From: Bacteroidota bacterium | Lineage (GTDB): Bacteria > Bacteroidota > Bacteroidia > NS11-12g > UBA955 | Direction: 5' to 3' | Length of the DNA stretch: 49,299 bases | NCBI GenBank assembly: GCA_027490055.1 | Contig: JAIXYV010000003.1 | Location: 1 to 49,299, forward strand | Shown here: positions 1 to 49,299 of the stretch, piece after piece | How the letters are laid out: each line of letters opens with the position of its first letter | Numbering within the stretch: position 1 is the stretch's first letter | Translations under genes and position numbers: made by a program | Notes under the pieces: model-generated | What the model was told of the DNA's origin: nothing | Databases searched by the model: none | The model's input: only the letters and a program-made list of their open reading frames with translations

Positions 1-17
1 TATCGTAGCAGAATAGT

Positions 18-929
18 TTGAATCCGGAATTATACATTTTAGGCTCAGGAAGCGCCACTCCAACCAGAGAACGAAACCCCAGTGCACAGCTCCTCAAAAT
101 AGGAAGTGCAAAAATCCTCATCGATTGCGGTGAAGGAACCCAGATGCAGTTACTTAAATACGGCATCAGACATACTGGCATCGACTATATCTGTATCAGT
201 CACCTGCACGGCGATCATTACTTCGGATTAATCGGTTTGATTTCTACTATGAGTTTAATGGGCAGGCAACAAGTACTGAATATAATTGGGCCTCCCGGAC
301 TGAAACCAATACTGGATCTTCAGATTCTTCACGGCGGTATGTCGCTTAAATTCGATTTGAATTTCATTTCAACCAATGGCAATCATCCTGAAGACATTAT
401 CACGACTGACGATTTTGAACTGAGCACCTTTCCTTTGAAACACCGCATTCACTGCACGGGTTTCTTAATCAAAGAGGCGCCAAAGCAACGCCGACTGCTG
501 CCTGAAGTGGCAAATTCATACAACATTCCGGTTGAGGCTTTTAAAGACATCAAAGCTGGTTCTGATTATATCAACGAAGCTGGCGAGGTTATAGCCAACG
601 ATATTTTAACTGAAGCTGCTGGCACACCGCGTTCATACGCCTATTGCTCGGATACGATTTTTGATAAACAAATCGCCACTTACTTTAAAGATGTGAATGT
701 GTTGTATCACGAATCAACCTACATGAAAAATCTGGAAGACCGCGCGAATATGTACTTTCATAGTACCGCCGAGCAAGCTGCAACGATTGCTCAGATGACC
801 AATGCCGCTCAGTTACTGATAGGGCACTTTTCTTCTCGTTATGATAATCTTCAACCCCTGCTGGATGAGGCTAAAGAAGTGTTTACCAATACCGAGCTTG
901 CTGTAGAAGGTAGCGTGTGGTGGATTTAA
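18..929 (+). CDS. rnz: Ribonuclease Z (tRNA 3'-end endonuclease)
   Basis: Metallo-beta-lactamase-fold endonuclease that trims tRNA precursors at the 3' side; cytoplasmic. The 303 residues match the short bacterial RNase Z length. The N-terminus 'LYILGSGSATPT' and the metal-binding 'SHLHGDHYFGL' (HxHxDH) near residues 61-71 are typical of the family. Further metal-ligand histidines are visible in 'LKHRIHCTGF', 'YHEST' and 'IGHFSSRY'. The start is TTG at 18-20: an in-frame TAG at 6-8 blocks extension, and the next Met lies past the family-conserved N-terminus. The gene is therefore complete despite its position at the window edge. An 86-bp gap separates it from the DUF6913 gene on the same strand. 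Confidence 0.95.
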   Translation: MNPELYILGSGSATPTRERNPSAQLLKIGSAKILIDCGEGTQMQLLKYGIRHTGIDYICISHLHGDHYFGLIGLISTMSLMGRQQVLNIIGPPGLKPILDLQILHGGMSLKFDLNFISTNGNHPEDIITTDDFELSTFPLKHRIHCTGFLIKEAPKQRRLLPEVANSYNIPVEAFKDIKAGSDYINEAGEVIANDILTEAAGTPRSYAYCSDTIFDKQIATYFKDVNVLYHESTYMKNLEDRANMYFHSTAEQAATIAQMTNAAQLLIGHFSSRYDNLQPLLDEAKEVFTNTELAVEGSVWWI

Positions 930-991
930 TTGCCTGCTGTATCAGATCTACCTAATTCAAAATTACCCTTTTAACTTATCACTTAATTAAT

Positions 992-999
992 TACTTTTG
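992..999 (+). promoter_or_regulatory. Possible -7 box (TACTTTTG) before the DUF6913-dapA pair
   Basis: TACTTTTG fits the Bacteroidota TAnnTTTG -7 element and ends 16 nt before the TTG start at 1016. No TTG lies at the expected -33 distance, so this is a half-match. The genes could also be read through from rnz. Confidence 0.3.
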
Positions 1000-1015
1000 A
1001 ATCGAATTATCCAAT

Positions 1016-1534
1016 TTGAAATCAAAAGCACTGATAAAGAAAACCCGTCAACTGAAAATAAACCGTTCAGCTTTGCCCTTTGATGCCATCAAATCTGTGC
1101 TTATTCTCTGGGATAGTTCGCAGCCTAAACAGGAAATTGAAGAATTAAAAACCTTCGGACACGAATTGCGCAAAAGTGGCAAGGACATTGTGTTTCTGAG
1201 CTACTACCCGCTAAAAAAACTGGGACCAGATATGCAACCTAACGAAATTTACCGTCTTTGCTGCAAAGGCGATTTTAATCTGTTTGCTGTTCCTAAATCT
1301 AAAGACTTACGTTTACTGCTCGAAACACCATTTGATCTTCTGATTAATGGCTGTCTCAACAACAACGATTTTCTGAAAACTATTTCCGTGTATTCTAAAG
1401 CGAAATTTAGAATCGGTCCCTACCTCGAAAATGATGATACCAATTTCTACGAGTTTCTGATTAAGCCAAATGGCGCAGATCCATGCGAAAACTACCTTAT
1501 AGAAATCGGCCGATCACTTAGAAAAATACAATAA
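1016..1534 (+). CDS. DUF6913-family protein, dapA neighbour
   Basis: A 172-residue basic cytoplasmic protein with no signal peptide or membrane segment. It looks like the Bacteroidota family annotated DUF6913, which I recall as often lying next to dapA; no biochemical function is known to me. Visible features are an N-terminal Lys/Arg-rich helix, the strand 'SVLILWDSSQ', and a central 'DFNLFAVPKS...FDLLINGCL' segment. The start is TTG at 1016-1018, the second TTG start in a row in this window; no earlier ATG is available in frame. It is followed after 7 nt by dapA on the same strand, so the two are very probably cotranscribed. Confidence 0.8.
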   Translation: MKSKALIKKTRQLKINRSALPFDAIKSVLILWDSSQPKQEIEELKTFGHELRKSGKDIVFLSYYPLKKLGPDMQPNEIYRLCCKGDFNLFAVPKSKDLRLLLETPFDLLINGCLNNNDFLKTISVYSKAKFRIGPYLENDDTNFYEFLIKPNGADPCENYLIEIGRSLRKIQ

Positions 1535-1541
1535 TAAAATT

Positions 1542-2438
1542 ATGGCTCACGCAATTTCACAACAACTACGCGGCACCGGTGTTGCCTTGGTTACACCATT
1601 CAACAAAGATTCTGGCATCGACTTCGAAGCGCTTAAAAAACTGGTGAAACACCAGATAGATAATGGTGTCGACTACCTGGTAATCCTCGGAACGACCGGC
1701 GAGAGTCCTACAATCTCTAAACAAGAAAAACAAAGTATCCTTGATACCATCAGAACCGAAAACAACGGCAGATTGCCTTTAGTTTTAGGCATAGGTGGTA
1801 GTCATACCCTCGAAGTAGCGGAAGCCATGAAACACCAGGATTTAGACGGTATTTCTGCTATTCTTAGTGTCTCTCCATATTACAACAAGCCTAATCAACA
1901 GGGTATTTTAAAACACTATACTTACTTAGCTGATGCTGCTCCGCTGCCAATTATCCTATACAATGTACCAGGTAGAACAGGTAGTAATGTGAGTACTGAA
2001 ACCACTTTAAAACTGGCTGAACACCAAAATATTCTTGGCACTAAAGAGGCCAGTGGTAACTTTACGCAATGCATGGACATCCTTAAAAACCGTCCCGCTA
2101 ATTTCGCTGTAATCAGTGGTGATGATGCCCTAACACATCCTTTCCTGGCTCTGGGCATGGATGGTGTTATTAGTGTGATTGCAAATGCTTATCCTAAAAC
2201 TTTTAGTGATATGGTACGTCTTGGTTTAAACGGCGATACCAAAGCTGCTTTACCTCTGCACAATCAATTGCTGGATGCTATGAACCTGATCTTCGCCGAT
2301 GGCAGTCCGGGTGGCATCAAAGTGATTCTGGAAGCTATGGGTATCTGCGGCACTACCGTAAGAATGCCATTGCATGATGTAAGTGACAGCGTTAAAAGTG
2401 CACTTTTAAACTGCATAAAACAAAGCGCTGCCAGATAA
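1542..2438 (+). CDS. dapA: 4-hydroxy-tetrahydrodipicolinate synthase
   Basis: Condenses pyruvate with L-aspartate semialdehyde at the branch point to lysine and diaminopimelate; cytoplasmic TIM-barrel aldolase, normally a tetramer. 298 residues, close to the usual ~292. The pyruvate-binding 'GTTGES' lies at residues 50-55. The catalytic Tyr140 is in 'YNVPGRTG' and the Schiff-base Lys168 is in 'GTKEASGN'. Compared with the E. coli enzyme (Tyr133, Lys161), both are shifted by the same seven residues. The gene starts 7 nt after the DUF6913 stop and ends before a strong hairpin terminator, so it is the last gene of this transcript. Confidence 0.97.
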   Translation: MAHAISQQLRGTGVALVTPFNKDSGIDFEALKKLVKHQIDNGVDYLVILGTTGESPTISKQEKQSILDTIRTENNGRLPLVLGIGGSHTLEVAEAMKHQDLDGISAILSVSPYYNKPNQQGILKHYTYLADAAPLPIILYNVPGRTGSNVSTETTLKLAEHQNILGTKEASGNFTQCMDILKNRPANFAVISGDDALTHPFLALGMDGVISVIANAYPKTFSDMVRLGLNGDTKAALPLHNQLLDAMNLIFADGSPGGIKVILEAMGICGTTVRMPLHDVSDSVKSALLNCIKQSAAR

Positions 2439-2454
2439 AAAAATCTTAATCAAT

Positions 2455-2488
2455 AAAAAAAGCGCGTTCTTTTTGAATGCGCTTTTTT
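2455..2488 (+). terminator. Intrinsic terminator after dapA, probably bidirectional
   Basis: A 9-bp stem (2461-2469 with 2475-2483) is closed by a 5-nt T loop. It is flanked by A6 on the left and T5 on the right, which extend the stem. Because both sides carry the tract, it can also terminate the htrA transcript arriving on the opposite strand. Confidence 0.85.
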
Positions 2489-2541
2489 GTTGGGGTAATT
2501 TTTTAAATTTAAAACACCCTGTCCGGGTGGAATAAAAAAAA

Positions 2542-3969
2542 TTAATACCAGAAATTGTAAATTCTTCTTCCGCCGTCGGCACTCAAACCCTCAATCTGAA
2601 TGCGACCTCCGGCTGCTTCAAGCAACTTGATTAATTCGTTGGCGTCTTTGCAAACATTGCCGTTGTATTTCAGAAAAATGAAGCCATCTTCAATCCCCAT
2701 ATTGGCAATTAAACCACTGCGGATATTATTGACTTTCACGCCTGAACTAATGCTGTACTTCTGTAACTCAACTTTACTGACATTAGAAAAATCTGCACCA
2801 AGTTTGTCGGAAGTCACTGATCGTTTTTTCTCTAAAGTAATCTCTCCATCCTGATTGGTTAAAGTCATGATGGTTTCTTTTGCCTCGCCTTTGCGAACAT
2901 AATTGATTTTGATTTTATCACCTGGTCGGTAATACGACATGTGCTCATCAAAACCAGATTTACCACTTATCGCTCTATCCTGAATTTTTACAATGATATC
3001 GCCTGTCAGAAGACCTGCTTTGGCACCGGGACTTTCATTATAGACATTCTTAACTAAGGCGCCGTCTGTTACTTTATTAATCTTTTCTGAATTCTCGTCA
3101 ACTTCATCTGCTTCTATGCCAGTGTAACCTCTTTGTACCTGACCGAAATCTATCAGGTCTTTAATCGTCTTAGCAACAATATTTGCAGGTATAGCGAAGC
3201 CATAGCCCGCATAGCTGCCGGTCTGACTGAATATTGCTGTATTGATGCCCACCAGTTCGCCGTTCAAATTTACCAATGCACCGCCGCTATTACCCGGATT
3301 AATGGCCGCATCTGTCTGAATAAACGATTCTATTGGGAACTGATTGTTTACTACATTGATGTTGCGGCCTTTGGCACTCCCAATACCAGCTGTAACAGTA
3401 GAGGTCAGATTAAATGGATTTCCTACCGCTACTACCCACTCGCCAATTTCTAAATCATCTGAATTAGAAATAGCTATGGCTGGTAAATTATCTGACTCAA
3501 TTTTTAATAAGGCTAAATCTGTAGAAGGATCTGTACCTACCAATCTGGCTGTGTAGGTTTTCTTTTTATTGTTGAGCACTACTTCTATCGTCTGCGCATC
3601 TTTAACAACGTGCAGGTTAGTGATGATATAACCATCTTTTCTGACGATAACACCACTGCCAGTGCTGCTAACTTTACCAATGCTTCCGAACGGATCCCAG
3701 CCATCGAAAAACATACCAAACGGATTGCGCTGCTGCACCATCGCCGTGGTTTTAATGAACACCACACAAGGTGTACTCACTTTAGAAGCCAGTACAAAAC
3801 TGATACTGTTCTCGGCGGTTTTGCCATTGTAAGAGGCTAATAAGCCCTTTAAACTTTCTGTTTGTGAAGCTGAAGCAGCATCTGCATCAGCGTTAAATCT
3901 TGTAAATACAAATGCGCCTAAAACACCAAATACTGCGGCTAATAAGGCGTTTAAAACAATTTTCTTCAT
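2542..3969 (-). CDS. HtrA/Deg-family periplasmic serine protease with PDZ domains
   Basis: Envelope quality-control serine protease of the Do/DegQ type. Numbered from the ATG at 3969 (475 residues), an N-terminal hydrophobic export segment (about 3-22) is followed by a trypsin-like domain. Its triad is His120 ('TNLHVVKD'), Asp151 ('STDLALLK') and Ser228 ('GNSGGALV'). One clear PDZ domain follows (about 280-375), then a shorter second PDZ-like segment to the C-terminus. A TTG 9 nt upstream also opens the frame but would overlap the stop of the preceding gene; the ATG gives a normal signal sequence ('MKKIVLNALLAAVFG'). It lies 5 nt after the DUF1573 gene, suggesting an operon. Whether it is DegP- or DegQ-like cannot be decided here. 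Confidence 0.93.
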   Translation of the reverse strand: MKKIVLNALLAAVFGVLGAFVFTRFNADADAASASQTESLKGLLASYNGKTAENSISFVLASKVSTPCVVFIKTTAMVQQRNPFGMFFDGWDPFGSIGKVSSTGSGVIVRKDGYIITNLHVVKDAQTIEVVLNNKKKTYTARLVGTDPSTDLALLKIESDNLPAIAISNSDDLEIGEWVVAVGNPFNLTSTVTAGIGSAKGRNINVVNNQFPIESFIQTDAAINPGNSGGALVNLNGELVGINTAIFSQTGSYAGYGFAIPANIVAKTIKDLIDFGQVQRGYTGIEADEVDENSEKINKVTDGALVKNVYNESPGAKAGLLTGDIIVKIQDRAISGKSGFDEHMSYYRPGDKIKINYVRKGEAKETIMTLTNQDGEITLEKKRSVTSDKLGADFSNVSKVELQKYSISSGVKVNNIRSGLIANMGIEDGFIFLKYNGNVCKDANELIKLLEAAGGRIQIEGLSADGGRRIYNFWY

Positions 3970-3974
3970 AGCAA

Positions 3975-5090
3975 TCAATTAGTGATATTTATTAAGAGTT
4001 TAACTTTTTGTTCTGAATTTTTAGGGTCGTTAGAATACAGTGTTAGATACTTGCTGTGCGAAGCGATGGTTTGATTAACCGTATCAATTGAAATGGTAAA
4101 TATCACCTTCTCTCCGGGTGCTAAAATTTGCTTTGGTAAATTAAATGAAATGCAGGAACAGCTGGGTTTAACACTTCTGATTTTTAGTTCGGTCTTACCA
4201 TTATTAGTGATGGTAACGGTCTTGCTAACGATAGATCCGGCGACAGCTTTGCCGAAATTTAAAACACTTCCTGAATCAATGCTGATTGCCGGGGCGTTGA
4301 GTTTCTGTTGCTTGGTCAGTTTCGAAAAATCTTCTTTTAAATTGATATAAACGTGAAGAAACTTGGTCTCTCCTGCTGCATCATCTGTTACAAATGCTAT
4401 TCGCTGACGAATCTCTCCTAAATCTGCAATCTTGGTTCCATCAACCGTGAAGGTGATAAACATAGAATCCATCACATCGATAACACTATCGCCGATATTG
4501 ACCGTCAGATAATCTGGTACTTCATTGACTTCCCATATTTTAATAGGATAGCCCTGATAGTTGAATGCTTTGATGGTATAGGTTTGTTTTTGATTGCTGT
4601 GTAAATCAGGAAATGCCGCTATCATAGAGGTCAGCGCCAAATTAGAATACGTTGTGCTGTATGTCACCGGGCGCTTTGCCAGATTAGCTTCAGGAATAAC
4701 AGTACCGGTAATGCTTAGACTCTGATACATGTCCTGCTCATTGAAATACACAAAAAGATTTTTATGAAAATCGCCGCTTCTGCCTCTGGTCTCATACAAG
4801 GCTTTGATAAAGCCCTTAGCACCCGGAAGTATGGTATCCTTTGAGTACTCAGGCTTTGTGCAACCGCAGCTGGTTTCAATATTCTTAATGTAAATGGGAA
4901 CTTTACCGACATTGGTAAATTCGAAGATGGCAGTTGCAATGCCTATCTCTTCTTTTATTTTACCAAAATCGTGTGACACTTTGTCAAATTTAACACCTTC
5001 ACTCATCTGAGCAAATGCATTGTTAAACTGACAAACAGCAAGTATAGCAAGGAGTATAATTCTCATCGGTTGTAATATTACAAATTTCAT
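3975..5090 (-). CDS. Exported protein with two DUF1573 domains
   Basis: A 371-residue predicted periplasmic or surface protein. Two DUF1573 (ASH/hydin-like, immunoglobulin-fold) units are seen, each with the family signature: 'SCGCTKPEYS...ILPG' near residue 54, and 'SCSCISFNLPKQILAPGEK' near residue 322. The region between them looks like a third, divergent beta-sandwich. The signal peptide is clear ('RIILLAILAVCQFNNAFAQ'). ATG at 5090 is used here, but the in-frame ATG at 5066 would leave a cleaner signal peptide (363 residues). DUF1573 proteins are abundant in Bacteroidota and functionally obscure. The tight linkage to the htrA gene (5 nt) suggests a shared envelope role, which is inference. 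Confidence 0.85.
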   Translation of the reverse strand: MKFVILQPMRIILLAILAVCQFNNAFAQMSEGVKFDKVSHDFGKIKEEIGIATAIFEFTNVGKVPIYIKNIETSCGCTKPEYSKDTILPGAKGFIKALYETRGRSGDFHKNLFVYFNEQDMYQSLSITGTVIPEANLAKRPVTYSTTYSNLALTSMIAAFPDLHSNQKQTYTIKAFNYQGYPIKIWEVNEVPDYLTVNIGDSVIDVMDSMFITFTVDGTKIADLGEIRQRIAFVTDDAAGETKFLHVYINLKEDFSKLTKQQKLNAPAISIDSGSVLNFGKAVAGSIVSKTVTITNNGKTELKIRSVKPSCSCISFNLPKQILAPGEKVIFTISIDTVNQTIASHSKYLTLYSNDPKNSEQKVKLLINITN

Positions 5091-5163
5091 ACAAATTTTT
5101 AAGTAAGATAGATTTTTCGATTAAATGGTTGTATGCCTCCTTAAAATAAGCCTCATTACTAAA

Positions 5164-5194
5164 TTGTATTATTCGACCGCTTACAATATCTTTG
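5164..5194 (+). promoter_or_regulatory. ruvB promoter (TTG-N20-TATCTTTG)
   Basis: TTG at 5164-5166 and TATCTTTG at 5187-5194 are separated by 20 nt and match both elements of the Bacteroidota housekeeping promoter. The box ends 10 nt before the ruvB ATG, so the 5' leader would be only a few nucleotides. Confidence 0.75.
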
Positions 5195-5204
5195 CATCAT
5201 TGCC

Positions 5205-6233
5205 ATGATAAACAAAAACCTCGATCCTGAAAGAGATGCTTTAAGTCCTGCCGACAGAGATATCGAAAAGGTATTGAGACCAACGCAGTTTGAAGACTTT
5301 ACCGGACAGGAAAAAATTCTTGAGAATCTGCGTGTTTTTGTGAAGGCTGCTGTTCAGCGCGGTGAAGCACTGGATCACGTTTTACTTCACGGCCCTCCGG
5401 GTCTGGGAAAAACGACCTTAGCCAATATAATCGCCAACGAACTGCAAAGTAATATCAAAATTACCAGCGGTCCGGTACTCGAAAAACCAGGCGACTTGGC
5501 GGGATTGCTAACAAATCTCGAAGAAGGTGATGTCTTATTCATTGACGAAATTCACCGTCTGAGTCCGGTTGTCGAAGAATACCTGTATTCGGCAATGGAG
5601 GATTACAAAATTGACATCGTTCTTGACAGCGGTCCTAGTGCCCGTTCTGTTCAAATCAGTTTGGCCCCTTTTACGCTCGTAGGAGCGACAACCAGATCAG
5701 GTTTACTAACTGCTCCACTGCGTGCCCGTTTTGGCATTACCAACCGTTTAGAATACTATACCACCGATTTACTGGCAAGAATTGTTAACCGTTCTTCAGG
5801 TATCATCAAAGTGCCTATCGCAGATGCGGCGGCTTTCGAAATTGCAAGAAGAAGCAGAGGAACCCCGCGTATTGCTAACGCTTTACTCCGTCGTACCCGC
5901 GATTTTGCTCAGATAAAAGGTGATGGTACAATTGATCTTGAAATAGCCAAATACGCACTTGAAGCATTGAATGTCGATGCCAACGGTCTGGATGAAATGG
6001 ATAACAGAATCTTAAGTACTATTATAGATAAATTTAAAGGCGGACCAGTAGGCATTAACACCATTGCGACTGCTGTAGGTGAAGAAGCTGGTACAATCGA
6101 AGAGGTATACGAACCATTCCTGATTCAGGAAGGCTATCTGATGAGAACTGCCCGTGGAAGAGAAGCCACTGCTCACGCCTACAAACACCTGGGTAGAATT
6201 CAATACCGCAAAGACAACGGCGAACTTTTCTAA
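5205..6233 (+). CDS. ruvB: Holliday junction branch-migration helicase RuvB
   Basis: AAA+ motor that drives branch migration of Holliday junctions with RuvA. 342 residues, the usual length. Walker A 'GPPGLGKT' at residues 63-70, Walker B 'LFIDEIHR' at 111-118, sensor 'GATTRSG' at 159-165 and the Arg-finger region 'LRARFG' at 171-176 are all intact. The C-terminal winged-helix DNA-binding domain is present ('GRIQY' near the end). It is a monocistronic gene with its own promoter; ruvA is not in the window. The stop lies 3 nt from that of the convergent waaA gene, with no hairpin between them. Confidence 0.98.
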
Positions 6234-6236
6234 AGT

Positions 6237-7469
6237 TTATTTTTCCTCTATTACTTTTACAACCTTCTCTGTGGCCCCAGAATGCCAGTTGATAAAATCA
6301 ATGCATTTGGCTTTTAAATCATTGCCCAGATGTTGCTTCGGTAAGAAATAATTGATGCTCTTTTTGAAGGATGCAGCATCAGAGATACTCATGGCTACTT
6401 CAGACTGCATCGCTAATGCAGCCTCTGGATACTTGCCGGTATTCGGACCGAAAAGTACTGGCACTCCGAAAGATAGTGCTTCTAAAATATTGTGCAAACC
6501 TTTGCCGAATGCGCCGCCAATCAAGGCTATGTCGCCATAGTAATAGGCACTTGACAAATGTCCAATAGTGTTTAGAACCATCACTCTGCTGCCTTCCGGA
6601 ATACGATTATCGGTGTATAGAGAAGCGCCATATTGTTTGAAGGAATTATATATAGTATCAATGTGCTTCAGACTGATATCGTGGGGCACGATTAAAACTT
6701 TAAAAGATTTGAAGCTATCATCTTGTAATAATTGCTCGGCTAAAGCCTCTTCAGCCTGCCAGCTGCTGCCAAGAATAATTAGAGGAGAATCGGCTTTAAA
6801 AGCTTCGATATGCGTGTTCAATTTTACCTTTAATGCATGCTCCTTTACCCTGTCGTATCTGGTGTCGCCGCTTAGCTGTATATTGGTAAGACCTTTGTGT
6901 TCCAGCAATTGGTAGCTGCTCTCGTCTTGTAAAAATATGCGTGTGAATTTTGGCAATAAACGGTACAACCAAGATCCAAAAAATGAAAAGATAAATTGAT
7001 TGGATCTGAAAGTAGCTGATATGAGATAACAAGGTATTTGTCTTTGATGGATAAGGCTCAGATAAAAATACCAAAGCTCATACTTAACAAATACGACATG
7101 GTCTGGGTTCAGATAGTTCAAGACTTTGCGTGCATTGGCAGGCGTGTCTAGTGGCAAATAAATGACGGCATCTGCCAGTGCATAATCTTTTCGCTGCAGA
7201 TAGCCAGAGGGCGAAAAAAATGAGATAACAATGCTGATGCCTGGGTCTTTAGATTTTAATGCTTCAATAAGCGGACGGGCTTGCTCAAATTCGCCGAGAC
7301 TGGCACAATGGAACCAATAGCGCTGAGCCGTTTTTTGAAGCGGAACTGATAAATTCTGGGTATTGCGACCCTCAATAAAATCCTTGAGTTTACCTCTTTT
7401 CAAAAACAGGTTGATAAGACTTAATAAGCCTCCTGCCAATTTGATAATAAACAGGTATATCCAGGTCAT
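6237..7469 (-). CDS. waaA: 3-deoxy-D-manno-octulosonic acid (Kdo) transferase
   Basis: Transfers Kdo from CMP-Kdo to lipid A precursor at the inner-membrane face, the first step of LPS core assembly. 410 residues; the N-terminal hydrophobic anchor (about 1-22) is typical. The region 'WFHCASLGEFEQARPLI' (52-68) contains the conserved catalytic-base Glu60. The second GT-B Rossmann domain carries 'LGSSWQAEE', 'IVPHDI' and 'GGAFGKGLHNILEAL' for nucleotide-sugar binding. The gene starts 3 nt after the upstream outer-membrane-type gene on the same strand, so the two form an operon. Confidence 0.95.
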   Translation of the reverse strand: MTWIYLFIIKLAGGLLSLINLFLKRGKLKDFIEGRNTQNLSVPLQKTAQRYWFHCASLGEFEQARPLIEALKSKDPGISIVISFFSPSGYLQRKDYALADAVIYLPLDTPANARKVLNYLNPDHVVFVKYELWYFYLSLIHQRQIPCYLISATFRSNQFIFSFFGSWLYRLLPKFTRIFLQDESSYQLLEHKGLTNIQLSGDTRYDRVKEHALKVKLNTHIEAFKADSPLIILGSSWQAEEALAEQLLQDDSFKSFKVLIVPHDISLKHIDTIYNSFKQYGASLYTDNRIPEGSRVMVLNTIGHLSSAYYYGDIALIGGAFGKGLHNILEALSFGVPVLFGPNTGKYPEAALAMQSEVAMSISDAASFKKSINYFLPKQHLGNDLKAKCIDFINWHSGATEKVVKVIEEK

Positions 7470-7472
7470 TGA

Positions 7473-8261
7473 TTAATCGAAATATCGCTCTTCATCTCCT
7501 TTTGAAGTGCCGGCTTTTCTGCCGCTGATAGAAATCATTACACCAACTTTTAATCCTAACATCAAATCATTTCTGGAAGTGTTGTCAGCCGTTCTGGTAT
7601 CGAAATTAAATGCTCTTCTGTTTTTGGTGAAGCCGTTCAAAACTTCTATACCAGCAACAAAGTTAAGCATCGCTTTGGGATCAATTCTCTGGTAGCCGGC
7701 AAAACCTCTTACCATTAAGCCATTGGTTAAACGATCATAGCCATTGGCATATTCGCCTTCTAATTGTGGCAATACCGTTCTCTGAAAGGTATACTTGATA
7801 TAATGCTGCATGTAACCCGCTCCTGCTGTCAGCAAAATGCCTGAATTAGGATCGAATTTATTGATAGGAATAACTTTGCCAAAATCAACATGCCAGGTAA
7901 TGCCTCTTTGGTACATTTTAATCTCGGCCAAATTGCCATTGACATCCACCAGATAGCCTGAGCCACCAACCATGGTATCAAATATGCCATTTTCTTTCAC
8001 CTTACCACTGAATATCGTATTAATACCTGCCTGAATCTGGTAATTATTGCCAAACTTATAGGAAGTCGAAAACCCTACTGTATTACTACCGCCAAAACGA
8101 TTGCTTAAAATGCCCACTGGCACCTGCCTACCGTAATTAACGCAAAATAATACTGAGTTCCTTAACCCACCCGGGGTTTGAGAAAGCTTAGAGCTGTCCT
8201 GAGCTTTAAGCCCGGCAACAGCGGTGAACATAAACAAAAAGATATAACTGAATTTTAACAC
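7473..8261 (-). CDS. Predicted outer-membrane beta-barrel protein upstream of waaA
   Basis: 262 residues with a signal peptide ('FSYIFLFMFTAVAGLKAQ') and alternating aromatic/glycine strands throughout ('VGFSTSYKFGNNYQIQAGINTIF', 'GILLTAGAGYMQHYIKYTF', 'LMLGLKVGVMIS'), as in small Bacteroidota outer-membrane barrels. I do not recognise a named family. The start is GTG at 8259-8261; no upstream ATG fits and an internal Met would destroy the signal peptide. A perfect TATATTTG promoter box ends only 4 nt before this GTG. It is followed after 3 nt by waaA, so an envelope or LPS-related role is plausible but inferred. The last residues (GDEERYFD) are unusually acidic for a barrel end. Confidence 0.72.
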   Translation of the reverse strand: MLKFSYIFLFMFTAVAGLKAQDSSKLSQTPGGLRNSVLFCVNYGRQVPVGILSNRFGGSNTVGFSTSYKFGNNYQIQAGINTIFSGKVKENGIFDTMVGGSGYLVDVNGNLAEIKMYQRGITWHVDFGKVIPINKFDPNSGILLTAGAGYMQHYIKYTFQRTVLPQLEGEYANGYDRLTNGLMVRGFAGYQRIDPKAMLNFVAGIEVLNGFTKNRRAFNFDTRTADNTSRNDLMLGLKVGVMISISGRKAGTSKGDEERYFD

Positions 8262-8265
8262 AAGG

Positions 8266-8273
8266 CAAATATA
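8266..8273 (-). promoter_or_regulatory. -7 box TATATTTG, 4 nt from the GTG start
   Basis: On the minus strand TATATTTG is followed by CCTT and then the GTG start codon at 8261. The -33 TTG is not evident. If the box is used, the mRNA would have almost no leader. Confidence 0.5.
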
Positions 8274-8301
8274 CTAAATATTTTCCTTGAATTATCGCTC
8301 A

Positions 8302-8721
8302 TCAGTCTTCGTTAACGCTCACTCTGAACTGAATCTGTGAACTGTATTCCATGGCTTTTGATACTGAACAATACTTGTCATGTGAGAGTTGAGCTGCTTT
8401 CTGCGCTTTGTCCAGATCTACCTTGCCTTTTATTTTAAAGTGAATATCTACGGTTCTGTACACCGAATAAGTGTCTTCCTTTTGTGAGTCGCCGTCAACA
8501 ACAACTTCAAAACTTTCAATCTCTTGTTTTTGCTTCTTTAAAATAGAGATGATATCAATAGCGCTGCATCCGCCAACTGCTGCCAATAACATCTGCATTG
8601 GTCTGAAACCCTTGTGATGTCCACCTATGCTTTCAGAGCCATCCATCAGTAAAGTGTTGCCTGTGTCGTTGCTGGCCTCCATTAAAAAATCTTCGTCAAT
8701 TCTCTTGATAGTAATTTGCAT
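8302..8721 (-). CDS. OsmC/Ohr-family protein
   Basis: A 139-residue OsmC-like protein; members are small cytoplasmic peroxide-reducing or thiol-redox proteins acting as dimers. The two family cysteines are both present: Cys52 in 'AAVGGCSAID' and Cys118 in 'SHDKYCSVSKA'. This is consistent with a redox-active enzyme of the YhfA/OsmC branch rather than classical Ohr, though that assignment is uncertain. ATG at 8719-8721. A box with one mismatch (TAATTTCG, 8742-8749) lies 20 nt upstream. It is separated from the ABC exporter gene by 80 nt. Confidence 0.9.
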   Translation of the reverse strand: MQITIKRIDEDFLMEASNDTGNTLLMDGSESIGGHHKGFRPMQMLLAAVGGCSAIDIISILKKQKQEIESFEVVVDGDSQKEDTYSVYRTVDIHFKIKGKVDLDKAQKAAQLSHDKYCSVSKAMEYSSQIQFRVSVNED

Positions 8722-8783
8722 ATTATTTAAAAATTATAGCACGAAATTATAGGGATTTATAGCTGAAACTTTGTGCAAAGCCC

Positions 8784-8799
8784 CCTGACGTTTGTCAGG
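8784..8799 (-). terminator. Weak hairpin behind the ABC exporter stop codon
   Basis: A 6-bp inverted repeat (8784-8789 with 8794-8799, 4-nt loop) starts two bases after the stop codon of the exporter gene. The following U tract is poor (GGGGCTTTGC), so this may protect the 3' end rather than terminate. Confidence 0.3.
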
Positions 8800-8801
8800 T
8801 T

Positions 8802-10628
8802 TTATAAATCTGTTCCTCCATGGGTGGTATACAGACGGAAATAATGCCCTTTGCGCTCCAGTAATTCCTGATGGTTACCTCGCTCAACAATATGACCTCT
8901 GTCTAACACTATAATTTCGTCTGAATCTTGAATGGTTGTTAATCTGTGTGCAATCACCAAAGTGGTTCTGCCTTGTCTCAGATTGTCTAAGGCCTGTTGA
9001 ACGAGCTTCTCGCTTTCGTTGTCAAGTGCACTGGTTGCCTCGTCCAGAATTAAGATAGAAGGATTGCGCAAGAGGGCGCGAGCAATGGCTAAACGCTGTC
9101 TCTGACCACCACTTAATTTGCTGCCTCTCTCTCCAATCATGGTATCAAAACCATTTTCAGTTTTCTCTATAAACTCGAGGGCATTGGCCAGTTTCGCCGC
9201 TGCTTTTACATCCTCCATGCTAACATTAGGGTGACCAAAAATGATGTTGTTAGCAATGGTATCATTAAACAATATAGCCTCCTGAGTTACGATACCCATC
9301 ATAGAGCGAAGTTCTTGTAAACTGTACTCTCTGATATCTGTTCCATCGATACTTATAGAGCCTGAAGCTGTATCATAAAAACGTGGTAATAAATCTGCCA
9401 GGGTACTCTTACCACTGCCGCTTGAACCTACTAATGCTATCTTTTTATTTTTAGGAATATCAAATGATACATGATTAAGTACCATGTCCGTTCCATTATA
9501 GGTAAAACTTACATCTTTGTATACAATGCCTTCGTTAAGTGTTTTGATACTTTTAGGATTCTCCACTTCGTAGATCTTGATATCAGAGTTCAGAATCTCT
9601 TCGTATCGGTCCATGCCAGCCGCTCCGCGCTGCACCATAGGGAAAGCCTGAGACACTTGTTTGAAAGGTGGAATTACCTGACTGAAAATGGCAAAATAGG
9701 CCAGAAATGCCGAGCCGATTAATTCGCCTCCAAAAACCATATTGCCACCAAACCACAACAACACACAGGCTACCATAATCCCTAAGGTTTCTGAAATTGG
9801 TGAAGCCATATCGCCGCGGTGATTAACTTTGATATTGGCAGTAGTTGAGTTGTTATTTAAATCTGTAAACTTAGTACGGAATACTTTTTCTACTGCGAAG
9901 GCTTTGATGATTCGCATGCCTCCTAAAGATTCTTCGAGGAAGGACAAAACAGCACTTTGTTGCTCCTGATTGCGTTTTGATTTACGACGGAGAGAACGAC
10001 CAAGCAGAGCAATTGATCCCGCTGCTAATGGCAGTAATACAATGATGTATAGCGTTAGCTTCGGACTCATATAAACCAATGAGCCAATGTAGAAGACTAT
10101 CGTTACCGGTTCTTTAAAAATAGCTTCCAATGAGGCCATCAGACTCCATTCAACTTCTTTAACATCATTGCTCATACGGGAAATAATATCCCCTTTGCGT
10201 TCGTCACTGAAAAAAGAAAGCGGTAAATCCAGAATCTTGTTATACAAATCTCTTCGTATATCTCTGATGATGCGGTTGCGCAAAATCACCAGGTAGTATA
10301 AAGCCAGATAACGCGCGATGTTTTTTATGATGGTGGCTACCAGTAAACTGACACAAATCCAGAATAAGGCTGCTTGTTTGTCGTTATTGACAAACTCCGT
10401 CATCCATTGAATGAAATTGTTGTAAAGCGAATTAAAGTCACCCGCATTGCCAACAGATTTCTGCTTGAAAGCATCCTGGTTGTTATTAAACATGAAATCC
10501 AGCAAAGGCATCACAAGTGCCAGCGAAAATAAACCCGCCAGAATCTGAATCAGATTGAAGAACATATTGAGCACAGCCAGTCCCTTGAATGGCAGAATAA
10601 GTCTCAACATGCGTTTCATCGCTTTCAT
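8802..10628 (-). CDS. MsbA-type ABC exporter (fused permease and ATPase)
   Basis: 608-residue half-transporter that would act as a homodimer in the inner membrane, most likely flipping lipids or exporting hydrophobic molecules. The transmembrane domain spans about residues 1-330 with six helices. The ATPase domain has Walker A 'GSSGSGKS' (401-408), signature 'LSGGQRQR' (505-512), Walker B 'ILILDEATSALD' (525-536) and the switch His561, so it should be catalytically competent. The overall look is that of the MsbA/lipid A-core flippase group, but substrate cannot be read from the sequence. ATG at 10628 is used; ATG at 10619 is an alternative. It follows the Fic-family gene by 30 nt and may share its transcript. 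Confidence 0.9.
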   Translation of the reverse strand: MKAMKRMLRLILPFKGLAVLNMFFNLIQILAGLFSLALVMPLLDFMFNNNQDAFKQKSVGNAGDFNSLYNNFIQWMTEFVNNDKQAALFWICVSLLVATIIKNIARYLALYYLVILRNRIIRDIRRDLYNKILDLPLSFFSDERKGDIISRMSNDVKEVEWSLMASLEAIFKEPVTIVFYIGSLVYMSPKLTLYIIVLLPLAAGSIALLGRSLRRKSKRNQEQQSAVLSFLEESLGGMRIIKAFAVEKVFRTKFTDLNNNSTTANIKVNHRGDMASPISETLGIMVACVLLWFGGNMVFGGELIGSAFLAYFAIFSQVIPPFKQVSQAFPMVQRGAAGMDRYEEILNSDIKIYEVENPKSIKTLNEGIVYKDVSFTYNGTDMVLNHVSFDIPKNKKIALVGSSGSGKSTLADLLPRFYDTASGSISIDGTDIREYSLQELRSMMGIVTQEAILFNDTIANNIIFGHPNVSMEDVKAAAKLANALEFIEKTENGFDTMIGERGSKLSGGQRQRLAIARALLRNPSILILDEATSALDNESEKLVQQALDNLRQGRTTLVIAHRLTTIQDSDEIIVLDRGHIVERGNHQELLERKGHYFRLYTTHGGTDL

Positions 10629-10658
10629 ACTTTGGCAAAGTAAATACTTTTTTTGCGT

Positions 10659-11723
10659 TTAATTGGATAAGATATCCATAAGTTCCTTGTTTAAATACAA
10701 CTTTTCTCTGCCTGATTGCTTTTCAACCAGTATCCCCATTTTAACTAAATGCTTTAAGTAGGTAGCGGCTGTTTGCCTGTGACAAGGCAAGGCCGCAACA
10801 AGATCAATGACTTTAATAAAGGGCTGTTTCATAACCAGAATGGCCAAGGCAGAAGGCATGCTGTAATCGGTGTATTTGTCAATCTGCTCGACCAATTTCT
10901 TCTTCAGTTTACTCAGTGCTTTTAGCTGCTTTGGTAATTTAGCTGCTGCTGCCAGTATTACATCGGTCATAAATTGATGCCAGGCTTCCAGTTTACCAGA
11001 CTGAATGGCATCGCGCATCAATGCCTGATAAGTTTCTTTTTGTTGAAGAATTTCGGACGAAAGAGGCAGACTGATTGTATCCAGTCCGTACACTCGCAAA
11101 CACTGCAAATGCAAAGTCCTTGCGCATACCCCGTTAAAATGGTTGAAGGGCGCCATGGCTCTCATTTGATAATGGGCGATGGATCCTGCAATGATGGAAG
11201 ACAAACGGTTCTTATTCGATATATAAGATTCCAGATCCTGCCTCAAAGTTTGCAAAACAGCTGATTGAACAGGCGCCGTGTAAAGGGTTAGATTTGTGAA
11301 ATAACTTTTAATACTGTGCTCGCGGCGCTCTCTGAACTGGTCGGCATTCTTTGTCAGCTGTCTGAAACCTGAAGGTTTAATGGCGTCGAGGTGGAGCTGA
11401 CGGATTTGCAGGACCTTCGAATGATACTCAATAATACCTGAGAGTAATTCATCCTGAAGCGCATTCTCTGAGTTTTCAGCTTCAAATATTCTTTGTAGTG
11501 ACACTGGAAAACCTTCAAGCTCCAGCGAGTTTTTCAGTTCAGTATAGAGCAGATTATTACTGTAGTCGGCAAGTAATTCGTCGTCGTAGCCACTTAAAAA
11601 TCCATTGAGAAAATCCAGAGCTCTAACAGCATCATTCGCATAAGATAAAGTAGCATCACTGAGTTCCGCTAAGCGGAAATCGATGAGAGGTAGCTTATTG
11701 AATGGAATCTGACTATTGATCAT
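10659..11723 (-). CDS. Fic-family protein with degenerate catalytic motif and C-terminal winged helix
   Basis: 354 residues with the architecture of class II Fic proteins: N-terminal Fic/DOC domain, Fic core, and a C-terminal winged helix-turn-helix ('AALPCHRQTAATYLKHLVKMG', about 309-329). The N-terminal inhibitory helix (S/T)xxxE(G/N) is intact as Ser66-LEL-Glu70-Gly71. The active-site loop, normally HPFxxGNGRxxR, reads A-P-F-N-H-F-N-G-V-C-A-R at residues 191-202. The catalytic His is Ala191, the metal-binding Asp/Glu is His195, the first Gly is Phe196 and the first Arg is Val199; Asn197, Gly198 and Arg202 remain. AMPylation by the usual mechanism therefore looks impossible. The reading frame is clean, so it is maintained as a protein. 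A regulatory or DNA-binding role is possible but inferred. Confidence 0.82.
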   Translation of the reverse strand: MINSQIPFNKLPLIDFRLAELSDATLSYANDAVRALDFLNGFLSGYDDELLADYSNNLLYTELKNSLELEGFPVSLQRIFEAENSENALQDELLSGIIEYHSKVLQIRQLHLDAIKPSGFRQLTKNADQFRERREHSIKSYFTNLTLYTAPVQSAVLQTLRQDLESYISNKNRLSSIIAGSIAHYQMRAMAPFNHFNGVCARTLHLQCLRVYGLDTISLPLSSEILQQKETYQALMRDAIQSGKLEAWHQFMTDVILAAAAKLPKQLKALSKLKKKLVEQIDKYTDYSMPSALAILVMKQPFIKVIDLVAALPCHRQTAATYLKHLVKMGILVEKQSGREKLYLNKELMDILSN

Positions 11724-11802
11724 TTCGTGTCGAAATTTAATACATTTTTCATCATGTTTTAGTATTTTTTGATATTTTGTGCATGACTTTTAGTAATACG
11801 GA

Positions 11803-11832
11803 TTGACAAATCGCAGAATGTCTTTATTTTTG
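11803..11832 (+). promoter_or_regulatory. Glutamine synthetase promoter (TTG-N19-TATTTTTG)
   Basis: TTG at 11803-11805 and TATTTTTG at 11825-11832 with a 19-nt spacer match the Bacteroidota consensus fully. The box ends 23 nt before the ATG at 11856. Confidence 0.8.
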
Positions 11833-11855
11833 CATCCGAATTAAATCATCCAAAG

Positions 11856-14027
11856 ATGAGCGCTGCAAAATCTAAAATTCAAGAACAACCATCATCCAAA
11901 TTTCAAATGAAACAAATATCAGAGTACTTCGGTAAAAGTGTATTCGGACCAAAAGCAATGGCCGAGTATGTTAGTAAAGAAGCCATTAAGGCTGTTAACG
12001 AATCCAGAAATACCGGCAAGCCAATGGACCGCAAAATGGCGGATCAGATTGCTGAAGGTATGAAAAACTGGGCTATCGAAAAAGGTGCAACCCACTACAC
12101 ACACTGGTTCCAGCCTTTGCGTGGTTCAACTGCTGAAAAGCACGATGCTTTCTTTGATCCAACTGGCATAGACAGTGGTATTGAAGTATTTAATGGCAAA
12201 GCTCTTGTACAACAAGAACCTGATGCATCAAGTTTCCCTAATGGTGGTATCAGAAATACCTTTGAAGCCAGAGGATATAGCGCATGGGATCCGTCATCTC
12301 CTGCTTTCATCATGGAAAAAGCGAGTGGTAAAACACTTTGTATTCCTACCATCTTCGTAGCATACACTGGTGAGGCACTCGACTATAAAGCGCCATTAAT
12401 TAAATCAACCAACTTCCTGGTAAAAAACACCGTTGAAGTTTGCAAATATTTCGATGCTAATGTTAACAATGCTAAAGTTTCTCTGGGTATCGAACAGGAG
12501 TATTTCCTGGTAGACGAGGAGTTATACCATCAGCGCCCTGACTTAGTGTTTGCTGGCAGAACTTTGGTTGGTAATATGCCTGCTAAAGGTCAGCAACTCG
12601 AAGATCACTACTTCGGTAGCATTCCTGAGCGTGTATACAACTACATGACGGATTTCGAAAAAGAAGCTTTAAAACTTGGTATTCCTCTAAAAACAAGACA
12701 TAACGAGGTTGCGCCTGGTCAGTACGAATGTGCGCCAATGTTTGAAGAAGCGGATATCGCCATCGACCACAACTCACTGCTGATGGATGTGATGCAGTCT
12801 GTTGCTACAAGACATAAACTAAAAGTACTATGGCACGAAAAACCTTTCAAAGGTGTTAACGGTTCTGGTAAACACAATAACTGGTCTATCATCACCGATA
12901 CTGGTATCAATTTGTTATCTCCTGGTCACAGTCCACAAGACAACCTGCAATTCTTAACGTTCTTCATTAATACCATCAAAGCGGTGCATGATCACGCTGA
13001 CTTAATGAGAGCAAGTATTGCAACGGCTGCTAACGATCACAGATTGGGTGCTAACGAAGCGCCACCTGCTATCATGTCTGTGTTTATTGGAAGTACGCTT
13101 AGCGATGTTCTGAACCAGTTTGAACAATCTAAACCAGCAAAAAGCAAAAGCAGCAAAGCCAGCGAAAAGAAAATCAGTGTATACAGAATTCCTGAAATCT
13201 TACTGGATAACACCGATAGAAACAGAACTTCGCCTTTCGCCTTCACAGGTAATAAATTTGAATTCAGAGCGGTTGGTTCCAGCGACCATTGCGCAAACGC
13301 TATCATTGTTCTAAACACTGTCGTTGCTGAGCAATTAGCTAAATTCAAAAAAGATGTTGATGCTTTAATTAAAAAGAAAGTCAACAAACTACTGGCAATC
13401 GAACAAGTATTGATTGGCTATGTAAAAGCGTCTAAGAAAATCATTTTTGAAGGTAACGGTTATGGCGAAGAATGGGTAAAAGAAGCGGCTAAAAGAGGTT
13501 TAAGCAATATTAAAACTACGCCTTATGCATTGGATGCATACAACACCAAACACACTAAAGATTTGTTTGTCAATAACAGCATCTTCACCAAAAAAGAACT
13601 GGAAGCAAGAACAGAAATTAAGTTCGAAAACTACTTGTTGAAAATTCAGATTGAAGGTAGAATTCTAGGTGAATTAGTGAAAAACTACATCGTTCCTTCT
13701 GCAGTAGAATATCAGAAAAAACTGATTGACACCATCGAAGGTTTAGTTAGAATTGGACAGACTAAAGCTCAGAACAAACACCTTTACGAACTGGCCAGAG
13801 AGATTTCAAAAGAAATCAATGACATCTGGGAAAACAACAACAAAATGGTGGAAGAGCGCAAGAAGGCTAACAACCTCGACCATGCTGACAAAAAAGCTAA
13901 GGCATACTGCGACAAGGTAAAACCATACTTTGACAAAATCAGAGAGAGTGCAGACAAACTGGAAGAATTAATTGATAACGATGCTTGGAAATTACCTAAG
14001 TACCGCGATTTATTATTCCTGAAATAA
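11856..14027 (+). CDS. glnN: Type III glutamine synthetase
   Basis: ATP-dependent amidation of glutamate with ammonia; the central nitrogen-assimilation enzyme of Bacteroidota, cytoplasmic dodecamer. At 723 residues it has the GSIII length rather than the ~470 of GSI. Family-typical stretches are 'GIEQEYFLVD', 'KHNNWSI', 'ETL'-free GSIII segment 'NDHRLGANEAPPAI' (393-406) and 'NRTSPFAFTGNKFEFRAVG'. The C-terminal half is helical and Lys/Glu-rich, as in GSIII. It is monocistronic, with its own consensus promoter and a hairpin terminator directly behind it. No P-II or ntr-type regulator lies nearby. GSIII genes are named glnN or glnA in different genomes. Confidence 0.95.
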   Translation: MSAAKSKIQEQPSSKFQMKQISEYFGKSVFGPKAMAEYVSKEAIKAVNESRNTGKPMDRKMADQIAEGMKNWAIEKGATHYTHWFQPLRGSTAEKHDAFFDPTGIDSGIEVFNGKALVQQEPDASSFPNGGIRNTFEARGYSAWDPSSPAFIMEKASGKTLCIPTIFVAYTGEALDYKAPLIKSTNFLVKNTVEVCKYFDANVNNAKVSLGIEQEYFLVDEELYHQRPDLVFAGRTLVGNMPAKGQQLEDHYFGSIPERVYNYMTDFEKEALKLGIPLKTRHNEVAPGQYECAPMFEEADIAIDHNSLLMDVMQSVATRHKLKVLWHEKPFKGVNGSGKHNNWSIITDTGINLLSPGHSPQDNLQFLTFFINTIKAVHDHADLMRASIATAANDHRLGANEAPPAIMSVFIGSTLSDVLNQFEQSKPAKSKSSKASEKKISVYRIPEILLDNTDRNRTSPFAFTGNKFEFRAVGSSDHCANAIIVLNTVVAEQLAKFKKDVDALIKKKVNKLLAIEQVLIGYVKASKKIIFEGNGYGEEWVKEAAKRGLSNIKTTPYALDAYNTKHTKDLFVNNSIFTKKELEARTEIKFENYLLKIQIEGRILGELVKNYIVPSAVEYQKKLIDTIEGLVRIGQTKAQNKHLYELAREISKEINDIWENNNKMVEERKKANNLDHADKKAKAYCDKVKPYFDKIRESADKLEELIDNDAWKLPKYRDLLFLK

Positions 14028-14053
14028 GTCGGTTAAATTTATAATAATTATTT

Positions 14054-14092
14054 AAATCCCGTTTTGGAAATTTTTCTGAAACGGGATTTTTT
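14054..14092 (+). terminator. Intrinsic terminator of the glutamine synthetase gene
   Basis: Inverted repeat AAATCCCGTTT / AAACGGGATTT around a 14-nt loop, ending in a run of six T. It starts 26 nt after the stop codon. The T run merges into the first copy of the 101-bp repeat. Confidence 0.85.
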
Positions 14093-14190
14093 ACAACCTT
14101 CCAGGTCGACGACCTGGAAGGTTGTCTTTTTTCGCAAACGGCTTTCCTCCCGCCAACACTACTCCTTTCGCAAAAACCTTCAAACGCTTA
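14090..14190 (+). repeat. 101-bp intergenic repeat, copy 1
   Basis: This segment matches 18585-18685 at 94 of 101 positions, with no gap and in the same orientation. It opens with a palindrome (14093-14125) that is a perfect 16-bp inverted repeat around one central A. A 35-nt tail follows (14126-14160) that is identical between copies, then a 10-nt divergent stretch with five mismatches, then 20 identical nt (14171-14190). It lies between the glutamine synthetase terminator and the terminator of the T9SS cargo gene, and carries no ORF. Confidence 0.9.
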
Positions 14191-14213
14191 CTAAAATCAG
14201 GTCTGAATCTTAT

Positions 14214-14239
14214 AAAAAAAAGCCCCTTTCGGGGCTTTT
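14214..14239 (-). terminator. Intrinsic terminator of the 1297-residue T9SS cargo gene
   Basis: Stem AGCCCC/GGGGCT (14221-14226 with 14231-14236), 4-nt loop. Read on the minus strand it is followed by a run of eight T. It lies 46 nt past the stop of the cargo gene; on the plus strand it also backs up the glutamine synthetase terminator. Confidence 0.85.
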
Positions 14240-14285
14240 AAGGTAAATTAAGCTAGGCTCAACATTAACACATTTACACGAAATA

Positions 14286-17200
14286 TCATTGATGAATTAG
14301 CACTCTGTAAGTGCCCTGTTCATTAAAGACAACTGAATAAACCCCATCACTGAATCCTTCAAAATGTAACTCCGAAATACCATTAACAACTATTAGTTTT
14401 GGAAATACCTCAAGTCCTTGAGCATTGTATACTCTAAAGGCTTCTGAACCATCATAACCTCTTAAATATACAAGCGTTTGAGCAGGCACCGGATATAACT
14501 CATATTTCAAAGCATCTGAAATCAAACAAGGCGATTTTACAATTGCTGTGCTGTATTCGACACCATCAGTTGTTTGCATTAAAATCTTATAAAATGACTG
14601 TCCAGAATGAATTGCCCTGTCTTCATACTCATATTTTTTCTGACTATTTGCTGCTTCAGATTGAATGCTGTACCATTTCTTACCGTCTGCTGACCACCTA
14701 ATATCAAAGGCTCTCACTTCTTTATCGGTATTGACAAACCAACTTAACTGATTGACTTTATCAGCACAGTTTATAGTCAGTTGTATTTCATCTGTCGGTA
14801 ACGGAATTAACCAATTAATGCCATAGCTTGCTTTTGATCCAATTTTATTCGCTCTGTCTACATACGAAAATTGAAAACTCATGCTGGTACTGCCAAGCTG
14901 ACTGTATCGGGCAATTAATAATGATGGATTATAAGAACTTATTTCCAAACTGTCTGTAATGCGCTCGCCAGGAGCAAGTACACCATCATTATTAGCATCA
15001 TAAAACAACTCATTAGTTGTTGGTGCATACAGCCTTACTCTACTGCCCGTGCCAAATGTTCCATCCTCGGCATCTGTTCCCTGTAATGCTCCCGGACTGG
15101 TGCTGGTTCTATTTAAACGCATCGTATCGGTCAAAGAAAAAGATGGTGAATTAATACTGTAAGTCTGATTGCCTGAAACAGGTACCCTTTCAATCCCCAA
15201 ATTGACATTACTAATATTGCTGGTTAAGATGCGTAAAGCAATACTGCCGTTTGCATTCCCTGATTCTATGCCTGTTCCTGCAAAATTTCCAGTTCCAAAT
15301 TGTTCCCCTGTATTGGTCCAGCCCGTAGGCAAACTTGAAGCAGGTGCCGTGGCGCCAATACCTGCTGCAACAGTCGCTAATCGCAAAGTATAATTAGAAT
15401 ATCTCACGCCTGTCAGCGAATAAGTGCCAGTATTGGGATTCACTAAAGAACTGTCGACAACCAAGCCAAGATTATTGACTAAATAGACATACATTGAACT
15501 CGAAGATGGATTTCCAAAACCTCTACCATCAATCAAACTATTGGTTAAGCCATTACTGTCATTAAACAATCTGCCTGTCACCGTAAAGCTACATCCTGTT
15601 GTCGCTGCATAGATTGTAGTACGCTGTTGAAACACATTACAATTGGCGTCCTTAACCTTAACAAGATAGGTTCCTGGTTCTAAATTGTAGATCACAAAAG
15701 AGTCTTTAGAGGTCGTTGTGGCATTGTAAGAATTGGTTGCTTCATTAAACCAAAAGACCCTGTATGGTGCAACTCCCGAATACTTGACAGTTATACTATC
15801 CAGGTTACTTCCCAGACATAAACTATCTGTCGTTTTAATAATACTTGTTCCTCCCATGAAAGGATTAATATTGGGTACAGTATACCCGGCATCAATATTT
15901 GGTGTGGTAATCGGACCACCATTCTGGCCCCAAACCACAACAAGGTTTTTTCCCAGATTTCCTCCATTATTAGCCGCAGTTTTAGTATAGAGCAAAGCCC
16001 CGTTTAATGAGCCTGTCGTTGAGCCAATCGTAATAGTTTGATATGGATTCATCAAGATACCATTTCCACTGGTTGTTTCATTGTAGTTAACTCCACCAAT
16101 TGTAATCGGATTATCAGATGCGTCAACATCTGTATTGAACGATACATTATCTGGTGTACCGTCTCCGTTGACATCGACATACAAGTAGGTAGTGCTGTCA
16201 ACCATAACGTGAGCAACCGTATAGTTAACAGTGCCAATCGCTGCATTGGTTGGATCCGCTCCATCCCCGAAACTCATCAATACTTTATTAGTTAAATTGG
16301 CTGTCGGAACTGGCGTAAATCCCCAGTCAGAATTTCCATTATTATAATCGCACAAGGCTATCATAATAAATGGCACCGTACTGCAATAACGAAATCCAAG
16401 TCCTGATGAATTCACATCATCGAAATTACTTGAATTTGCAGCGACACTTATAGTTGAAGTTGCACCACCAGCAGTAGTTCGGGTTACACTAATCGCAGAT
16501 CCTGTTGGATTGTATAAAAAATTTCTAACAGCCAGATTTGGGACCGCAGGCATATAATAACAAGACGATAACTGGTTGTTCGGATTCAATGAATAGGTTC
16601 GCCCCTGGTAAGGCACAGTATTGTATCTGCCTGTCATCAAATAGACCATTACAGCTTTATTTGAACTGATGGTAGCACCCTGATTAACATTGATAACTGT
16701 AGTGCCCTGACGAGTGTCGACATAATAGGTTTCACCCTCATTTAAAGTGTCTGTAATATCTACCGAACCATTGGCATCGCGATCGATCTGAATAATGGTA
16801 TTGGCTTCCTTTGCCATAATTGACAAACTCGCTATATCCACAGAGTTGCCTTTATTAGCCGTATTTATTCCAATAGGAACAGTAAACGAAGTACCCCATT
16901 TTGCCGCAGTTGGTACCGATGCTCCGGAGACACTGACAGTCCCTAAACTACCCCAGGCAAACTTGGTTAAGGCACCATTACCTCCAACAAAAATCTTATC
17001 CTTTCCATCATAATCTACCGTTGCTTGCAATGTGTTATCGCTTGTTGCACCATTGGGATTGTAGGTAGTGGCACCACTATGCCCACTGATGAGTTTGTTA
17101 CTTAATATGATGGCTTTACCAGCATCCAATAAATCTGTTGGAAAGCCCGGTGCTACACCGTTTGATAAATCGCCATCTCCCCAAATTCTTGTTGAACTCT

Positions 17201-18179
17201 GAGTGGGTGCTTTAATATTAGACTCATACCCGTCTTCCCAATGATCATAGACTACCACAGCATCGGTTGATACTGAAAGACCAATATACACTTGAGTGGT
17301 ATCACTATTCGAAGCGTTAATGTCTTCTAAAAAATCCATGGCTTCATTTTCAGGCAATGGCACATAAAACTTAGTTGAATCGCAGTTAAATAAAGAACGT
17401 AAAGTAACGACAGCTGTATCACAACCATTATCAGTTGTGGTAGCAATATTGCCATCCGGACCGGCATCGCATACCCTATAAGAGAAAAAATCAACTCCAT
17501 CGAAATTCGTATTTGGTGTATACGTGTAATACCCGCCAGAATTAAAAGTAAGTGTTCCATTAGAAGTATTAATGGCTCCGAGCGAATAGGTTCTGGCATC
17601 TAAATCCAGATTCACATCGTTGGATCCTATAAAGCCCTTACCTGTACCTGGACTCATAAATACCCTGGTGTCGTTTACCGCATTCACTGGATAATAACAT
17701 GTATGAGTGCGCATAACACCGTCGATAAATAAAGTACCTGCCGTTCTCGCAATACGTATGTATCGCAATCCTCCGGCCGGGACTGTAAAAGTAGCATACA
17801 AAGATGCTGTAGTAGTTGCTCCAGACAATGTCCCTAAACTTGTAAAGGTGATACTATCCATTGAATATTGTACTGTAGCTGTTGGCGTTCCTGCACTTCT
17901 TGCCCAGGCAACCGTTAAAGTAGAACCCTGAGACACCCATGCTTTCAAATCAATTATTAGTGGATTAGCTGTACTTAAGGTCGCCGAATTACCTGTTGCT
18001 AATGTTGTACCCGCAATACCTATGGTACCTACAGCATTACCAGGATTAGTATTGCCTCCCACCGCAATAACACCATACCCTGTGGATGAGATTGCAGAAC
18101 CAAAAGGACAAGTCTGAGACACTGCAACATTTAATGTTAAAATTACTGATGCAAGAACCAAAGTCCTTTTACCAGCCAT
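14286..18179 (-). CDS. Large secreted T9SS cargo protein (type A sorting domain)
   Basis: A 1297-residue exported protein, counted from ATG 18179, where a signal peptide begins ('MAGKRTLVLASVILTLNVAVSQ'). The frame extends 31 codons further upstream, but that extension precedes and spoils the signal peptide. About 165-265 is a cadherin/Ig-like module ('AVNDTRVF...FFSYRVCD'). About 270-670 is a conserved-looking region of unknown identity containing 'DHWEDGYE' (312-319) and 'IWGDGD' (332-337). An SdrD-B/carboxypeptidase-regulatory-like module follows ('GRLFNDSNG...YSLTGVRYSNYTLRL'). The last ~75 residues ('YELYPVPAQTLVYL...GVYSVVF') are a Por_Secre_tail T9SS sorting domain. It is probably surface-attached or secreted, with adhesion as a guess. 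The gene is bracketed by the 101-bp repeat pair. Confidence 0.85.
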   Translation of the reverse strand: MAGKRTLVLASVILTLNVAVSQTCPFGSAISSTGYGVIAVGGNTNPGNAVGTIGIAGTTLATGNSATLSTANPLIIDLKAWVSQGSTLTVAWARSAGTPTATVQYSMDSITFTSLGTLSGATTTASLYATFTVPAGGLRYIRIARTAGTLFIDGVMRTHTCYYPVNAVNDTRVFMSPGTGKGFIGSNDVNLDLDARTYSLGAINTSNGTLTFNSGGYYTYTPNTNFDGVDFFSYRVCDAGPDGNIATTTDNGCDTAVVTLRSLFNCDSTKFYVPLPENEAMDFLEDINASNSDTTQVYIGLSVSTDAVVVYDHWEDGYESNIKAPTQSSTRIWGDGDLSNGVAPGFPTDLLDAGKAIILSNKLISGHSGATTYNPNGATSDNTLQATVDYDGKDKIFVGGNGALTKFAWGSLGTVSVSGASVPTAAKWGTSFTVPIGINTANKGNSVDIASLSIMAKEANTIIQIDRDANGSVDITDTLNEGETYYVDTRQGTTVINVNQGATISSNKAVMVYLMTGRYNTVPYQGRTYSLNPNNQLSSCYYMPAVPNLAVRNFLYNPTGSAISVTRTTAGGATSTISVAANSSNFDDVNSSGLGFRYCSTVPFIMIALCDYNNGNSDWGFTPVPTANLTNKVLMSFGDGADPTNAAIGTVNYTVAHVMVDSTTYLYVDVNGDGTPDNVSFNTDVDASDNPITIGGVNYNETTSGNGILMNPYQTITIGSTTGSLNGALLYTKTAANNGGNLGKNLVVVWGQNGGPITTPNIDAGYTVPNINPFMGGTSIIKTTDSLCLGSNLDSITVKYSGVAPYRVFWFNEATNSYNATTTSKDSFVIYNLEPGTYLVKVKDANCNVFQQRTTIYAATTGCSFTVTGRLFNDSNGLTNSLIDGRGFGNPSSSSMYVYLVNNLGLVVDSSLVNPNTGTYSLTGVRYSNYTLRLATVAAGIGATAPASSLPTGWTNTGEQFGTGNFAGTGIESGNANGSIALRILTSNISNVNLGIERVPVSGNQTYSINSPSFSLTDTMRLNRTSTSPGALQGTDAEDGTFGTGSRVRLYAPTTNELFYDANNDGVLAPGERITDSLEISSYNPSLLIARYSQLGSTSMSFQFSYVDRANKIGSKASYGINWLIPLPTDEIQLTINCADKVNQLSWFVNTDKEVRAFDIRWSADGKKWYSIQSEAANSQKKYEYEDRAIHSGQSFYKILMQTTDGVEYSTAIVKSPCLISDALKYELYPVPAQTLVYLRGYDGSEAFRVYNAQGLEVFPKLIVVNGISELHFEGFSDGVYSVVFNEQGTYRVLIHQ

Positions 18180-18584
18180 TAAATGAAAACTTGAAAAAAT
18201 TTCTTGAAGAATGTACTTCAAAAATGCGTTAACATTGATTTTTAAGGTAGCTAATCTTTGTACGATGAACATTTTTAATATAGGTATTTTAAAATAATTT
18301 TATTTAAAACATGAGTATTTAATACTAATAAAATTGATATTTTGTGTTTTTTTAATCTATTTTTAATCAATTCTTTAGTACTTTAATACTAATTTTTTAT
18401 GTTTACAAAGAACGAAAACACCCGAGAAAGAGGCAATATTGTTTAATCTTAGTTATCCAACACTGTACAAAAATTGTATATTTTTATTGTCTTAACTACT
18501 TATTACTCTGTATTTCTTTATTTTATGTTTATTATTTTTGTTTATTTTAAGAACAAAATCAATGAATTATCAAATTTCCTAACA
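18180..18584. other. AT-rich intergenic region upstream of the T9SS cargo gene
   Basis: About 400 nt without a supportable gene. It is strongly AT-rich, more so than its surroundings. It holds two copies of the 12-mer TTTAATACTAAT (18318-18329 and 18382-18393). The first lies in a 13-bp near-perfect dyad AGTATT-T-AATACT (18314-18326); the second has AGTA...TACT arms (18377-18390). No full TTG/TAnnTTTG pair was found on the minus strand, so the promoter of the large cargo gene is not located. Confidence 0.5.
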
Positions 18585-18685
18585 TTTACAACCTTCCAGG
18601 TCGTCGACCTGGAAGCTTGTCTTTTTTCGCAAACGGCTTTCCTCCCGCCAACACTTGCACTTTCCCAAAAACCTTCAAACGCTTA
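18585..18685 (+). repeat. 101-bp intergenic repeat, copy 2
   Basis: Same orientation as copy 1 at 14090-14190, 4495 nt away, 94/101 identical. The palindrome (18588-18620) has one mismatch in its right arm (AAGCTTGT instead of AAGGTTGT) and a central T in place of A. The 35-nt tail (18621-18655) is identical. The copy ends 7 nt before the -33 element of the downstream glycosyltransferase promoter. Confidence 0.9.
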
Positions 18686-18692
18686 TCCAATT

Positions 18693-18722
18693 TTGCACAA
18701 ACTCAGCCTTGCCTTATCTTTG
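18693..18722 (+). promoter_or_regulatory. Promoter of the first GT-C gene (TTG-N19-TATCTTTG)
   Basis: TTG 18693-18695 and TATCTTTG 18715-18722 with a 19-nt spacer match the consensus at both elements. The box ends 14 nt before the ATG at 18737. It sits directly downstream of repeat copy 2. Confidence 0.75.
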
Positions 18723-18736
18723 ATTCCTGATTCTAT

Positions 18737-20146
18737 ATGCAACGCCTTAAACCCTTTCTCCCCCTCTTCTGCCTCATCGCAGCAATGGTGCTTTGCTATG
18801 CCATACTGAATCACTACTTCCACATCTTCCAGTTACCCTATATCTGGGACGAACTTGGTGTCTACAGTCGCGCCGCCATTTACCTCTACGAACATTCTCT
18901 CGGTATCTTACCTAATGCCATTCCCGATGAACTGTCCCGCGGTCATCCTATCCTGGTACCTTTTTACTTTGCTCTGTGGTTCAAAATCTTTGGCTGCTAT
19001 CCGCTTGTCGCTCACATCGCTGCCGCTTGCCTCAATATTTCCGCTTTCGTTTTTGTCTACCTCATTCTCAAAAAATACATCAATGTCTGGCTAGCCGCAG
19101 CCGCTGCTTTCATGATCTTTCTCCAGCCTTTTATTTTGGCGCAGTCGACTTTAGTCTTACCCGAAATACCTCTACTCTTCGCCACTGCTGCTGCCACTTA
19201 TTTCTTTCTTTCTAATAAACTATGGTGGTGCTCCGCTTTCCTAATCGTGGCGCTCCAAATCAAAGAGTCGGCACTCATTCTCCCTCTGGCATTCTATATC
19301 AGTCACCTTTGGGTGAAACGAAAGTTTGAACTATTACCGCTGCTACAAGTTTTAATTCTGCCTGTTCTCAGCTTTGCGCTGTTTATCCTGATCCAGAACT
19401 ATCAAAGAGGCTATTACTTCTACCCGCTACATACTTCCTTACTGGCGTTTGATGGCTATACGATTGAACACCGCTGGCACGAGTTCAGAGATTTCCTTCT
19501 ATGGGAACAAATGCATTTTATATTACTGCTGGTATGGTGCATCTATGTACTTTATATCCGCCCATTCAAATCCATAAATTGGCGACAAACTTCAATCATC
19601 TTCCCGCTTATTTTCATTGGTGGTGTTTGCTTTTCTGTGCTCAACTATTACCTCTCCAGATACACCATATTCTTTATGGTGCCACTATACTGTTTCCTGA
19701 TCATCTCTGCTGATGCTGTTGCCAATACTAAGAAATCGCATGTCTTCTCTCTGCTTTTGATCGGTAGCGGTATCATCACTGCACTATTAAATATAAAAGG
19801 CTCTAAAGAATTTAAAGATACCGACTTCTCTTACACCGACCATGCCGCTAACCTCCAAGCAACGGTCACCGCACTCGATTCAAACTTATATGCTGGTCGC
19901 ACCATACGCATGGACTTCCCCTTAGCGGCCTGCTACTGGGGTGATAAAAATGGCTATACCCGTAAGGCCGACTATACCATAGTATACGATAAAAAACTCT
20001 ATGCTGAATTTGAAGTACTGACCTATCCAGGTAATATGGCAGACACTGCCAAATTACCCACTGAGGCCAAATTAATACAGTCGATTAGCAATGGCTATGC
20101 CTATGCCAGAATCTACCGTTTGTTAGAAGAAAAAGACTATCGCTGA
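18737..20146 (+). CDS. GT-C-type membrane glycosyltransferase (PMT/ArnT-like), paralogue 1
   Basis: 469-residue polytopic inner-membrane protein with about 9-11 hydrophobic segments and a short soluble C-terminal domain (about 385-469). The first periplasmic loop has 'LPYIWDELGVY' with the Asp38-Glu39 pair expected of the catalytic Asp in GT-C enzymes. It is followed by 'HSLGILPNAIPDELSRGHPIL' split over residues 54-74, and later 'LQIKESALILPL', like the KETA motif of ArnT/PMT relatives. Such enzymes transfer a sugar from a polyprenyl-phosphate donor to protein or lipid at the periplasmic face. It is clearly paralogous to the protein at 44712-46118. It has its own promoter and touches the convergent T9SS cargo gene (0 nt between stops). 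Donor and acceptor are unknown. Confidence 0.8.
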   Translation: MQRLKPFLPLFCLIAAMVLCYAILNHYFHIFQLPYIWDELGVYSRAAIYLYEHSLGILPNAIPDELSRGHPILVPFYFALWFKIFGCYPLVAHIAAACLNISAFVFVYLILKKYINVWLAAAAAFMIFLQPFILAQSTLVLPEIPLLFATAAATYFFLSNKLWWCSAFLIVALQIKESALILPLAFYISHLWVKRKFELLPLLQVLILPVLSFALFILIQNYQRGYYFYPLHTSLLAFDGYTIEHRWHEFRDFLLWEQMHFILLLVWCIYVLYIRPFKSINWRQTSIIFPLIFIGGVCFSVLNYYLSRYTIFFMVPLYCFLIISADAVANTKKSHVFSLLLIGSGIITALLNIKGSKEFKDTDFSYTDHAANLQATVTALDSNLYAGRTIRMDFPLAACYWGDKNGYTRKADYTIVYDKKLYAEFEVLTYPGNMADTAKLPTEAKLIQSISNGYAYARIYRLLEEKDYR

Positions 20147-22159
20147 TTAATACTTAATTATTAGTTTCCTTAACTCAGTTGAAGCGTTGTTCACCTGAAT
20201 AATATACTGACCAGCTGATAAGTGAGTCGTATCTAAAATCAATGGCTGCCCTGCACTCAGCTCTCCCTGATAAACTATTATACCCAGAATATTAGTAATC
20301 ACAATTTGGGCATCTGCCGGATAAGCTATCTGCAGGTTATTGTGTATCGGATTAGGGTAAATGCTTACTTGATGCTCTATAGCGCTAATGCCTGTTGTTT
20401 TATAATTTAATTCGTAGATGACAGAATCGGTGTACTGGCACGGACCGTTATTAATGGTGAAGTATGCTTTATAAATACCGCTATCCTTCACTGGTAAATT
20501 GTTGTATGTGAAATAGTCCGAGCTCTTGCCGTTGCCAAAGTTCCACTGTCCTTTTTGCTGACTTGAATCTACGTACACTAAGCTGTCTAAACTGAAACTT
20601 ACCAGGTATTGACCAAGAATTTTGCGAACCACTGCTTTTGGCTTAAACTGTGGATTAGCCATCACTACAATTTTTTGTGAATCTGATGCGGTGCACAATG
20701 TCAATGGATTGGTATAAGTATAGTGTAATTGATATGGACCGTTTACTCTAGATGATATGGTGACTGAACCTGGAACAAACTTACGACCGCTAACGCCTGG
20801 TCCCGACCAAGTGCCAACCTGACCTGCAGGCTTTACATTGTTCAAGTTAAATGCTGCAGCATCTGCGCACACTGTATCGGGTACAGAAATCTGAATAACA
20901 GGCAACCCATTAACAATAATATAAATACTGTCATTGGCGGCACAGGCATTTGGATCTGTTACACACTTTAACATGTACTGACCAGCACCAGTGGCCGGGA
21001 TAAATTTATTATTCTTAACCGAACTATCCAGTTTCAATTTAACATTTGGTATTGAGCGGTCTCTTGAACCACTGTATTCTACACACGACCAAGAACAACC
21101 TGTCAATCTCACTCCACTGAATTTATCCCGCACAAAACTATCCAATTCAATTGCCGCACCATTGATGCATGCTTTAGGCAAATTATCAATATAAGCCTGA
21201 CCGTATCGTTTAACATTTACATTGGCGGTATCGCAGGTCTGGCAACCAGAAACGGCATTTTTAAAACAATACTCTATCACATATTTACCGACATCTTGGG
21301 TATCTTTAGCAGTACCAGTATTCAGCACATAAATGGCTGGAGATCCCGATGATGTGATGATGGTGTTTTTATCTAAACTTGATGTTGCTGGTACTGATAA
21401 GCATCTGTAAGTTTCTATGCCACCAGTTTTATTAAATGGTTTTACCACCATTGAATTCAAGGAAAAAGGAGCATTTTTTATACATACCTCCAGGTCCTGT
21501 AATTCAACTATCGGATTAGGGTAGTATCGAACAGGACGACACTGACTGACATAACATCCCTTAGGGTCTGTATAGTCGAAACAAATTGTATCTCTTGCTC
21601 CGGTAGATGGTAACTGAGCATTGCTAATATAATTGCAAAAACTAAGGAAATACGGGTCATTCGCATTACTACCTCCAGATACCCATGGCATACTTTTCTT
21701 CTGATAGTATCTCAAACTGGAATCTTTAACTGTCGGATCATATCCTGCCGATCCAACAGCAATATAATTGCCGGTTAATGGGTAGGGACAATCTTTATAA
21801 CACAAGGCAGGAATACCTTTGTAGGCGATAGTTGGCAATAAATTAATCTTTAAATCAAAGGTATCTAAGTCGGTATAAGTCACGTTGTTCTTAATGCGTG
21901 TTACCTTTAATTCAAACTGCTCTGTACTGCCGCTGGTAATTCTTAGTTTTAACTCAAATGTGGTAGAAACTATCTGGTTTGTACTGATTCTGCGCCACTG
22001 ATAAGACCCTGTGTCGCCGCTCGGCAATCCAGTTCCGATAGCTTTTACAGTGTCATTAAGACAAACTTCCTGATCAGCTCCGGCGTTGGCTGTTACCTGT
22101 GCTTTTGCGGCAAAAAAGAAAGTTGAAAGAAGCAATGTAAGGGTAATGATTTTTTTCAT
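20147..22159 (-). CDS. Secreted Ig/PKD-like protein with T9SS type A sorting domain
   Basis: 670 residues with a clear signal peptide ('MKKIITLTLLLSTFFFAAKAQ'). An N-terminal PKD/Ig-like unit follows ('ANAGADQEVCLNDTVKAIG'), then several Cys-containing beta-rich modules with the recurrent D-T-x-C-x-D style typical of Bacteroidota surface proteins ('VPDTVCADAAAFNLNNVKP...WSGPGVSG'). It ends with a Por_Secre_tail domain ('VSIYPNPIHNNLQIAYP' ... 'LSAGQYIIQV'). It should be exported by Sec, then by T9SS, and anchored or released at the surface. Function is not recognisable. A TACCTTTG box (22202-22209) lies 42 nt upstream of the ATG. Confidence 0.85.
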   Translation of the reverse strand: MKKIITLTLLLSTFFFAAKAQVTANAGADQEVCLNDTVKAIGTGLPSGDTGSYQWRRISTNQIVSTTFELKLRITSGSTEQFELKVTRIKNNVTYTDLDTFDLKINLLPTIAYKGIPALCYKDCPYPLTGNYIAVGSAGYDPTVKDSSLRYYQKKSMPWVSGGSNANDPYFLSFCNYISNAQLPSTGARDTICFDYTDPKGCYVSQCRPVRYYPNPIVELQDLEVCIKNAPFSLNSMVVKPFNKTGGIETYRCLSVPATSSLDKNTIITSSGSPAIYVLNTGTAKDTQDVGKYVIEYCFKNAVSGCQTCDTANVNVKRYGQAYIDNLPKACINGAAIELDSFVRDKFSGVRLTGCSWSCVEYSGSRDRSIPNVKLKLDSSVKNNKFIPATGAGQYMLKCVTDPNACAANDSIYIIVNGLPVIQISVPDTVCADAAAFNLNNVKPAGQVGTWSGPGVSGRKFVPGSVTISSRVNGPYQLHYTYTNPLTLCTASDSQKIVVMANPQFKPKAVVRKILGQYLVSFSLDSLVYVDSSQQKGQWNFGNGKSSDYFTYNNLPVKDSGIYKAYFTINNGPCQYTDSVIYELNYKTTGISAIEHQVSIYPNPIHNNLQIAYPADAQIVITNILGIIVYQGELSAGQPLILDTTHLSAGQYIIQVNNASTELRKLIIKY

Positions 22160-22201
22160 AATCGTGTGTTTTTAAGTTACTGTTAAAAGATAAATGCTTG
22201 T

Positions 22202-22209
22202 CAAAGGTA
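22202..22209 (-). promoter_or_regulatory. -7 box TACCTTTG before the 670-residue T9SS cargo gene
   Basis: TACCTTTG on the minus strand; a TTG at 22234-22236 gives a 24-nt spacer, longer than the usual 19-21. The box ends 42 nt before the ATG. Confidence 0.4.
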
Positions 22210-22316
22210 CAAAATGAAGTAGCTATAGTCTACCAATTTGCAATAATATGACACTTACAAGACGAAACGCATCGACTAAAAGTGACTTTAAAAATGTACT
22301 TTTTTTTAAAAAAATT

Positions 22317-23336
22317 TTAAGAAGTCTTCAGCTTGCGACCTTTATTGAATACCAAACGGCCGAAGTTCTTGCCTTTGCGAAGTTCTTTTTGCTCTTCTTC
22401 AGGCAATGAGGCAATATGCTGACATTCTTCTGTGCAGCAGTTACTGTATTTCTCGCGGCAGCTCGGACATTGAATAAACAATAAATTACAAGCCACGTTG
22501 TGACAATTCGTATGGGTATCACAAGTTTCGCCGCATTGGTGACATTTTGAAATTACCTCTGTGGAGATATGTTCTCCCAATCGCTCGTCGAACACAAAGT
22601 TCTTTCCGTGAAACTTGTTTGGTAATCCTTTTTCTTTGATCTGATTGGCGTAATGAATAATGCCGCCTTCTAACTGATACACTTCTTTAAACCCTTTGTA
22701 AAGCATATAGGCACTGGCTTTTTCGCAACGAATTCCTCCGGTGCAATACATCACTACAGGTTTATCTTTCTTATCTGCCAACTGCTCTGCTACGATAGGT
22801 AATTGCTCTCTGAAACTCAACACATCGGGTAAAATAGCATTTTCAAAATGCCCTACTTCACTCTCGTAATGGTTGCGCATATCCACGATAATTACATCAT
22901 CGCGTTCGGTAATTTCATTGAACTCCTCGGCCTTTAAATGCTTGCCAATTCTGGTCACATCAAAATCCGGATCATCTATGCCATCAGCCACTATCTTCTT
23001 TCTAACTTTAATACTTAGTTTGAAAAAAGACTTGCCATTGTCTTCTACTGCTATATTTAAACGGTTGCCTTTTAAGAAATCGATACTTTCTAAATGCGCT
23101 TTAAAAGCCTCCAGATTATCGGTCGGCACAGATAACTGAGCATTAATGCCCTCATCTGCCACATAAATGCGACCTAAGACGCCCAAAGCCTCCCATTTGA
23201 TATATAACATATCTCTGAAAGCCTGTGGGTCCTGAATGTAATGGTATTTGTAAAAGGAAATAGTAGTGCGGGGAGTAGTGTCCTCCTCGATCTGCTTTTT
23301 TAGAATATCTCTATTGACTCTATTATGTAAAACCAC
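22317..23336 (-). CDS. trhO: tRNA uridine(34) hydroxylase (rhodanese-like)
   Basis: Oxygen-dependent hydroxylation of U34 in tRNA, giving 5-hydroxyuridine; cytoplasmic, formerly YceA. 339 residues, in the family range. The N-terminal domain ('ISFYKYHYI...LGRIYVADEGINAQLSVP', about 26-72) is followed by a rhodanese domain with active-site loop 'CTGGIRCEKA' (Cys198, Cys204). A C-terminal cluster of ten cysteines ('CHQCGETC' to 'NCCTEEC') matches the rhodanese-C extension and probably binds metal. The start is GTG at 23334-23336, fitting the family N-terminus. A TACCTTTG box ends 4 nt upstream of that GTG. Confidence 0.93.
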   Translation of the reverse strand: MVLHNRVNRDILKKQIEEDTTPRTTISFYKYHYIQDPQAFRDMLYIKWEALGVLGRIYVADEGINAQLSVPTDNLEAFKAHLESIDFLKGNRLNIAVEDNGKSFFKLSIKVRKKIVADGIDDPDFDVTRIGKHLKAEEFNEITERDDVIIVDMRNHYESEVGHFENAILPDVLSFREQLPIVAEQLADKKDKPVVMYCTGGIRCEKASAYMLYKGFKEVYQLEGGIIHYANQIKEKGLPNKFHGKNFVFDERLGEHISTEVISKCHQCGETCDTHTNCHNVACNLLFIQCPSCREKYSNCCTEECQHIASLPEEEQKELRKGKNFGRLVFNKGRKLKTS

Positions 23337-23340
23337 CTTG

Positions 23341-23348
23341 CAAAGGTA
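23341..23348 (-). promoter_or_regulatory. -7 box TACCTTTG, 4 nt from the trhO GTG start
   Basis: Minus-strand TACCTTTG, then CAAG, then the GTG start codon at 23336. No clear -33 TTG. The same 4-nt box-to-start geometry occurs at 8261 and 46315. Confidence 0.5.
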
Positions 23349-23403
23349 AGCTTTTCATGAATTTTTTAAAAATGATGGAAATCAGGCTACCTGATTCTGA
23401 AGA

Positions 23404-24090
23404 TTACTTCTTCTTTTTTACAGTTAAATCGATGATTTCCACGCCTGGATAGTTCGCAGCGTTAAACTCGAAATTAGTATCTGCAATAGCCGCATTTGGC
23501 GTTTGAGTGGTAACTGTATAGGTTTGCTTGTTACCTGCTTTAAACGATACTTTCAGACTCTGTACAGTTTTAGCTGTTTTGTCTACTTCCAGATTCATCA
23601 GGAAATACGGTTTCGTTTTATCGGTTGGTGTAAGCTTAATTTTCTCAATCTCGGCAGTGCCTTTTTTGTAAGAACCATCGCTGGCGTATAAGAAGCCTTT
23701 TTCCCAGATGGTGAAAATCTTAGATGGATTAACGCCATTGCCTGAATTAGGATTATAGGTTTCTTTCTGGCACTCGTTTAATTCTTTTGTGTAGGTCCAT
23801 ATAAACTTGCCATTACAAAAAATCTCTTGTCCGCTAAAGGTCAGTTTAAAACTGCTGCCTTTGGTCCATAAAGTGCCTTTCTCTGTTTTCTTAGCTGCCT
23901 TGGCATCTGCTGGTTCTGTCAGTACACTGAAGTCGGCCTTTAATGTCTTATAGGTTTTGTATTTCTTAGATACTTCTTTCAGCAATTTGGTTGTGGCTTT
24001 ATCTTTTTCACTCTCTTTCTTATCTGCCTGAGCAAACGAGAAACACAATGAAGAAATAAGTACTAAAGATAATAAAACTGTTTTGTTCAT
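23404..24090 (-). CDS. lolA: LolA-like outer-membrane lipoprotein carrier
   Basis: A 228-residue periplasmic protein with a signal peptide ('MNKTVLLSLVLISSLCFSFAQ'). Features expected of LolA-like folds are present: 'YKTLKADFSVLTEP', 'EKGTLWTKGSSFKLTFSGQEIFCNGKFIWTYTKELNE' (read in parts over residues ~70-107), and alternating strands to the C-terminus. LolA shuttles lipoproteins from the inner to the outer membrane. Bacteroidota copies are divergent, so a LolA-like carrier of another lipid cannot be excluded. The C-terminus is Lys-rich (VKKKK). It lies 48 nt downstream of ftsK on the same strand, with a TATTTTTG box (24126-24133) 35 nt before the ATG, so it may be transcribed independently. 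Confidence 0.82.
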   Translation of the reverse strand: MNKTVLLSLVLISSLCFSFAQADKKESEKDKATTKLLKEVSKKYKTYKTLKADFSVLTEPADAKAAKKTEKGTLWTKGSSFKLTFSGQEIFCNGKFIWTYTKELNECQKETYNPNSGNGVNPSKIFTIWEKGFLYASDGSYKKGTAEIEKIKLTPTDKTKPYFLMNLEVDKTAKTVQSLKVSFKAGNKQTYTVTTQTPNAAIADTNFEFNAANYPGVEIIDLTVKKKK

Positions 24091-24125
24091 TTAACTGTGA
24101 TTATTTTAACAAATTTTTAAGGGTG

Positions 24126-24133
24126 CAAAAATA
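24126..24133 (-). promoter_or_regulatory. -7 box TATTTTTG between ftsK and lolA
   Basis: Perfect TAnnTTTG on the minus strand in the 48-nt ftsK-lolA gap, 35 nt before the lolA ATG. A TTG at 24160-24162 gives a 26-nt spacer, too long for a confident call. Confidence 0.35.
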
Positions 24134-24138
24134 GTGAT

Positions 24139-26703
24139 TTATTTGTTATATAGATTATCCAAAAACTGTTCCAAAGATATTTCATCAGGTATCAAGACTT
24201 TTCTGGCTTTAGCGCCTTCAAAAGAGCCTACGATACCAGCCTGCTCTAACTGATCTACCAATCTGCCGGCCCTGTTATAGCCTAGCTTCAGTTTTCGCTG
24301 AATCAATGAAGTACTGCCCTGCTGGGTCATTACCACCAGTCTGGCGGCATCTTCAAATAAGGCATCTCTTTCATTCGGATCGAAATCGTCTTTAGAACCA
24401 CCTTCATCATCGCCCTTAAACTCTGGCAACTCAAAGGCTCCTGAATACCCTCTCTGGTTGCCTATAAACTCTGTGATACGCTCTACTTCCGGGGTGTCAA
24501 CAAATGGACACTGAAGTCGGATCAGGTCGTTGCCCGTGCTAAACAACATATCGCCCTTACCTATCAGCTGATCAGCACCATTGCTATCCAAGATGGTTCT
24601 TGAATCGATTTTTGAAGTAACCCTAAATGCCAGTCGTGCCGGGAAGTTGGCTTTGATAGTACCTGTGATAATATTCACAGACGGACGCTGAGTGGCCAAT
24701 ATCACGTGGATGCCCACTGCCCTTGCCAGCTGCGCCAGTCGCGCAATCGGTGTCTCTACCTCTCTGCCTGCAGTCATCATCAAATCCGCTACCTCATCTA
24801 TCACAACAACAATATACGGCAGGAATCGGTGACCCTCAGTAGGCAATAATTTTCTTTCTTTGAACTTGGTATTGTACTCGATGATATTACGCTTACCTGC
24901 TGATTTTAACAACTCATATCTGTCATCCATCTCCATACAGAGCGAGTTAAGGGTATTGCACACCAGCTTGGTATCCGTTATAATGGCATCGCCATCACCA
25001 GGTAATTTAGCCAGATAATGACGCTCTATTTTATTGTATAAAGTTAACTCTACCTTCTTTGGATCGACCAATACAAACTTAAGTTCAGAAGGATGTTTTT
25101 TGTAAAGTAATGAAACGATGAGGGTATTTAAACCAACTGATTTACCCTGACCAGTAGCACCAGCACACAATAAGTGTGGCATCTTACTAAGGTCGGCCAG
25201 ATAAATCTCATTCGAAATGGTTTTACCTAGTATTACTGGCAATTCAAAATTACACTCCTGAAACTTCTTACTGGCTACCATCTGTCGCATTGGCACCATC
25301 TCAGGTTTCTTGTTAGGCACTTCTATACCAATGGTACCGCGACCAGGGATTGGCGCTATGATACGAATACCCAGGGCCGCTAAACTCAATGCGATATCGT
25401 CTTCCAGATTTTTGATTCTGGAAATCTTAACGCCCGGAGCAGGCACGATTTCATATAGTGTAACGGTCGGACCGATATTGGCTTTGATCTCAGAAATACT
25501 GATGTTGTAATTTTTGAGTGTCTCTACAATCAAATTCTTACTGGTCTCCAACTCGGTTCTGTCGATCTCTGCTTTAGCAATTTCGTAATCCTGTAACAAA
25601 TCGAGGGTCGGCATTTGGTAACCTGCCAGGTCGAGGGTCGGATCATACAAATCATCTAATCCTGCCGCTATGGCCTTCTCACTGATGTTCGACTGCACCA
25701 CTGGTGTCTGTATCTCCTCTTCCTGATGCGATTCTATTTTCAATTCAAAATCGCCAGCAGCTGGCACTACGGTCTTAACAGGCTTTGCTGGAATTTCAAA
25801 ACTAATTGGCGCAGCAGGTGCTTCTTCTTCTAATTCTATGGCTTCAATACCATCATCATCTGATAGCATTTCCTCTTCTATCTCATGTTCATCGTTCAAG
25901 GTGATAATGTCTATGCCTTCCATCTCATCTCCAACTATATTGGCGCCAGTGTCTTCTTCTGCTTTGTTTTGTTTTACCTGTAAATGCGCTCTCATAGCCT
26001 CTGCTTCCATGGCATGATCAGATAAATCAACCCGTAAATCATCGGCTGTATCTGTTGCTGGTTTTAGATTAAATCTGAAATCAACATTGTACACCACTAT
26101 CATAAAAATGGCAGCATACAACAACAAAAACAATACAACACCAGCATAGCCCATCAGACTTTTGATCCACATGAAACCATAATACCCGAAACCGCCTCCC
26201 ATAAAGATATTGCTCTGATGGAAAATAAAGCCCATTAAAATGGAAGTCCATACCACGATAAAAAAGGTATACCTAAGAATCTTAACAATAGGATACATCT
26301 GCCAATTGAAAAGCAGCTTGGTGCCTAAAGTGAAAAATGTCAGGAGAATTAAAAAAGAGGAAACACCGAACCATTTGTGAATAAAGAGATGACCGAACCA
26401 GGCACCGAAAAATCCCATCATGTTGGCTGTACCTTTAGGGTTATGCGACGAGTACCAGCTCCAGCTGCTGCTCTGCAGTAAATCCTGATCTGTTTCAAAG
26501 CCCCATAAATTGATGATATGTGAAGTAAAGGCCAGGAATAAAAACAAAGAAAACAAGATGAAAAAAGCACCCGTTATTCTTCGGGTACGCTCATCTTTAA
26601 TCCACGCCAGCTTACTCCCACCCAGAGGTTTCTTTACTTCCTTCTCCTCTGCCTGAAAGTCGTCTGCTGAATTCCTGAAACTATTTCCTTTTTTTCCGGC
26701 CAT
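24139..26703 (-). CDS. ftsK: DNA translocase FtsK/SpoIIIE
   Basis: Septal ATP-driven DNA pump that clears chromosome dimers and termini during division. From ATG 26703 the protein has 854 residues. It has four N-terminal membrane helices (about 30-210), an acidic Glu/Asp-rich linker (about 235-330), then the motor with Walker A 'GATGQGKS' (515-522), Walker B 'VVVIDEVADLMM', and a C-terminal winged-helix gamma domain ('LKLGYNRAGRLVDQLEQAG') that would read KOPS-like sites. The frame extends 13 codons upstream to a TTG at 26742, but a TACATTTG promoter box (26718-26725) lies inside that extension, favouring the ATG. Confidence 0.95.
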   Translation of the reverse strand: MAGKKGNSFRNSADDFQAEEKEVKKPLGGSKLAWIKDERTRRITGAFFILFSLFLFLAFTSHIINLWGFETDQDLLQSSSWSWYSSHNPKGTANMMGFFGAWFGHLFIHKWFGVSSFLILLTFFTLGTKLLFNWQMYPIVKILRYTFFIVVWTSILMGFIFHQSNIFMGGGFGYYGFMWIKSLMGYAGVVLFLLLYAAIFMIVVYNVDFRFNLKPATDTADDLRVDLSDHAMEAEAMRAHLQVKQNKAEEDTGANIVGDEMEGIDIITLNDEHEIEEEMLSDDDGIEAIELEEEAPAAPISFEIPAKPVKTVVPAAGDFELKIESHQEEEIQTPVVQSNISEKAIAAGLDDLYDPTLDLAGYQMPTLDLLQDYEIAKAEIDRTELETSKNLIVETLKNYNISISEIKANIGPTVTLYEIVPAPGVKISRIKNLEDDIALSLAALGIRIIAPIPGRGTIGIEVPNKKPEMVPMRQMVASKKFQECNFELPVILGKTISNEIYLADLSKMPHLLCAGATGQGKSVGLNTLIVSLLYKKHPSELKFVLVDPKKVELTLYNKIERHYLAKLPGDGDAIITDTKLVCNTLNSLCMEMDDRYELLKSAGKRNIIEYNTKFKERKLLPTEGHRFLPYIVVVIDEVADLMMTAGREVETPIARLAQLARAVGIHVILATQRPSVNIITGTIKANFPARLAFRVTSKIDSRTILDSNGADQLIGKGDMLFSTGNDLIRLQCPFVDTPEVERITEFIGNQRGYSGAFELPEFKGDDEGGSKDDFDPNERDALFEDAARLVVMTQQGSTSLIQRKLKLGYNRAGRLVDQLEQAGIVGSFEGAKARKVLIPDEISLEQFLDNLYNK

Positions 26704-26717
26704 AATATTGCTTCTCG

Positions 26718-26725
26718 CAAATGTA
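26718..26725 (-). promoter_or_regulatory. -7 box TACATTTG before ftsK
   Basis: Minus-strand TACATTTG ending 14 nt before the ATG at 26703. The only nearby TTG gives a 14-nt spacer, so the -33 element is unclear. Its position argues against the TTG start further upstream. Confidence 0.45.
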
Positions 26726-26771
26726 AAACGCACCCACCACAATCCTTAGTATGCGCGTCAAATAAAATCCA

Positions 26772-26827
26772 CACTTATTTTGTATTGTTTACATAAGTGG
26801 AATACCATTTTTCGGGAATGCTATTCC
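26772..26827. other. Two small inverted repeats between ftsK and the lipoprotein gene
   Basis: CACTTAT (26772-26778) pairs with ATAAGTG (26793-26799), and the overlapping GGAATA (26799-26804) pairs with TATTCC (26822-26827). No T run follows either. They lie upstream of both divergent promoters and could be regulator-binding sites; nothing else is seen in this 180-nt gap. Confidence 0.3.
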
Positions 26828-26882
26828 AAACCGAAATTTGCACTGATACATATGAAATAAGTGCTGCTTGGATGTTTCAAAT

Positions 26883-26912
26883 TTGATATCTTAAAATTTT
26901 GTTTTACTTTCG
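26883..26912 (+). promoter_or_regulatory. Promoter of the lipoprotein gene (TTG-N19-TACTTTCG)
   Basis: TTG 26883-26885 and TACTTTCG 26905-26912 (one mismatch in the -7 box) with a 19-nt spacer, ending 12 nt before the ATG at 26925. Confidence 0.6.
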
Positions 26913-26924
26913 TTTTCCAAACTT

Positions 26925-27611
26925 ATGAAACTCCAATTAAAACTTCTGCTATCTTTCACCGTCATTCTCCTATTATCCTCCTGCGGTGTCATCACAAAAG
27001 CCAGATATGGCAACGGCCTTAAACTGAATATTGAATCCAGTCTTTTCGCCCGAAAAGATAAATCTGAAGCGCCCAAAACGCCTGCTAAAAAGAAGAAAAT
27101 AGTGCCTCAAGTTACTGATGAGCCAATGGCTGCTGAGCCAAATATAAGTACTGACAGCTTTGTGTCAATAACTAGTATTCAGTCAGGCTCATCAACTGAA
27201 ATTCTCAATACTAACTCTGCTCACACTGACAAGAAAAAACTTCAAAAGAAAGAGCCCGCTAAATCAAAGGGCATTTCAAAGGTGCTTAATCCAATAAAAA
27301 AAATTGTCGATGATAAGAAGAATAAAAAAATTGAACCTAATACGGAAATAGCGGCCTGGCTGTTCTACGGTTCTTTGGTTCTAAACGCCTTGTTAATATA
27401 CTCTGGTTTAGCAATTCCAGGTATTATATCTGCCCTGCTAAGTATTGCCTCAATTCTTGGAGTGGTGCTCGCCTTTGTCGGATTGAGAAAAATTAAACTA
27501 TCCGGTAACGAATACAAAGGCTATGGGACGGCCTTGAGCATTATTATTCTTTTCTTCCTGTCTATTCTCTATTTGATGTTTATTATTGCTTTGCTTTTCC
27601 TTCTGCTTTAA
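26925..27611 (+). CDS. Lipoprotein with C-terminal membrane helices
   Basis: 228 residues. A lipoprotein signal peptide ends at the lipobox 'LSSC' (Cys20), followed by a short basic 'ITKARYGNGLKLN' motif of the kind often seen just after the lipid anchor in Bacteroidota lipoproteins. A Lys/Ser/Thr-rich linker (about 40-140) is followed by three hydrophobic segments between about residues 144 and 228 ('AWLFYGSLVLNALLIYSGLA', 'ISALLSIASILGVVLAFVGL', 'ALSIIILFFLSILYLMFIIA'), resembling DUF4190-type membrane regions. Having both a lipid anchor and membrane helices points to the inner membrane. No function is recognisable. It has its own promoter, divergent from ftsK. Confidence 0.72.
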   Translation: MKLQLKLLLSFTVILLLSSCGVITKARYGNGLKLNIESSLFARKDKSEAPKTPAKKKKIVPQVTDEPMAAEPNISTDSFVSITSIQSGSSTEILNTNSAHTDKKKLQKKEPAKSKGISKVLNPIKKIVDDKKNKKIEPNTEIAAWLFYGSLVLNALLIYSGLAIPGIISALLSIASILGVVLAFVGLRKIKLSGNEYKGYGTALSIIILFFLSILYLMFIIALLFLLL

Positions 27612-27619
27612 TAATTTGA

Positions 27620-29644
<2,025 letters not shown>

Positions 29645-29688
29645 TCATTTCCTTTCCATTTGCATCTAAAAACCATTTATTTTGAAAC

Positions 29689-30354
29689 ATGGTGCAACTC
29701 GAAAAATCGTGGCAGAAAGTTTTACAGGAAGAATTTGAAAAAGATTACATGAAACAACTCAAAAATTTCCTGTTGTCAGAGAAACAATCTGGACAAAGCA
29801 TCTATCCACCTTCTGATCAGATTTTCGCGGCACTCGATTTCACGCCATTCGAAAAAGTTAAAGTGGTAGTGATTGGTCAAGACCCCTACCATGGCACCGG
29901 GCAGGCACATGGCTTGTCTTTCTCGGTCAACAAAGGCACCGATATTCCGCCCTCTCTCAGGAATATCTACAAAGAACTTGTAACGGATGTGGGAATTACC
30001 ATGCCGTCTCACGGCTACCTGAAACACTGGGCTGATCAGGGTGTTCTGCTTTTAAATGCTACTCTCACTGTAAGAGCCAACGAAGCAGGATCTCATCAAA
30101 AAAAGGGCTGGGAAATATTTACAGATGAAATCATTCGTCAACTCAGTGCCCGCCGAAAAGACTTAGTTTTTCTGCTATGGGGCAATTTTGCTAAAAGTAA
30201 AAAAGCACTCATTACTGGTCATAAAATATTGGAAGCCGCTCACCCTTCTCCGCTCTCTGCTCACAATGGATTCTTTAATTGTAAACACTTTTCGCAAACC
30301 AATGCTTTCCTTGTTGAAAAAGGAATGAGTCCAATTGATTGGCAAATCGTTTAA
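29689..30354 (+). CDS. ung: Uracil-DNA glycosylase (family 1)
   Basis: Removes uracil from DNA as the first step of base-excision repair. 221 residues, the normal size. The water-activating motif 'GQDPYHG' contains Asp65, and the C-terminal 'HPSPLSAHNGFF' supplies the catalytic His185. The uracil-binding 'LLLNATLTV' and 'LLWGNFAK' blocks are intact. It is divergent from ligA, another repair gene, with 68 nt between the starts, and lies directly upstream of the ftsE-like gene on the same strand. Confidence 0.97.
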   Translation: MVQLEKSWQKVLQEEFEKDYMKQLKNFLLSEKQSGQSIYPPSDQIFAALDFTPFEKVKVVVIGQDPYHGTGQAHGLSFSVNKGTDIPPSLRNIYKELVTDVGITMPSHGYLKHWADQGVLLLNATLTVRANEAGSHQKKGWEIFTDEIIRQLSARRKDLVFLLWGNFAKSKKALITGHKILEAAHPSPLSAHNGFFNCKHFSQTNAFLVEKGMSPIDWQIV

Positions 30355-30368
30355 ATGCTGTAGTTTTG
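30339..30368 (+). promoter_or_regulatory. Promoter of the ftsE-like gene (TTG-N19-TAGTTTTG)
   Basis: TTG 30339-30341, inside the 3' end of ung, and TAGTTTTG 30361-30368 with a 19-nt spacer. The box ends 19 nt before the ATG at 30388. Confidence 0.65.
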
Positions 30369-30387
30369 CCAATAAATTCAGCAAAAA

Positions 30388-31086
30388 ATGTCGTCAGTAC
30401 CGGTCATTCATCTGGAACAAGCAGATATCTTTCAGGAAAAAAACCTGGTTCTTCATCAGGTCAATTTATCCCTTAATAAAGGTGAATTTGCCTACCTGAT
30501 TGGTAAAACCGGTAGCGGTAAAAGCTCGCTCCTCAAAACACTCTATGGCGAACTTAAACTCGAGCTGGGCAAGGGTCACGTCGCCGGATTCGACCTCCTG
30601 AAACTTAAACGCCGTCAGGTGCCTAAACTGAGACGAAGATTGGGTATCATCTTCCAGGACTTCCAATTGCTAACCGACAGAAACGCTAAAGACAATTTGT
30701 TGTTTGTGCTTAAAGCGACGGGGTGGACCAATAAAATGGAAATGTTTAAGCGCGTTGGTGAAGTGTTGCAGATAGTCGGACTGGAAACTAAAGACTATAA
30801 AATGCCCCATCAGCTGAGTGGTGGCGAACAGCAACGTCTTGTAATTGCCAGAGCTCTGCTAAACAAACCTGAAATTATTCTGGCGGATGAACCAACCGGT
30901 AACCTCGATCCAGAAATCTCTAATGATATTACAAACCTGCTTCAAACTATCGCTGTCGAAGAAGGTACTGCTGTTCTAATGGCAACTCACGAACACCGAC
31001 TGCTGGACAAATATCCTGCAAGAGTTATCAAAGTGGAACAAAACAAGGTGACCGACGACCTCTCTTTCGCTACTCACTCGGAATAA
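30388..31086 (+). CDS. ftsE: FtsE-like cell-division ABC ATPase
   Basis: A 232-residue stand-alone ABC ATPase. Walker A 'GKTGSGKSS' at residues 39-47, the Q-loop 'IFQDFQLL', signature 'LSGGEQQR' and Walker B '[12 protein letters not shown]' are all intact. The '[23 protein letters not shown]' region is close to FtsE, which with FtsX controls peptidoglycan hydrolases at the septum. No ftsX-like permease gene is adjacent, so the LolD/MacB-type ATPases remain an alternative. The gene has its own promoter; 77 nt separate it from the DUF2851 gene. Confidence 0.82.
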
Positions 31087-31122
31087 TTTTTATCGAACCT
31101 TACCTTATTCTTTTTGAATCGC

Positions 31123-31154
31123 TTGATTAAAACTAATTGAGCTTTTTAACTTCG
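31123..31154 (+). promoter_or_regulatory. Promoter of the DUF2851 gene (TTG-N21-TAACTTCG)
   Basis: TTG 31123-31125 and TAACTTCG 31147-31154 (one mismatch), 21-nt spacer, ending 9 nt before the ATG at 31164. Confidence 0.5.
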
Positions 31155-31163
31155 TTCTGACTT

Positions 31164-32441
31164 ATGAACGAAGAACTCTTTCAACTAATCTGGCTGCACG
31201 GTCTGTTTGATATGGACCAACTTAGCACTACCTCTGGATTACCCTTAAGCATTGTCAACCGGGGGTATCATAACCACGATGCCGGACCCGATTTCCTCAA
31301 TGCCCGCATCCTCATCGATGGTACACTCTGGTTCGGTCAGGTAGAACTCCATATAAACGCCATTCAATGGCAACAACACCAGCACCATACTGATAAAGCA
31401 TATAATTCATGTATCCTGCATGTGGTCTTAGATGATGGCTTCGAATGTCTTCGTCAGGATGGTACACCTGTACCCTGTCTGTCACTTAAAAATCGCGTAA
31501 GAGCTGGACTCACTGAACAATATGATTATTTGAAGTTTAGTAGTGCTCAGATTCCCTGCAATAAAGCGCTGCCATATATTAGTCAGGTGTATATCAGACA
31601 GGCCATTGATCAGGCTTTAGTTGATAGACTCGAAAGAAAAAGTCAATGGGTTTACGATTGGCTGCAATCGAGTAACGGCGACTGGCACACAGTGTTTCTG
31701 GCTGCCCTGGCCCGAAGTTTTGGATTTGGTACAAATGGCGAAGCTTTTGAACAACTCGCCCTCAACCTGCCAATGCTGGAAATCTGTAAATCAGAAAACA
31801 ATCTGCATAAAATTACCGCCATTCTCTTTGGTGTGGCTGGCTTTCTGGATGAAGCCCCTAAAGATGTGATGCATGCCAAACTCAGACAAGAATGGACCTT
31901 TCAACAACAACGACTCAACCTACATTCCCTGGATAAATCCCTGTTCAAATTTATGCGTATGCGACCAGGTAATTTTCCAAGTATACGACTGGCACAACTG
32001 GCTGCTCTGCTGCAAAATTTTCAGCAACTCTTGCATGGTTTAATGAACGTCAATTCTATTCCCTCTATGCTAAACCTTATGGATGCTGAGCTTCCCGACT
32101 ACTGGCAATCGCATTACCAACTCGGAATAGAAGGTAAACAACATCAAGCAAGATTATCACTAAATGCCCGACAAACGTTATTGATTAATGCTTTGGTGCC
32201 TTTCCTGTTTGTCTATGGCAAACATACTGGTGACGAAAACTATTGCGTAAAAGCCCTGGATATCCTTCAGAAACTGCCGCCTGAAGACAATAGAATTATA
32301 CGCGACTGGCACGATCTGGGTGTAGAGGCTACATCGGCCCTCGACTCGCAAGCTCTGTTAGAATTAAAGAAAAATAAATGTAGTGCCCGATTGTGTTCAA
32401 ACTGCCCTATCGGAATCGCTGTTCTGACCAGTCAGTTATAG
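31164..32441 (+). CDS. DUF2851-family protein
   Basis: 425-residue cytoplasmic protein of the DUF2851 family, widespread in Bacteroidota and uncharacterised as far as I know. The family hallmark is near the N-terminus: 'GYHNHDAGPDFLNARI' (about 35-50), 'WFGQVELHI' and 'YNSCILHVVLDDG', which together look like a PD-(D/E)xK-nuclease-like core (GPDF and the E of VELH). That reading is inference. The C-terminus has 'CSARLCSNCPIGIAVL', a small cysteine cluster. No membrane segments. Its stop lies 18 nt from that of mutS. Confidence 0.85.
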   Translation: MNEELFQLIWLHGLFDMDQLSTTSGLPLSIVNRGYHNHDAGPDFLNARILIDGTLWFGQVELHINAIQWQQHQHHTDKAYNSCILHVVLDDGFECLRQDGTPVPCLSLKNRVRAGLTEQYDYLKFSSAQIPCNKALPYISQVYIRQAIDQALVDRLERKSQWVYDWLQSSNGDWHTVFLAALARSFGFGTNGEAFEQLALNLPMLEICKSENNLHKITAILFGVAGFLDEAPKDVMHAKLRQEWTFQQQRLNLHSLDKSLFKFMRMRPGNFPSIRLAQLAALLQNFQQLLHGLMNVNSIPSMLNLMDAELPDYWQSHYQLGIEGKQHQARLSLNARQTLLINALVPFLFVYGKHTGDENYCVKALDILQKLPPEDNRIIRDWHDLGVEATSALDSQALLELKKNKCSARLCSNCPIGIAVLTSQL

Positions 32442-32459
32442 TCAACTTACTTTACTATA

Positions 32460-35060
32460 TCAGACCAGCTTCTGTAATTCCTGTAACTTCATAAATGCAT
32501 CAATCGGTGTCATAGCGTTCATCTCGATAGATCTCAATTGCCTGTGCAGTTCTTCGAGCTTAGGGTCATTTACGCCAAACATGGTGAGCTGATACTGCGG
32601 TACTTTTATGTGTTTAAGTGTTTCTCTGCCGCTGATAGAGGCTCTGTCTTTTTCTAATTCACCAAGTACTTCCTCTGCTCTCTGAAGTACCGTTAATGGT
32701 ACCCCAGCCATTCTGGCAACATGAATACCAAAACTGTGCTCGCTACCACCCTTGACAAGTTTTCTTAAGAAAATTACCTTGTCCTTTGTCTCTTTTACAG
32801 ATATATGGAAATTAACGATGCCAGGAATATTCTTCTCTAACTCGTTTAGTTCGTGATAGTGTGTTGCAAATATTGTCTTGGGCGCGTCTGGGTGTTTGCC
32901 CAGAAACTCTGCAATGGCCCATGCTAAAGACACACCATCAAAAGTACTTGTACCCCTTCCAATCTCGTCTAAAAGAATCAGACTGCGCGCTGAAATATTG
33001 TTCAAAATGCCCGCTGTCTCTATCATCTCCACCATAAAGGTACTCTCGCCGCCAGATATATTATCACTGGCACCAACCCTGGTGTAAATTCTGTCAACTA
33101 AACCAAACTCGGCATGCTCTGCTGCAACAAAACACCCTATCTGCCCCATCAATACTGCTAAAGCCGTTTGTCTTAACACAGCACTCTTACCACTCATATT
33201 TGGACCAGTAAGAATCACTATGCGCTGCTCGGATTTACTTAACTCAATATCATTAGGGATATAAGCATCATCTATATTTAATTGCTTTTCTATAACTGGA
33301 TGCCTGCAGTTCTTTAATACCAGATCGTAACCATCGTTGATTAATGGTCGGGTATATCTATTTTGTTGCGCTATTGTAGCAAAACTCAATAAACAATCGA
33401 GGCGGGCCAATAGCTGACTGTCCATCTGAACCGCCGTAATATACGCCCCCATATCCTGCAATAAGGTGTTATAAATTCTGGTCTCTATCTCTAAAATCTT
33501 ACTCTCTGCACTTAGAATTTTATCTTCATACGTTTTCAACTCCTGCGTGATGTAACGCTCAGCATTGGTTAAGGTCTGCTTTCTGATCCAGTCTTCAGGA
33601 ACCTTGTCTTTATGGGTGTTGGTGACTTCCAGATAATACCCGAACACATTGTTGAAGGCGATTTTTAAAGATGGTATGCCTGTTCTGTCGCTTTCGCGTT
33701 TCTGAATCTCCAGTAATTTTTCTTTGCCTGAAAACTGCAAACCTCTTAACTCATCTAATTCCTCATCTACGCCATCATTGATCACGCCACCTTTGTTAAT
33801 CAGCAATGGCGTATCCGATTTTAATTCTCTGATGATTCTGTCCGTCAGTGTCTCACAAGGATTTAGCTGATGTGCATATACCTGCATCTCTGCACCTGGC
33901 AATGCTTCACAAACAGTTTTAATCTGTCTGACACATTCCAGTGCTTTTGCGAGTTGTAATACTTCTCTTGGATTGGCGCGCAACAATGAAATCTTTGAAA
34001 TGATACGCTCCATATCGCCGCATTGCTGCAAGGCCGAACCTATGCTGTCAGATGCCTCCTGATGCTGTATTAAAACTTCTACTGTGTTTAACCTGGCATC
34101 TATTTCGTGTAACTCCTTTAATGGCAATACCACCCATTTCTTAATTAACCTGCTGCCCATCGGTGTGCGGGTATGATCAAGAATATCCGAGAGTGTGCGA
34201 CCCCCTGGATGAGATGGATATAATATCTCCAGATTTCTTATTGTAAACTGATCAAACCAAACATATTTGTCTTCATCAATCCTGCTGATGGTATTGATGT
34301 GCTTGATATTGGTTTGCTGATTGTGCTCCAGGTAATACAATGAACTACCGGCTGCAATAATAGCGGCTTTGAGATGCCCTATTCCAAAGCCTTTTAATGT
34401 GGTAGTGCCAAAATGATTCAGTAATTTCTCTTCTGCAAAATCATACTGAAAAACCCAGTCCTCTAAAGCAAACTGATAAAACTTATCGCCTGTTAACTGC
34501 TTGAAACTGTTAAGCTGTGGCTTGCTGATGATGATTTCTGAAGGCTTAAAACTACTGAGTAATTTCTCGATGTAATCGTGTGTGCCTTCCGCTACCATAA
34601 ACTCACCTGTAGAAATATCCAGAAAAGCACATCCCGCTAATCCATCCATAAAATAGACCGATGCCAGAAAATTACTTGTGCCCGATTCTAATACTTTATC
34701 GTTGAAAACAACGCCTGGCGTGACCAGTTCGGTGACACCACGCTTCACTATACCCTTGGCCATTTTAGGGTCTTCTAACTGATCGCAAATGGCGACTCTG
34801 TGACCTGCTCTAACCAGCTTGGGTAAATATGTGTCTAATGAATGATGAGGGAAACCTGCCAGCTCTGTTTCATTCGCACTGCCAGCGCCACGTTTTGTCA
34901 GCACAATGCCCAGTACCTTAGAGGCGGTTACAGCATCTTCTCCGAAAGTCTCGTAAAAATCGCCCACTCTGAACAATAACAAGGCTCCAGGATACTTTTG
35001 CTTGAACCCTACATATTGTTTCATCAATGGTGTTTGATTATCTGTTATCTTTGCACTCAT
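32460..35060 (-). CDS. mutS: DNA mismatch repair protein MutS
   Basis: Mismatch-recognition ATPase. 866 residues, full length. The mismatch-wedge motif 'VGDFYETFG' has Phe35 and Glu37. Connector, lever and clamp domains follow. The ATPase has Walker A 'GPNMSGKS' (619-626), Walker B 'LILLDEIGRGTSTFDG' and the conserved 'ATHYHEL'. The C-terminal helical region ends in 'PIDAFMKLQELQKL', the usual MutS1 tail. It is divergent from the TrmH gene with 51 nt between the starts. mutL is not in the window. Confidence 0.98.
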   Translation of the reverse strand: MSAKITDNQTPLMKQYVGFKQKYPGALLLFRVGDFYETFGEDAVTASKVLGIVLTKRGAGSANETELAGFPHHSLDTYLPKLVRAGHRVAICDQLEDPKMAKGIVKRGVTELVTPGVVFNDKVLESGTSNFLASVYFMDGLAGCAFLDISTGEFMVAEGTHDYIEKLLSSFKPSEIIISKPQLNSFKQLTGDKFYQFALEDWVFQYDFAEEKLLNHFGTTTLKGFGIGHLKAAIIAAGSSLYYLEHNQQTNIKHINTISRIDEDKYVWFDQFTIRNLEILYPSHPGGRTLSDILDHTRTPMGSRLIKKWVVLPLKELHEIDARLNTVEVLIQHQEASDSIGSALQQCGDMERIISKISLLRANPREVLQLAKALECVRQIKTVCEALPGAEMQVYAHQLNPCETLTDRIIRELKSDTPLLINKGGVINDGVDEELDELRGLQFSGKEKLLEIQKRESDRTGIPSLKIAFNNVFGYYLEVTNTHKDKVPEDWIRKQTLTNAERYITQELKTYEDKILSAESKILEIETRIYNTLLQDMGAYITAVQMDSQLLARLDCLLSFATIAQQNRYTRPLINDGYDLVLKNCRHPVIEKQLNIDDAYIPNDIELSKSEQRIVILTGPNMSGKSAVLRQTALAVLMGQIGCFVAAEHAEFGLVDRIYTRVGASDNISGGESTFMVEMIETAGILNNISARSLILLDEIGRGTSTFDGVSLAWAIAEFLGKHPDAPKTIFATHYHELNELEKNIPGIVNFHISVKETKDKVIFLRKLVKGGSEHSFGIHVARMAGVPLTVLQRAEEVLGELEKDRASISGRETLKHIKVPQYQLTMFGVNDPKLEELHRQLRSIEMNAMTPIDAFMKLQELQKLV

Positions 35061-35111
35061 ATAATCACTGTTTTTATTACCCTCATAAGACCCTCGAATT
35101 ACCTCAGTTAA

Positions 35112-35624
35112 ATGTTCCGCAAGTTAAGCACACACCAACTAAACCGATTAACATTTTATCAATACAAACACCCTGTATCTGTAGTGCTGGACAATGTCAG
35201 AAGCATGAATAATATCGGTAGCATTTTTAGAAGCAGTGATTGCTTCGGAGTGGAAAAATTATACTTATGCGGGATTTCTGGAACGCCTCCTCACCGCGAA
35301 ATTCATAAGACGGCTTTAGGTGCCGAAAACTCAGTGCCCTGGGAATACTCTGAAACCACCCTTGAAGCTTGTCTGGCCCTCAAAGCTAAAGGCTATAAAC
35401 TCATGGCTATTGAACAGGTAGAAAACAGCACTGCGCTTGGGAGTTTTAAACTGGAAAAAGATCAGCCTTATGCCCTTATTTTAGGCAACGAAGTGGATGG
35501 TGTCTCTCAGGAAGTGCTCGACCTGTGTGATATCTGCATAGAAATTCCACAATACGGCACTAAACACTCTTTTAATGTGTCTGTATGCGCTGGTATAGTA
35601 CTTTGGGAACTCCTCAACAACTAA
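35112..35624 (+). CDS. TrmH-family RNA 2'-O-methyltransferase (SPOUT)
   Basis: 170-residue SPOUT methyltransferase using SAM to methylate ribose 2'-O in tRNA or rRNA. Family motifs are visible: 'VLDNVRSMNNIGSIFRSSD' (motif 1, about 25-43), 'ALILGNEVDGVSQEVLD' (motif 2, about 115-131) and 'IEIPQYGTKHSFNVSVCAGI' (motif 3, about 138-157). Motif 3 has Phe where most members have Leu in 'SLNVS'. It lacks the N-terminal substrate-binding domain of RlmB/TsnR, so it is the short SpoU/TrmL-like form; the target nucleotide cannot be named. Its stop directly abuts the stop of the convergent lipoprotein gene. Confidence 0.9.
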   Translation: MFRKLSTHQLNRLTFYQYKHPVSVVLDNVRSMNNIGSIFRSSDCFGVEKLYLCGISGTPPHREIHKTALGAENSVPWEYSETTLEACLALKAKGYKLMAIEQVENSTALGSFKLEKDQPYALILGNEVDGVSQEVLDLCDICIEIPQYGTKHSFNVSVCAGIVLWELLNN

Positions 35625-36395
35625 TTACTTCTTGTTCAGTGGTGCGTTTATTTCGAAGACGGCACCTGCCATCAAAGCAAAATTAAAATGTGGTATAGCA
35701 TCTGTTATCTCTGCGGCATTGATGCCCTGATAACCCGCCATCTGTATCTGAAATTTTAACTTCTCGCCACCAAATCTGAAACTTAATGCGTGCTCAAGCA
35801 AAGCATATGAAGGCTTACTGTTGTAACGCTTCAAATCTTCCGACCAAAATATAGGATTGTCGAGCTTTTCATTATAAAAACGTATCTGACTGAATCTGGC
35901 TGAATACCCAACAGCAAACATATTATCGCTTGAACGGTATCCAAATGTTGGCATAATGCCTATGCGCTGATATCTGCCATTGAAAAAGGTATTATCTTGA
36001 CCGCTAACGGTATTTTTAAAATTCCCGTTGCCATAATCACCAAAAATCTCAAACCTGAAATTTTCACTCTGGTCCTGATTAATAAAATAGCCCAGCCCCA
36101 CGTTCAACATATTGCCACGGTATTTAAAACTGTTCATTCCGCCAGTGTCTGAACCGAAATTCTGGCCCGCAACTGCAATACCTGCATAAGCTGCAATGTT
36201 CTTACTTATAGCCGCTCCCGCCGTTACATCGCCTTTGTTAAACATATTGGTAGAGGCATCGAAATACATATCGCCTGCATTTCTGAACAATGGCACAGGA
36301 TGTCTGTTGGGTGTGTAAAATCTCGCTCTGCAAGAACTGAATAAAACACTGCTTAGCACAACTGCTGCAAACAGATAAAAGTATTTATTGGTCAT
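35625..36395 (-). CDS. Predicted outer-membrane lipoprotein, beta-barrel-like
   Basis: 256 residues with a lipoprotein-type leader ending 'LFSSC' (Cys22). Just after it comes 'FYTPNRHPVPLFRNAGDMYFDAS', a motif I associate with a Bacteroidota outer-membrane family of unknown function (YxPNxxxVPLFxxxGE-like). The remainder alternates glycine/aromatic strands ('MLNVGLGYFINQDQ', 'IGIMPTFGYRSSDNMFAVGYSARFSQIRFY', 'FALMAGAVFEINAPL'), consistent with a small beta-barrel. The degenerate box TAAATTCG (36417-36424) lies 21 nt upstream of the ATG. It is divergent from the clan-CD-like gene. Confidence 0.72.
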   Translation of the reverse strand: MTNKYFYLFAAVVLSSVLFSSCRARFYTPNRHPVPLFRNAGDMYFDASTNMFNKGDVTAGAAISKNIAAYAGIAVAGQNFGSDTGGMNSFKYRGNMLNVGLGYFINQDQSENFRFEIFGDYGNGNFKNTVSGQDNTFFNGRYQRIGIMPTFGYRSSDNMFAVGYSARFSQIRFYNEKLDNPIFWSEDLKRYNSKPSYALLEHALSFRFGGEKLKFQIQMAGYQGINAAEITDAIPHFNFALMAGAVFEINAPLNKK

Positions 36396-36602
36396 AGTAT
36401 GAACTGTTTAATACTACGAATTTACAACAATCTCTGTCATTAATCCTACTAAAGCCGCTAAAATTAAAACTGACTTTAATTAGTGATTCCGTCTAACAAA
36501 TTCGACTATCGGCATAAATCAATTTGACTTTCAGAGGGCTTTCACCGAATTTGCCCTATAATTCCCTTTCATGGCATCATTTTTGGAAAAACACTATTAA
36601 AC

Positions 36603-38633
36603 ATGAAGTATATTCTTAGTTTACTTATCATCGGTACTGCACTTTCTGCCTCTGCTCAGAAAGTCGACTGGCAACTACAGGTTGATCAGGAACAAAACCG
36701 TATTGATATTATGGATGGCGATCTGGATGGAAAAGTAGTAGTGGGCAACGATAAACAATCTGCCCTGGCTACCGATATCTACTTTACCAAAGTGGATAGA
36801 ATTCAGTCGACAATCCGCTCAATGGAAGCTTCGAAAAGTATCTTATATGCCCGTGCACTTTTTGAATACCTCCGCAAAATTGAAAAATACCAGATCGTTC
36901 ACCTCTCTTCGCAAATGCGCTCTATGGAGCTGGCCGAAACCCTGGTAGATTCTAAATCGGAATCCAAGGAACTTGAAATACTAAAAAACGATCTTAAAAC
37001 CGGACTATCAGTGTCTGATTTTATCAATCTGAAACCTTACTCTAAAAACTTCTGGGTATACGCAGCTGGCTTCTATCCGACCGATGTTCTAAACATCTTC
37101 AGAAACCTGGCTTATACGCCTCTCGGAAACGATGTTATGCTGGCACTCGCCCGTATCGATCCGGGTGCTATCAAACAGTATTTCGGAACGAATCACATCA
37201 TCGACAGGGCCATTAAAAACTCTAAAGATTCTATCGCGATTCTCTTGTATACCATCTACAGACAATATGGTACCCAATCTAAAGCATTTGCCTTACTTGA
37301 GCTTATTACTAAAGATAAAATGAGTCTCGAAAAGGCTGAAACCATTTCTAAAAATCCTGTTCAGTTTTATAAAACGTTAATCGAACTGCGCAAACGTCCG
37401 AATATCCTGGCCGATTACACTGTAGAAAAAGAACTGGAAATGATGAGCATGGAAAAGGTGGTAGAAATTAACCTGCGTCACGAGGAAAAAGATACCGTCA
37501 GATTTGAACCTATTCAAAGCAATAATGCCGTCGAAATTTATACCTCTATTGTCTATTGTCAGCAAGAAATATTTACCTCTTCTTTCCTGGGCATGTACAA
37601 GCGAATGATGGCCAAACGCAAGGATAAATCTGGCTATGCCTTTCTCAAATCTGTTAACTTTAACCGCTTCCGTATTTTCCTTAAACAATGTGCTGGTTAT
37701 AATAAACTGGATGATTTCTTTGCGACCATGAATGATTCTCAATCTAATGCCCTAATTAGTCAGTTTGCAGGTGGTTTATATAACTATGGCGGCAACCTTT
37801 CTCCGGCAGTAGATGTAGCTGATACCTACGGCAGTCTGGAAAACGAAAAGATCAAATGGATCTTCACCGCTACCATTGAAAAAGAACTTCGCAAATGTAT
37901 TCTCAGCAACAACGAACACGGAATTAAAATTTATGGCTTGCTTTTAAAACTGACTGGTGGCACACCTGAAACTTTTAACACCTCGTATAATTTCACCATC
38001 CCCAATATTGATAGAATTTCGAGTGCCGAACTATTTCCAGACAGCCTACACGTTCAACAACATTTCTTCTTCGATGATGAAGACGGTGAGGCGGCCTTTA
38101 ACTCGTGGCTGAACCTCTACCCTGCCAGTATTTACAAGAAAGAAGATAAAGGCACTTATGTGGTGTTTAAAACCATCAAAGGCAAAAAGATGGAAATCTA
38201 CGCCAATAAACCACATGATGAAATCGAAGGCAGAAAAGCCCTCACAGCTTATTTCGAAAAAGTTAATCGTTTCCCTGATTTAATCGTTCACCGCGGTCAT
38301 AGTTACTATATAGACAACACACTTGACAATATGACTAATAGCAATAAAGTGGCTATACTTGGCAGCTGTGGCGGCTATCAGAACATCAGCAAGGCGATGG
38401 AAAATGCGTATGATGTACAAATTATCAGTACCAAACAAGTAGGTACTATGGCTGTTAACACCGTATTAATTCAGGAAATTACCGAAACCATCCGCGCAGG
38501 TAAAGACTTAATCTGGCCAGATGTCTGGAAACAAATCAGCATTAAACTGAAAAATAACCCTCAGTTTAAAGACTATATTCCGCCCTACAAAAACTTAGGT
38601 GCCCGCTTTATTAAAGCTTACAATGAACTCTAG
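36603..38633 (+). CDS. Secreted protein with putative clan-CD cysteine-peptidase-like C-terminus
   Basis: 676 residues with a signal peptide ('MKYILSLLIIGTALSASAQ'). The first ~480 residues are helix-rich with no domain I can name. Near the C-terminus, strand-plus-motif 'LIVHRGHSYY' (His563, Gly565, His566) and 'KVAILGSCGGYQN' (Cys589) are 23 residues apart (His566 to Cys589). This is the order and spacing of the GH(G/S)...(G)C pair of clan-CD peptidases such as separase, clostripain and gingipains. Conserved-looking 'IISTKQVGTMAVNTVL' follows. I know no characterised member; homologues appear to be annotated hypothetical in Bacteroidota. Activity is inferred, not shown. The last 23 nt overlap the 3' end of the convergent gene. 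The 207 nt upstream of it hold no further gene. Confidence 0.75.
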   Translation: MKYILSLLIIGTALSASAQKVDWQLQVDQEQNRIDIMDGDLDGKVVVGNDKQSALATDIYFTKVDRIQSTIRSMEASKSILYARALFEYLRKIEKYQIVHLSSQMRSMELAETLVDSKSESKELEILKNDLKTGLSVSDFINLKPYSKNFWVYAAGFYPTDVLNIFRNLAYTPLGNDVMLALARIDPGAIKQYFGTNHIIDRAIKNSKDSIAILLYTIYRQYGTQSKAFALLELITKDKMSLEKAETISKNPVQFYKTLIELRKRPNILADYTVEKELEMMSMEKVVEINLRHEEKDTVRFEPIQSNNAVEIYTSIVYCQQEIFTSSFLGMYKRMMAKRKDKSGYAFLKSVNFNRFRIFLKQCAGYNKLDDFFATMNDSQSNALISQFAGGLYNYGGNLSPAVDVADTYGSLENEKIKWIFTATIEKELRKCILSNNEHGIKIYGLLLKLTGGTPETFNTSYNFTIPNIDRISSAELFPDSLHVQQHFFFDDEDGEAAFNSWLNLYPASIYKKEDKGTYVVFKTIKGKKMEIYANKPHDEIEGRKALTAYFEKVNRFPDLIVHRGHSYYIDNTLDNMTNSNKVAILGSCGGYQNISKAMENAYDVQIISTKQVGTMAVNTVLIQEITETIRAGKDLIWPDVWKQISIKLKNNPQFKDYIPPYKNLGARFIKAYNEL

Positions 38634-39330
38634 GTAGACTAACAAACCTGTAACCCAAATGGAAGTTAAATCCTGGGTCGACATTCAATGATCTGCCACC
38701 ACTTTCGTTGTGTGCAATGAATGGTACTATGAGTCCCGGACTAAAGGTAAACCTATCCGAAATATTCAACTCCAGTCGCACCATTAAAGCCCCGCCAAAA
38801 CTCAGTTTCTTTCCTGTTTGCTCAACTTCTAAAGAATTATTCACCGACCTCCAGCCGTAATCCCAGGAAATATTGCTGTTGGCATTTTGGCGATAAACCG
38901 TATCATAATATTCTGTGTACTTGGTGGTGCGTATTCTGTTAAAACCGGAATATACTTGCACACCATAAACCAGGCGATGGTTATAACGATTTAAAATCAG
39001 CGAACGATTCAACTGGAATGTTAAACCAGTTGAATTTCTATTATTATTAGAAACTTCTTTGTAGATGACGGAATCCTTTGTGTAATAACGGTTACTAGTT
39101 GAATTGGAAACCGCAAAATTAGTAATACCTATCCCATAATTGGTTTTTTTATAATTGGTTTCTATGCCGAGATACAACCCACCAGTGTAAGTGTGATCGG
39201 GACTCAGAAAAAGATTGGTTGAAACCTGATATTGATACACTTTCCTTGAACTTGGGATTCTTTGGGCTTCCTGCGCACTCAAATTCAAAACTAACAGCAT
39301 CGCTATCAAGAGACAAAGTTTTTGCTTCAT
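38611..39330 (-). CDS. Predicted outer-membrane beta-barrel protein
   Basis: 239 residues from the ATG at 39330, where a signal peptide begins ('MKQKLCLLIAMLLVLNLSAQ'). The frame continues 22 codons upstream, but that would bury the signal. The mature part is made of alternating strands ('TYTGGLYLGIETNYKKTNYGIGIT', 'TGLTFQLNRSLILNRYNHRLVYGVQVYSGF', 'SFGGALMVRLELNISDRFTFSPGLIVPF', 'FNFHLGYRFVSL'), as in a transmembrane barrel. No family recognised. It lies 70 nt downstream of the giant PKD protein gene on the same strand and could be its outer-membrane partner, which is inference only. Confidence 0.68.
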   Translation of the reverse strand: MKQKLCLLIAMLLVLNLSAQEAQRIPSSRKVYQYQVSTNLFLSPDHTYTGGLYLGIETNYKKTNYGIGITNFAVSNSTSNRYYTKDSVIYKEVSNNNRNSTGLTFQLNRSLILNRYNHRLVYGVQVYSGFNRIRTTKYTEYYDTVYRQNANSNISWDYGWRSVNNSLEVEQTGKKLSFGGALMVRLELNISDRFTFSPGLIVPFIAHNESGGRSLNVDPGFNFHLGYRFVSLPRVHCKL

Positions 39331-39400
39331 GCGGCAAATAACGGCTAAAAATGAATTAAATTGTAAGTGATGATAAATATGAATGTTGAGAGACAATTAA

Positions 39401-42400
39401 TTATCGCAATAGCGTAAATGTCCCCTTCAACTGATAGGTCTTATTGTCGGCACCCAAGGCTTCTATCTGATACATGTATACATCCTGCATACAACGTTCG
39501 CCCTTGTACTCGCCATTCCAGCCCGCTAAACACTCATTAGAATCAAATACCTTCTCGCCCCAACGGTTGAAAATCTCAATATGATACCTCGAAATATACT
39601 GCCCCTTTCCTCCGAAACTTTCGTTGATCTCGTTGCGGTCGGGACTAAAGGCATTGGGTACAAATAAAGTTGAATGTGGCAATACTTTAACCTCATTAGA
39701 TAAACTGTTAGCTACTGCACTAAATTGATTATGCCACAAACTCACTGCTCTTACTCTGTAAATGTAATCTGGCGTACAAGTACTCTCTGCACTCTGATCA
39801 ACAAAACTGTTGATAGTAGCACCTACCTGGCCTATAACTTTAAAACTGCCATCTGCCTGCCTGCGCTCTATCTCGTAATAGTTGATGCCCTGATCCCACT
39901 GCCTGTAATGGTTCCAACTTATAGCAGGTTTCTGGGTCGGCTGATCAAAATAGCCCTTTAGTAAAATGGTCTGTGACAGATTACTCCATGGTGTGGTGTC
40001 GTTACAATTGTCTATTCCACGCATTAAATAGTAATAACTGTAATCGTTGACTTTAACCTGTTGGTCGCTCAAAATCGTATCTCTCGCTTCAAAATATTTG
40101 TTCTGAAACATCTTCCTTCCATCGGTAAAATACTTATCGACCAAATACCCTTTTATGCCATGTTTACTCCAGGCATTGTTACGCCATTCCAACAAGGCAT
40201 AATCATTGTTTTCAATGGTCGCTCTCCAGGCGTAATTCGGTGTAGTGGTATTAAGATAGTATGGCTTTCCTAAAGCTGTATCACTGAATGAAAATTCGTT
40301 GAATCCACCTTTCTGAATGGCTTTGATCTTGTAATACTGCCTGGTGTAACAGGTAAAATGGGTGTCTGTATACTGTAAAACATCGCCAGCTACACTATCG
40401 AGTAACTTATAATTTCTGTTCGACTCGCCATCAGCGCGCCAAATCTCATACCTGGCAATTGTGTCAAAACCAATGTATGGCGACCAGCGAACTTCGTTGG
40501 CTTCTAATACGCCCTTAGCATTTGTTTCTACTGTACAATGCGGTGGCGATATCAAAAGATCTGAACTAAGCAGACATAGATTTTTTGTGCGAATTTTATA
40601 ACAATACGACTGATTAAGTGTGTTCACCTGATTGTCTACAAAAACAGTGTCCTCTGCTTTGGTAATCTCTGCAAATTTGACAAAACCATTCTTATCAGAT
40701 TTATAGATGCTGTAACTCGTAAAATCAAAATCAGGATACTTCGAAAATACAAGCTCTGTCTTATAATCATTGATTACCGAAGCTCTGCGAATGGGCACTG
40801 GTAATGGCGATATAGTATCACCAATTACTGCAATATTTGGTTTTACGATGGTGTCCTCGCAATGCATAGCATCTTTAGTAATTAAACTAACAGTATAAGT
40901 TCCTGCTTTGTTGTATTGATGCGTGACATCTTTGCCCTGATGCCTGGTGCCATCGCCTAAATCCCACTCGTATGCAATGATACCGGTATCAGAATCAGTG
41001 GCATTAAGTATACTTAATGGCATGCCTAAACAGGTGTGTTTATCTCTGATTGAAAAATCGCTGACCGGAGCAAATATCCGAATAGTTTTATCCGCCGTAT
41101 CCTTACAAGTGCCTTTGTTCTCGACAATGAGTCGCACAGTTTGATAACCTCTCTGTGCAGGCATATACATAGAATCTTTACCTGGTGATTTGATAGAACC
41201 ATTGAAATACCAGGTCGATTTTAAGGCAGGATCCTCGTGCTTACTGAATGATGTATTGCTCACTTTGATGGGTTGATGATAACATAAACCATCTGTCAAA
41301 ATCTCTGCTTTTGGATAATCGTAGACATAAATAGTATCAATAGGTGGTAAAGTATATTTACAACCTAAAGTATCACTTAAAATCATGGCCGGAATATACC
41401 TGCCAGCTTGTTTGTAAATATGCCTGAAGCCATTGCCCTGCCTAACCACTCCGTCACCTAAATCCCACTCCATAGTTGCCGAATCTAATGACTTGCCTCT
41501 GAACTGAACTGCATGTGGTAAACAACTATTCCCTCTATCAAAATCATAAGTCCCTCTCGGACCATTTACAATGACATAACCTGGTTTTTTAATAGTGGCT
41601 GTGCAGCCATTCTTACTGGTTACTTTCAAACTTATATCATATGATCCTGGCACCAAATACAATTTCTGAGGATTGGGCAGTTTAGAACTGCTTCCATCAC
41701 CAAAATCCCACTCCCAGTCGACTATACTCGCACTGAACGACTTCGACATATCTTCGAACTTACACTGAAGCGGTGGACAAAAACGCCCCGTAGGATCGGC
41801 CTTAAACTGAGGTTGCAACATGTTTGGTGACACCTCAAAACTATCGGTATATTCAGTCTTACAATTGTCACGATCTTTCACCGTCAACACAAAATAGTTC
41901 ATCCCCATTTGCTTGAATTTTCCGTCGAAATTCTGGGAATTTACTTTTAATCCAGAACTCATCTTCCATTCATAACTCACAGGAAATTTAGTGTAACTGC
42001 TATCGATATATGACTTAAAATAAAATACTGGTGTGTCGCAAATGGCAAAGCGCTGCACTTTGTAGGTAGCTACCGGACCAGCATAAGGCAAAATATATTC
42101 TTTAACGGATGTGCAACCCGACGAACTTTGCACTTTATGCTCTATTCGTATCACACTGTCACCTGCTGGTATCGAACTCACCGTTATCTGTGTCAATAGC
42201 GATTTAGCTTCGATGGTATTCCCGTTTACTTTCCATGTGTGATAATGGTTATCACTACCTGCTGCCGAGTCATATAAATTAATATTGACGGGCGAACATT
42301 TTCCGGTACTTACAACACTCGAGCGCAATTGAACACCCGATACATTCACCGTTACTTCGTTTGTGTCCGGACAATTTGTAGAATCGTAAGTGCCTACCAG

Positions 42401-44638
42401 CAATATCTTATACGAACCAGAATTGTTGAAAGTATAACTGGTTCGGGCCACAAGACTGCTGTCTCCATTGGGCAATAACCATTTATATTTTTTCATATCA
42501 CCACTGGCCTTTAAAATGCCTCTTGCAGGCGCACAATTCTGATTGAGGGTCACCGATGCTTCAACATGATAAGGCGTTGGCAAAGGCCTGTTAGGTATTC
42601 TTACTGAATCAAAACATCCGAAAGTGTCATTCCATCCCTTAAATACAAAATAGTTGGGCTCGAACTTACTGTAGATTCTGCCCTGATTAAATGGCAATTT
42701 CATGGTGTCGTCTTTGCTGAAATCGTAACGGTTGCCCCAACTATAAGATGGTGTCATGGCAATCTTGTCAAGTTTACAACTAACTATCATCCATTCAACG
42801 CCAACATAAGGACCATGTGCATACACCGTATCTGTCATCTCCGACTCTGTTTCACATCCGAAATGCTGGGCAGTCATTTTTATCAGATGAATGCCTCCAC
42901 GACGTGTCACCAATATTGAATCATAACTAACATACGACCAGGTATCGGCTTCAAATAAGGGCTCTGTTTTTAATGAAAATCTAACTTTCTTTTTAATCGA
43001 ATCTGCAGTGGTATTGATGAATCGCAATGTATCTGTTCCACAAACATCATATTGTGTTAATTGAAATGTCGGTACATAACGATTCCCCACCGATATCAAA
43101 GCAGTGTCTTTAACTTCACATCCCTGGTAGGTTTTAATCACGACAATAGCCAGGAAATTACCAGCCTTTTCAAAATGTTTGTTCACTTGTGGACCATTGT
43201 ATGTGCGCATCGAATCACCAAAGGTCCATGTAACAGACTGAATTGGCTGTACAATGTTTTTATTGTAATTGTATAGTTTGGTTACGGGTAAACACTCATA
43301 AAACTTTTCGGGTTGTATGTCTACCCACTGCTGTGCAACCTGTATGCGCTCTGTTAGCCCAATCTCTGCAACGCAACCAAAAGAATTGCTGACTTTGGTT
43401 TTGACTGCATAGGCGCCTTTATTCTGATATGTGTGAGTTATCGGACTGCCAGCCGCAAAACTCCGAGGATTGGTCTTATCACCAAAATCCCAAATGCTGC
43501 CGCTGTAATTACTCCCAACAATATTAAAAATCGCTTTAAAAGGTGCCTTACAACCTATCGAGTCCTGAACACTGATGCGAACATCTGGCACCGGATTTAC
43601 AGTTACCTGCTGCGTCATCGAATCAGAACATGTGCCATTACTGACACTCAATTTAACTGTATATTTTCCTTGTGACGAATACGTGTGCCTGGGCTGACGG
43701 GCGGTATCTGAATTACCATCGCCAAAATCCCAACGGTACTTTATCGCTTTGTTATTGGGTGTTGTAGAATTTTTAAACTGATAGGCGCTGCCTTCACAAA
43801 CCGGACCGTCAATGCCGAATCTGGAAACAAGTTTTTCAATGATCAAAGGCTGAAATAGTGCCGTATCGCTGCACCCACCTGAACTAGCGACCAGTTTGAG
43901 GTTGTATGAACCAAATGAACTTATGGAAGTAGTATAATTGAAAGATGTCGCTGTATTGCCATCAGAACAAATCCATTTGTAAGTGTTAGTGCCTGTCGTA
44001 GTATTAGTCGCACTAAAATTACCAGGCAACTGACAACTATAATTATTGCCTACCTTGAAACTGGCCGTGGGTGCTGGTTTTATTCGTATATAATTACTTT
44101 TGTTGAGTAACGATTTACATCCGTTGGCATCGGTTACTGTTAGTCCGACACTAAATCGCGAACTATAGGTATACGGATGCCTGTCTGTACTGCCCGATCC
44201 AAGGTTGCCATCTCCAAAATCCCAGGTCCATTTAACCAATACTGTATCCGCTTTTATTGACTGATCTGTGAATAAAACATTGTCCCCGATACAGGCAACA
44301 GTGTCTGCTGAAAAACGCGCTGTTGGATTCGAAAAAACTCTGATAGGGGTAAAGGTCTTTACCGACTTATTACCCGATCCATCTGTCACCGTTAAAGTGA
44401 CTTTAAAACTACCGCTCTGATAATAAATAGCTGATGGATTTTTGAGTGTCGACTTGTTGCCATTGCCAAAATCCCACGAATACTGTAATGAACTGCCAGT
44501 ACTCTTATCTGTAAATCCTATGGTTAAAGGCACACAGCCCCTCGTGGTTGAGAGCGTAAAATCTGCTATAGGCGTTGCCATCACTCCCATTAGGGAATAA
44601 AACACACACAATAACAATATTTTTTTAATGCTATTCAC
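39401..44638 (-). CDS. Giant PKD-repeat surface protein with T9SS type B (CHU_C) sorting domain
   Basis: 1745 residues with a signal peptide ('IKKILLLCVFYSLMGVMATPI'). The body is a chain of PKD/Ig-like modules. At least eight have the PKD core: 'WDFGNGNKS', 'WDFGDGNLGS', 'WDFGDGNSD', 'WDFGDKTNP', 'WTFGDSMRT', 'WDFGDGSSSK', 'WDLGDGVVRQ' and 'WDLGDGTRHQ'. From about residue 1290 to 1660 there are fibronectin-III-like modules ('YEIWRADGES', 'YEIERRQADGS'). The last ~85 residues ('LFVPNAFSPDRNEINESF' to the C-terminal 'LKGTFTLLR') are the gliding-motility-associated type B sorting domain. It is likely a long surface adhesin or matrix protein delivered by T9SS. A TATATTTG box (44664-44671) lies 25 nt upstream. 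It sits directly downstream of a GT-C glycosyltransferase gene. Confidence 0.9.
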   Translation of the reverse strand: MNSIKKILLLCVFYSLMGVMATPIADFTLSTTRGCVPLTIGFTDKSTGSSLQYSWDFGNGNKSTLKNPSAIYYQSGSFKVTLTVTDGSGNKSVKTFTPIRVFSNPTARFSADTVACIGDNVLFTDQSIKADTVLVKWTWDFGDGNLGSGSTDRHPYTYSSRFSVGLTVTDANGCKSLLNKSNYIRIKPAPTASFKVGNNYSCQLPGNFSATNTTTGTNTYKWICSDGNTATSFNYTTSISSFGSYNLKLVASSGGCSDTALFQPLIIEKLVSRFGIDGPVCEGSAYQFKNSTTPNNKAIKYRWDFGDGNSDTARQPRHTYSSQGKYTVKLSVSNGTCSDSMTQQVTVNPVPDVRISVQDSIGCKAPFKAIFNIVGSNYSGSIWDFGDKTNPRSFAAGSPITHTYQNKGAYAVKTKVSNSFGCVAEIGLTERIQVAQQWVDIQPEKFYECLPVTKLYNYNKNIVQPIQSVTWTFGDSMRTYNGPQVNKHFEKAGNFLAIVVIKTYQGCEVKDTALISVGNRYVPTFQLTQYDVCGTDTLRFINTTADSIKKKVRFSLKTEPLFEADTWSYVSYDSILVTRRGGIHLIKMTAQHFGCETESEMTDTVYAHGPYVGVEWMIVSCKLDKIAMTPSYSWGNRYDFSKDDTMKLPFNQGRIYSKFEPNYFVFKGWNDTFGCFDSVRIPNRPLPTPYHVEASVTLNQNCAPARGILKASGDMKKYKWLLPNGDSSLVARTSYTFNNSGSYKILLVGTYDSTNCPDTNEVTVNVSGVQLRSSVVSTGKCSPVNINLYDSAAGSDNHYHTWKVNGNTIEAKSLLTQITVSSIPAGDSVIRIEHKVQSSSGCTSVKEYILPYAGPVATYKVQRFAICDTPVFYFKSYIDSSYTKFPVSYEWKMSSGLKVNSQNFDGKFKQMGMNYFVLTVKDRDNCKTEYTDSFEVSPNMLQPQFKADPTGRFCPPLQCKFEDMSKSFSASIVDWEWDFGDGSSSKLPNPQKLYLVPGSYDISLKVTSKNGCTATIKKPGYVIVNGPRGTYDFDRGNSCLPHAVQFRGKSLDSATMEWDLGDGVVRQGNGFRHIYKQAGRYIPAMILSDTLGCKYTLPPIDTIYVYDYPKAEILTDGLCYHQPIKVSNTSFSKHEDPALKSTWYFNGSIKSPGKDSMYMPAQRGYQTVRLIVENKGTCKDTADKTIRIFAPVSDFSIRDKHTCLGMPLSILNATDSDTGIIAYEWDLGDGTRHQGKDVTHQYNKAGTYTVSLITKDAMHCEDTIVKPNIAVIGDTISPLPVPIRRASVINDYKTELVFSKYPDFDFTSYSIYKSDKNGFVKFAEITKAEDTVFVDNQVNTLNQSYCYKIRTKNLCLLSSDLLISPPHCTVETNAKGVLEANEVRWSPYIGFDTIARYEIWRADGESNRNYKLLDSVAGDVLQYTDTHFTCYTRQYYKIKAIQKGGFNEFSFSDTALGKPYYLNTTTPNYAWRATIENNDYALLEWRNNAWSKHGIKGYLVDKYFTDGRKMFQNKYFEARDTILSDQQVKVNDYSYYYLMRGIDNCNDTTPWSNLSQTILLKGYFDQPTQKPAISWNHYRQWDQGINYYEIERRQADGSFKVIGQVGATINSFVDQSAESTCTPDYIYRVRAVSLWHNQFSAVANSLSNEVKVLPHSTLFVPNAFSPDRNEINESFGGKGQYISRYHIEIFNRWGEKVFDSNECLAGWNGEYKGERCMQDVYMYQIEALGADNKTYQLKGTFTLLR

Positions 44639-44663
44639 GCTGTCATAGTTTCTCTGTCAAAGG

Positions 44664-44671
44664 CAAATATA
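44664..44671 (-). promoter_or_regulatory. -7 box TATATTTG before the giant PKD protein gene
   Basis: Minus-strand TATATTTG in the 73-nt gap, 25 nt from the ATG at 44638; no good -33 TTG. The gene could also be read from the upstream cluster. Confidence 0.4.
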
Positions 44672-44711
44672 ACTCATAGACAAGTATTTAAGCACTTGTG
44701 TTGCCTGAATA

Positions 44712-46118
44712 CTAAAACTTTTTGTAGAGCGCCGACTCAGAATACGACGATTTGAAAGATTGTATCAGCTGATAGTCGTTGGTATCAGGTGCATTCCAAT
44801 CGATATTGCCGGGCGTACAATACACTTTGTATAAGGCATCTGCCCTGAATGTGGTGTCTGGTATAAACTTAAGTGTATCAAAATACCCATATCGCCTGTC
44901 GACCGGCGCCAGCTTTAATGGAAAGGCCCATGAAATGGTATCGTCTTTAAACTGACCAGAGTTGACATAATCAAAAATTGCTCGATTGGTGAACACCATG
45001 TCGCGGTAGCTTAAATCAGCGTCCCGATATCTTTGACCGTTATCCATGTTCAATACATTGCTGTTTAAACACAAAATTAAAATCAAAGGTATAAACTTCA
45101 AATTTTGCCGACTGATCCCATAAATTGAAAAGGCAAATAGTATCGATACCAATGGCATTAAACTTAAAAAATACCGCTCGTGTGCATCGGCTATCACCGA
45201 GAAAACAGAAAATCCCAGTACAAACACAGGTAGCAATATTCTTGATGATTTGTACTCATTAAACGAGAAATTAGGACGCCTGAAATACGCTACTAAGAAG
45301 GCTACCACTACAAATGTAAATGTCAAACGCCCCTGATCGACAAAACTGAACTGAATAGGATAATCCCAGAATTTCTGAACCATGCTCTCCAGCTCTAACT
45401 TCGATTTGCCAACATTCGTGGGATTGAGGTACCAACCGTAAGCTGCTTTCTGCAAAAGTAAAAATCCGGCAAATACCAAAAATGAGATGTCAAATACCAA
45501 AAATTTGTAAACAAAATCCTTCAAATCTTTATCTCTTAAAAACTCGAAAAACACTACCACCATCATGGCAATTGCCAGCACCAGTCCGGTTTCTTTGGTC
45601 ATCACCGCACACAAGGTGAAAAATGCCGAAAGTGCATATTGTTTCTTAAAATAAAACAACAAAGCATAAACGGTGTGCATAGCAAGAAACACTTCAAGCA
45701 ATACCTGGGTAGATTGCGCTACTGTAATAGGCTGAAATAAAAATATAACATACGCCATAAGAGCTACAAGTGGCTTGGCATTGAGTTGTAAAGCCAGAAA
45801 GTAAGTGCCTAATGCCAGTAAAAACGTGAAGCCCAATATTGTGAGATGCATCACTGTTGGTGTATTGCCAAACACTTCGGCTATACAGGCCATGGTAGCA
45901 TGCATTAACAATGGATGCCCGTAACTTAAGTCAGGTGGTACGGCACTTGGTAAAATAGAAATACCGTGGTCTTGCATGTACACTACCCCACTCATATAGC
46001 CAGCCATCTCATCCCAGAAATAAGGCAATGCAATATCCTGCCACTTGAATGCCACAAAAAGGGCAAACATGAGTATGATAAGCAGTAGCCTATTGGTGGC
46101 CGACTCCAGGAATTTCAT
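44712..46118 (-). CDS. GT-C-type membrane glycosyltransferase (PMT/ArnT-like), paralogue 2
   Basis: 468-residue polytopic protein paralogous to the one at 18737-20146 over its whole length. 'LPYFWDEMAGY' (Asp36, Glu37), 'HGISILPSAVPPDLSYGHPLL' split over residues 51-71, 'AQSTQVLLEVFLAMH' and 'VMTKETGLVLAI' line up with paralogue 1 in the same order. There are about ten hydrophobic segments and a soluble C-terminal tail with the shared 'DADLSYRD' element ('DTDFSYTD' in paralogue 1). It probably transfers a sugar from a polyprenyl-phosphate donor at the periplasmic face; the acceptor is unknown. Its ATG overlaps the stop of the 65-residue gene upstream (TAATG, one shared base), implying translational coupling. 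Confidence 0.8.
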   Translation of the reverse strand: MKFLESATNRLLLIILMFALFVAFKWQDIALPYFWDEMAGYMSGVVYMQDHGISILPSAVPPDLSYGHPLLMHATMACIAEVFGNTPTVMHLTILGFTFLLALGTYFLALQLNAKPLVALMAYVIFLFQPITVAQSTQVLLEVFLAMHTVYALLFYFKKQYALSAFFTLCAVMTKETGLVLAIAMMVVVFFEFLRDKDLKDFVYKFLVFDISFLVFAGFLLLQKAAYGWYLNPTNVGKSKLELESMVQKFWDYPIQFSFVDQGRLTFTFVVVAFLVAYFRRPNFSFNEYKSSRILLPVFVLGFSVFSVIADAHERYFLSLMPLVSILFAFSIYGISRQNLKFIPLILILCLNSNVLNMDNGQRYRDADLSYRDMVFTNRAIFDYVNSGQFKDDTISWAFPLKLAPVDRRYGYFDTLKFIPDTTFRADALYKVYCTPGNIDWNAPDTNDYQLIQSFKSSYSESALYKKF

Positions 46119-46315
46119 TACTTACAATTACAGTGCTTTTTGTCGACGTAGGTTTTTATTTTTTTCTTAGTCTTCAGATAATAACAACCGCCTTTCTCAC
46201 CCTTGTAAAGATTGCGTCCATTGTAGGTGCCACAAGGTTTAGGCTTGGCAGTCAGTTCATTGCTTGAAGCCAGCATAGCAACCGCCATTATTAAGATACT
46301 TAGAATGGTTTTCAT
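46118..46315 (-). CDS. Small secreted cysteine protein, PBCV basic-adaptor-like
   Basis: 65 residues: a signal peptide (about 1-23, 'ILSILIMAVAMLASSNELTA') and a very basic mature peptide of ~42 residues with four cysteines (28, 44, 62, 64). The pattern 'CGTYNGRNLYKGEKGGCYYL' then 'KKIKTYVDKKHC' resembles the PBCV-specific basic adaptor domain (G-R-x-x-Y-x-G-x-x-G-G-C-Y-Y, K-x-Y-V-D). The call is by eye and should be tested with a profile. Two disulfides are possible in the periplasm. It shares one base with the following GT-C gene (TAATG). A perfect TATTTTTG box lies 4 nt before its ATG. Confidence 0.7.
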   Translation of the reverse strand: MKTILSILIMAVAMLASSNELTAKPKPCGTYNGRNLYKGEKGGCYYLKTKKKIKTYVDKKHCNCK

Positions 46316-46319
46316 AAAG

Positions 46320-46327
46320 CAAAAATA
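46320..46327 (-). promoter_or_regulatory. -7 box TATTTTTG, 4 nt from the ATG of the 65-residue gene
   Basis: Minus-strand TATTTTTG, then CTTT, then ATG at 46315. No clear -33 TTG at 19-21 nt. This is the third case of the 4-nt geometry in the window. Confidence 0.45.
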
Positions 46328-46359
46328 CAGAAATTTTAAACGAAAAAACGCTCGTATTG

Positions 46360-47271
46360 TTAATCTTTAATCTTGATTTTTTGATTGCTCAGCGTTTTTA
46401 AACTTGTGTTGAGTATCTTGCTGAGTATCGCAGCACCTTTATGATTCAAGTGGTCTGCATCTGCAAATAATGAATCGTTTTTAAACACCAGACTGTCCTT
46501 GCAATTCAGATGTGTGACATTTGAATGCATTGCTAATTGATTGATCACTGCGCGTGTGCGACTGGTATACTTTGTCTGATAATATGTCTGCGTTTTTACT
46601 GGAACTGGCATCTCTATCAGGATTATTTGGATGTTGTGCTGCTGACAAAACTCAATAAATATTTGTATCTCTTTGGTGATGCTGCCAGCTGCATTTTCAT
46701 CCATCCAGTTTTTGTGCCATATCCCTGTCCTTCTCTTTGCAAAATAACTTTTTACCCGTTCACTGAATCGCGACCAGTTGCCAGTTTGAATAGAATAATT
46801 GGACAGTGGTTCCCTTTTTTCAGTATACAAATCGAAGGGTGTCTCAATATAACAATCCATAAAATGGAATCTTGAAATACCCTCCTTTTCAAGTCCCCAA
46901 TGATGCCAGTACCGCTTGTTATAATGCTCTGACTCGCCATCAAAAAACAAAGTAAAATAGTCGATAGGCAAAACAACATACCCCAAATTCGGCATTTGTT
47001 GATAGTACTTTTTAATGAGTTCCAAATCGACAATAATTGGTTTATTGATCTCGGCGATATTAGCACTCGGTAATTGCAGATTTTTAGGATTAACTCCCAT
47101 CAGGGCATGACTGCTGCCTGTCACTAAAACCTTAGTTTGCTTGAGCTCTGTAGCTATGCGCTGATACTTAAAATGGGTTAGAACGGTTTCACTAACCAAC
47201 CACAAATACAGAGATAATATCACCATTATGGCAATCAGATACATGACGATGGTTTTTAAAAACTTTTGCAT
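46360..47271 (-). CDS. SGNH-hydrolase-like membrane-anchored partner of the MBOAT acyltransferase
   Basis: 303 residues with one N-terminal membrane helix (about 7-27) and a periplasmic domain. An SGNH-like block I is seen at 'TGSSHALMG' (Ser53/Ser54, His55), and the terminal block 'DADHLNHKGA' has Asp271 and His274. The strand 'IQIILIEMPVP' sits before it as in AlgJ/AlgX/DltD-type proteins. Such proteins often finish polysaccharide O-acylation with an MBOAT. Its ATG overlaps the stop of the MBOAT gene by one base (TAATG), so the two are translationally coupled. The polymer being acylated is unknown, and deacylase activity cannot be excluded. Confidence 0.78.
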   Translation of the reverse strand: MQKFLKTIVMYLIAIMVILSLYLWLVSETVLTHFKYQRIATELKQTKVLVTGSSHALMGVNPKNLQLPSANIAEINKPIIVDLELIKKYYQQMPNLGYVVLPIDYFTLFFDGESEHYNKRYWHHWGLEKEGISRFHFMDCYIETPFDLYTEKREPLSNYSIQTGNWSRFSERVKSYFAKRRTGIWHKNWMDENAAGSITKEIQIFIEFCQQHNIQIILIEMPVPVKTQTYYQTKYTSRTRAVINQLAMHSNVTHLNCKDSLVFKNDSLFADADHLNHKGAAILSKILNTSLKTLSNQKIKIKD

Positions 47272-48713
47272 TAAAACTGAAAATAGATAAATGATGAATT
47301 AGATCCCATTAACACCTGCTTGATGAAATAGACTGAACTGATAACAGCAAGAAGTACCAGTAGTACTTTATTGGTAAATTTATACTGCCTTTCGTTTCGT
47401 CTCAGATACCAATCACCAAGCACTACCATGACAATGTAAAAGATGGCATTCTTACCGGTAGGAGCAGATAAGAACTGCTGTGGCTGATTGTAAATGCTGA
47501 CGAAAATTTGCTTGATATATCCAAGAGCATGACTCAGATCTTTAGCCCTGAAAAACACCCAGGCAAAAGTGACAAAAGTAAAAGTTGAGATCATTTGCCA
47601 AAGCTCTTTAATACTCGGAAAAATACTGTTTTGCGCCACCACATCTGTGAGGTGTTTTCTGTTGCGATTAAGCAACAATAATGGCAAAAACCCACAGGCG
47701 TGTATGCCGCCCCATACGATGAAATTCCAGCTGGCGCCGTGCCAAAAACCACTGACTAAAAATATAATGAAGGTGTTGACGACCGCCTTAAATTTTCCGT
47801 TCCTTGAACCGCCTAATGGGATATACAAATAGTCTCTGAACCAGGATGAAAGCGATATATGCCAACGCCTCCAGAACTCGGCAATATCTCGCGAGAAGTA
47901 AGGAAACCTGAAATTACTGAGCAGCTCAAATCCAAATAACTTAGCGGTTCCAAGAGCAATATCAGAATACCCACTGAAATCGCCATAAATTTGAAAACTA
48001 AAGGCCAAAGCGCCCATCAATAAAGCAAAGCCATTATAGCGGGTGTAATCATCAAATATCAATTCGACGGTATCGGCCAGACTGTCAGCAATCACCACTT
48101 TTTTAAACACACCCCAGAGAATTAAGAGGCAGCCATCTTTAGCCTGAGAAAAATTAAAATTACGTGTCTTTTGTATTTGAGGCAGCAGGTGATTGGCCCT
48201 TTCTATCGGTCCTGCCACTAAGAGAGGAAAGAAACTCACAAAAACAGCATAATCGATAAAATTCCTAACCGGCTTTTGATGTCCTCTGTAAATATCAAAG
48301 ACATAAGACATACCATGAAACGTGTAGAAAGAAATGCCTATCGGCAAAGCCAGATTCAACAAGACTGGATGTGTATGCCAACCCAGTAGTTCAAAGCCTT
48401 GTTGGAACTGAAGCGCAAAGAAATTGTAGTATTTAAAGACGGCTAAAATACCGAGATTATTAATGATGCTGAGCCACAAAAACAGCTTTGCTTTTCGTCG
48501 CTTAGGCGAGGCCACCAAGAAGCCATAGCTATAGTCGAGCAAGGTACTGAGCACCAGTAAACCCAGAAATTTCCAACTCCACCAGGCATAGAAAAAATAA
48601 CTGGCACCAAGTACCAGGGCATTCTGCCAACTAAGTTTCTTATGAAACACAAACCAATACAGCAGAAAAACGATTGGCAGAAAAAACAGGTATTCTATGG
48701 AGTTAAATAACAC
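47271..48713 (-). CDS. MBOAT-family O-acyltransferase (AlgI-like)
   Basis: 480-residue polytopic inner-membrane protein, the usual size for AlgI/DltB-type acyltransferases. These move acyl (often acetyl) groups across the membrane for polysaccharide modification. The family hallmarks are 'YSDIALGTAKLFGF', 'EFWRRWHISLSSWFRDYLYIPLGGSR' read over residues 279-304, and the catalytic His325 in 'VSGFWHGASWNF'. The preceding His285 of 'RRWHISL' is also conserved. It is the first gene of a minus-strand cluster. A TACTTTTG box (48775-48782) lies about 60 nt upstream. The 160-nt gap upstream (48714-48873) is AT-rich with no gene. Confidence 0.92.
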   Translation of the reverse strand: MLFNSIEYLFFLPIVFLLYWFVFHKKLSWQNALVLGASYFFYAWWSWKFLGLLVLSTLLDYSYGFLVASPKRRKAKLFLWLSIINNLGILAVFKYYNFFALQFQQGFELLGWHTHPVLLNLALPIGISFYTFHGMSYVFDIYRGHQKPVRNFIDYAVFVSFFPLLVAGPIERANHLLPQIQKTRNFNFSQAKDGCLLILWGVFKKVVIADSLADTVELIFDDYTRYNGFALLMGALAFSFQIYGDFSGYSDIALGTAKLFGFELLSNFRFPYFSRDIAEFWRRWHISLSSWFRDYLYIPLGGSRNGKFKAVVNTFIIFLVSGFWHGASWNFIVWGGIHACGFLPLLLLNRNRKHLTDVVAQNSIFPSIKELWQMISTFTFVTFAWVFFRAKDLSHALGYIKQIFVSIYNQPQQFLSAPTGKNAIFYIVMVVLGDWYLRRNERQYKFTNKVLLVLLAVISSVYFIKQVLMGSNSSFIYFQF

Positions 48714-48774
48714 TTTTTAAGCAGACTTGAATGTATTAAAAGTTTCAAGCCCTTTATTGCCCTTCACTTTCGAG

Positions 48775-48782
48775 CAAAAGTA
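48775..48782 (-). promoter_or_regulatory. -7 box TACTTTTG before the MBOAT gene
   Basis: Minus-strand TACTTTTG, 61 nt before the ATG; no clear -33 TTG. Confidence 0.35.
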
Positions 48783-48873
48783 AGAAAATGTTATAGAAAA
48801 AGAAATTTATAGGATTGATGCAAATTCTATTTAACTCTGCCTGTATCTAAACCCAAAGTGTAAAACTAAATTA

Positions 48874-49125
48874 TTAATGCTCTAGTGCATTGATAAAATC
48901 TCTTCCTTCAACTGACTTCAACCATTTTTCGTATGTCATGGCCTCTGCTTTGGTGGCGAATTCTTTCTGATAGATCAAGCGCCATGGTAAGTATTTTCTG
49001 GTATAGCCTTTTCCTGTTAGAGCATTATGCGATTCAATTCTTGCTTCCAAACGACTGGTAAAACCAGTGTAATGTTTGTCGAATTCGTCTGAATACAGCA
49101 CATATACTGTAATTTGTTCAATCAT
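48874..49125 (-). CDS. GIY-YIG domain protein (YhbQ/UPF0213-like)
   Basis: An 83-residue single-domain GIY-YIG protein starting at ATG 49125. The two motif strands are 'VYVLYS' (7-12) and 'HYTG' (18-21, YTG in place of YIG). The conserved Arg29 is in 'LEARIESHN', and the catalytic Glu66 is in 'AMTYEKWLKS', so the nuclease centre looks intact. Such small proteins are common in Bacteroidota and mostly uncharacterised. The frame stays open up to 49272, but that extension translates the tRNA gene and its terminator and is not real. Confidence 0.85.
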   Translation of the reverse strand: MIEQITVYVLYSDEFDKHYTGFTSRLEARIESHNALTGKGYTRKYLPWRLIYQKEFATKAEAMTYEKWLKSVEGRDFINALEH

Positions 49126-49145
49126 GGTTGTAATCTCTATAAAAT

Positions 49146-49174
49146 AAAAAAGGAGTGATTGCTCACTCCTTTTT
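49146..49174 (-). terminator. Intrinsic terminator after the initiator tRNA gene
   Basis: AAGGAGTGA/TCACTCCTT stem with flanking A5 and T5 tracts around a 4-nt loop (49159-49162). On the minus strand it lies 11 nt past the tRNA 3' end and finishes in a T run. It separates the tRNA from the GIY-YIG gene. Confidence 0.85.
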
Positions 49175-49184
49175 CTGTTGTTAG

Positions 49185-49256
<72 letters not shown>

Positions 49257-49269
49257 ATTTTTTGGACTG

Positions 49270-49299
49270 CAAATATACAACATTTTCAGAAACTTACAA
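49270..49299 (-). promoter_or_regulatory. Initiator tRNA promoter (TTG-N19-TATATTTG)
   Basis: TATATTTG at 49270-49277 (minus) and TTG at 49297-49299, the last three bases of the window, with a 19-nt spacer: a full consensus match. The box ends 13 nt before the mature tRNA 5' end. Confidence 0.75.

Follow-up and report, generated by a model that had tools for sequence, protein, structure and literature searches.

A clustered REP-like hairpin repeat, seen so far in one Bacteroidota genome and probably mobilised by RAYT-type transposases, brackets a putative T9SS cargo gene

The window analysed here, a stretch of 49,299 nucleotides from contig JAIXYV010000003.1 of a Bacteroidota bacterium, contains a type III glutamine synthetase gene (GSIII, 11856–14027, + strand), followed by a single gene of 1297 amino acids on the opposite strand (14286–18179, –) and then by a gene for a GT-C/PMT_2-type membrane protein (18737–20146, +). 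The middle gene encodes a Big_9/cadherin-like region and a T9SS sorting tail that stays below threshold, scoring 19.3 bits against Por_Secre_tail (cut-off 27) and 21.3 bits against TIGR04183 (cut-off 23); its first-pass label as a T9SS cargo gene is thus plausible, although it falls below both curated cut-offs. We refer to it below as the cargo gene. It is bracketed by two copies of a 101-nt unit in direct orientation, at 14090–14190 and 18585–18685 (both +), which are identical at 94 of 101 positions without gaps, exactly at the coordinates claimed in the first-pass annotation. Pairwise alignment shows that the similarity breaks off sharply at either end, and the pair forms the only long direct repeat family within the region (a single family of 101 nt with a spacing of 4495). 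Between the copies lies one gene, as previously noted, with its own terminator-like site (14239–14218, – strand).

Each unit consists of a near-perfect hairpin, a T-run and a tail of ~65 nt with two AAACG boxes, bearing out the earlier view that it is more than a hairpin. In copy 1, the hairpin occupies 14093–14125 (+) and, with the CTTTTTT that follows it, is terminator-like, and the directional tail (TTTTTCGCAAACGGCTTTC ... AAACGCTTA) occupies 14126–14190 (+). The 35 nt that follow the hairpin (14126–14160) are identical in both copies, also as previously stated, and form part of a 39-nt identical run (14122–14160). The predicted folding of copy 1 was far better than that of shuffled sequences (z −4.98, none of 200 shuffles as good). 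In copy 2, the hairpin (18588–18620, +) has one mismatched pair. Copy 1 sits where GSIII and the cargo gene converge, immediately preceded by the terminator-like hairpin of GSIII itself (14054–14089, +) and with the terminator-like site of the cargo gene (14218–14239, –) just beyond it, while copy 2 is located between the cargo gene and the GT-C gene, which diverge, and ends ~50 bp before the start of the GT-C gene. No Rfam family matched near its gathering score in 13950–18800.

The first-pass annotation had proposed looking for the unit in the rest of the genome, and it is not a private pair: across 3.02 Mb in 121 contigs, 21 full-length copies scoring at least 68 bits were found on 11 contigs, together with a weak 22nd copy of 47 bits (C51:6200). 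The 19 places besides the window pair include several beside genes such as those for pirin, a DinB-like protein and a cyclase. A genome-wide search for the exact palindrome CTTCCAGGT-N-ACCTGGAAG gave 34 sites and one for its reversed control none, so the repeat is not a product of chance. Two forms could be distinguished: form A, the window type, with hairpin, T-run and tail; and form B, a palindrome (ACACCTTCCAGGTCTAAGACCTGGAAGGTGT) that has no tail, has a loop region usually reading CTAAG or CTTAG, and constitutes a second subfamily. A covariance model (R1) combines 18 of the 22 form-A copies and leaves aside four irregular or truncated ones (C108_16537, C47_13644, C51_6280 and C1_276); copies 1 and 2 of the window score 109 and 103 bits against it, respectively. 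Most of the weaker matches to R1 represent form B, isolated palindromes or the same hairpins read on the opposite strand. Form B was located on contigs C64, C67, C60, C9, C37, C81 and C116 (L042–L049).

Over the same 18 copies, 88% of hairpin cells are paired and five pairs have changed on both sides, giving a covariation score that none of 500 shuffles and none of the slid controls attained. The inner stem is nearly invariant and the outer positions vary on both sides: pair 7–35 is A-U in 11 copies, G-C in four, C-G in two and G-U in one, and pair 5–37 is C-G in six, A-U in five and unpaired in seven. The tail, too, is conserved across these copies, keeping AAACGGCT and a terminal AAACG-N-TTA-like box. 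Read by eye from the table of open reading frames (ORFs), the gene context of the 22 copies was convergent in nine cases, divergent in four and co-directional in seven, with the remaining two at contig ends, where only one neighbour is present. By the same table, none of the copies falls within a convincing gene; a few extend into the start or end of an ORF, and two tandem copies on contig C47 fall within a putative ORF of 143 aa.

In six of the 22 units, another palindrome, in reversed orientation (ACCTGGAAGGTTnnnAACCTTCCAGGT or nearly so), directly follows the tail on its 3' side, possibly marking a fuller two-hairpin form; these units are located in L032, L033, L034, L037 and L041, and the window copies lack the addition. 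In a cluster of five copies on contig C108, two Por_Secre_tail genes (L032:13463–14332 and L032:16587–17105) adjoin units, one of them with a Kazal domain in addition; two genes are too few to claim a link between the units and secreted proteins.

The copies are strongly clustered. Among the 21 full-length copies, eight pairs lie within 5 kb of each other, compared with 0.68 expected on a 3.02-Mb line, a count reached in none of 50,000 simulations; with the weak 22nd copy included the count rises to nine (again 0 of 50,000). On each of the five multi-copy contigs all copies share one orientation (probability by chance about 0.001), and over the 18 modelled copies, those on the same contig are more alike (0.804) than others (0.706; 0 of 10,000 permutations). 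Each window copy has the other as its nearest relative. Neighbouring units are thus like-oriented and unusually similar, and the direct pair in the window is therefore a usual product of the family. We also compared orientation with GC skew as a probe of the replication-strand mechanism expected for single-strand transposition: the two agreed in 9 of 11 contigs when the whole contig was considered, in 8 of 11 at 10 kb and in 7 of 11 at 5 kb, with contig C1 a strong exception.

Outside its own genome the unit was not detected. Model R1, used for the search in relatives that the first-pass annotation had suggested, found it in none of 91 distinct other genomes; neither 58 relatives of the same genus, family or order nor 69 other members of the family carried it, in two scans whose stricter filters can lose weak matches. 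Plasmid and phage collections likewise contained no match to the unit. The pattern TTTTTCNNAAACGGCTTTC occurs in at least 113 stretches of the genome-contig collection, and among those listed none had an upstream stem of at least 8 bp or the end box; they look like chance matches and were rejected as copies of the unit. The repeat is therefore lineage-specific as seen so far, being found in this genome only, and a search of mainly subscription-free literature returned no published description of it.

The locus itself was then traced through the genus. GSIII was found in 15 same-genus relatives (16 of 17 genomes when that of the window is counted), and the gene next to it is the cargo gene in G011, the GT-C gene in G013, G010, G008 and G003, and another or an unidentified gene in ten. 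Of 16 same-genus genomes, five (G011, G015, G004, G007 and G012, the last with the gene cut by a contig end) have long relatives of the cargo gene, and weaker, partial matches turned up in others. In G011, the order GSIII–cargo–GT-C and onward is the same as in the window, and the gap between GSIII and the cargo gene measures 84 bp and contains one terminator-like hairpin and no unit; model R1 found no unit anywhere in that genome. The remaining four, also unit-free, carry the cargo gene at a different, mutually conserved locus. Aligned junctions show that G010 and G008 share the terminator and the GT-C leader of G011 but have no cargo block between the two, and G010 is the nearest relative of G011 in the GSIII tree (98/95). 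Where the first-pass annotation had proposed comparing strains for the 4.5-kb block, the comparison of same-genus genomes shows that the cargo gene comes and goes at the GSIII/GT-C junction in genomes without the repeat. The cargo block together with its AT-rich leader (window 14027–18737; L115 and L260–L262 for G011, G010 and G008) shows clean presence or absence, without the unit. The simplest reading is that the window genome (G000) and G011 hold the cargo gene at this site by common descent, although G010, the sister of G011, lacks it. Since the gene is in place in G011 with no unit present, the repeats did not bring it to this site.

Two RAYT-type genes, paralogues with 45% identity, were found in the genome of the window: P0001 on contig C108 and P0002 on contig C67. 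Both proteins hold NHFH and a Y-x-H-x-NP motif (YVHVNP and YIHHNP), and both match NF047646 below its cut-off. P0002 also matches Pfam Y1_Tnp just above the cut-off. A profile of six RAYT-type proteins matched TnpA-REP (4ER8) with an E-value of 1.7e-5, the Tyr motif included, and the region aligned to W94/Q95 of TnpA-REP contains neither W nor Q. P0001 ends 13 bp from a form-A unit (C108:16478–16578), on one side, and P0002 is bracketed by form-B palindromes at C67:35041 and 35884. Counting against mobilisation by these proteins, P0001 reaches only 46.5 (3e-12) against the NF047646 cut-off of 80 and has no Pfam match, and the unit that adjoins it has a degenerate hairpin (68.6 bits). The single P0001 adjacency is moreover a weak indication in a unit-rich contig, since by a rough estimate 1–2% of genes would adjoin a unit.

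In relatives, hairpins of at least 14 pairs were found at 9 of the 10 RAYT loci fetched, compared with 1 of 26 control loci. The palindrome lies inside the matched RAYT region in seven loci, and the reading frame stays open through it in the four that were translated. These palindromes are of a 33-bp type and stand between the HuH and Tyr motifs (L121 and L123–L128; for example AACTTTTCCAAAGTTtggAACTTTGGAAAAGTT). An AT-rich palindrome pattern, allowing up to three mismatches, is carried by 8 of 59 genomes; in G002, G025, G038 and G040 the sole match lies inside a RAYT gene, so these four are no separate evidence of co-occurrence. In G044 and G046 the palindrome is present with no P0001-like gene found. 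One further relative, G049, has 17 palindrome matches across its genome, and its own RAYT locus accounts for three of these.

Taken together, these findings make it likely that the unit is a non-autonomous, intergenic, lineage-specific REP-like hairpin repeat of fixed polarity, probably mobilised by a RAYT. A RAYT-type HUH/Tyr single-strand transposase (P0001, or P0002) would recognise the hairpin in single-stranded DNA and copy or move the unit into intergenic gaps, in most cases nearby and on one strand, and such short hops would result in local clusters of similar, like-oriented units. The pair around the cargo gene would be one such cluster, with copy 1 placed between the convergent terminators of GSIII and the cargo gene and copy 2 upstream of the GT-C gene; some copies may also act as terminators. 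The bracketing of the cargo gene accordingly looks incidental, a by-product of a clustered repeat family.

The direct orientation of the copies and the one gene between them invite the idea that the cargo gene is mobilised by the two units around it, as a composite element or a repeat-flanked insertion, and the variable presence of the gene at the junction, where GSIII is directly followed by GT-C in G010, G008, G013 and G003, points the same way. The insertion that the first-pass annotation had envisaged is nevertheless contradicted by G011, in which the cargo gene stands between the same neighbours with no unit, and further by the unit-free genomes that hold the gene at another conserved locus. 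Close unit pairs elsewhere in the genome enclose genes of unrelated kinds (pirin, DinB-like, cyclase), and pirin is found, at 55% identity or more, in 11 of 16 unit-free same-genus genomes, leaving a composite element scarcely credible. The first-pass annotation had also held that its reading would fall if the unit lay at dozens of unrelated intergenic sites and the cargo gene were always present at this locus in relatives; many such sites indeed exist, but the cargo gene is not constant at the locus. The same bracketing of ordinary genes speaks against its other proposal, a surface-gene on/off switch. In such a switch, RecA-dependent deletion between the 101-bp copies would lose the cargo gene in part of the population. 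An identical run of 39 nt at 4.5-kb spacing is in principle enough for rare homologous recombination, and the copies are 93% identical; yet the assembly shows no deletion junction, a deletion is one-way and hence no switch, and the variation of the cargo gene at the junction is seen in genomes without the repeat. The proposal thus found no support, and we regard such a switch as very improbable.

A somewhat better case, still an unlikely one, can be made for a transcription-terminator module that owes its spread to gene conversion or duplication and not to a transposase. Hairpin and T-run make a terminator-like site, nine of the 22 copies have convergent neighbours, and gene conversion could also produce the likeness of copies within a contig. 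Such a module fits poorly with the four copies between divergent genes, with a tail of ~65 nt conserved past the T-run, with copy 1 adding a third hairpin to a gap in which GSIII and the cargo gene each have one, and with the adjacency to RAYT genes. If a RAYT-mobilised REP-like repeat is preferred, the tempting but wrong idea that a surface gene sits in a repeat-flanked cassette falls away, and the unit takes its place with the REP/RAYT systems of Bacteroidota. Repeats without the canonical guide, together with enzymes without the canonical guide-reading residues, offer a testable pair for RAYT target choice, and the quantified local, like-oriented spread provides a clue to how such repeats move.

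PATE and MITE-like elements are small, non-coding and non-autonomous, with terminal inverted repeats and target duplication. The unit resembles them in being small, without coding capacity and probably mobilised in trans, and the first-pass suggestion of a MITE-like element was close to right in so far as it meant a small dispersed element; it differs in that, as read from the alignment, neither terminal inverted repeats nor a target-site duplication are visible at the two window copies. Like REPs, the unit is a palindromic hairpin in many intergenic copies, and, as in REPtrons, RAYT genes with HUH and Tyr motifs (P0001 and P0002) have a cognate repeat beside them, on one side and on both sides, respectively. 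The inverted pairs of REPINs and BIMEs have no counterpart here, as the window pair and other same-contig neighbours are direct. Units of like orientation around single genes also bring to mind integron attC arrays, which would combine attC core sites with an integron integrase. We call the unit REP-like, and not a canonical REP, because the GT[AG]G guide is absent from the hairpin foot in all 18 copies on both strands and the homology block, at 101 nt, exceeds the 21–65 nt given for REPs by Quentin et al. 2018 (PMC6006769).

Within the classification set out in that study (PMC6006769), the closest match is to REPs and RAYT/TnpA-REP of subclass 2.4 (Bertels group 4), with which the present system shares clustered intergenic hairpins in tens of copies, a low-copy HUH/Tyr gene flanked by its own repeat and, in the RAYTs of relatives, palindromes that keep the frame open and lie between the HuH and Tyr motifs. 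Such in-frame REP insertions are described there as peculiar to subclass 2.4, so palindromes inside RAYT genes are already known. Unlike in subclass 2.4, the units lack GT[AG]G at the hairpin foot (0 of 18) and the RAYT-type proteins have no W/Q at the positions of TnpA-REP W94/Q95; the unit is about 100 nt long with a directional tail, as opposed to 21–65 nt, and neighbours are direct, not inverted. The RAYTs of subclass 2.6 (group 5) are similar to those found here in being centred on Bacteroidetes, in lacking a GT[AG]G consensus and in having repeat copies elsewhere in the genome, but their repeats are credited in the same source with 'atypical secondary structures' and weaker secondary structure, while the stem here is long and strong, in a comparison made with the published description. 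It is conceivable, though on balance doubtful, that the unit represents a new class of RAYT substrate, ~100 nt long and of one polarity, in which an AAACG-box tail would replace the GT[AG]G guide, its RAYTs would do without the W/Q guide-reading residues, and short one-strand hops in a replicating region would leave single genes bracketed by direct repeats. Judged from sequence, what appears to set this system apart from known REP/RAYT systems is the combination of a missing GT[AG]G foot with non-W/Q residues in the enzyme, the ~100-nt size and the tail of fixed polarity.

Follow-up and report, generated by a model that had tools for sequence, protein, structure and literature searches.

A conserved His-Cys domain with clan-CD-like features marks a candidate new protein family in Bacteroidota

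The window, that is, the whole stretch of 49,299 nucleotides analysed here, contains an open reading frame of 676 codons plus stop on its forward strand (P0001, 36603..38633), and the genome of the window carries one copy of it. Homologues without internal stops recur across the family and the order of the window and in a second order, which indicates that the frame is a real gene. In most loci of the window's order, a TrmH-type methyltransferase gene precedes the gene and MutS is divergent, and no conserved partner beyond housekeeping genes was found in loci of this order. The names of neighbouring genes were assigned by reading their sequences. The stable TrmH/MutS setting suggests that the gene is chromosomal and stable and does not belong to a mobile element. 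Most loci of family f37 (L237-L248) contain genes of a PhoB-like response regulator and a PhoR-like kinase, lying divergently upstream of the gene, and in f37 loci ATP synthase genes are often found downstream. In several loci of family f129, a 226-aa PhoB-like regulator is encoded just upstream. In the window, positions 39401-44638 encode a 1745-aa protein with PKD-like repeats and the C-terminal end FVPNAFSPDRNEINE...RWGEKVFDS, which by its sequence resembles a type IX secreted gliding-type protein.

The product of the 676-aa gene reads as an exported protein. A probable signal peptide comprising residues 1-18 (MKYILSLLIIGTALSASA, 36603..36656, forward strand) was recognised by eye, with the cut predicted after ASA and before QK, and residues 11-18 have low pLDDT in the structural model. 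A crude hydrophobicity rule for signal peptides was passed by 66 of 74 family members versus 266 of 508 neighbouring ORFs. The full-length AlphaFold2 model, for which 33 sequences of the window and the loci served as input (mean pLDDT 89.5, pTM 0.85), predicts that residues 20-470 (36660..38012, forward strand) form an all-helical, solenoid-like N-terminal region with pLDDT mostly 85-97 and about 28 helices across residues 23-450. The best-conserved part of this region, as seen in the alignments, is located at residues 290-330 (37470..37592, forward strand). It includes R300, T325 and S326, present in 74/74 homologues, and G330 (73/74), with the distant Azospirillum sequences counted, as well as N290 and H293, which are invariant in the 64 Bacteroidota rows.

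The C-terminal residues 480-676 (38040..38630, forward strand) are predicted to form a caspase-like alpha/beta domain; the model of residues 465-676 alone reached a pLDDT of 91.4 and a pTM of 0.89. The predicted order begins with strand beta1 (483-488), after which the motif DDEDG (residues 491-495, 38073..38087, forward strand) places the acids D492 and D494 where helix 1 (493-503) begins, and continues with a three-strand meander within 511-535 and a helix at 537-554. The next strand, 560-563, runs into HRGHS (residues 563-567, 38289..38303, forward strand; His566 at 38298-38300) and is followed by a helix at 567-575, and strand 583-586 precedes GSCGG (residues 587-591, 38361..38375, forward strand; Cys589 at 38367-38369). 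Each of these two strands ends three residues before H566 or C589. A helix at 592-601 leads to strand 606-610, in and after which lies the block ISTKQVGTMAVN (residues 607-619, 38421..38459, forward strand), and a helix at 616-631 is followed by a family-specific tail (residues 638-666, 38514..38600, forward strand) with W638, W642, Y658, P661 and N664.

The alignment of 74 homologues demonstrated the invariance of D492, D494, H563, R564, G565, H566, S567, G587, C589, G590, N619, W638, W642, Y658 and P661, while G614 is kept in 73/74 sequences and N664 in 72/74. The motif HRGHS and the cysteine were found in 74/74 sequences, the cysteine also in every later row. H566 and C589 are 23 residues apart in 74/74, and G565, directly before His566, is kept in 74/74. 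The exceptions to the dyad that later sampling revealed are three pseudo-like ones, H566L or H566Y, in long tandem copies described below. The preliminary description had noticed VHRGHSYY, ILGSCGGYQN and the conserved-looking IISTKQVGTMAVN at this place (the H563 codon opens at 38289 and the N619 codon closes at 38459), the strand before each dyad residue, the spacing of 23, the signal peptide and the helical N-terminal region, and all of these have been borne out, the signal peptide as a probable one; the alignment of homologues that it proposed for His566 and Cys589 gave the invariance reported here.

Homologues free of internal stops were found in 32/70 genomes of the window's family and 64/108 genomes of its order, and the domain profile matched 128/299 genomes of the second order, which belongs to the same class. 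An even draw over the phylum gave the gene in 15/395 genomes, nearly all from the second order; a match in G432 with one stop (E 6e-4) was set aside. None of the sampled genomes of genera g6, g9, g13 and g14, which belong to the window's family (f1), many of them nearly complete, contains the gene, and its absence from the four genera suggests lineage-specific loss. No homologue was found in the viral contigs or phage records searched. The tblastn search of plasmid records revealed four Azospirillum family members annotated as hypothetical, in which the domain is identical to that of the window protein at 51-59 of 211 positions (24-28%), the dyad is kept and Q612 is replaced by Asn. In the Azospirillum plasmid members L141 (3744-5639), L142 (3630-5654) and L143 (3438-5654), the helical part retains its RF/TSS motif and the dyad is kept as well, and in L141 transposase genes adjoin the family gene.

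The core of clan-CD enzymes was defined as a parallel sheet of strand order 2-1-3-4 with helices 1-3; there are six strands altogether, and one of them is antiparallel. When strand 530-535 is taken as strand 2, the succession of predicted elements fits this order. In clan-CD enzymes, the catalytic His and Cys sit just past the adjacent strands H-beta3 and H-beta4 (PMC4357240), and Gly precedes the catalytic His (PMC12445089). The predicted element order and the motif positions point to a caspase-like fold, and it is likely, judging by the model, that the domain belongs to clan CD. Meanwhile, the Foldseek search against the PDB with the full-length and domain models gave no clan-CD structure among the 50 matches listed for each, so the caspase-like fold proposed in the preliminary description agrees with the order of elements and lacks a counterpart among these matches. 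The proposed likeness in spacing has the same two sides: the order of His followed by Cys is that of clan CD, but 23 residues is short compared with 42 in caspase-7 (His144/Cys186) and 46 in PmC11 (His133/Cys179) (PMC4357240). The exact match offered by His221/Cys244 of RgpB in one review was taken as a misprint for His211, the loop glycines being at 210 and 212, and was not used.

As had been expected in the preliminary description, no described family matches the protein: searches of Pfam, NCBIfam, PADLOC, PHROGs and PDB sequences gave no significant match. In particular, no profile of C11, C14, C25 or CHAT (Pfam, NCBIfam) and none of C50 separase or C13 legumain (Pfam) matched it. Matches of one member to DUF2666 (E 8e-4) and of L107 only to a PHROG phosphoribosyltransferase (E 2e-4) were treated as chance. 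In a profile-profile comparison with hhalign, a low-power test that used C14, C25 and CHAT alignments drawn from related genomes, the scores were 14.8, 16.0 and 22.3, respectively, versus 21.5 for the reversed-sequence control. The alignment to C25 had both catalytic motifs in register with a probability of 0.21%, which is not significant. The test has little power because C14-CHAT was the one known clan-CD pair that scored, and C14 versus C25 failed. Genome G000 has three matches to C25 (PorU/gingipain-type) and none to C11, C14 or CHAT.

Separase (C50) is similar to the family in having a long helical N-terminal region, thought to consist of ARM/HEAT repeats, followed by a C-terminal caspase-like domain in which His and Cys are conserved (PMC4626109), but it is eukaryotic, intracellular and much larger, and gave no match among PDB sequences. 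Gingipain R and PorU (C25) are likewise exported Bacteroidota cysteine peptidases, belonging to clan CD, and in RgpB an Asp of helix 1 binds P1 Arg (PMC4357240); unlike them, the family has neither a PF01364 match nor the C25 prodomain or C-terminal secretion domain. Metacaspases and orthocaspases (C14, PF00656) share the His-Cys dyad and the Gly before His, and their pseudo-variants carry Tyr for His (PMC6426788); the Arg/Lys specificity of C14B metacaspases resembles the specificity guessed here. However, PF00656 does not match the protein, and C14, which occurs in 21/59 related genomes, is absent from the window genome. Clostripain (C11) is bacterial and exported and has the same order of a His-Gly and then a Cys motif, but PF03415 matched neither the protein nor any of the 59 related genomes. 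The specific kinship to separase or clostripain suggested in the preliminary description was not upheld, as neither sequence nor profile searches linked the protein significantly to any clan-CD family. The protein is a representative of a candidate new family whose features resemble those of clan CD, and not a separase or a clostripain; the original observation is stronger than first stated in conservation and weaker in named kinship.

Among the matching genomes of the second order, most of those in families f129, f139, f140, f124 and f131 carry two matches each. At 17 loci (L273-L285, L287-L289 and L292), picked where pairs were expected, so that 17 is not a frequency, a long copy is located directly upstream of a short copy on the same strand. 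The long copies comprise about 830-1155 aa by ORF call and their short partners about 670-810 aa, with gaps of up to 8 nt, short overlaps included; one overlap, of 185 nt, is probably due to the choice of start codon. A quick tree grouped 16/17 long copies together (SH-aLRT 92), which is consistent with one old duplication, though not firm evidence of it. Two f139 long copies (L284, L287) read HRGLS (H566L) and one f131 long copy (L288) reads HRGYS (H566Y), Cys being kept in all three, and their short partners read HRGHS. Within this motif only H566 was lost, while H563 and R564 stay, which fits H566 as the catalytic histidine. In pseudo-orthocaspases, Tyr replaces the catalytic His (PMC6426788). 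The tandem pairing and the loss of exactly this histidine from the long copy are new findings of the present study. The longer paralogue encoded directly upstream in some relatives, which in some cases has lost the histidine, hints that an active and a regulatory subunit form a complex.

On balance, the protein is probably a cysteine peptidase that is exported, probably to the periplasm, belongs to a family not described so far and works like clan-CD enzymes, and this reading is favoured with some reserve. Such a peptidase would be exported by the Sec pathway and then cleaved by signal peptidase I. Cys589 would attack the peptide bond with His566 as the general acid/base, and NH groups of the main chain close to G565 and C589 may provide the oxyanion site. 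The 607-619 block would take the position of the clan-CD substrate loop L5 and, with the candidate acids D492 and/or D494, may form the S1 pocket, which would most likely accept Arg or Lys. The candidate role of the acids follows the analogy with Asp163 of gingipain R, which is located on H-alpha1 and binds P1 Arg (PMC4357240), and the Arg/Lys specificity is a guess by analogy. The helical N-terminal region may hold or present the substrate or restrain the enzyme in a separase-like arrangement. In some relatives, the active short protein and the His-less long one, as a regulatory subunit, may form a complex.

It is unlikely that the same domain and Cys/His dyad serve another reaction, as in an amidase, a transpeptidase or some other Cys hydrolase or acyltransferase whose substrate is in the cell envelope. 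The dyad and the fold-like order leave the reaction unfixed, the predicted export points to the envelope, and we know of no invariant tail of the W638/W642/Y658 type in clan CD, but the described clan-CD families with such a dyad order are site-specific endopeptidases (PMC12445089). An improbable reading is also that of a scaffold or binding protein, in which the dyad is kept for structure or ligand binding and has no catalytic function. The persistence of the H566L and H566Y long copies with Cys kept and the large helical part are in line with it, while the strict retention of H566 and C589 over great distance in all single-copy members read argues against it.

The resemblance of ILGSCGGYQ to LGICGGYQ, the nucleophile elbow of CobB/CobQ, makes a class I glutamine amidotransferase-like domain conceivable, and weak Pfam GATase_3 (PF07685) matches, limited to the LGxCGGYQ elbow, were obtained for 14/33 members (best E 0.0034), as well as an hhalign probability of 28.6% over 14 columns. 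However, the match of the window protein covers 45 residues and scores 16.4 bits against the curated cut-off of 27. The invariant His lies upstream of C589, and no invariant His or Glu past C589 that could complete the amidotransferase Cys-His-Glu triad was found among the 74 homologues; the family also differs from CobB/CobQ in its helical front and predicted export. This very improbable reading is largely refuted. The Foldseek ranking (best PDB matches of the domain to small GTPases, E 7.5e-5, TM 0.30-0.39; MglA, Arl1 and Rab at the top, and GTPases also among viral-model matches) would make the domain small-GTPase-like, which is hardly credible and in practice refuted, since a pattern search found neither the P-loop GxxxxGK[ST] nor NKxD in the domain, so that the matches were rejected as homology, the TM of the PDB matches is below 0.5, and the core of small GTPases and the caspase core have an order of the same kind, a likeness that can explain the matches. 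Small GTPases dominated the Foldseek matches of the full-length model as well. Among viral models, A0A1P8DJ94 was matched at TM 0.50 and RMSD 4.5.

The reading as an exported clan-CD-like cysteine peptidase can be extended tentatively: it is possible, if doubtful, that this is a solenoid-caspase family which in one order includes an operon-encoded pair of enzyme and pseudo-enzyme with a logic like that of caspase-8/cFLIP, controlled by a nearby PhoB-type two-component regulator and directed at envelope proteins. If the protein is a peptidase, the caspase clan gains a family with a separase-like layout in bacteria, and its conservation in more than one Bacteroidota order beside housekeeping genes makes a basic task in the envelope likely. 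In that case, the tandem pair with its His-less member would provide a tractable bacterial model of pseudo-protease control over caspase-like enzymes.
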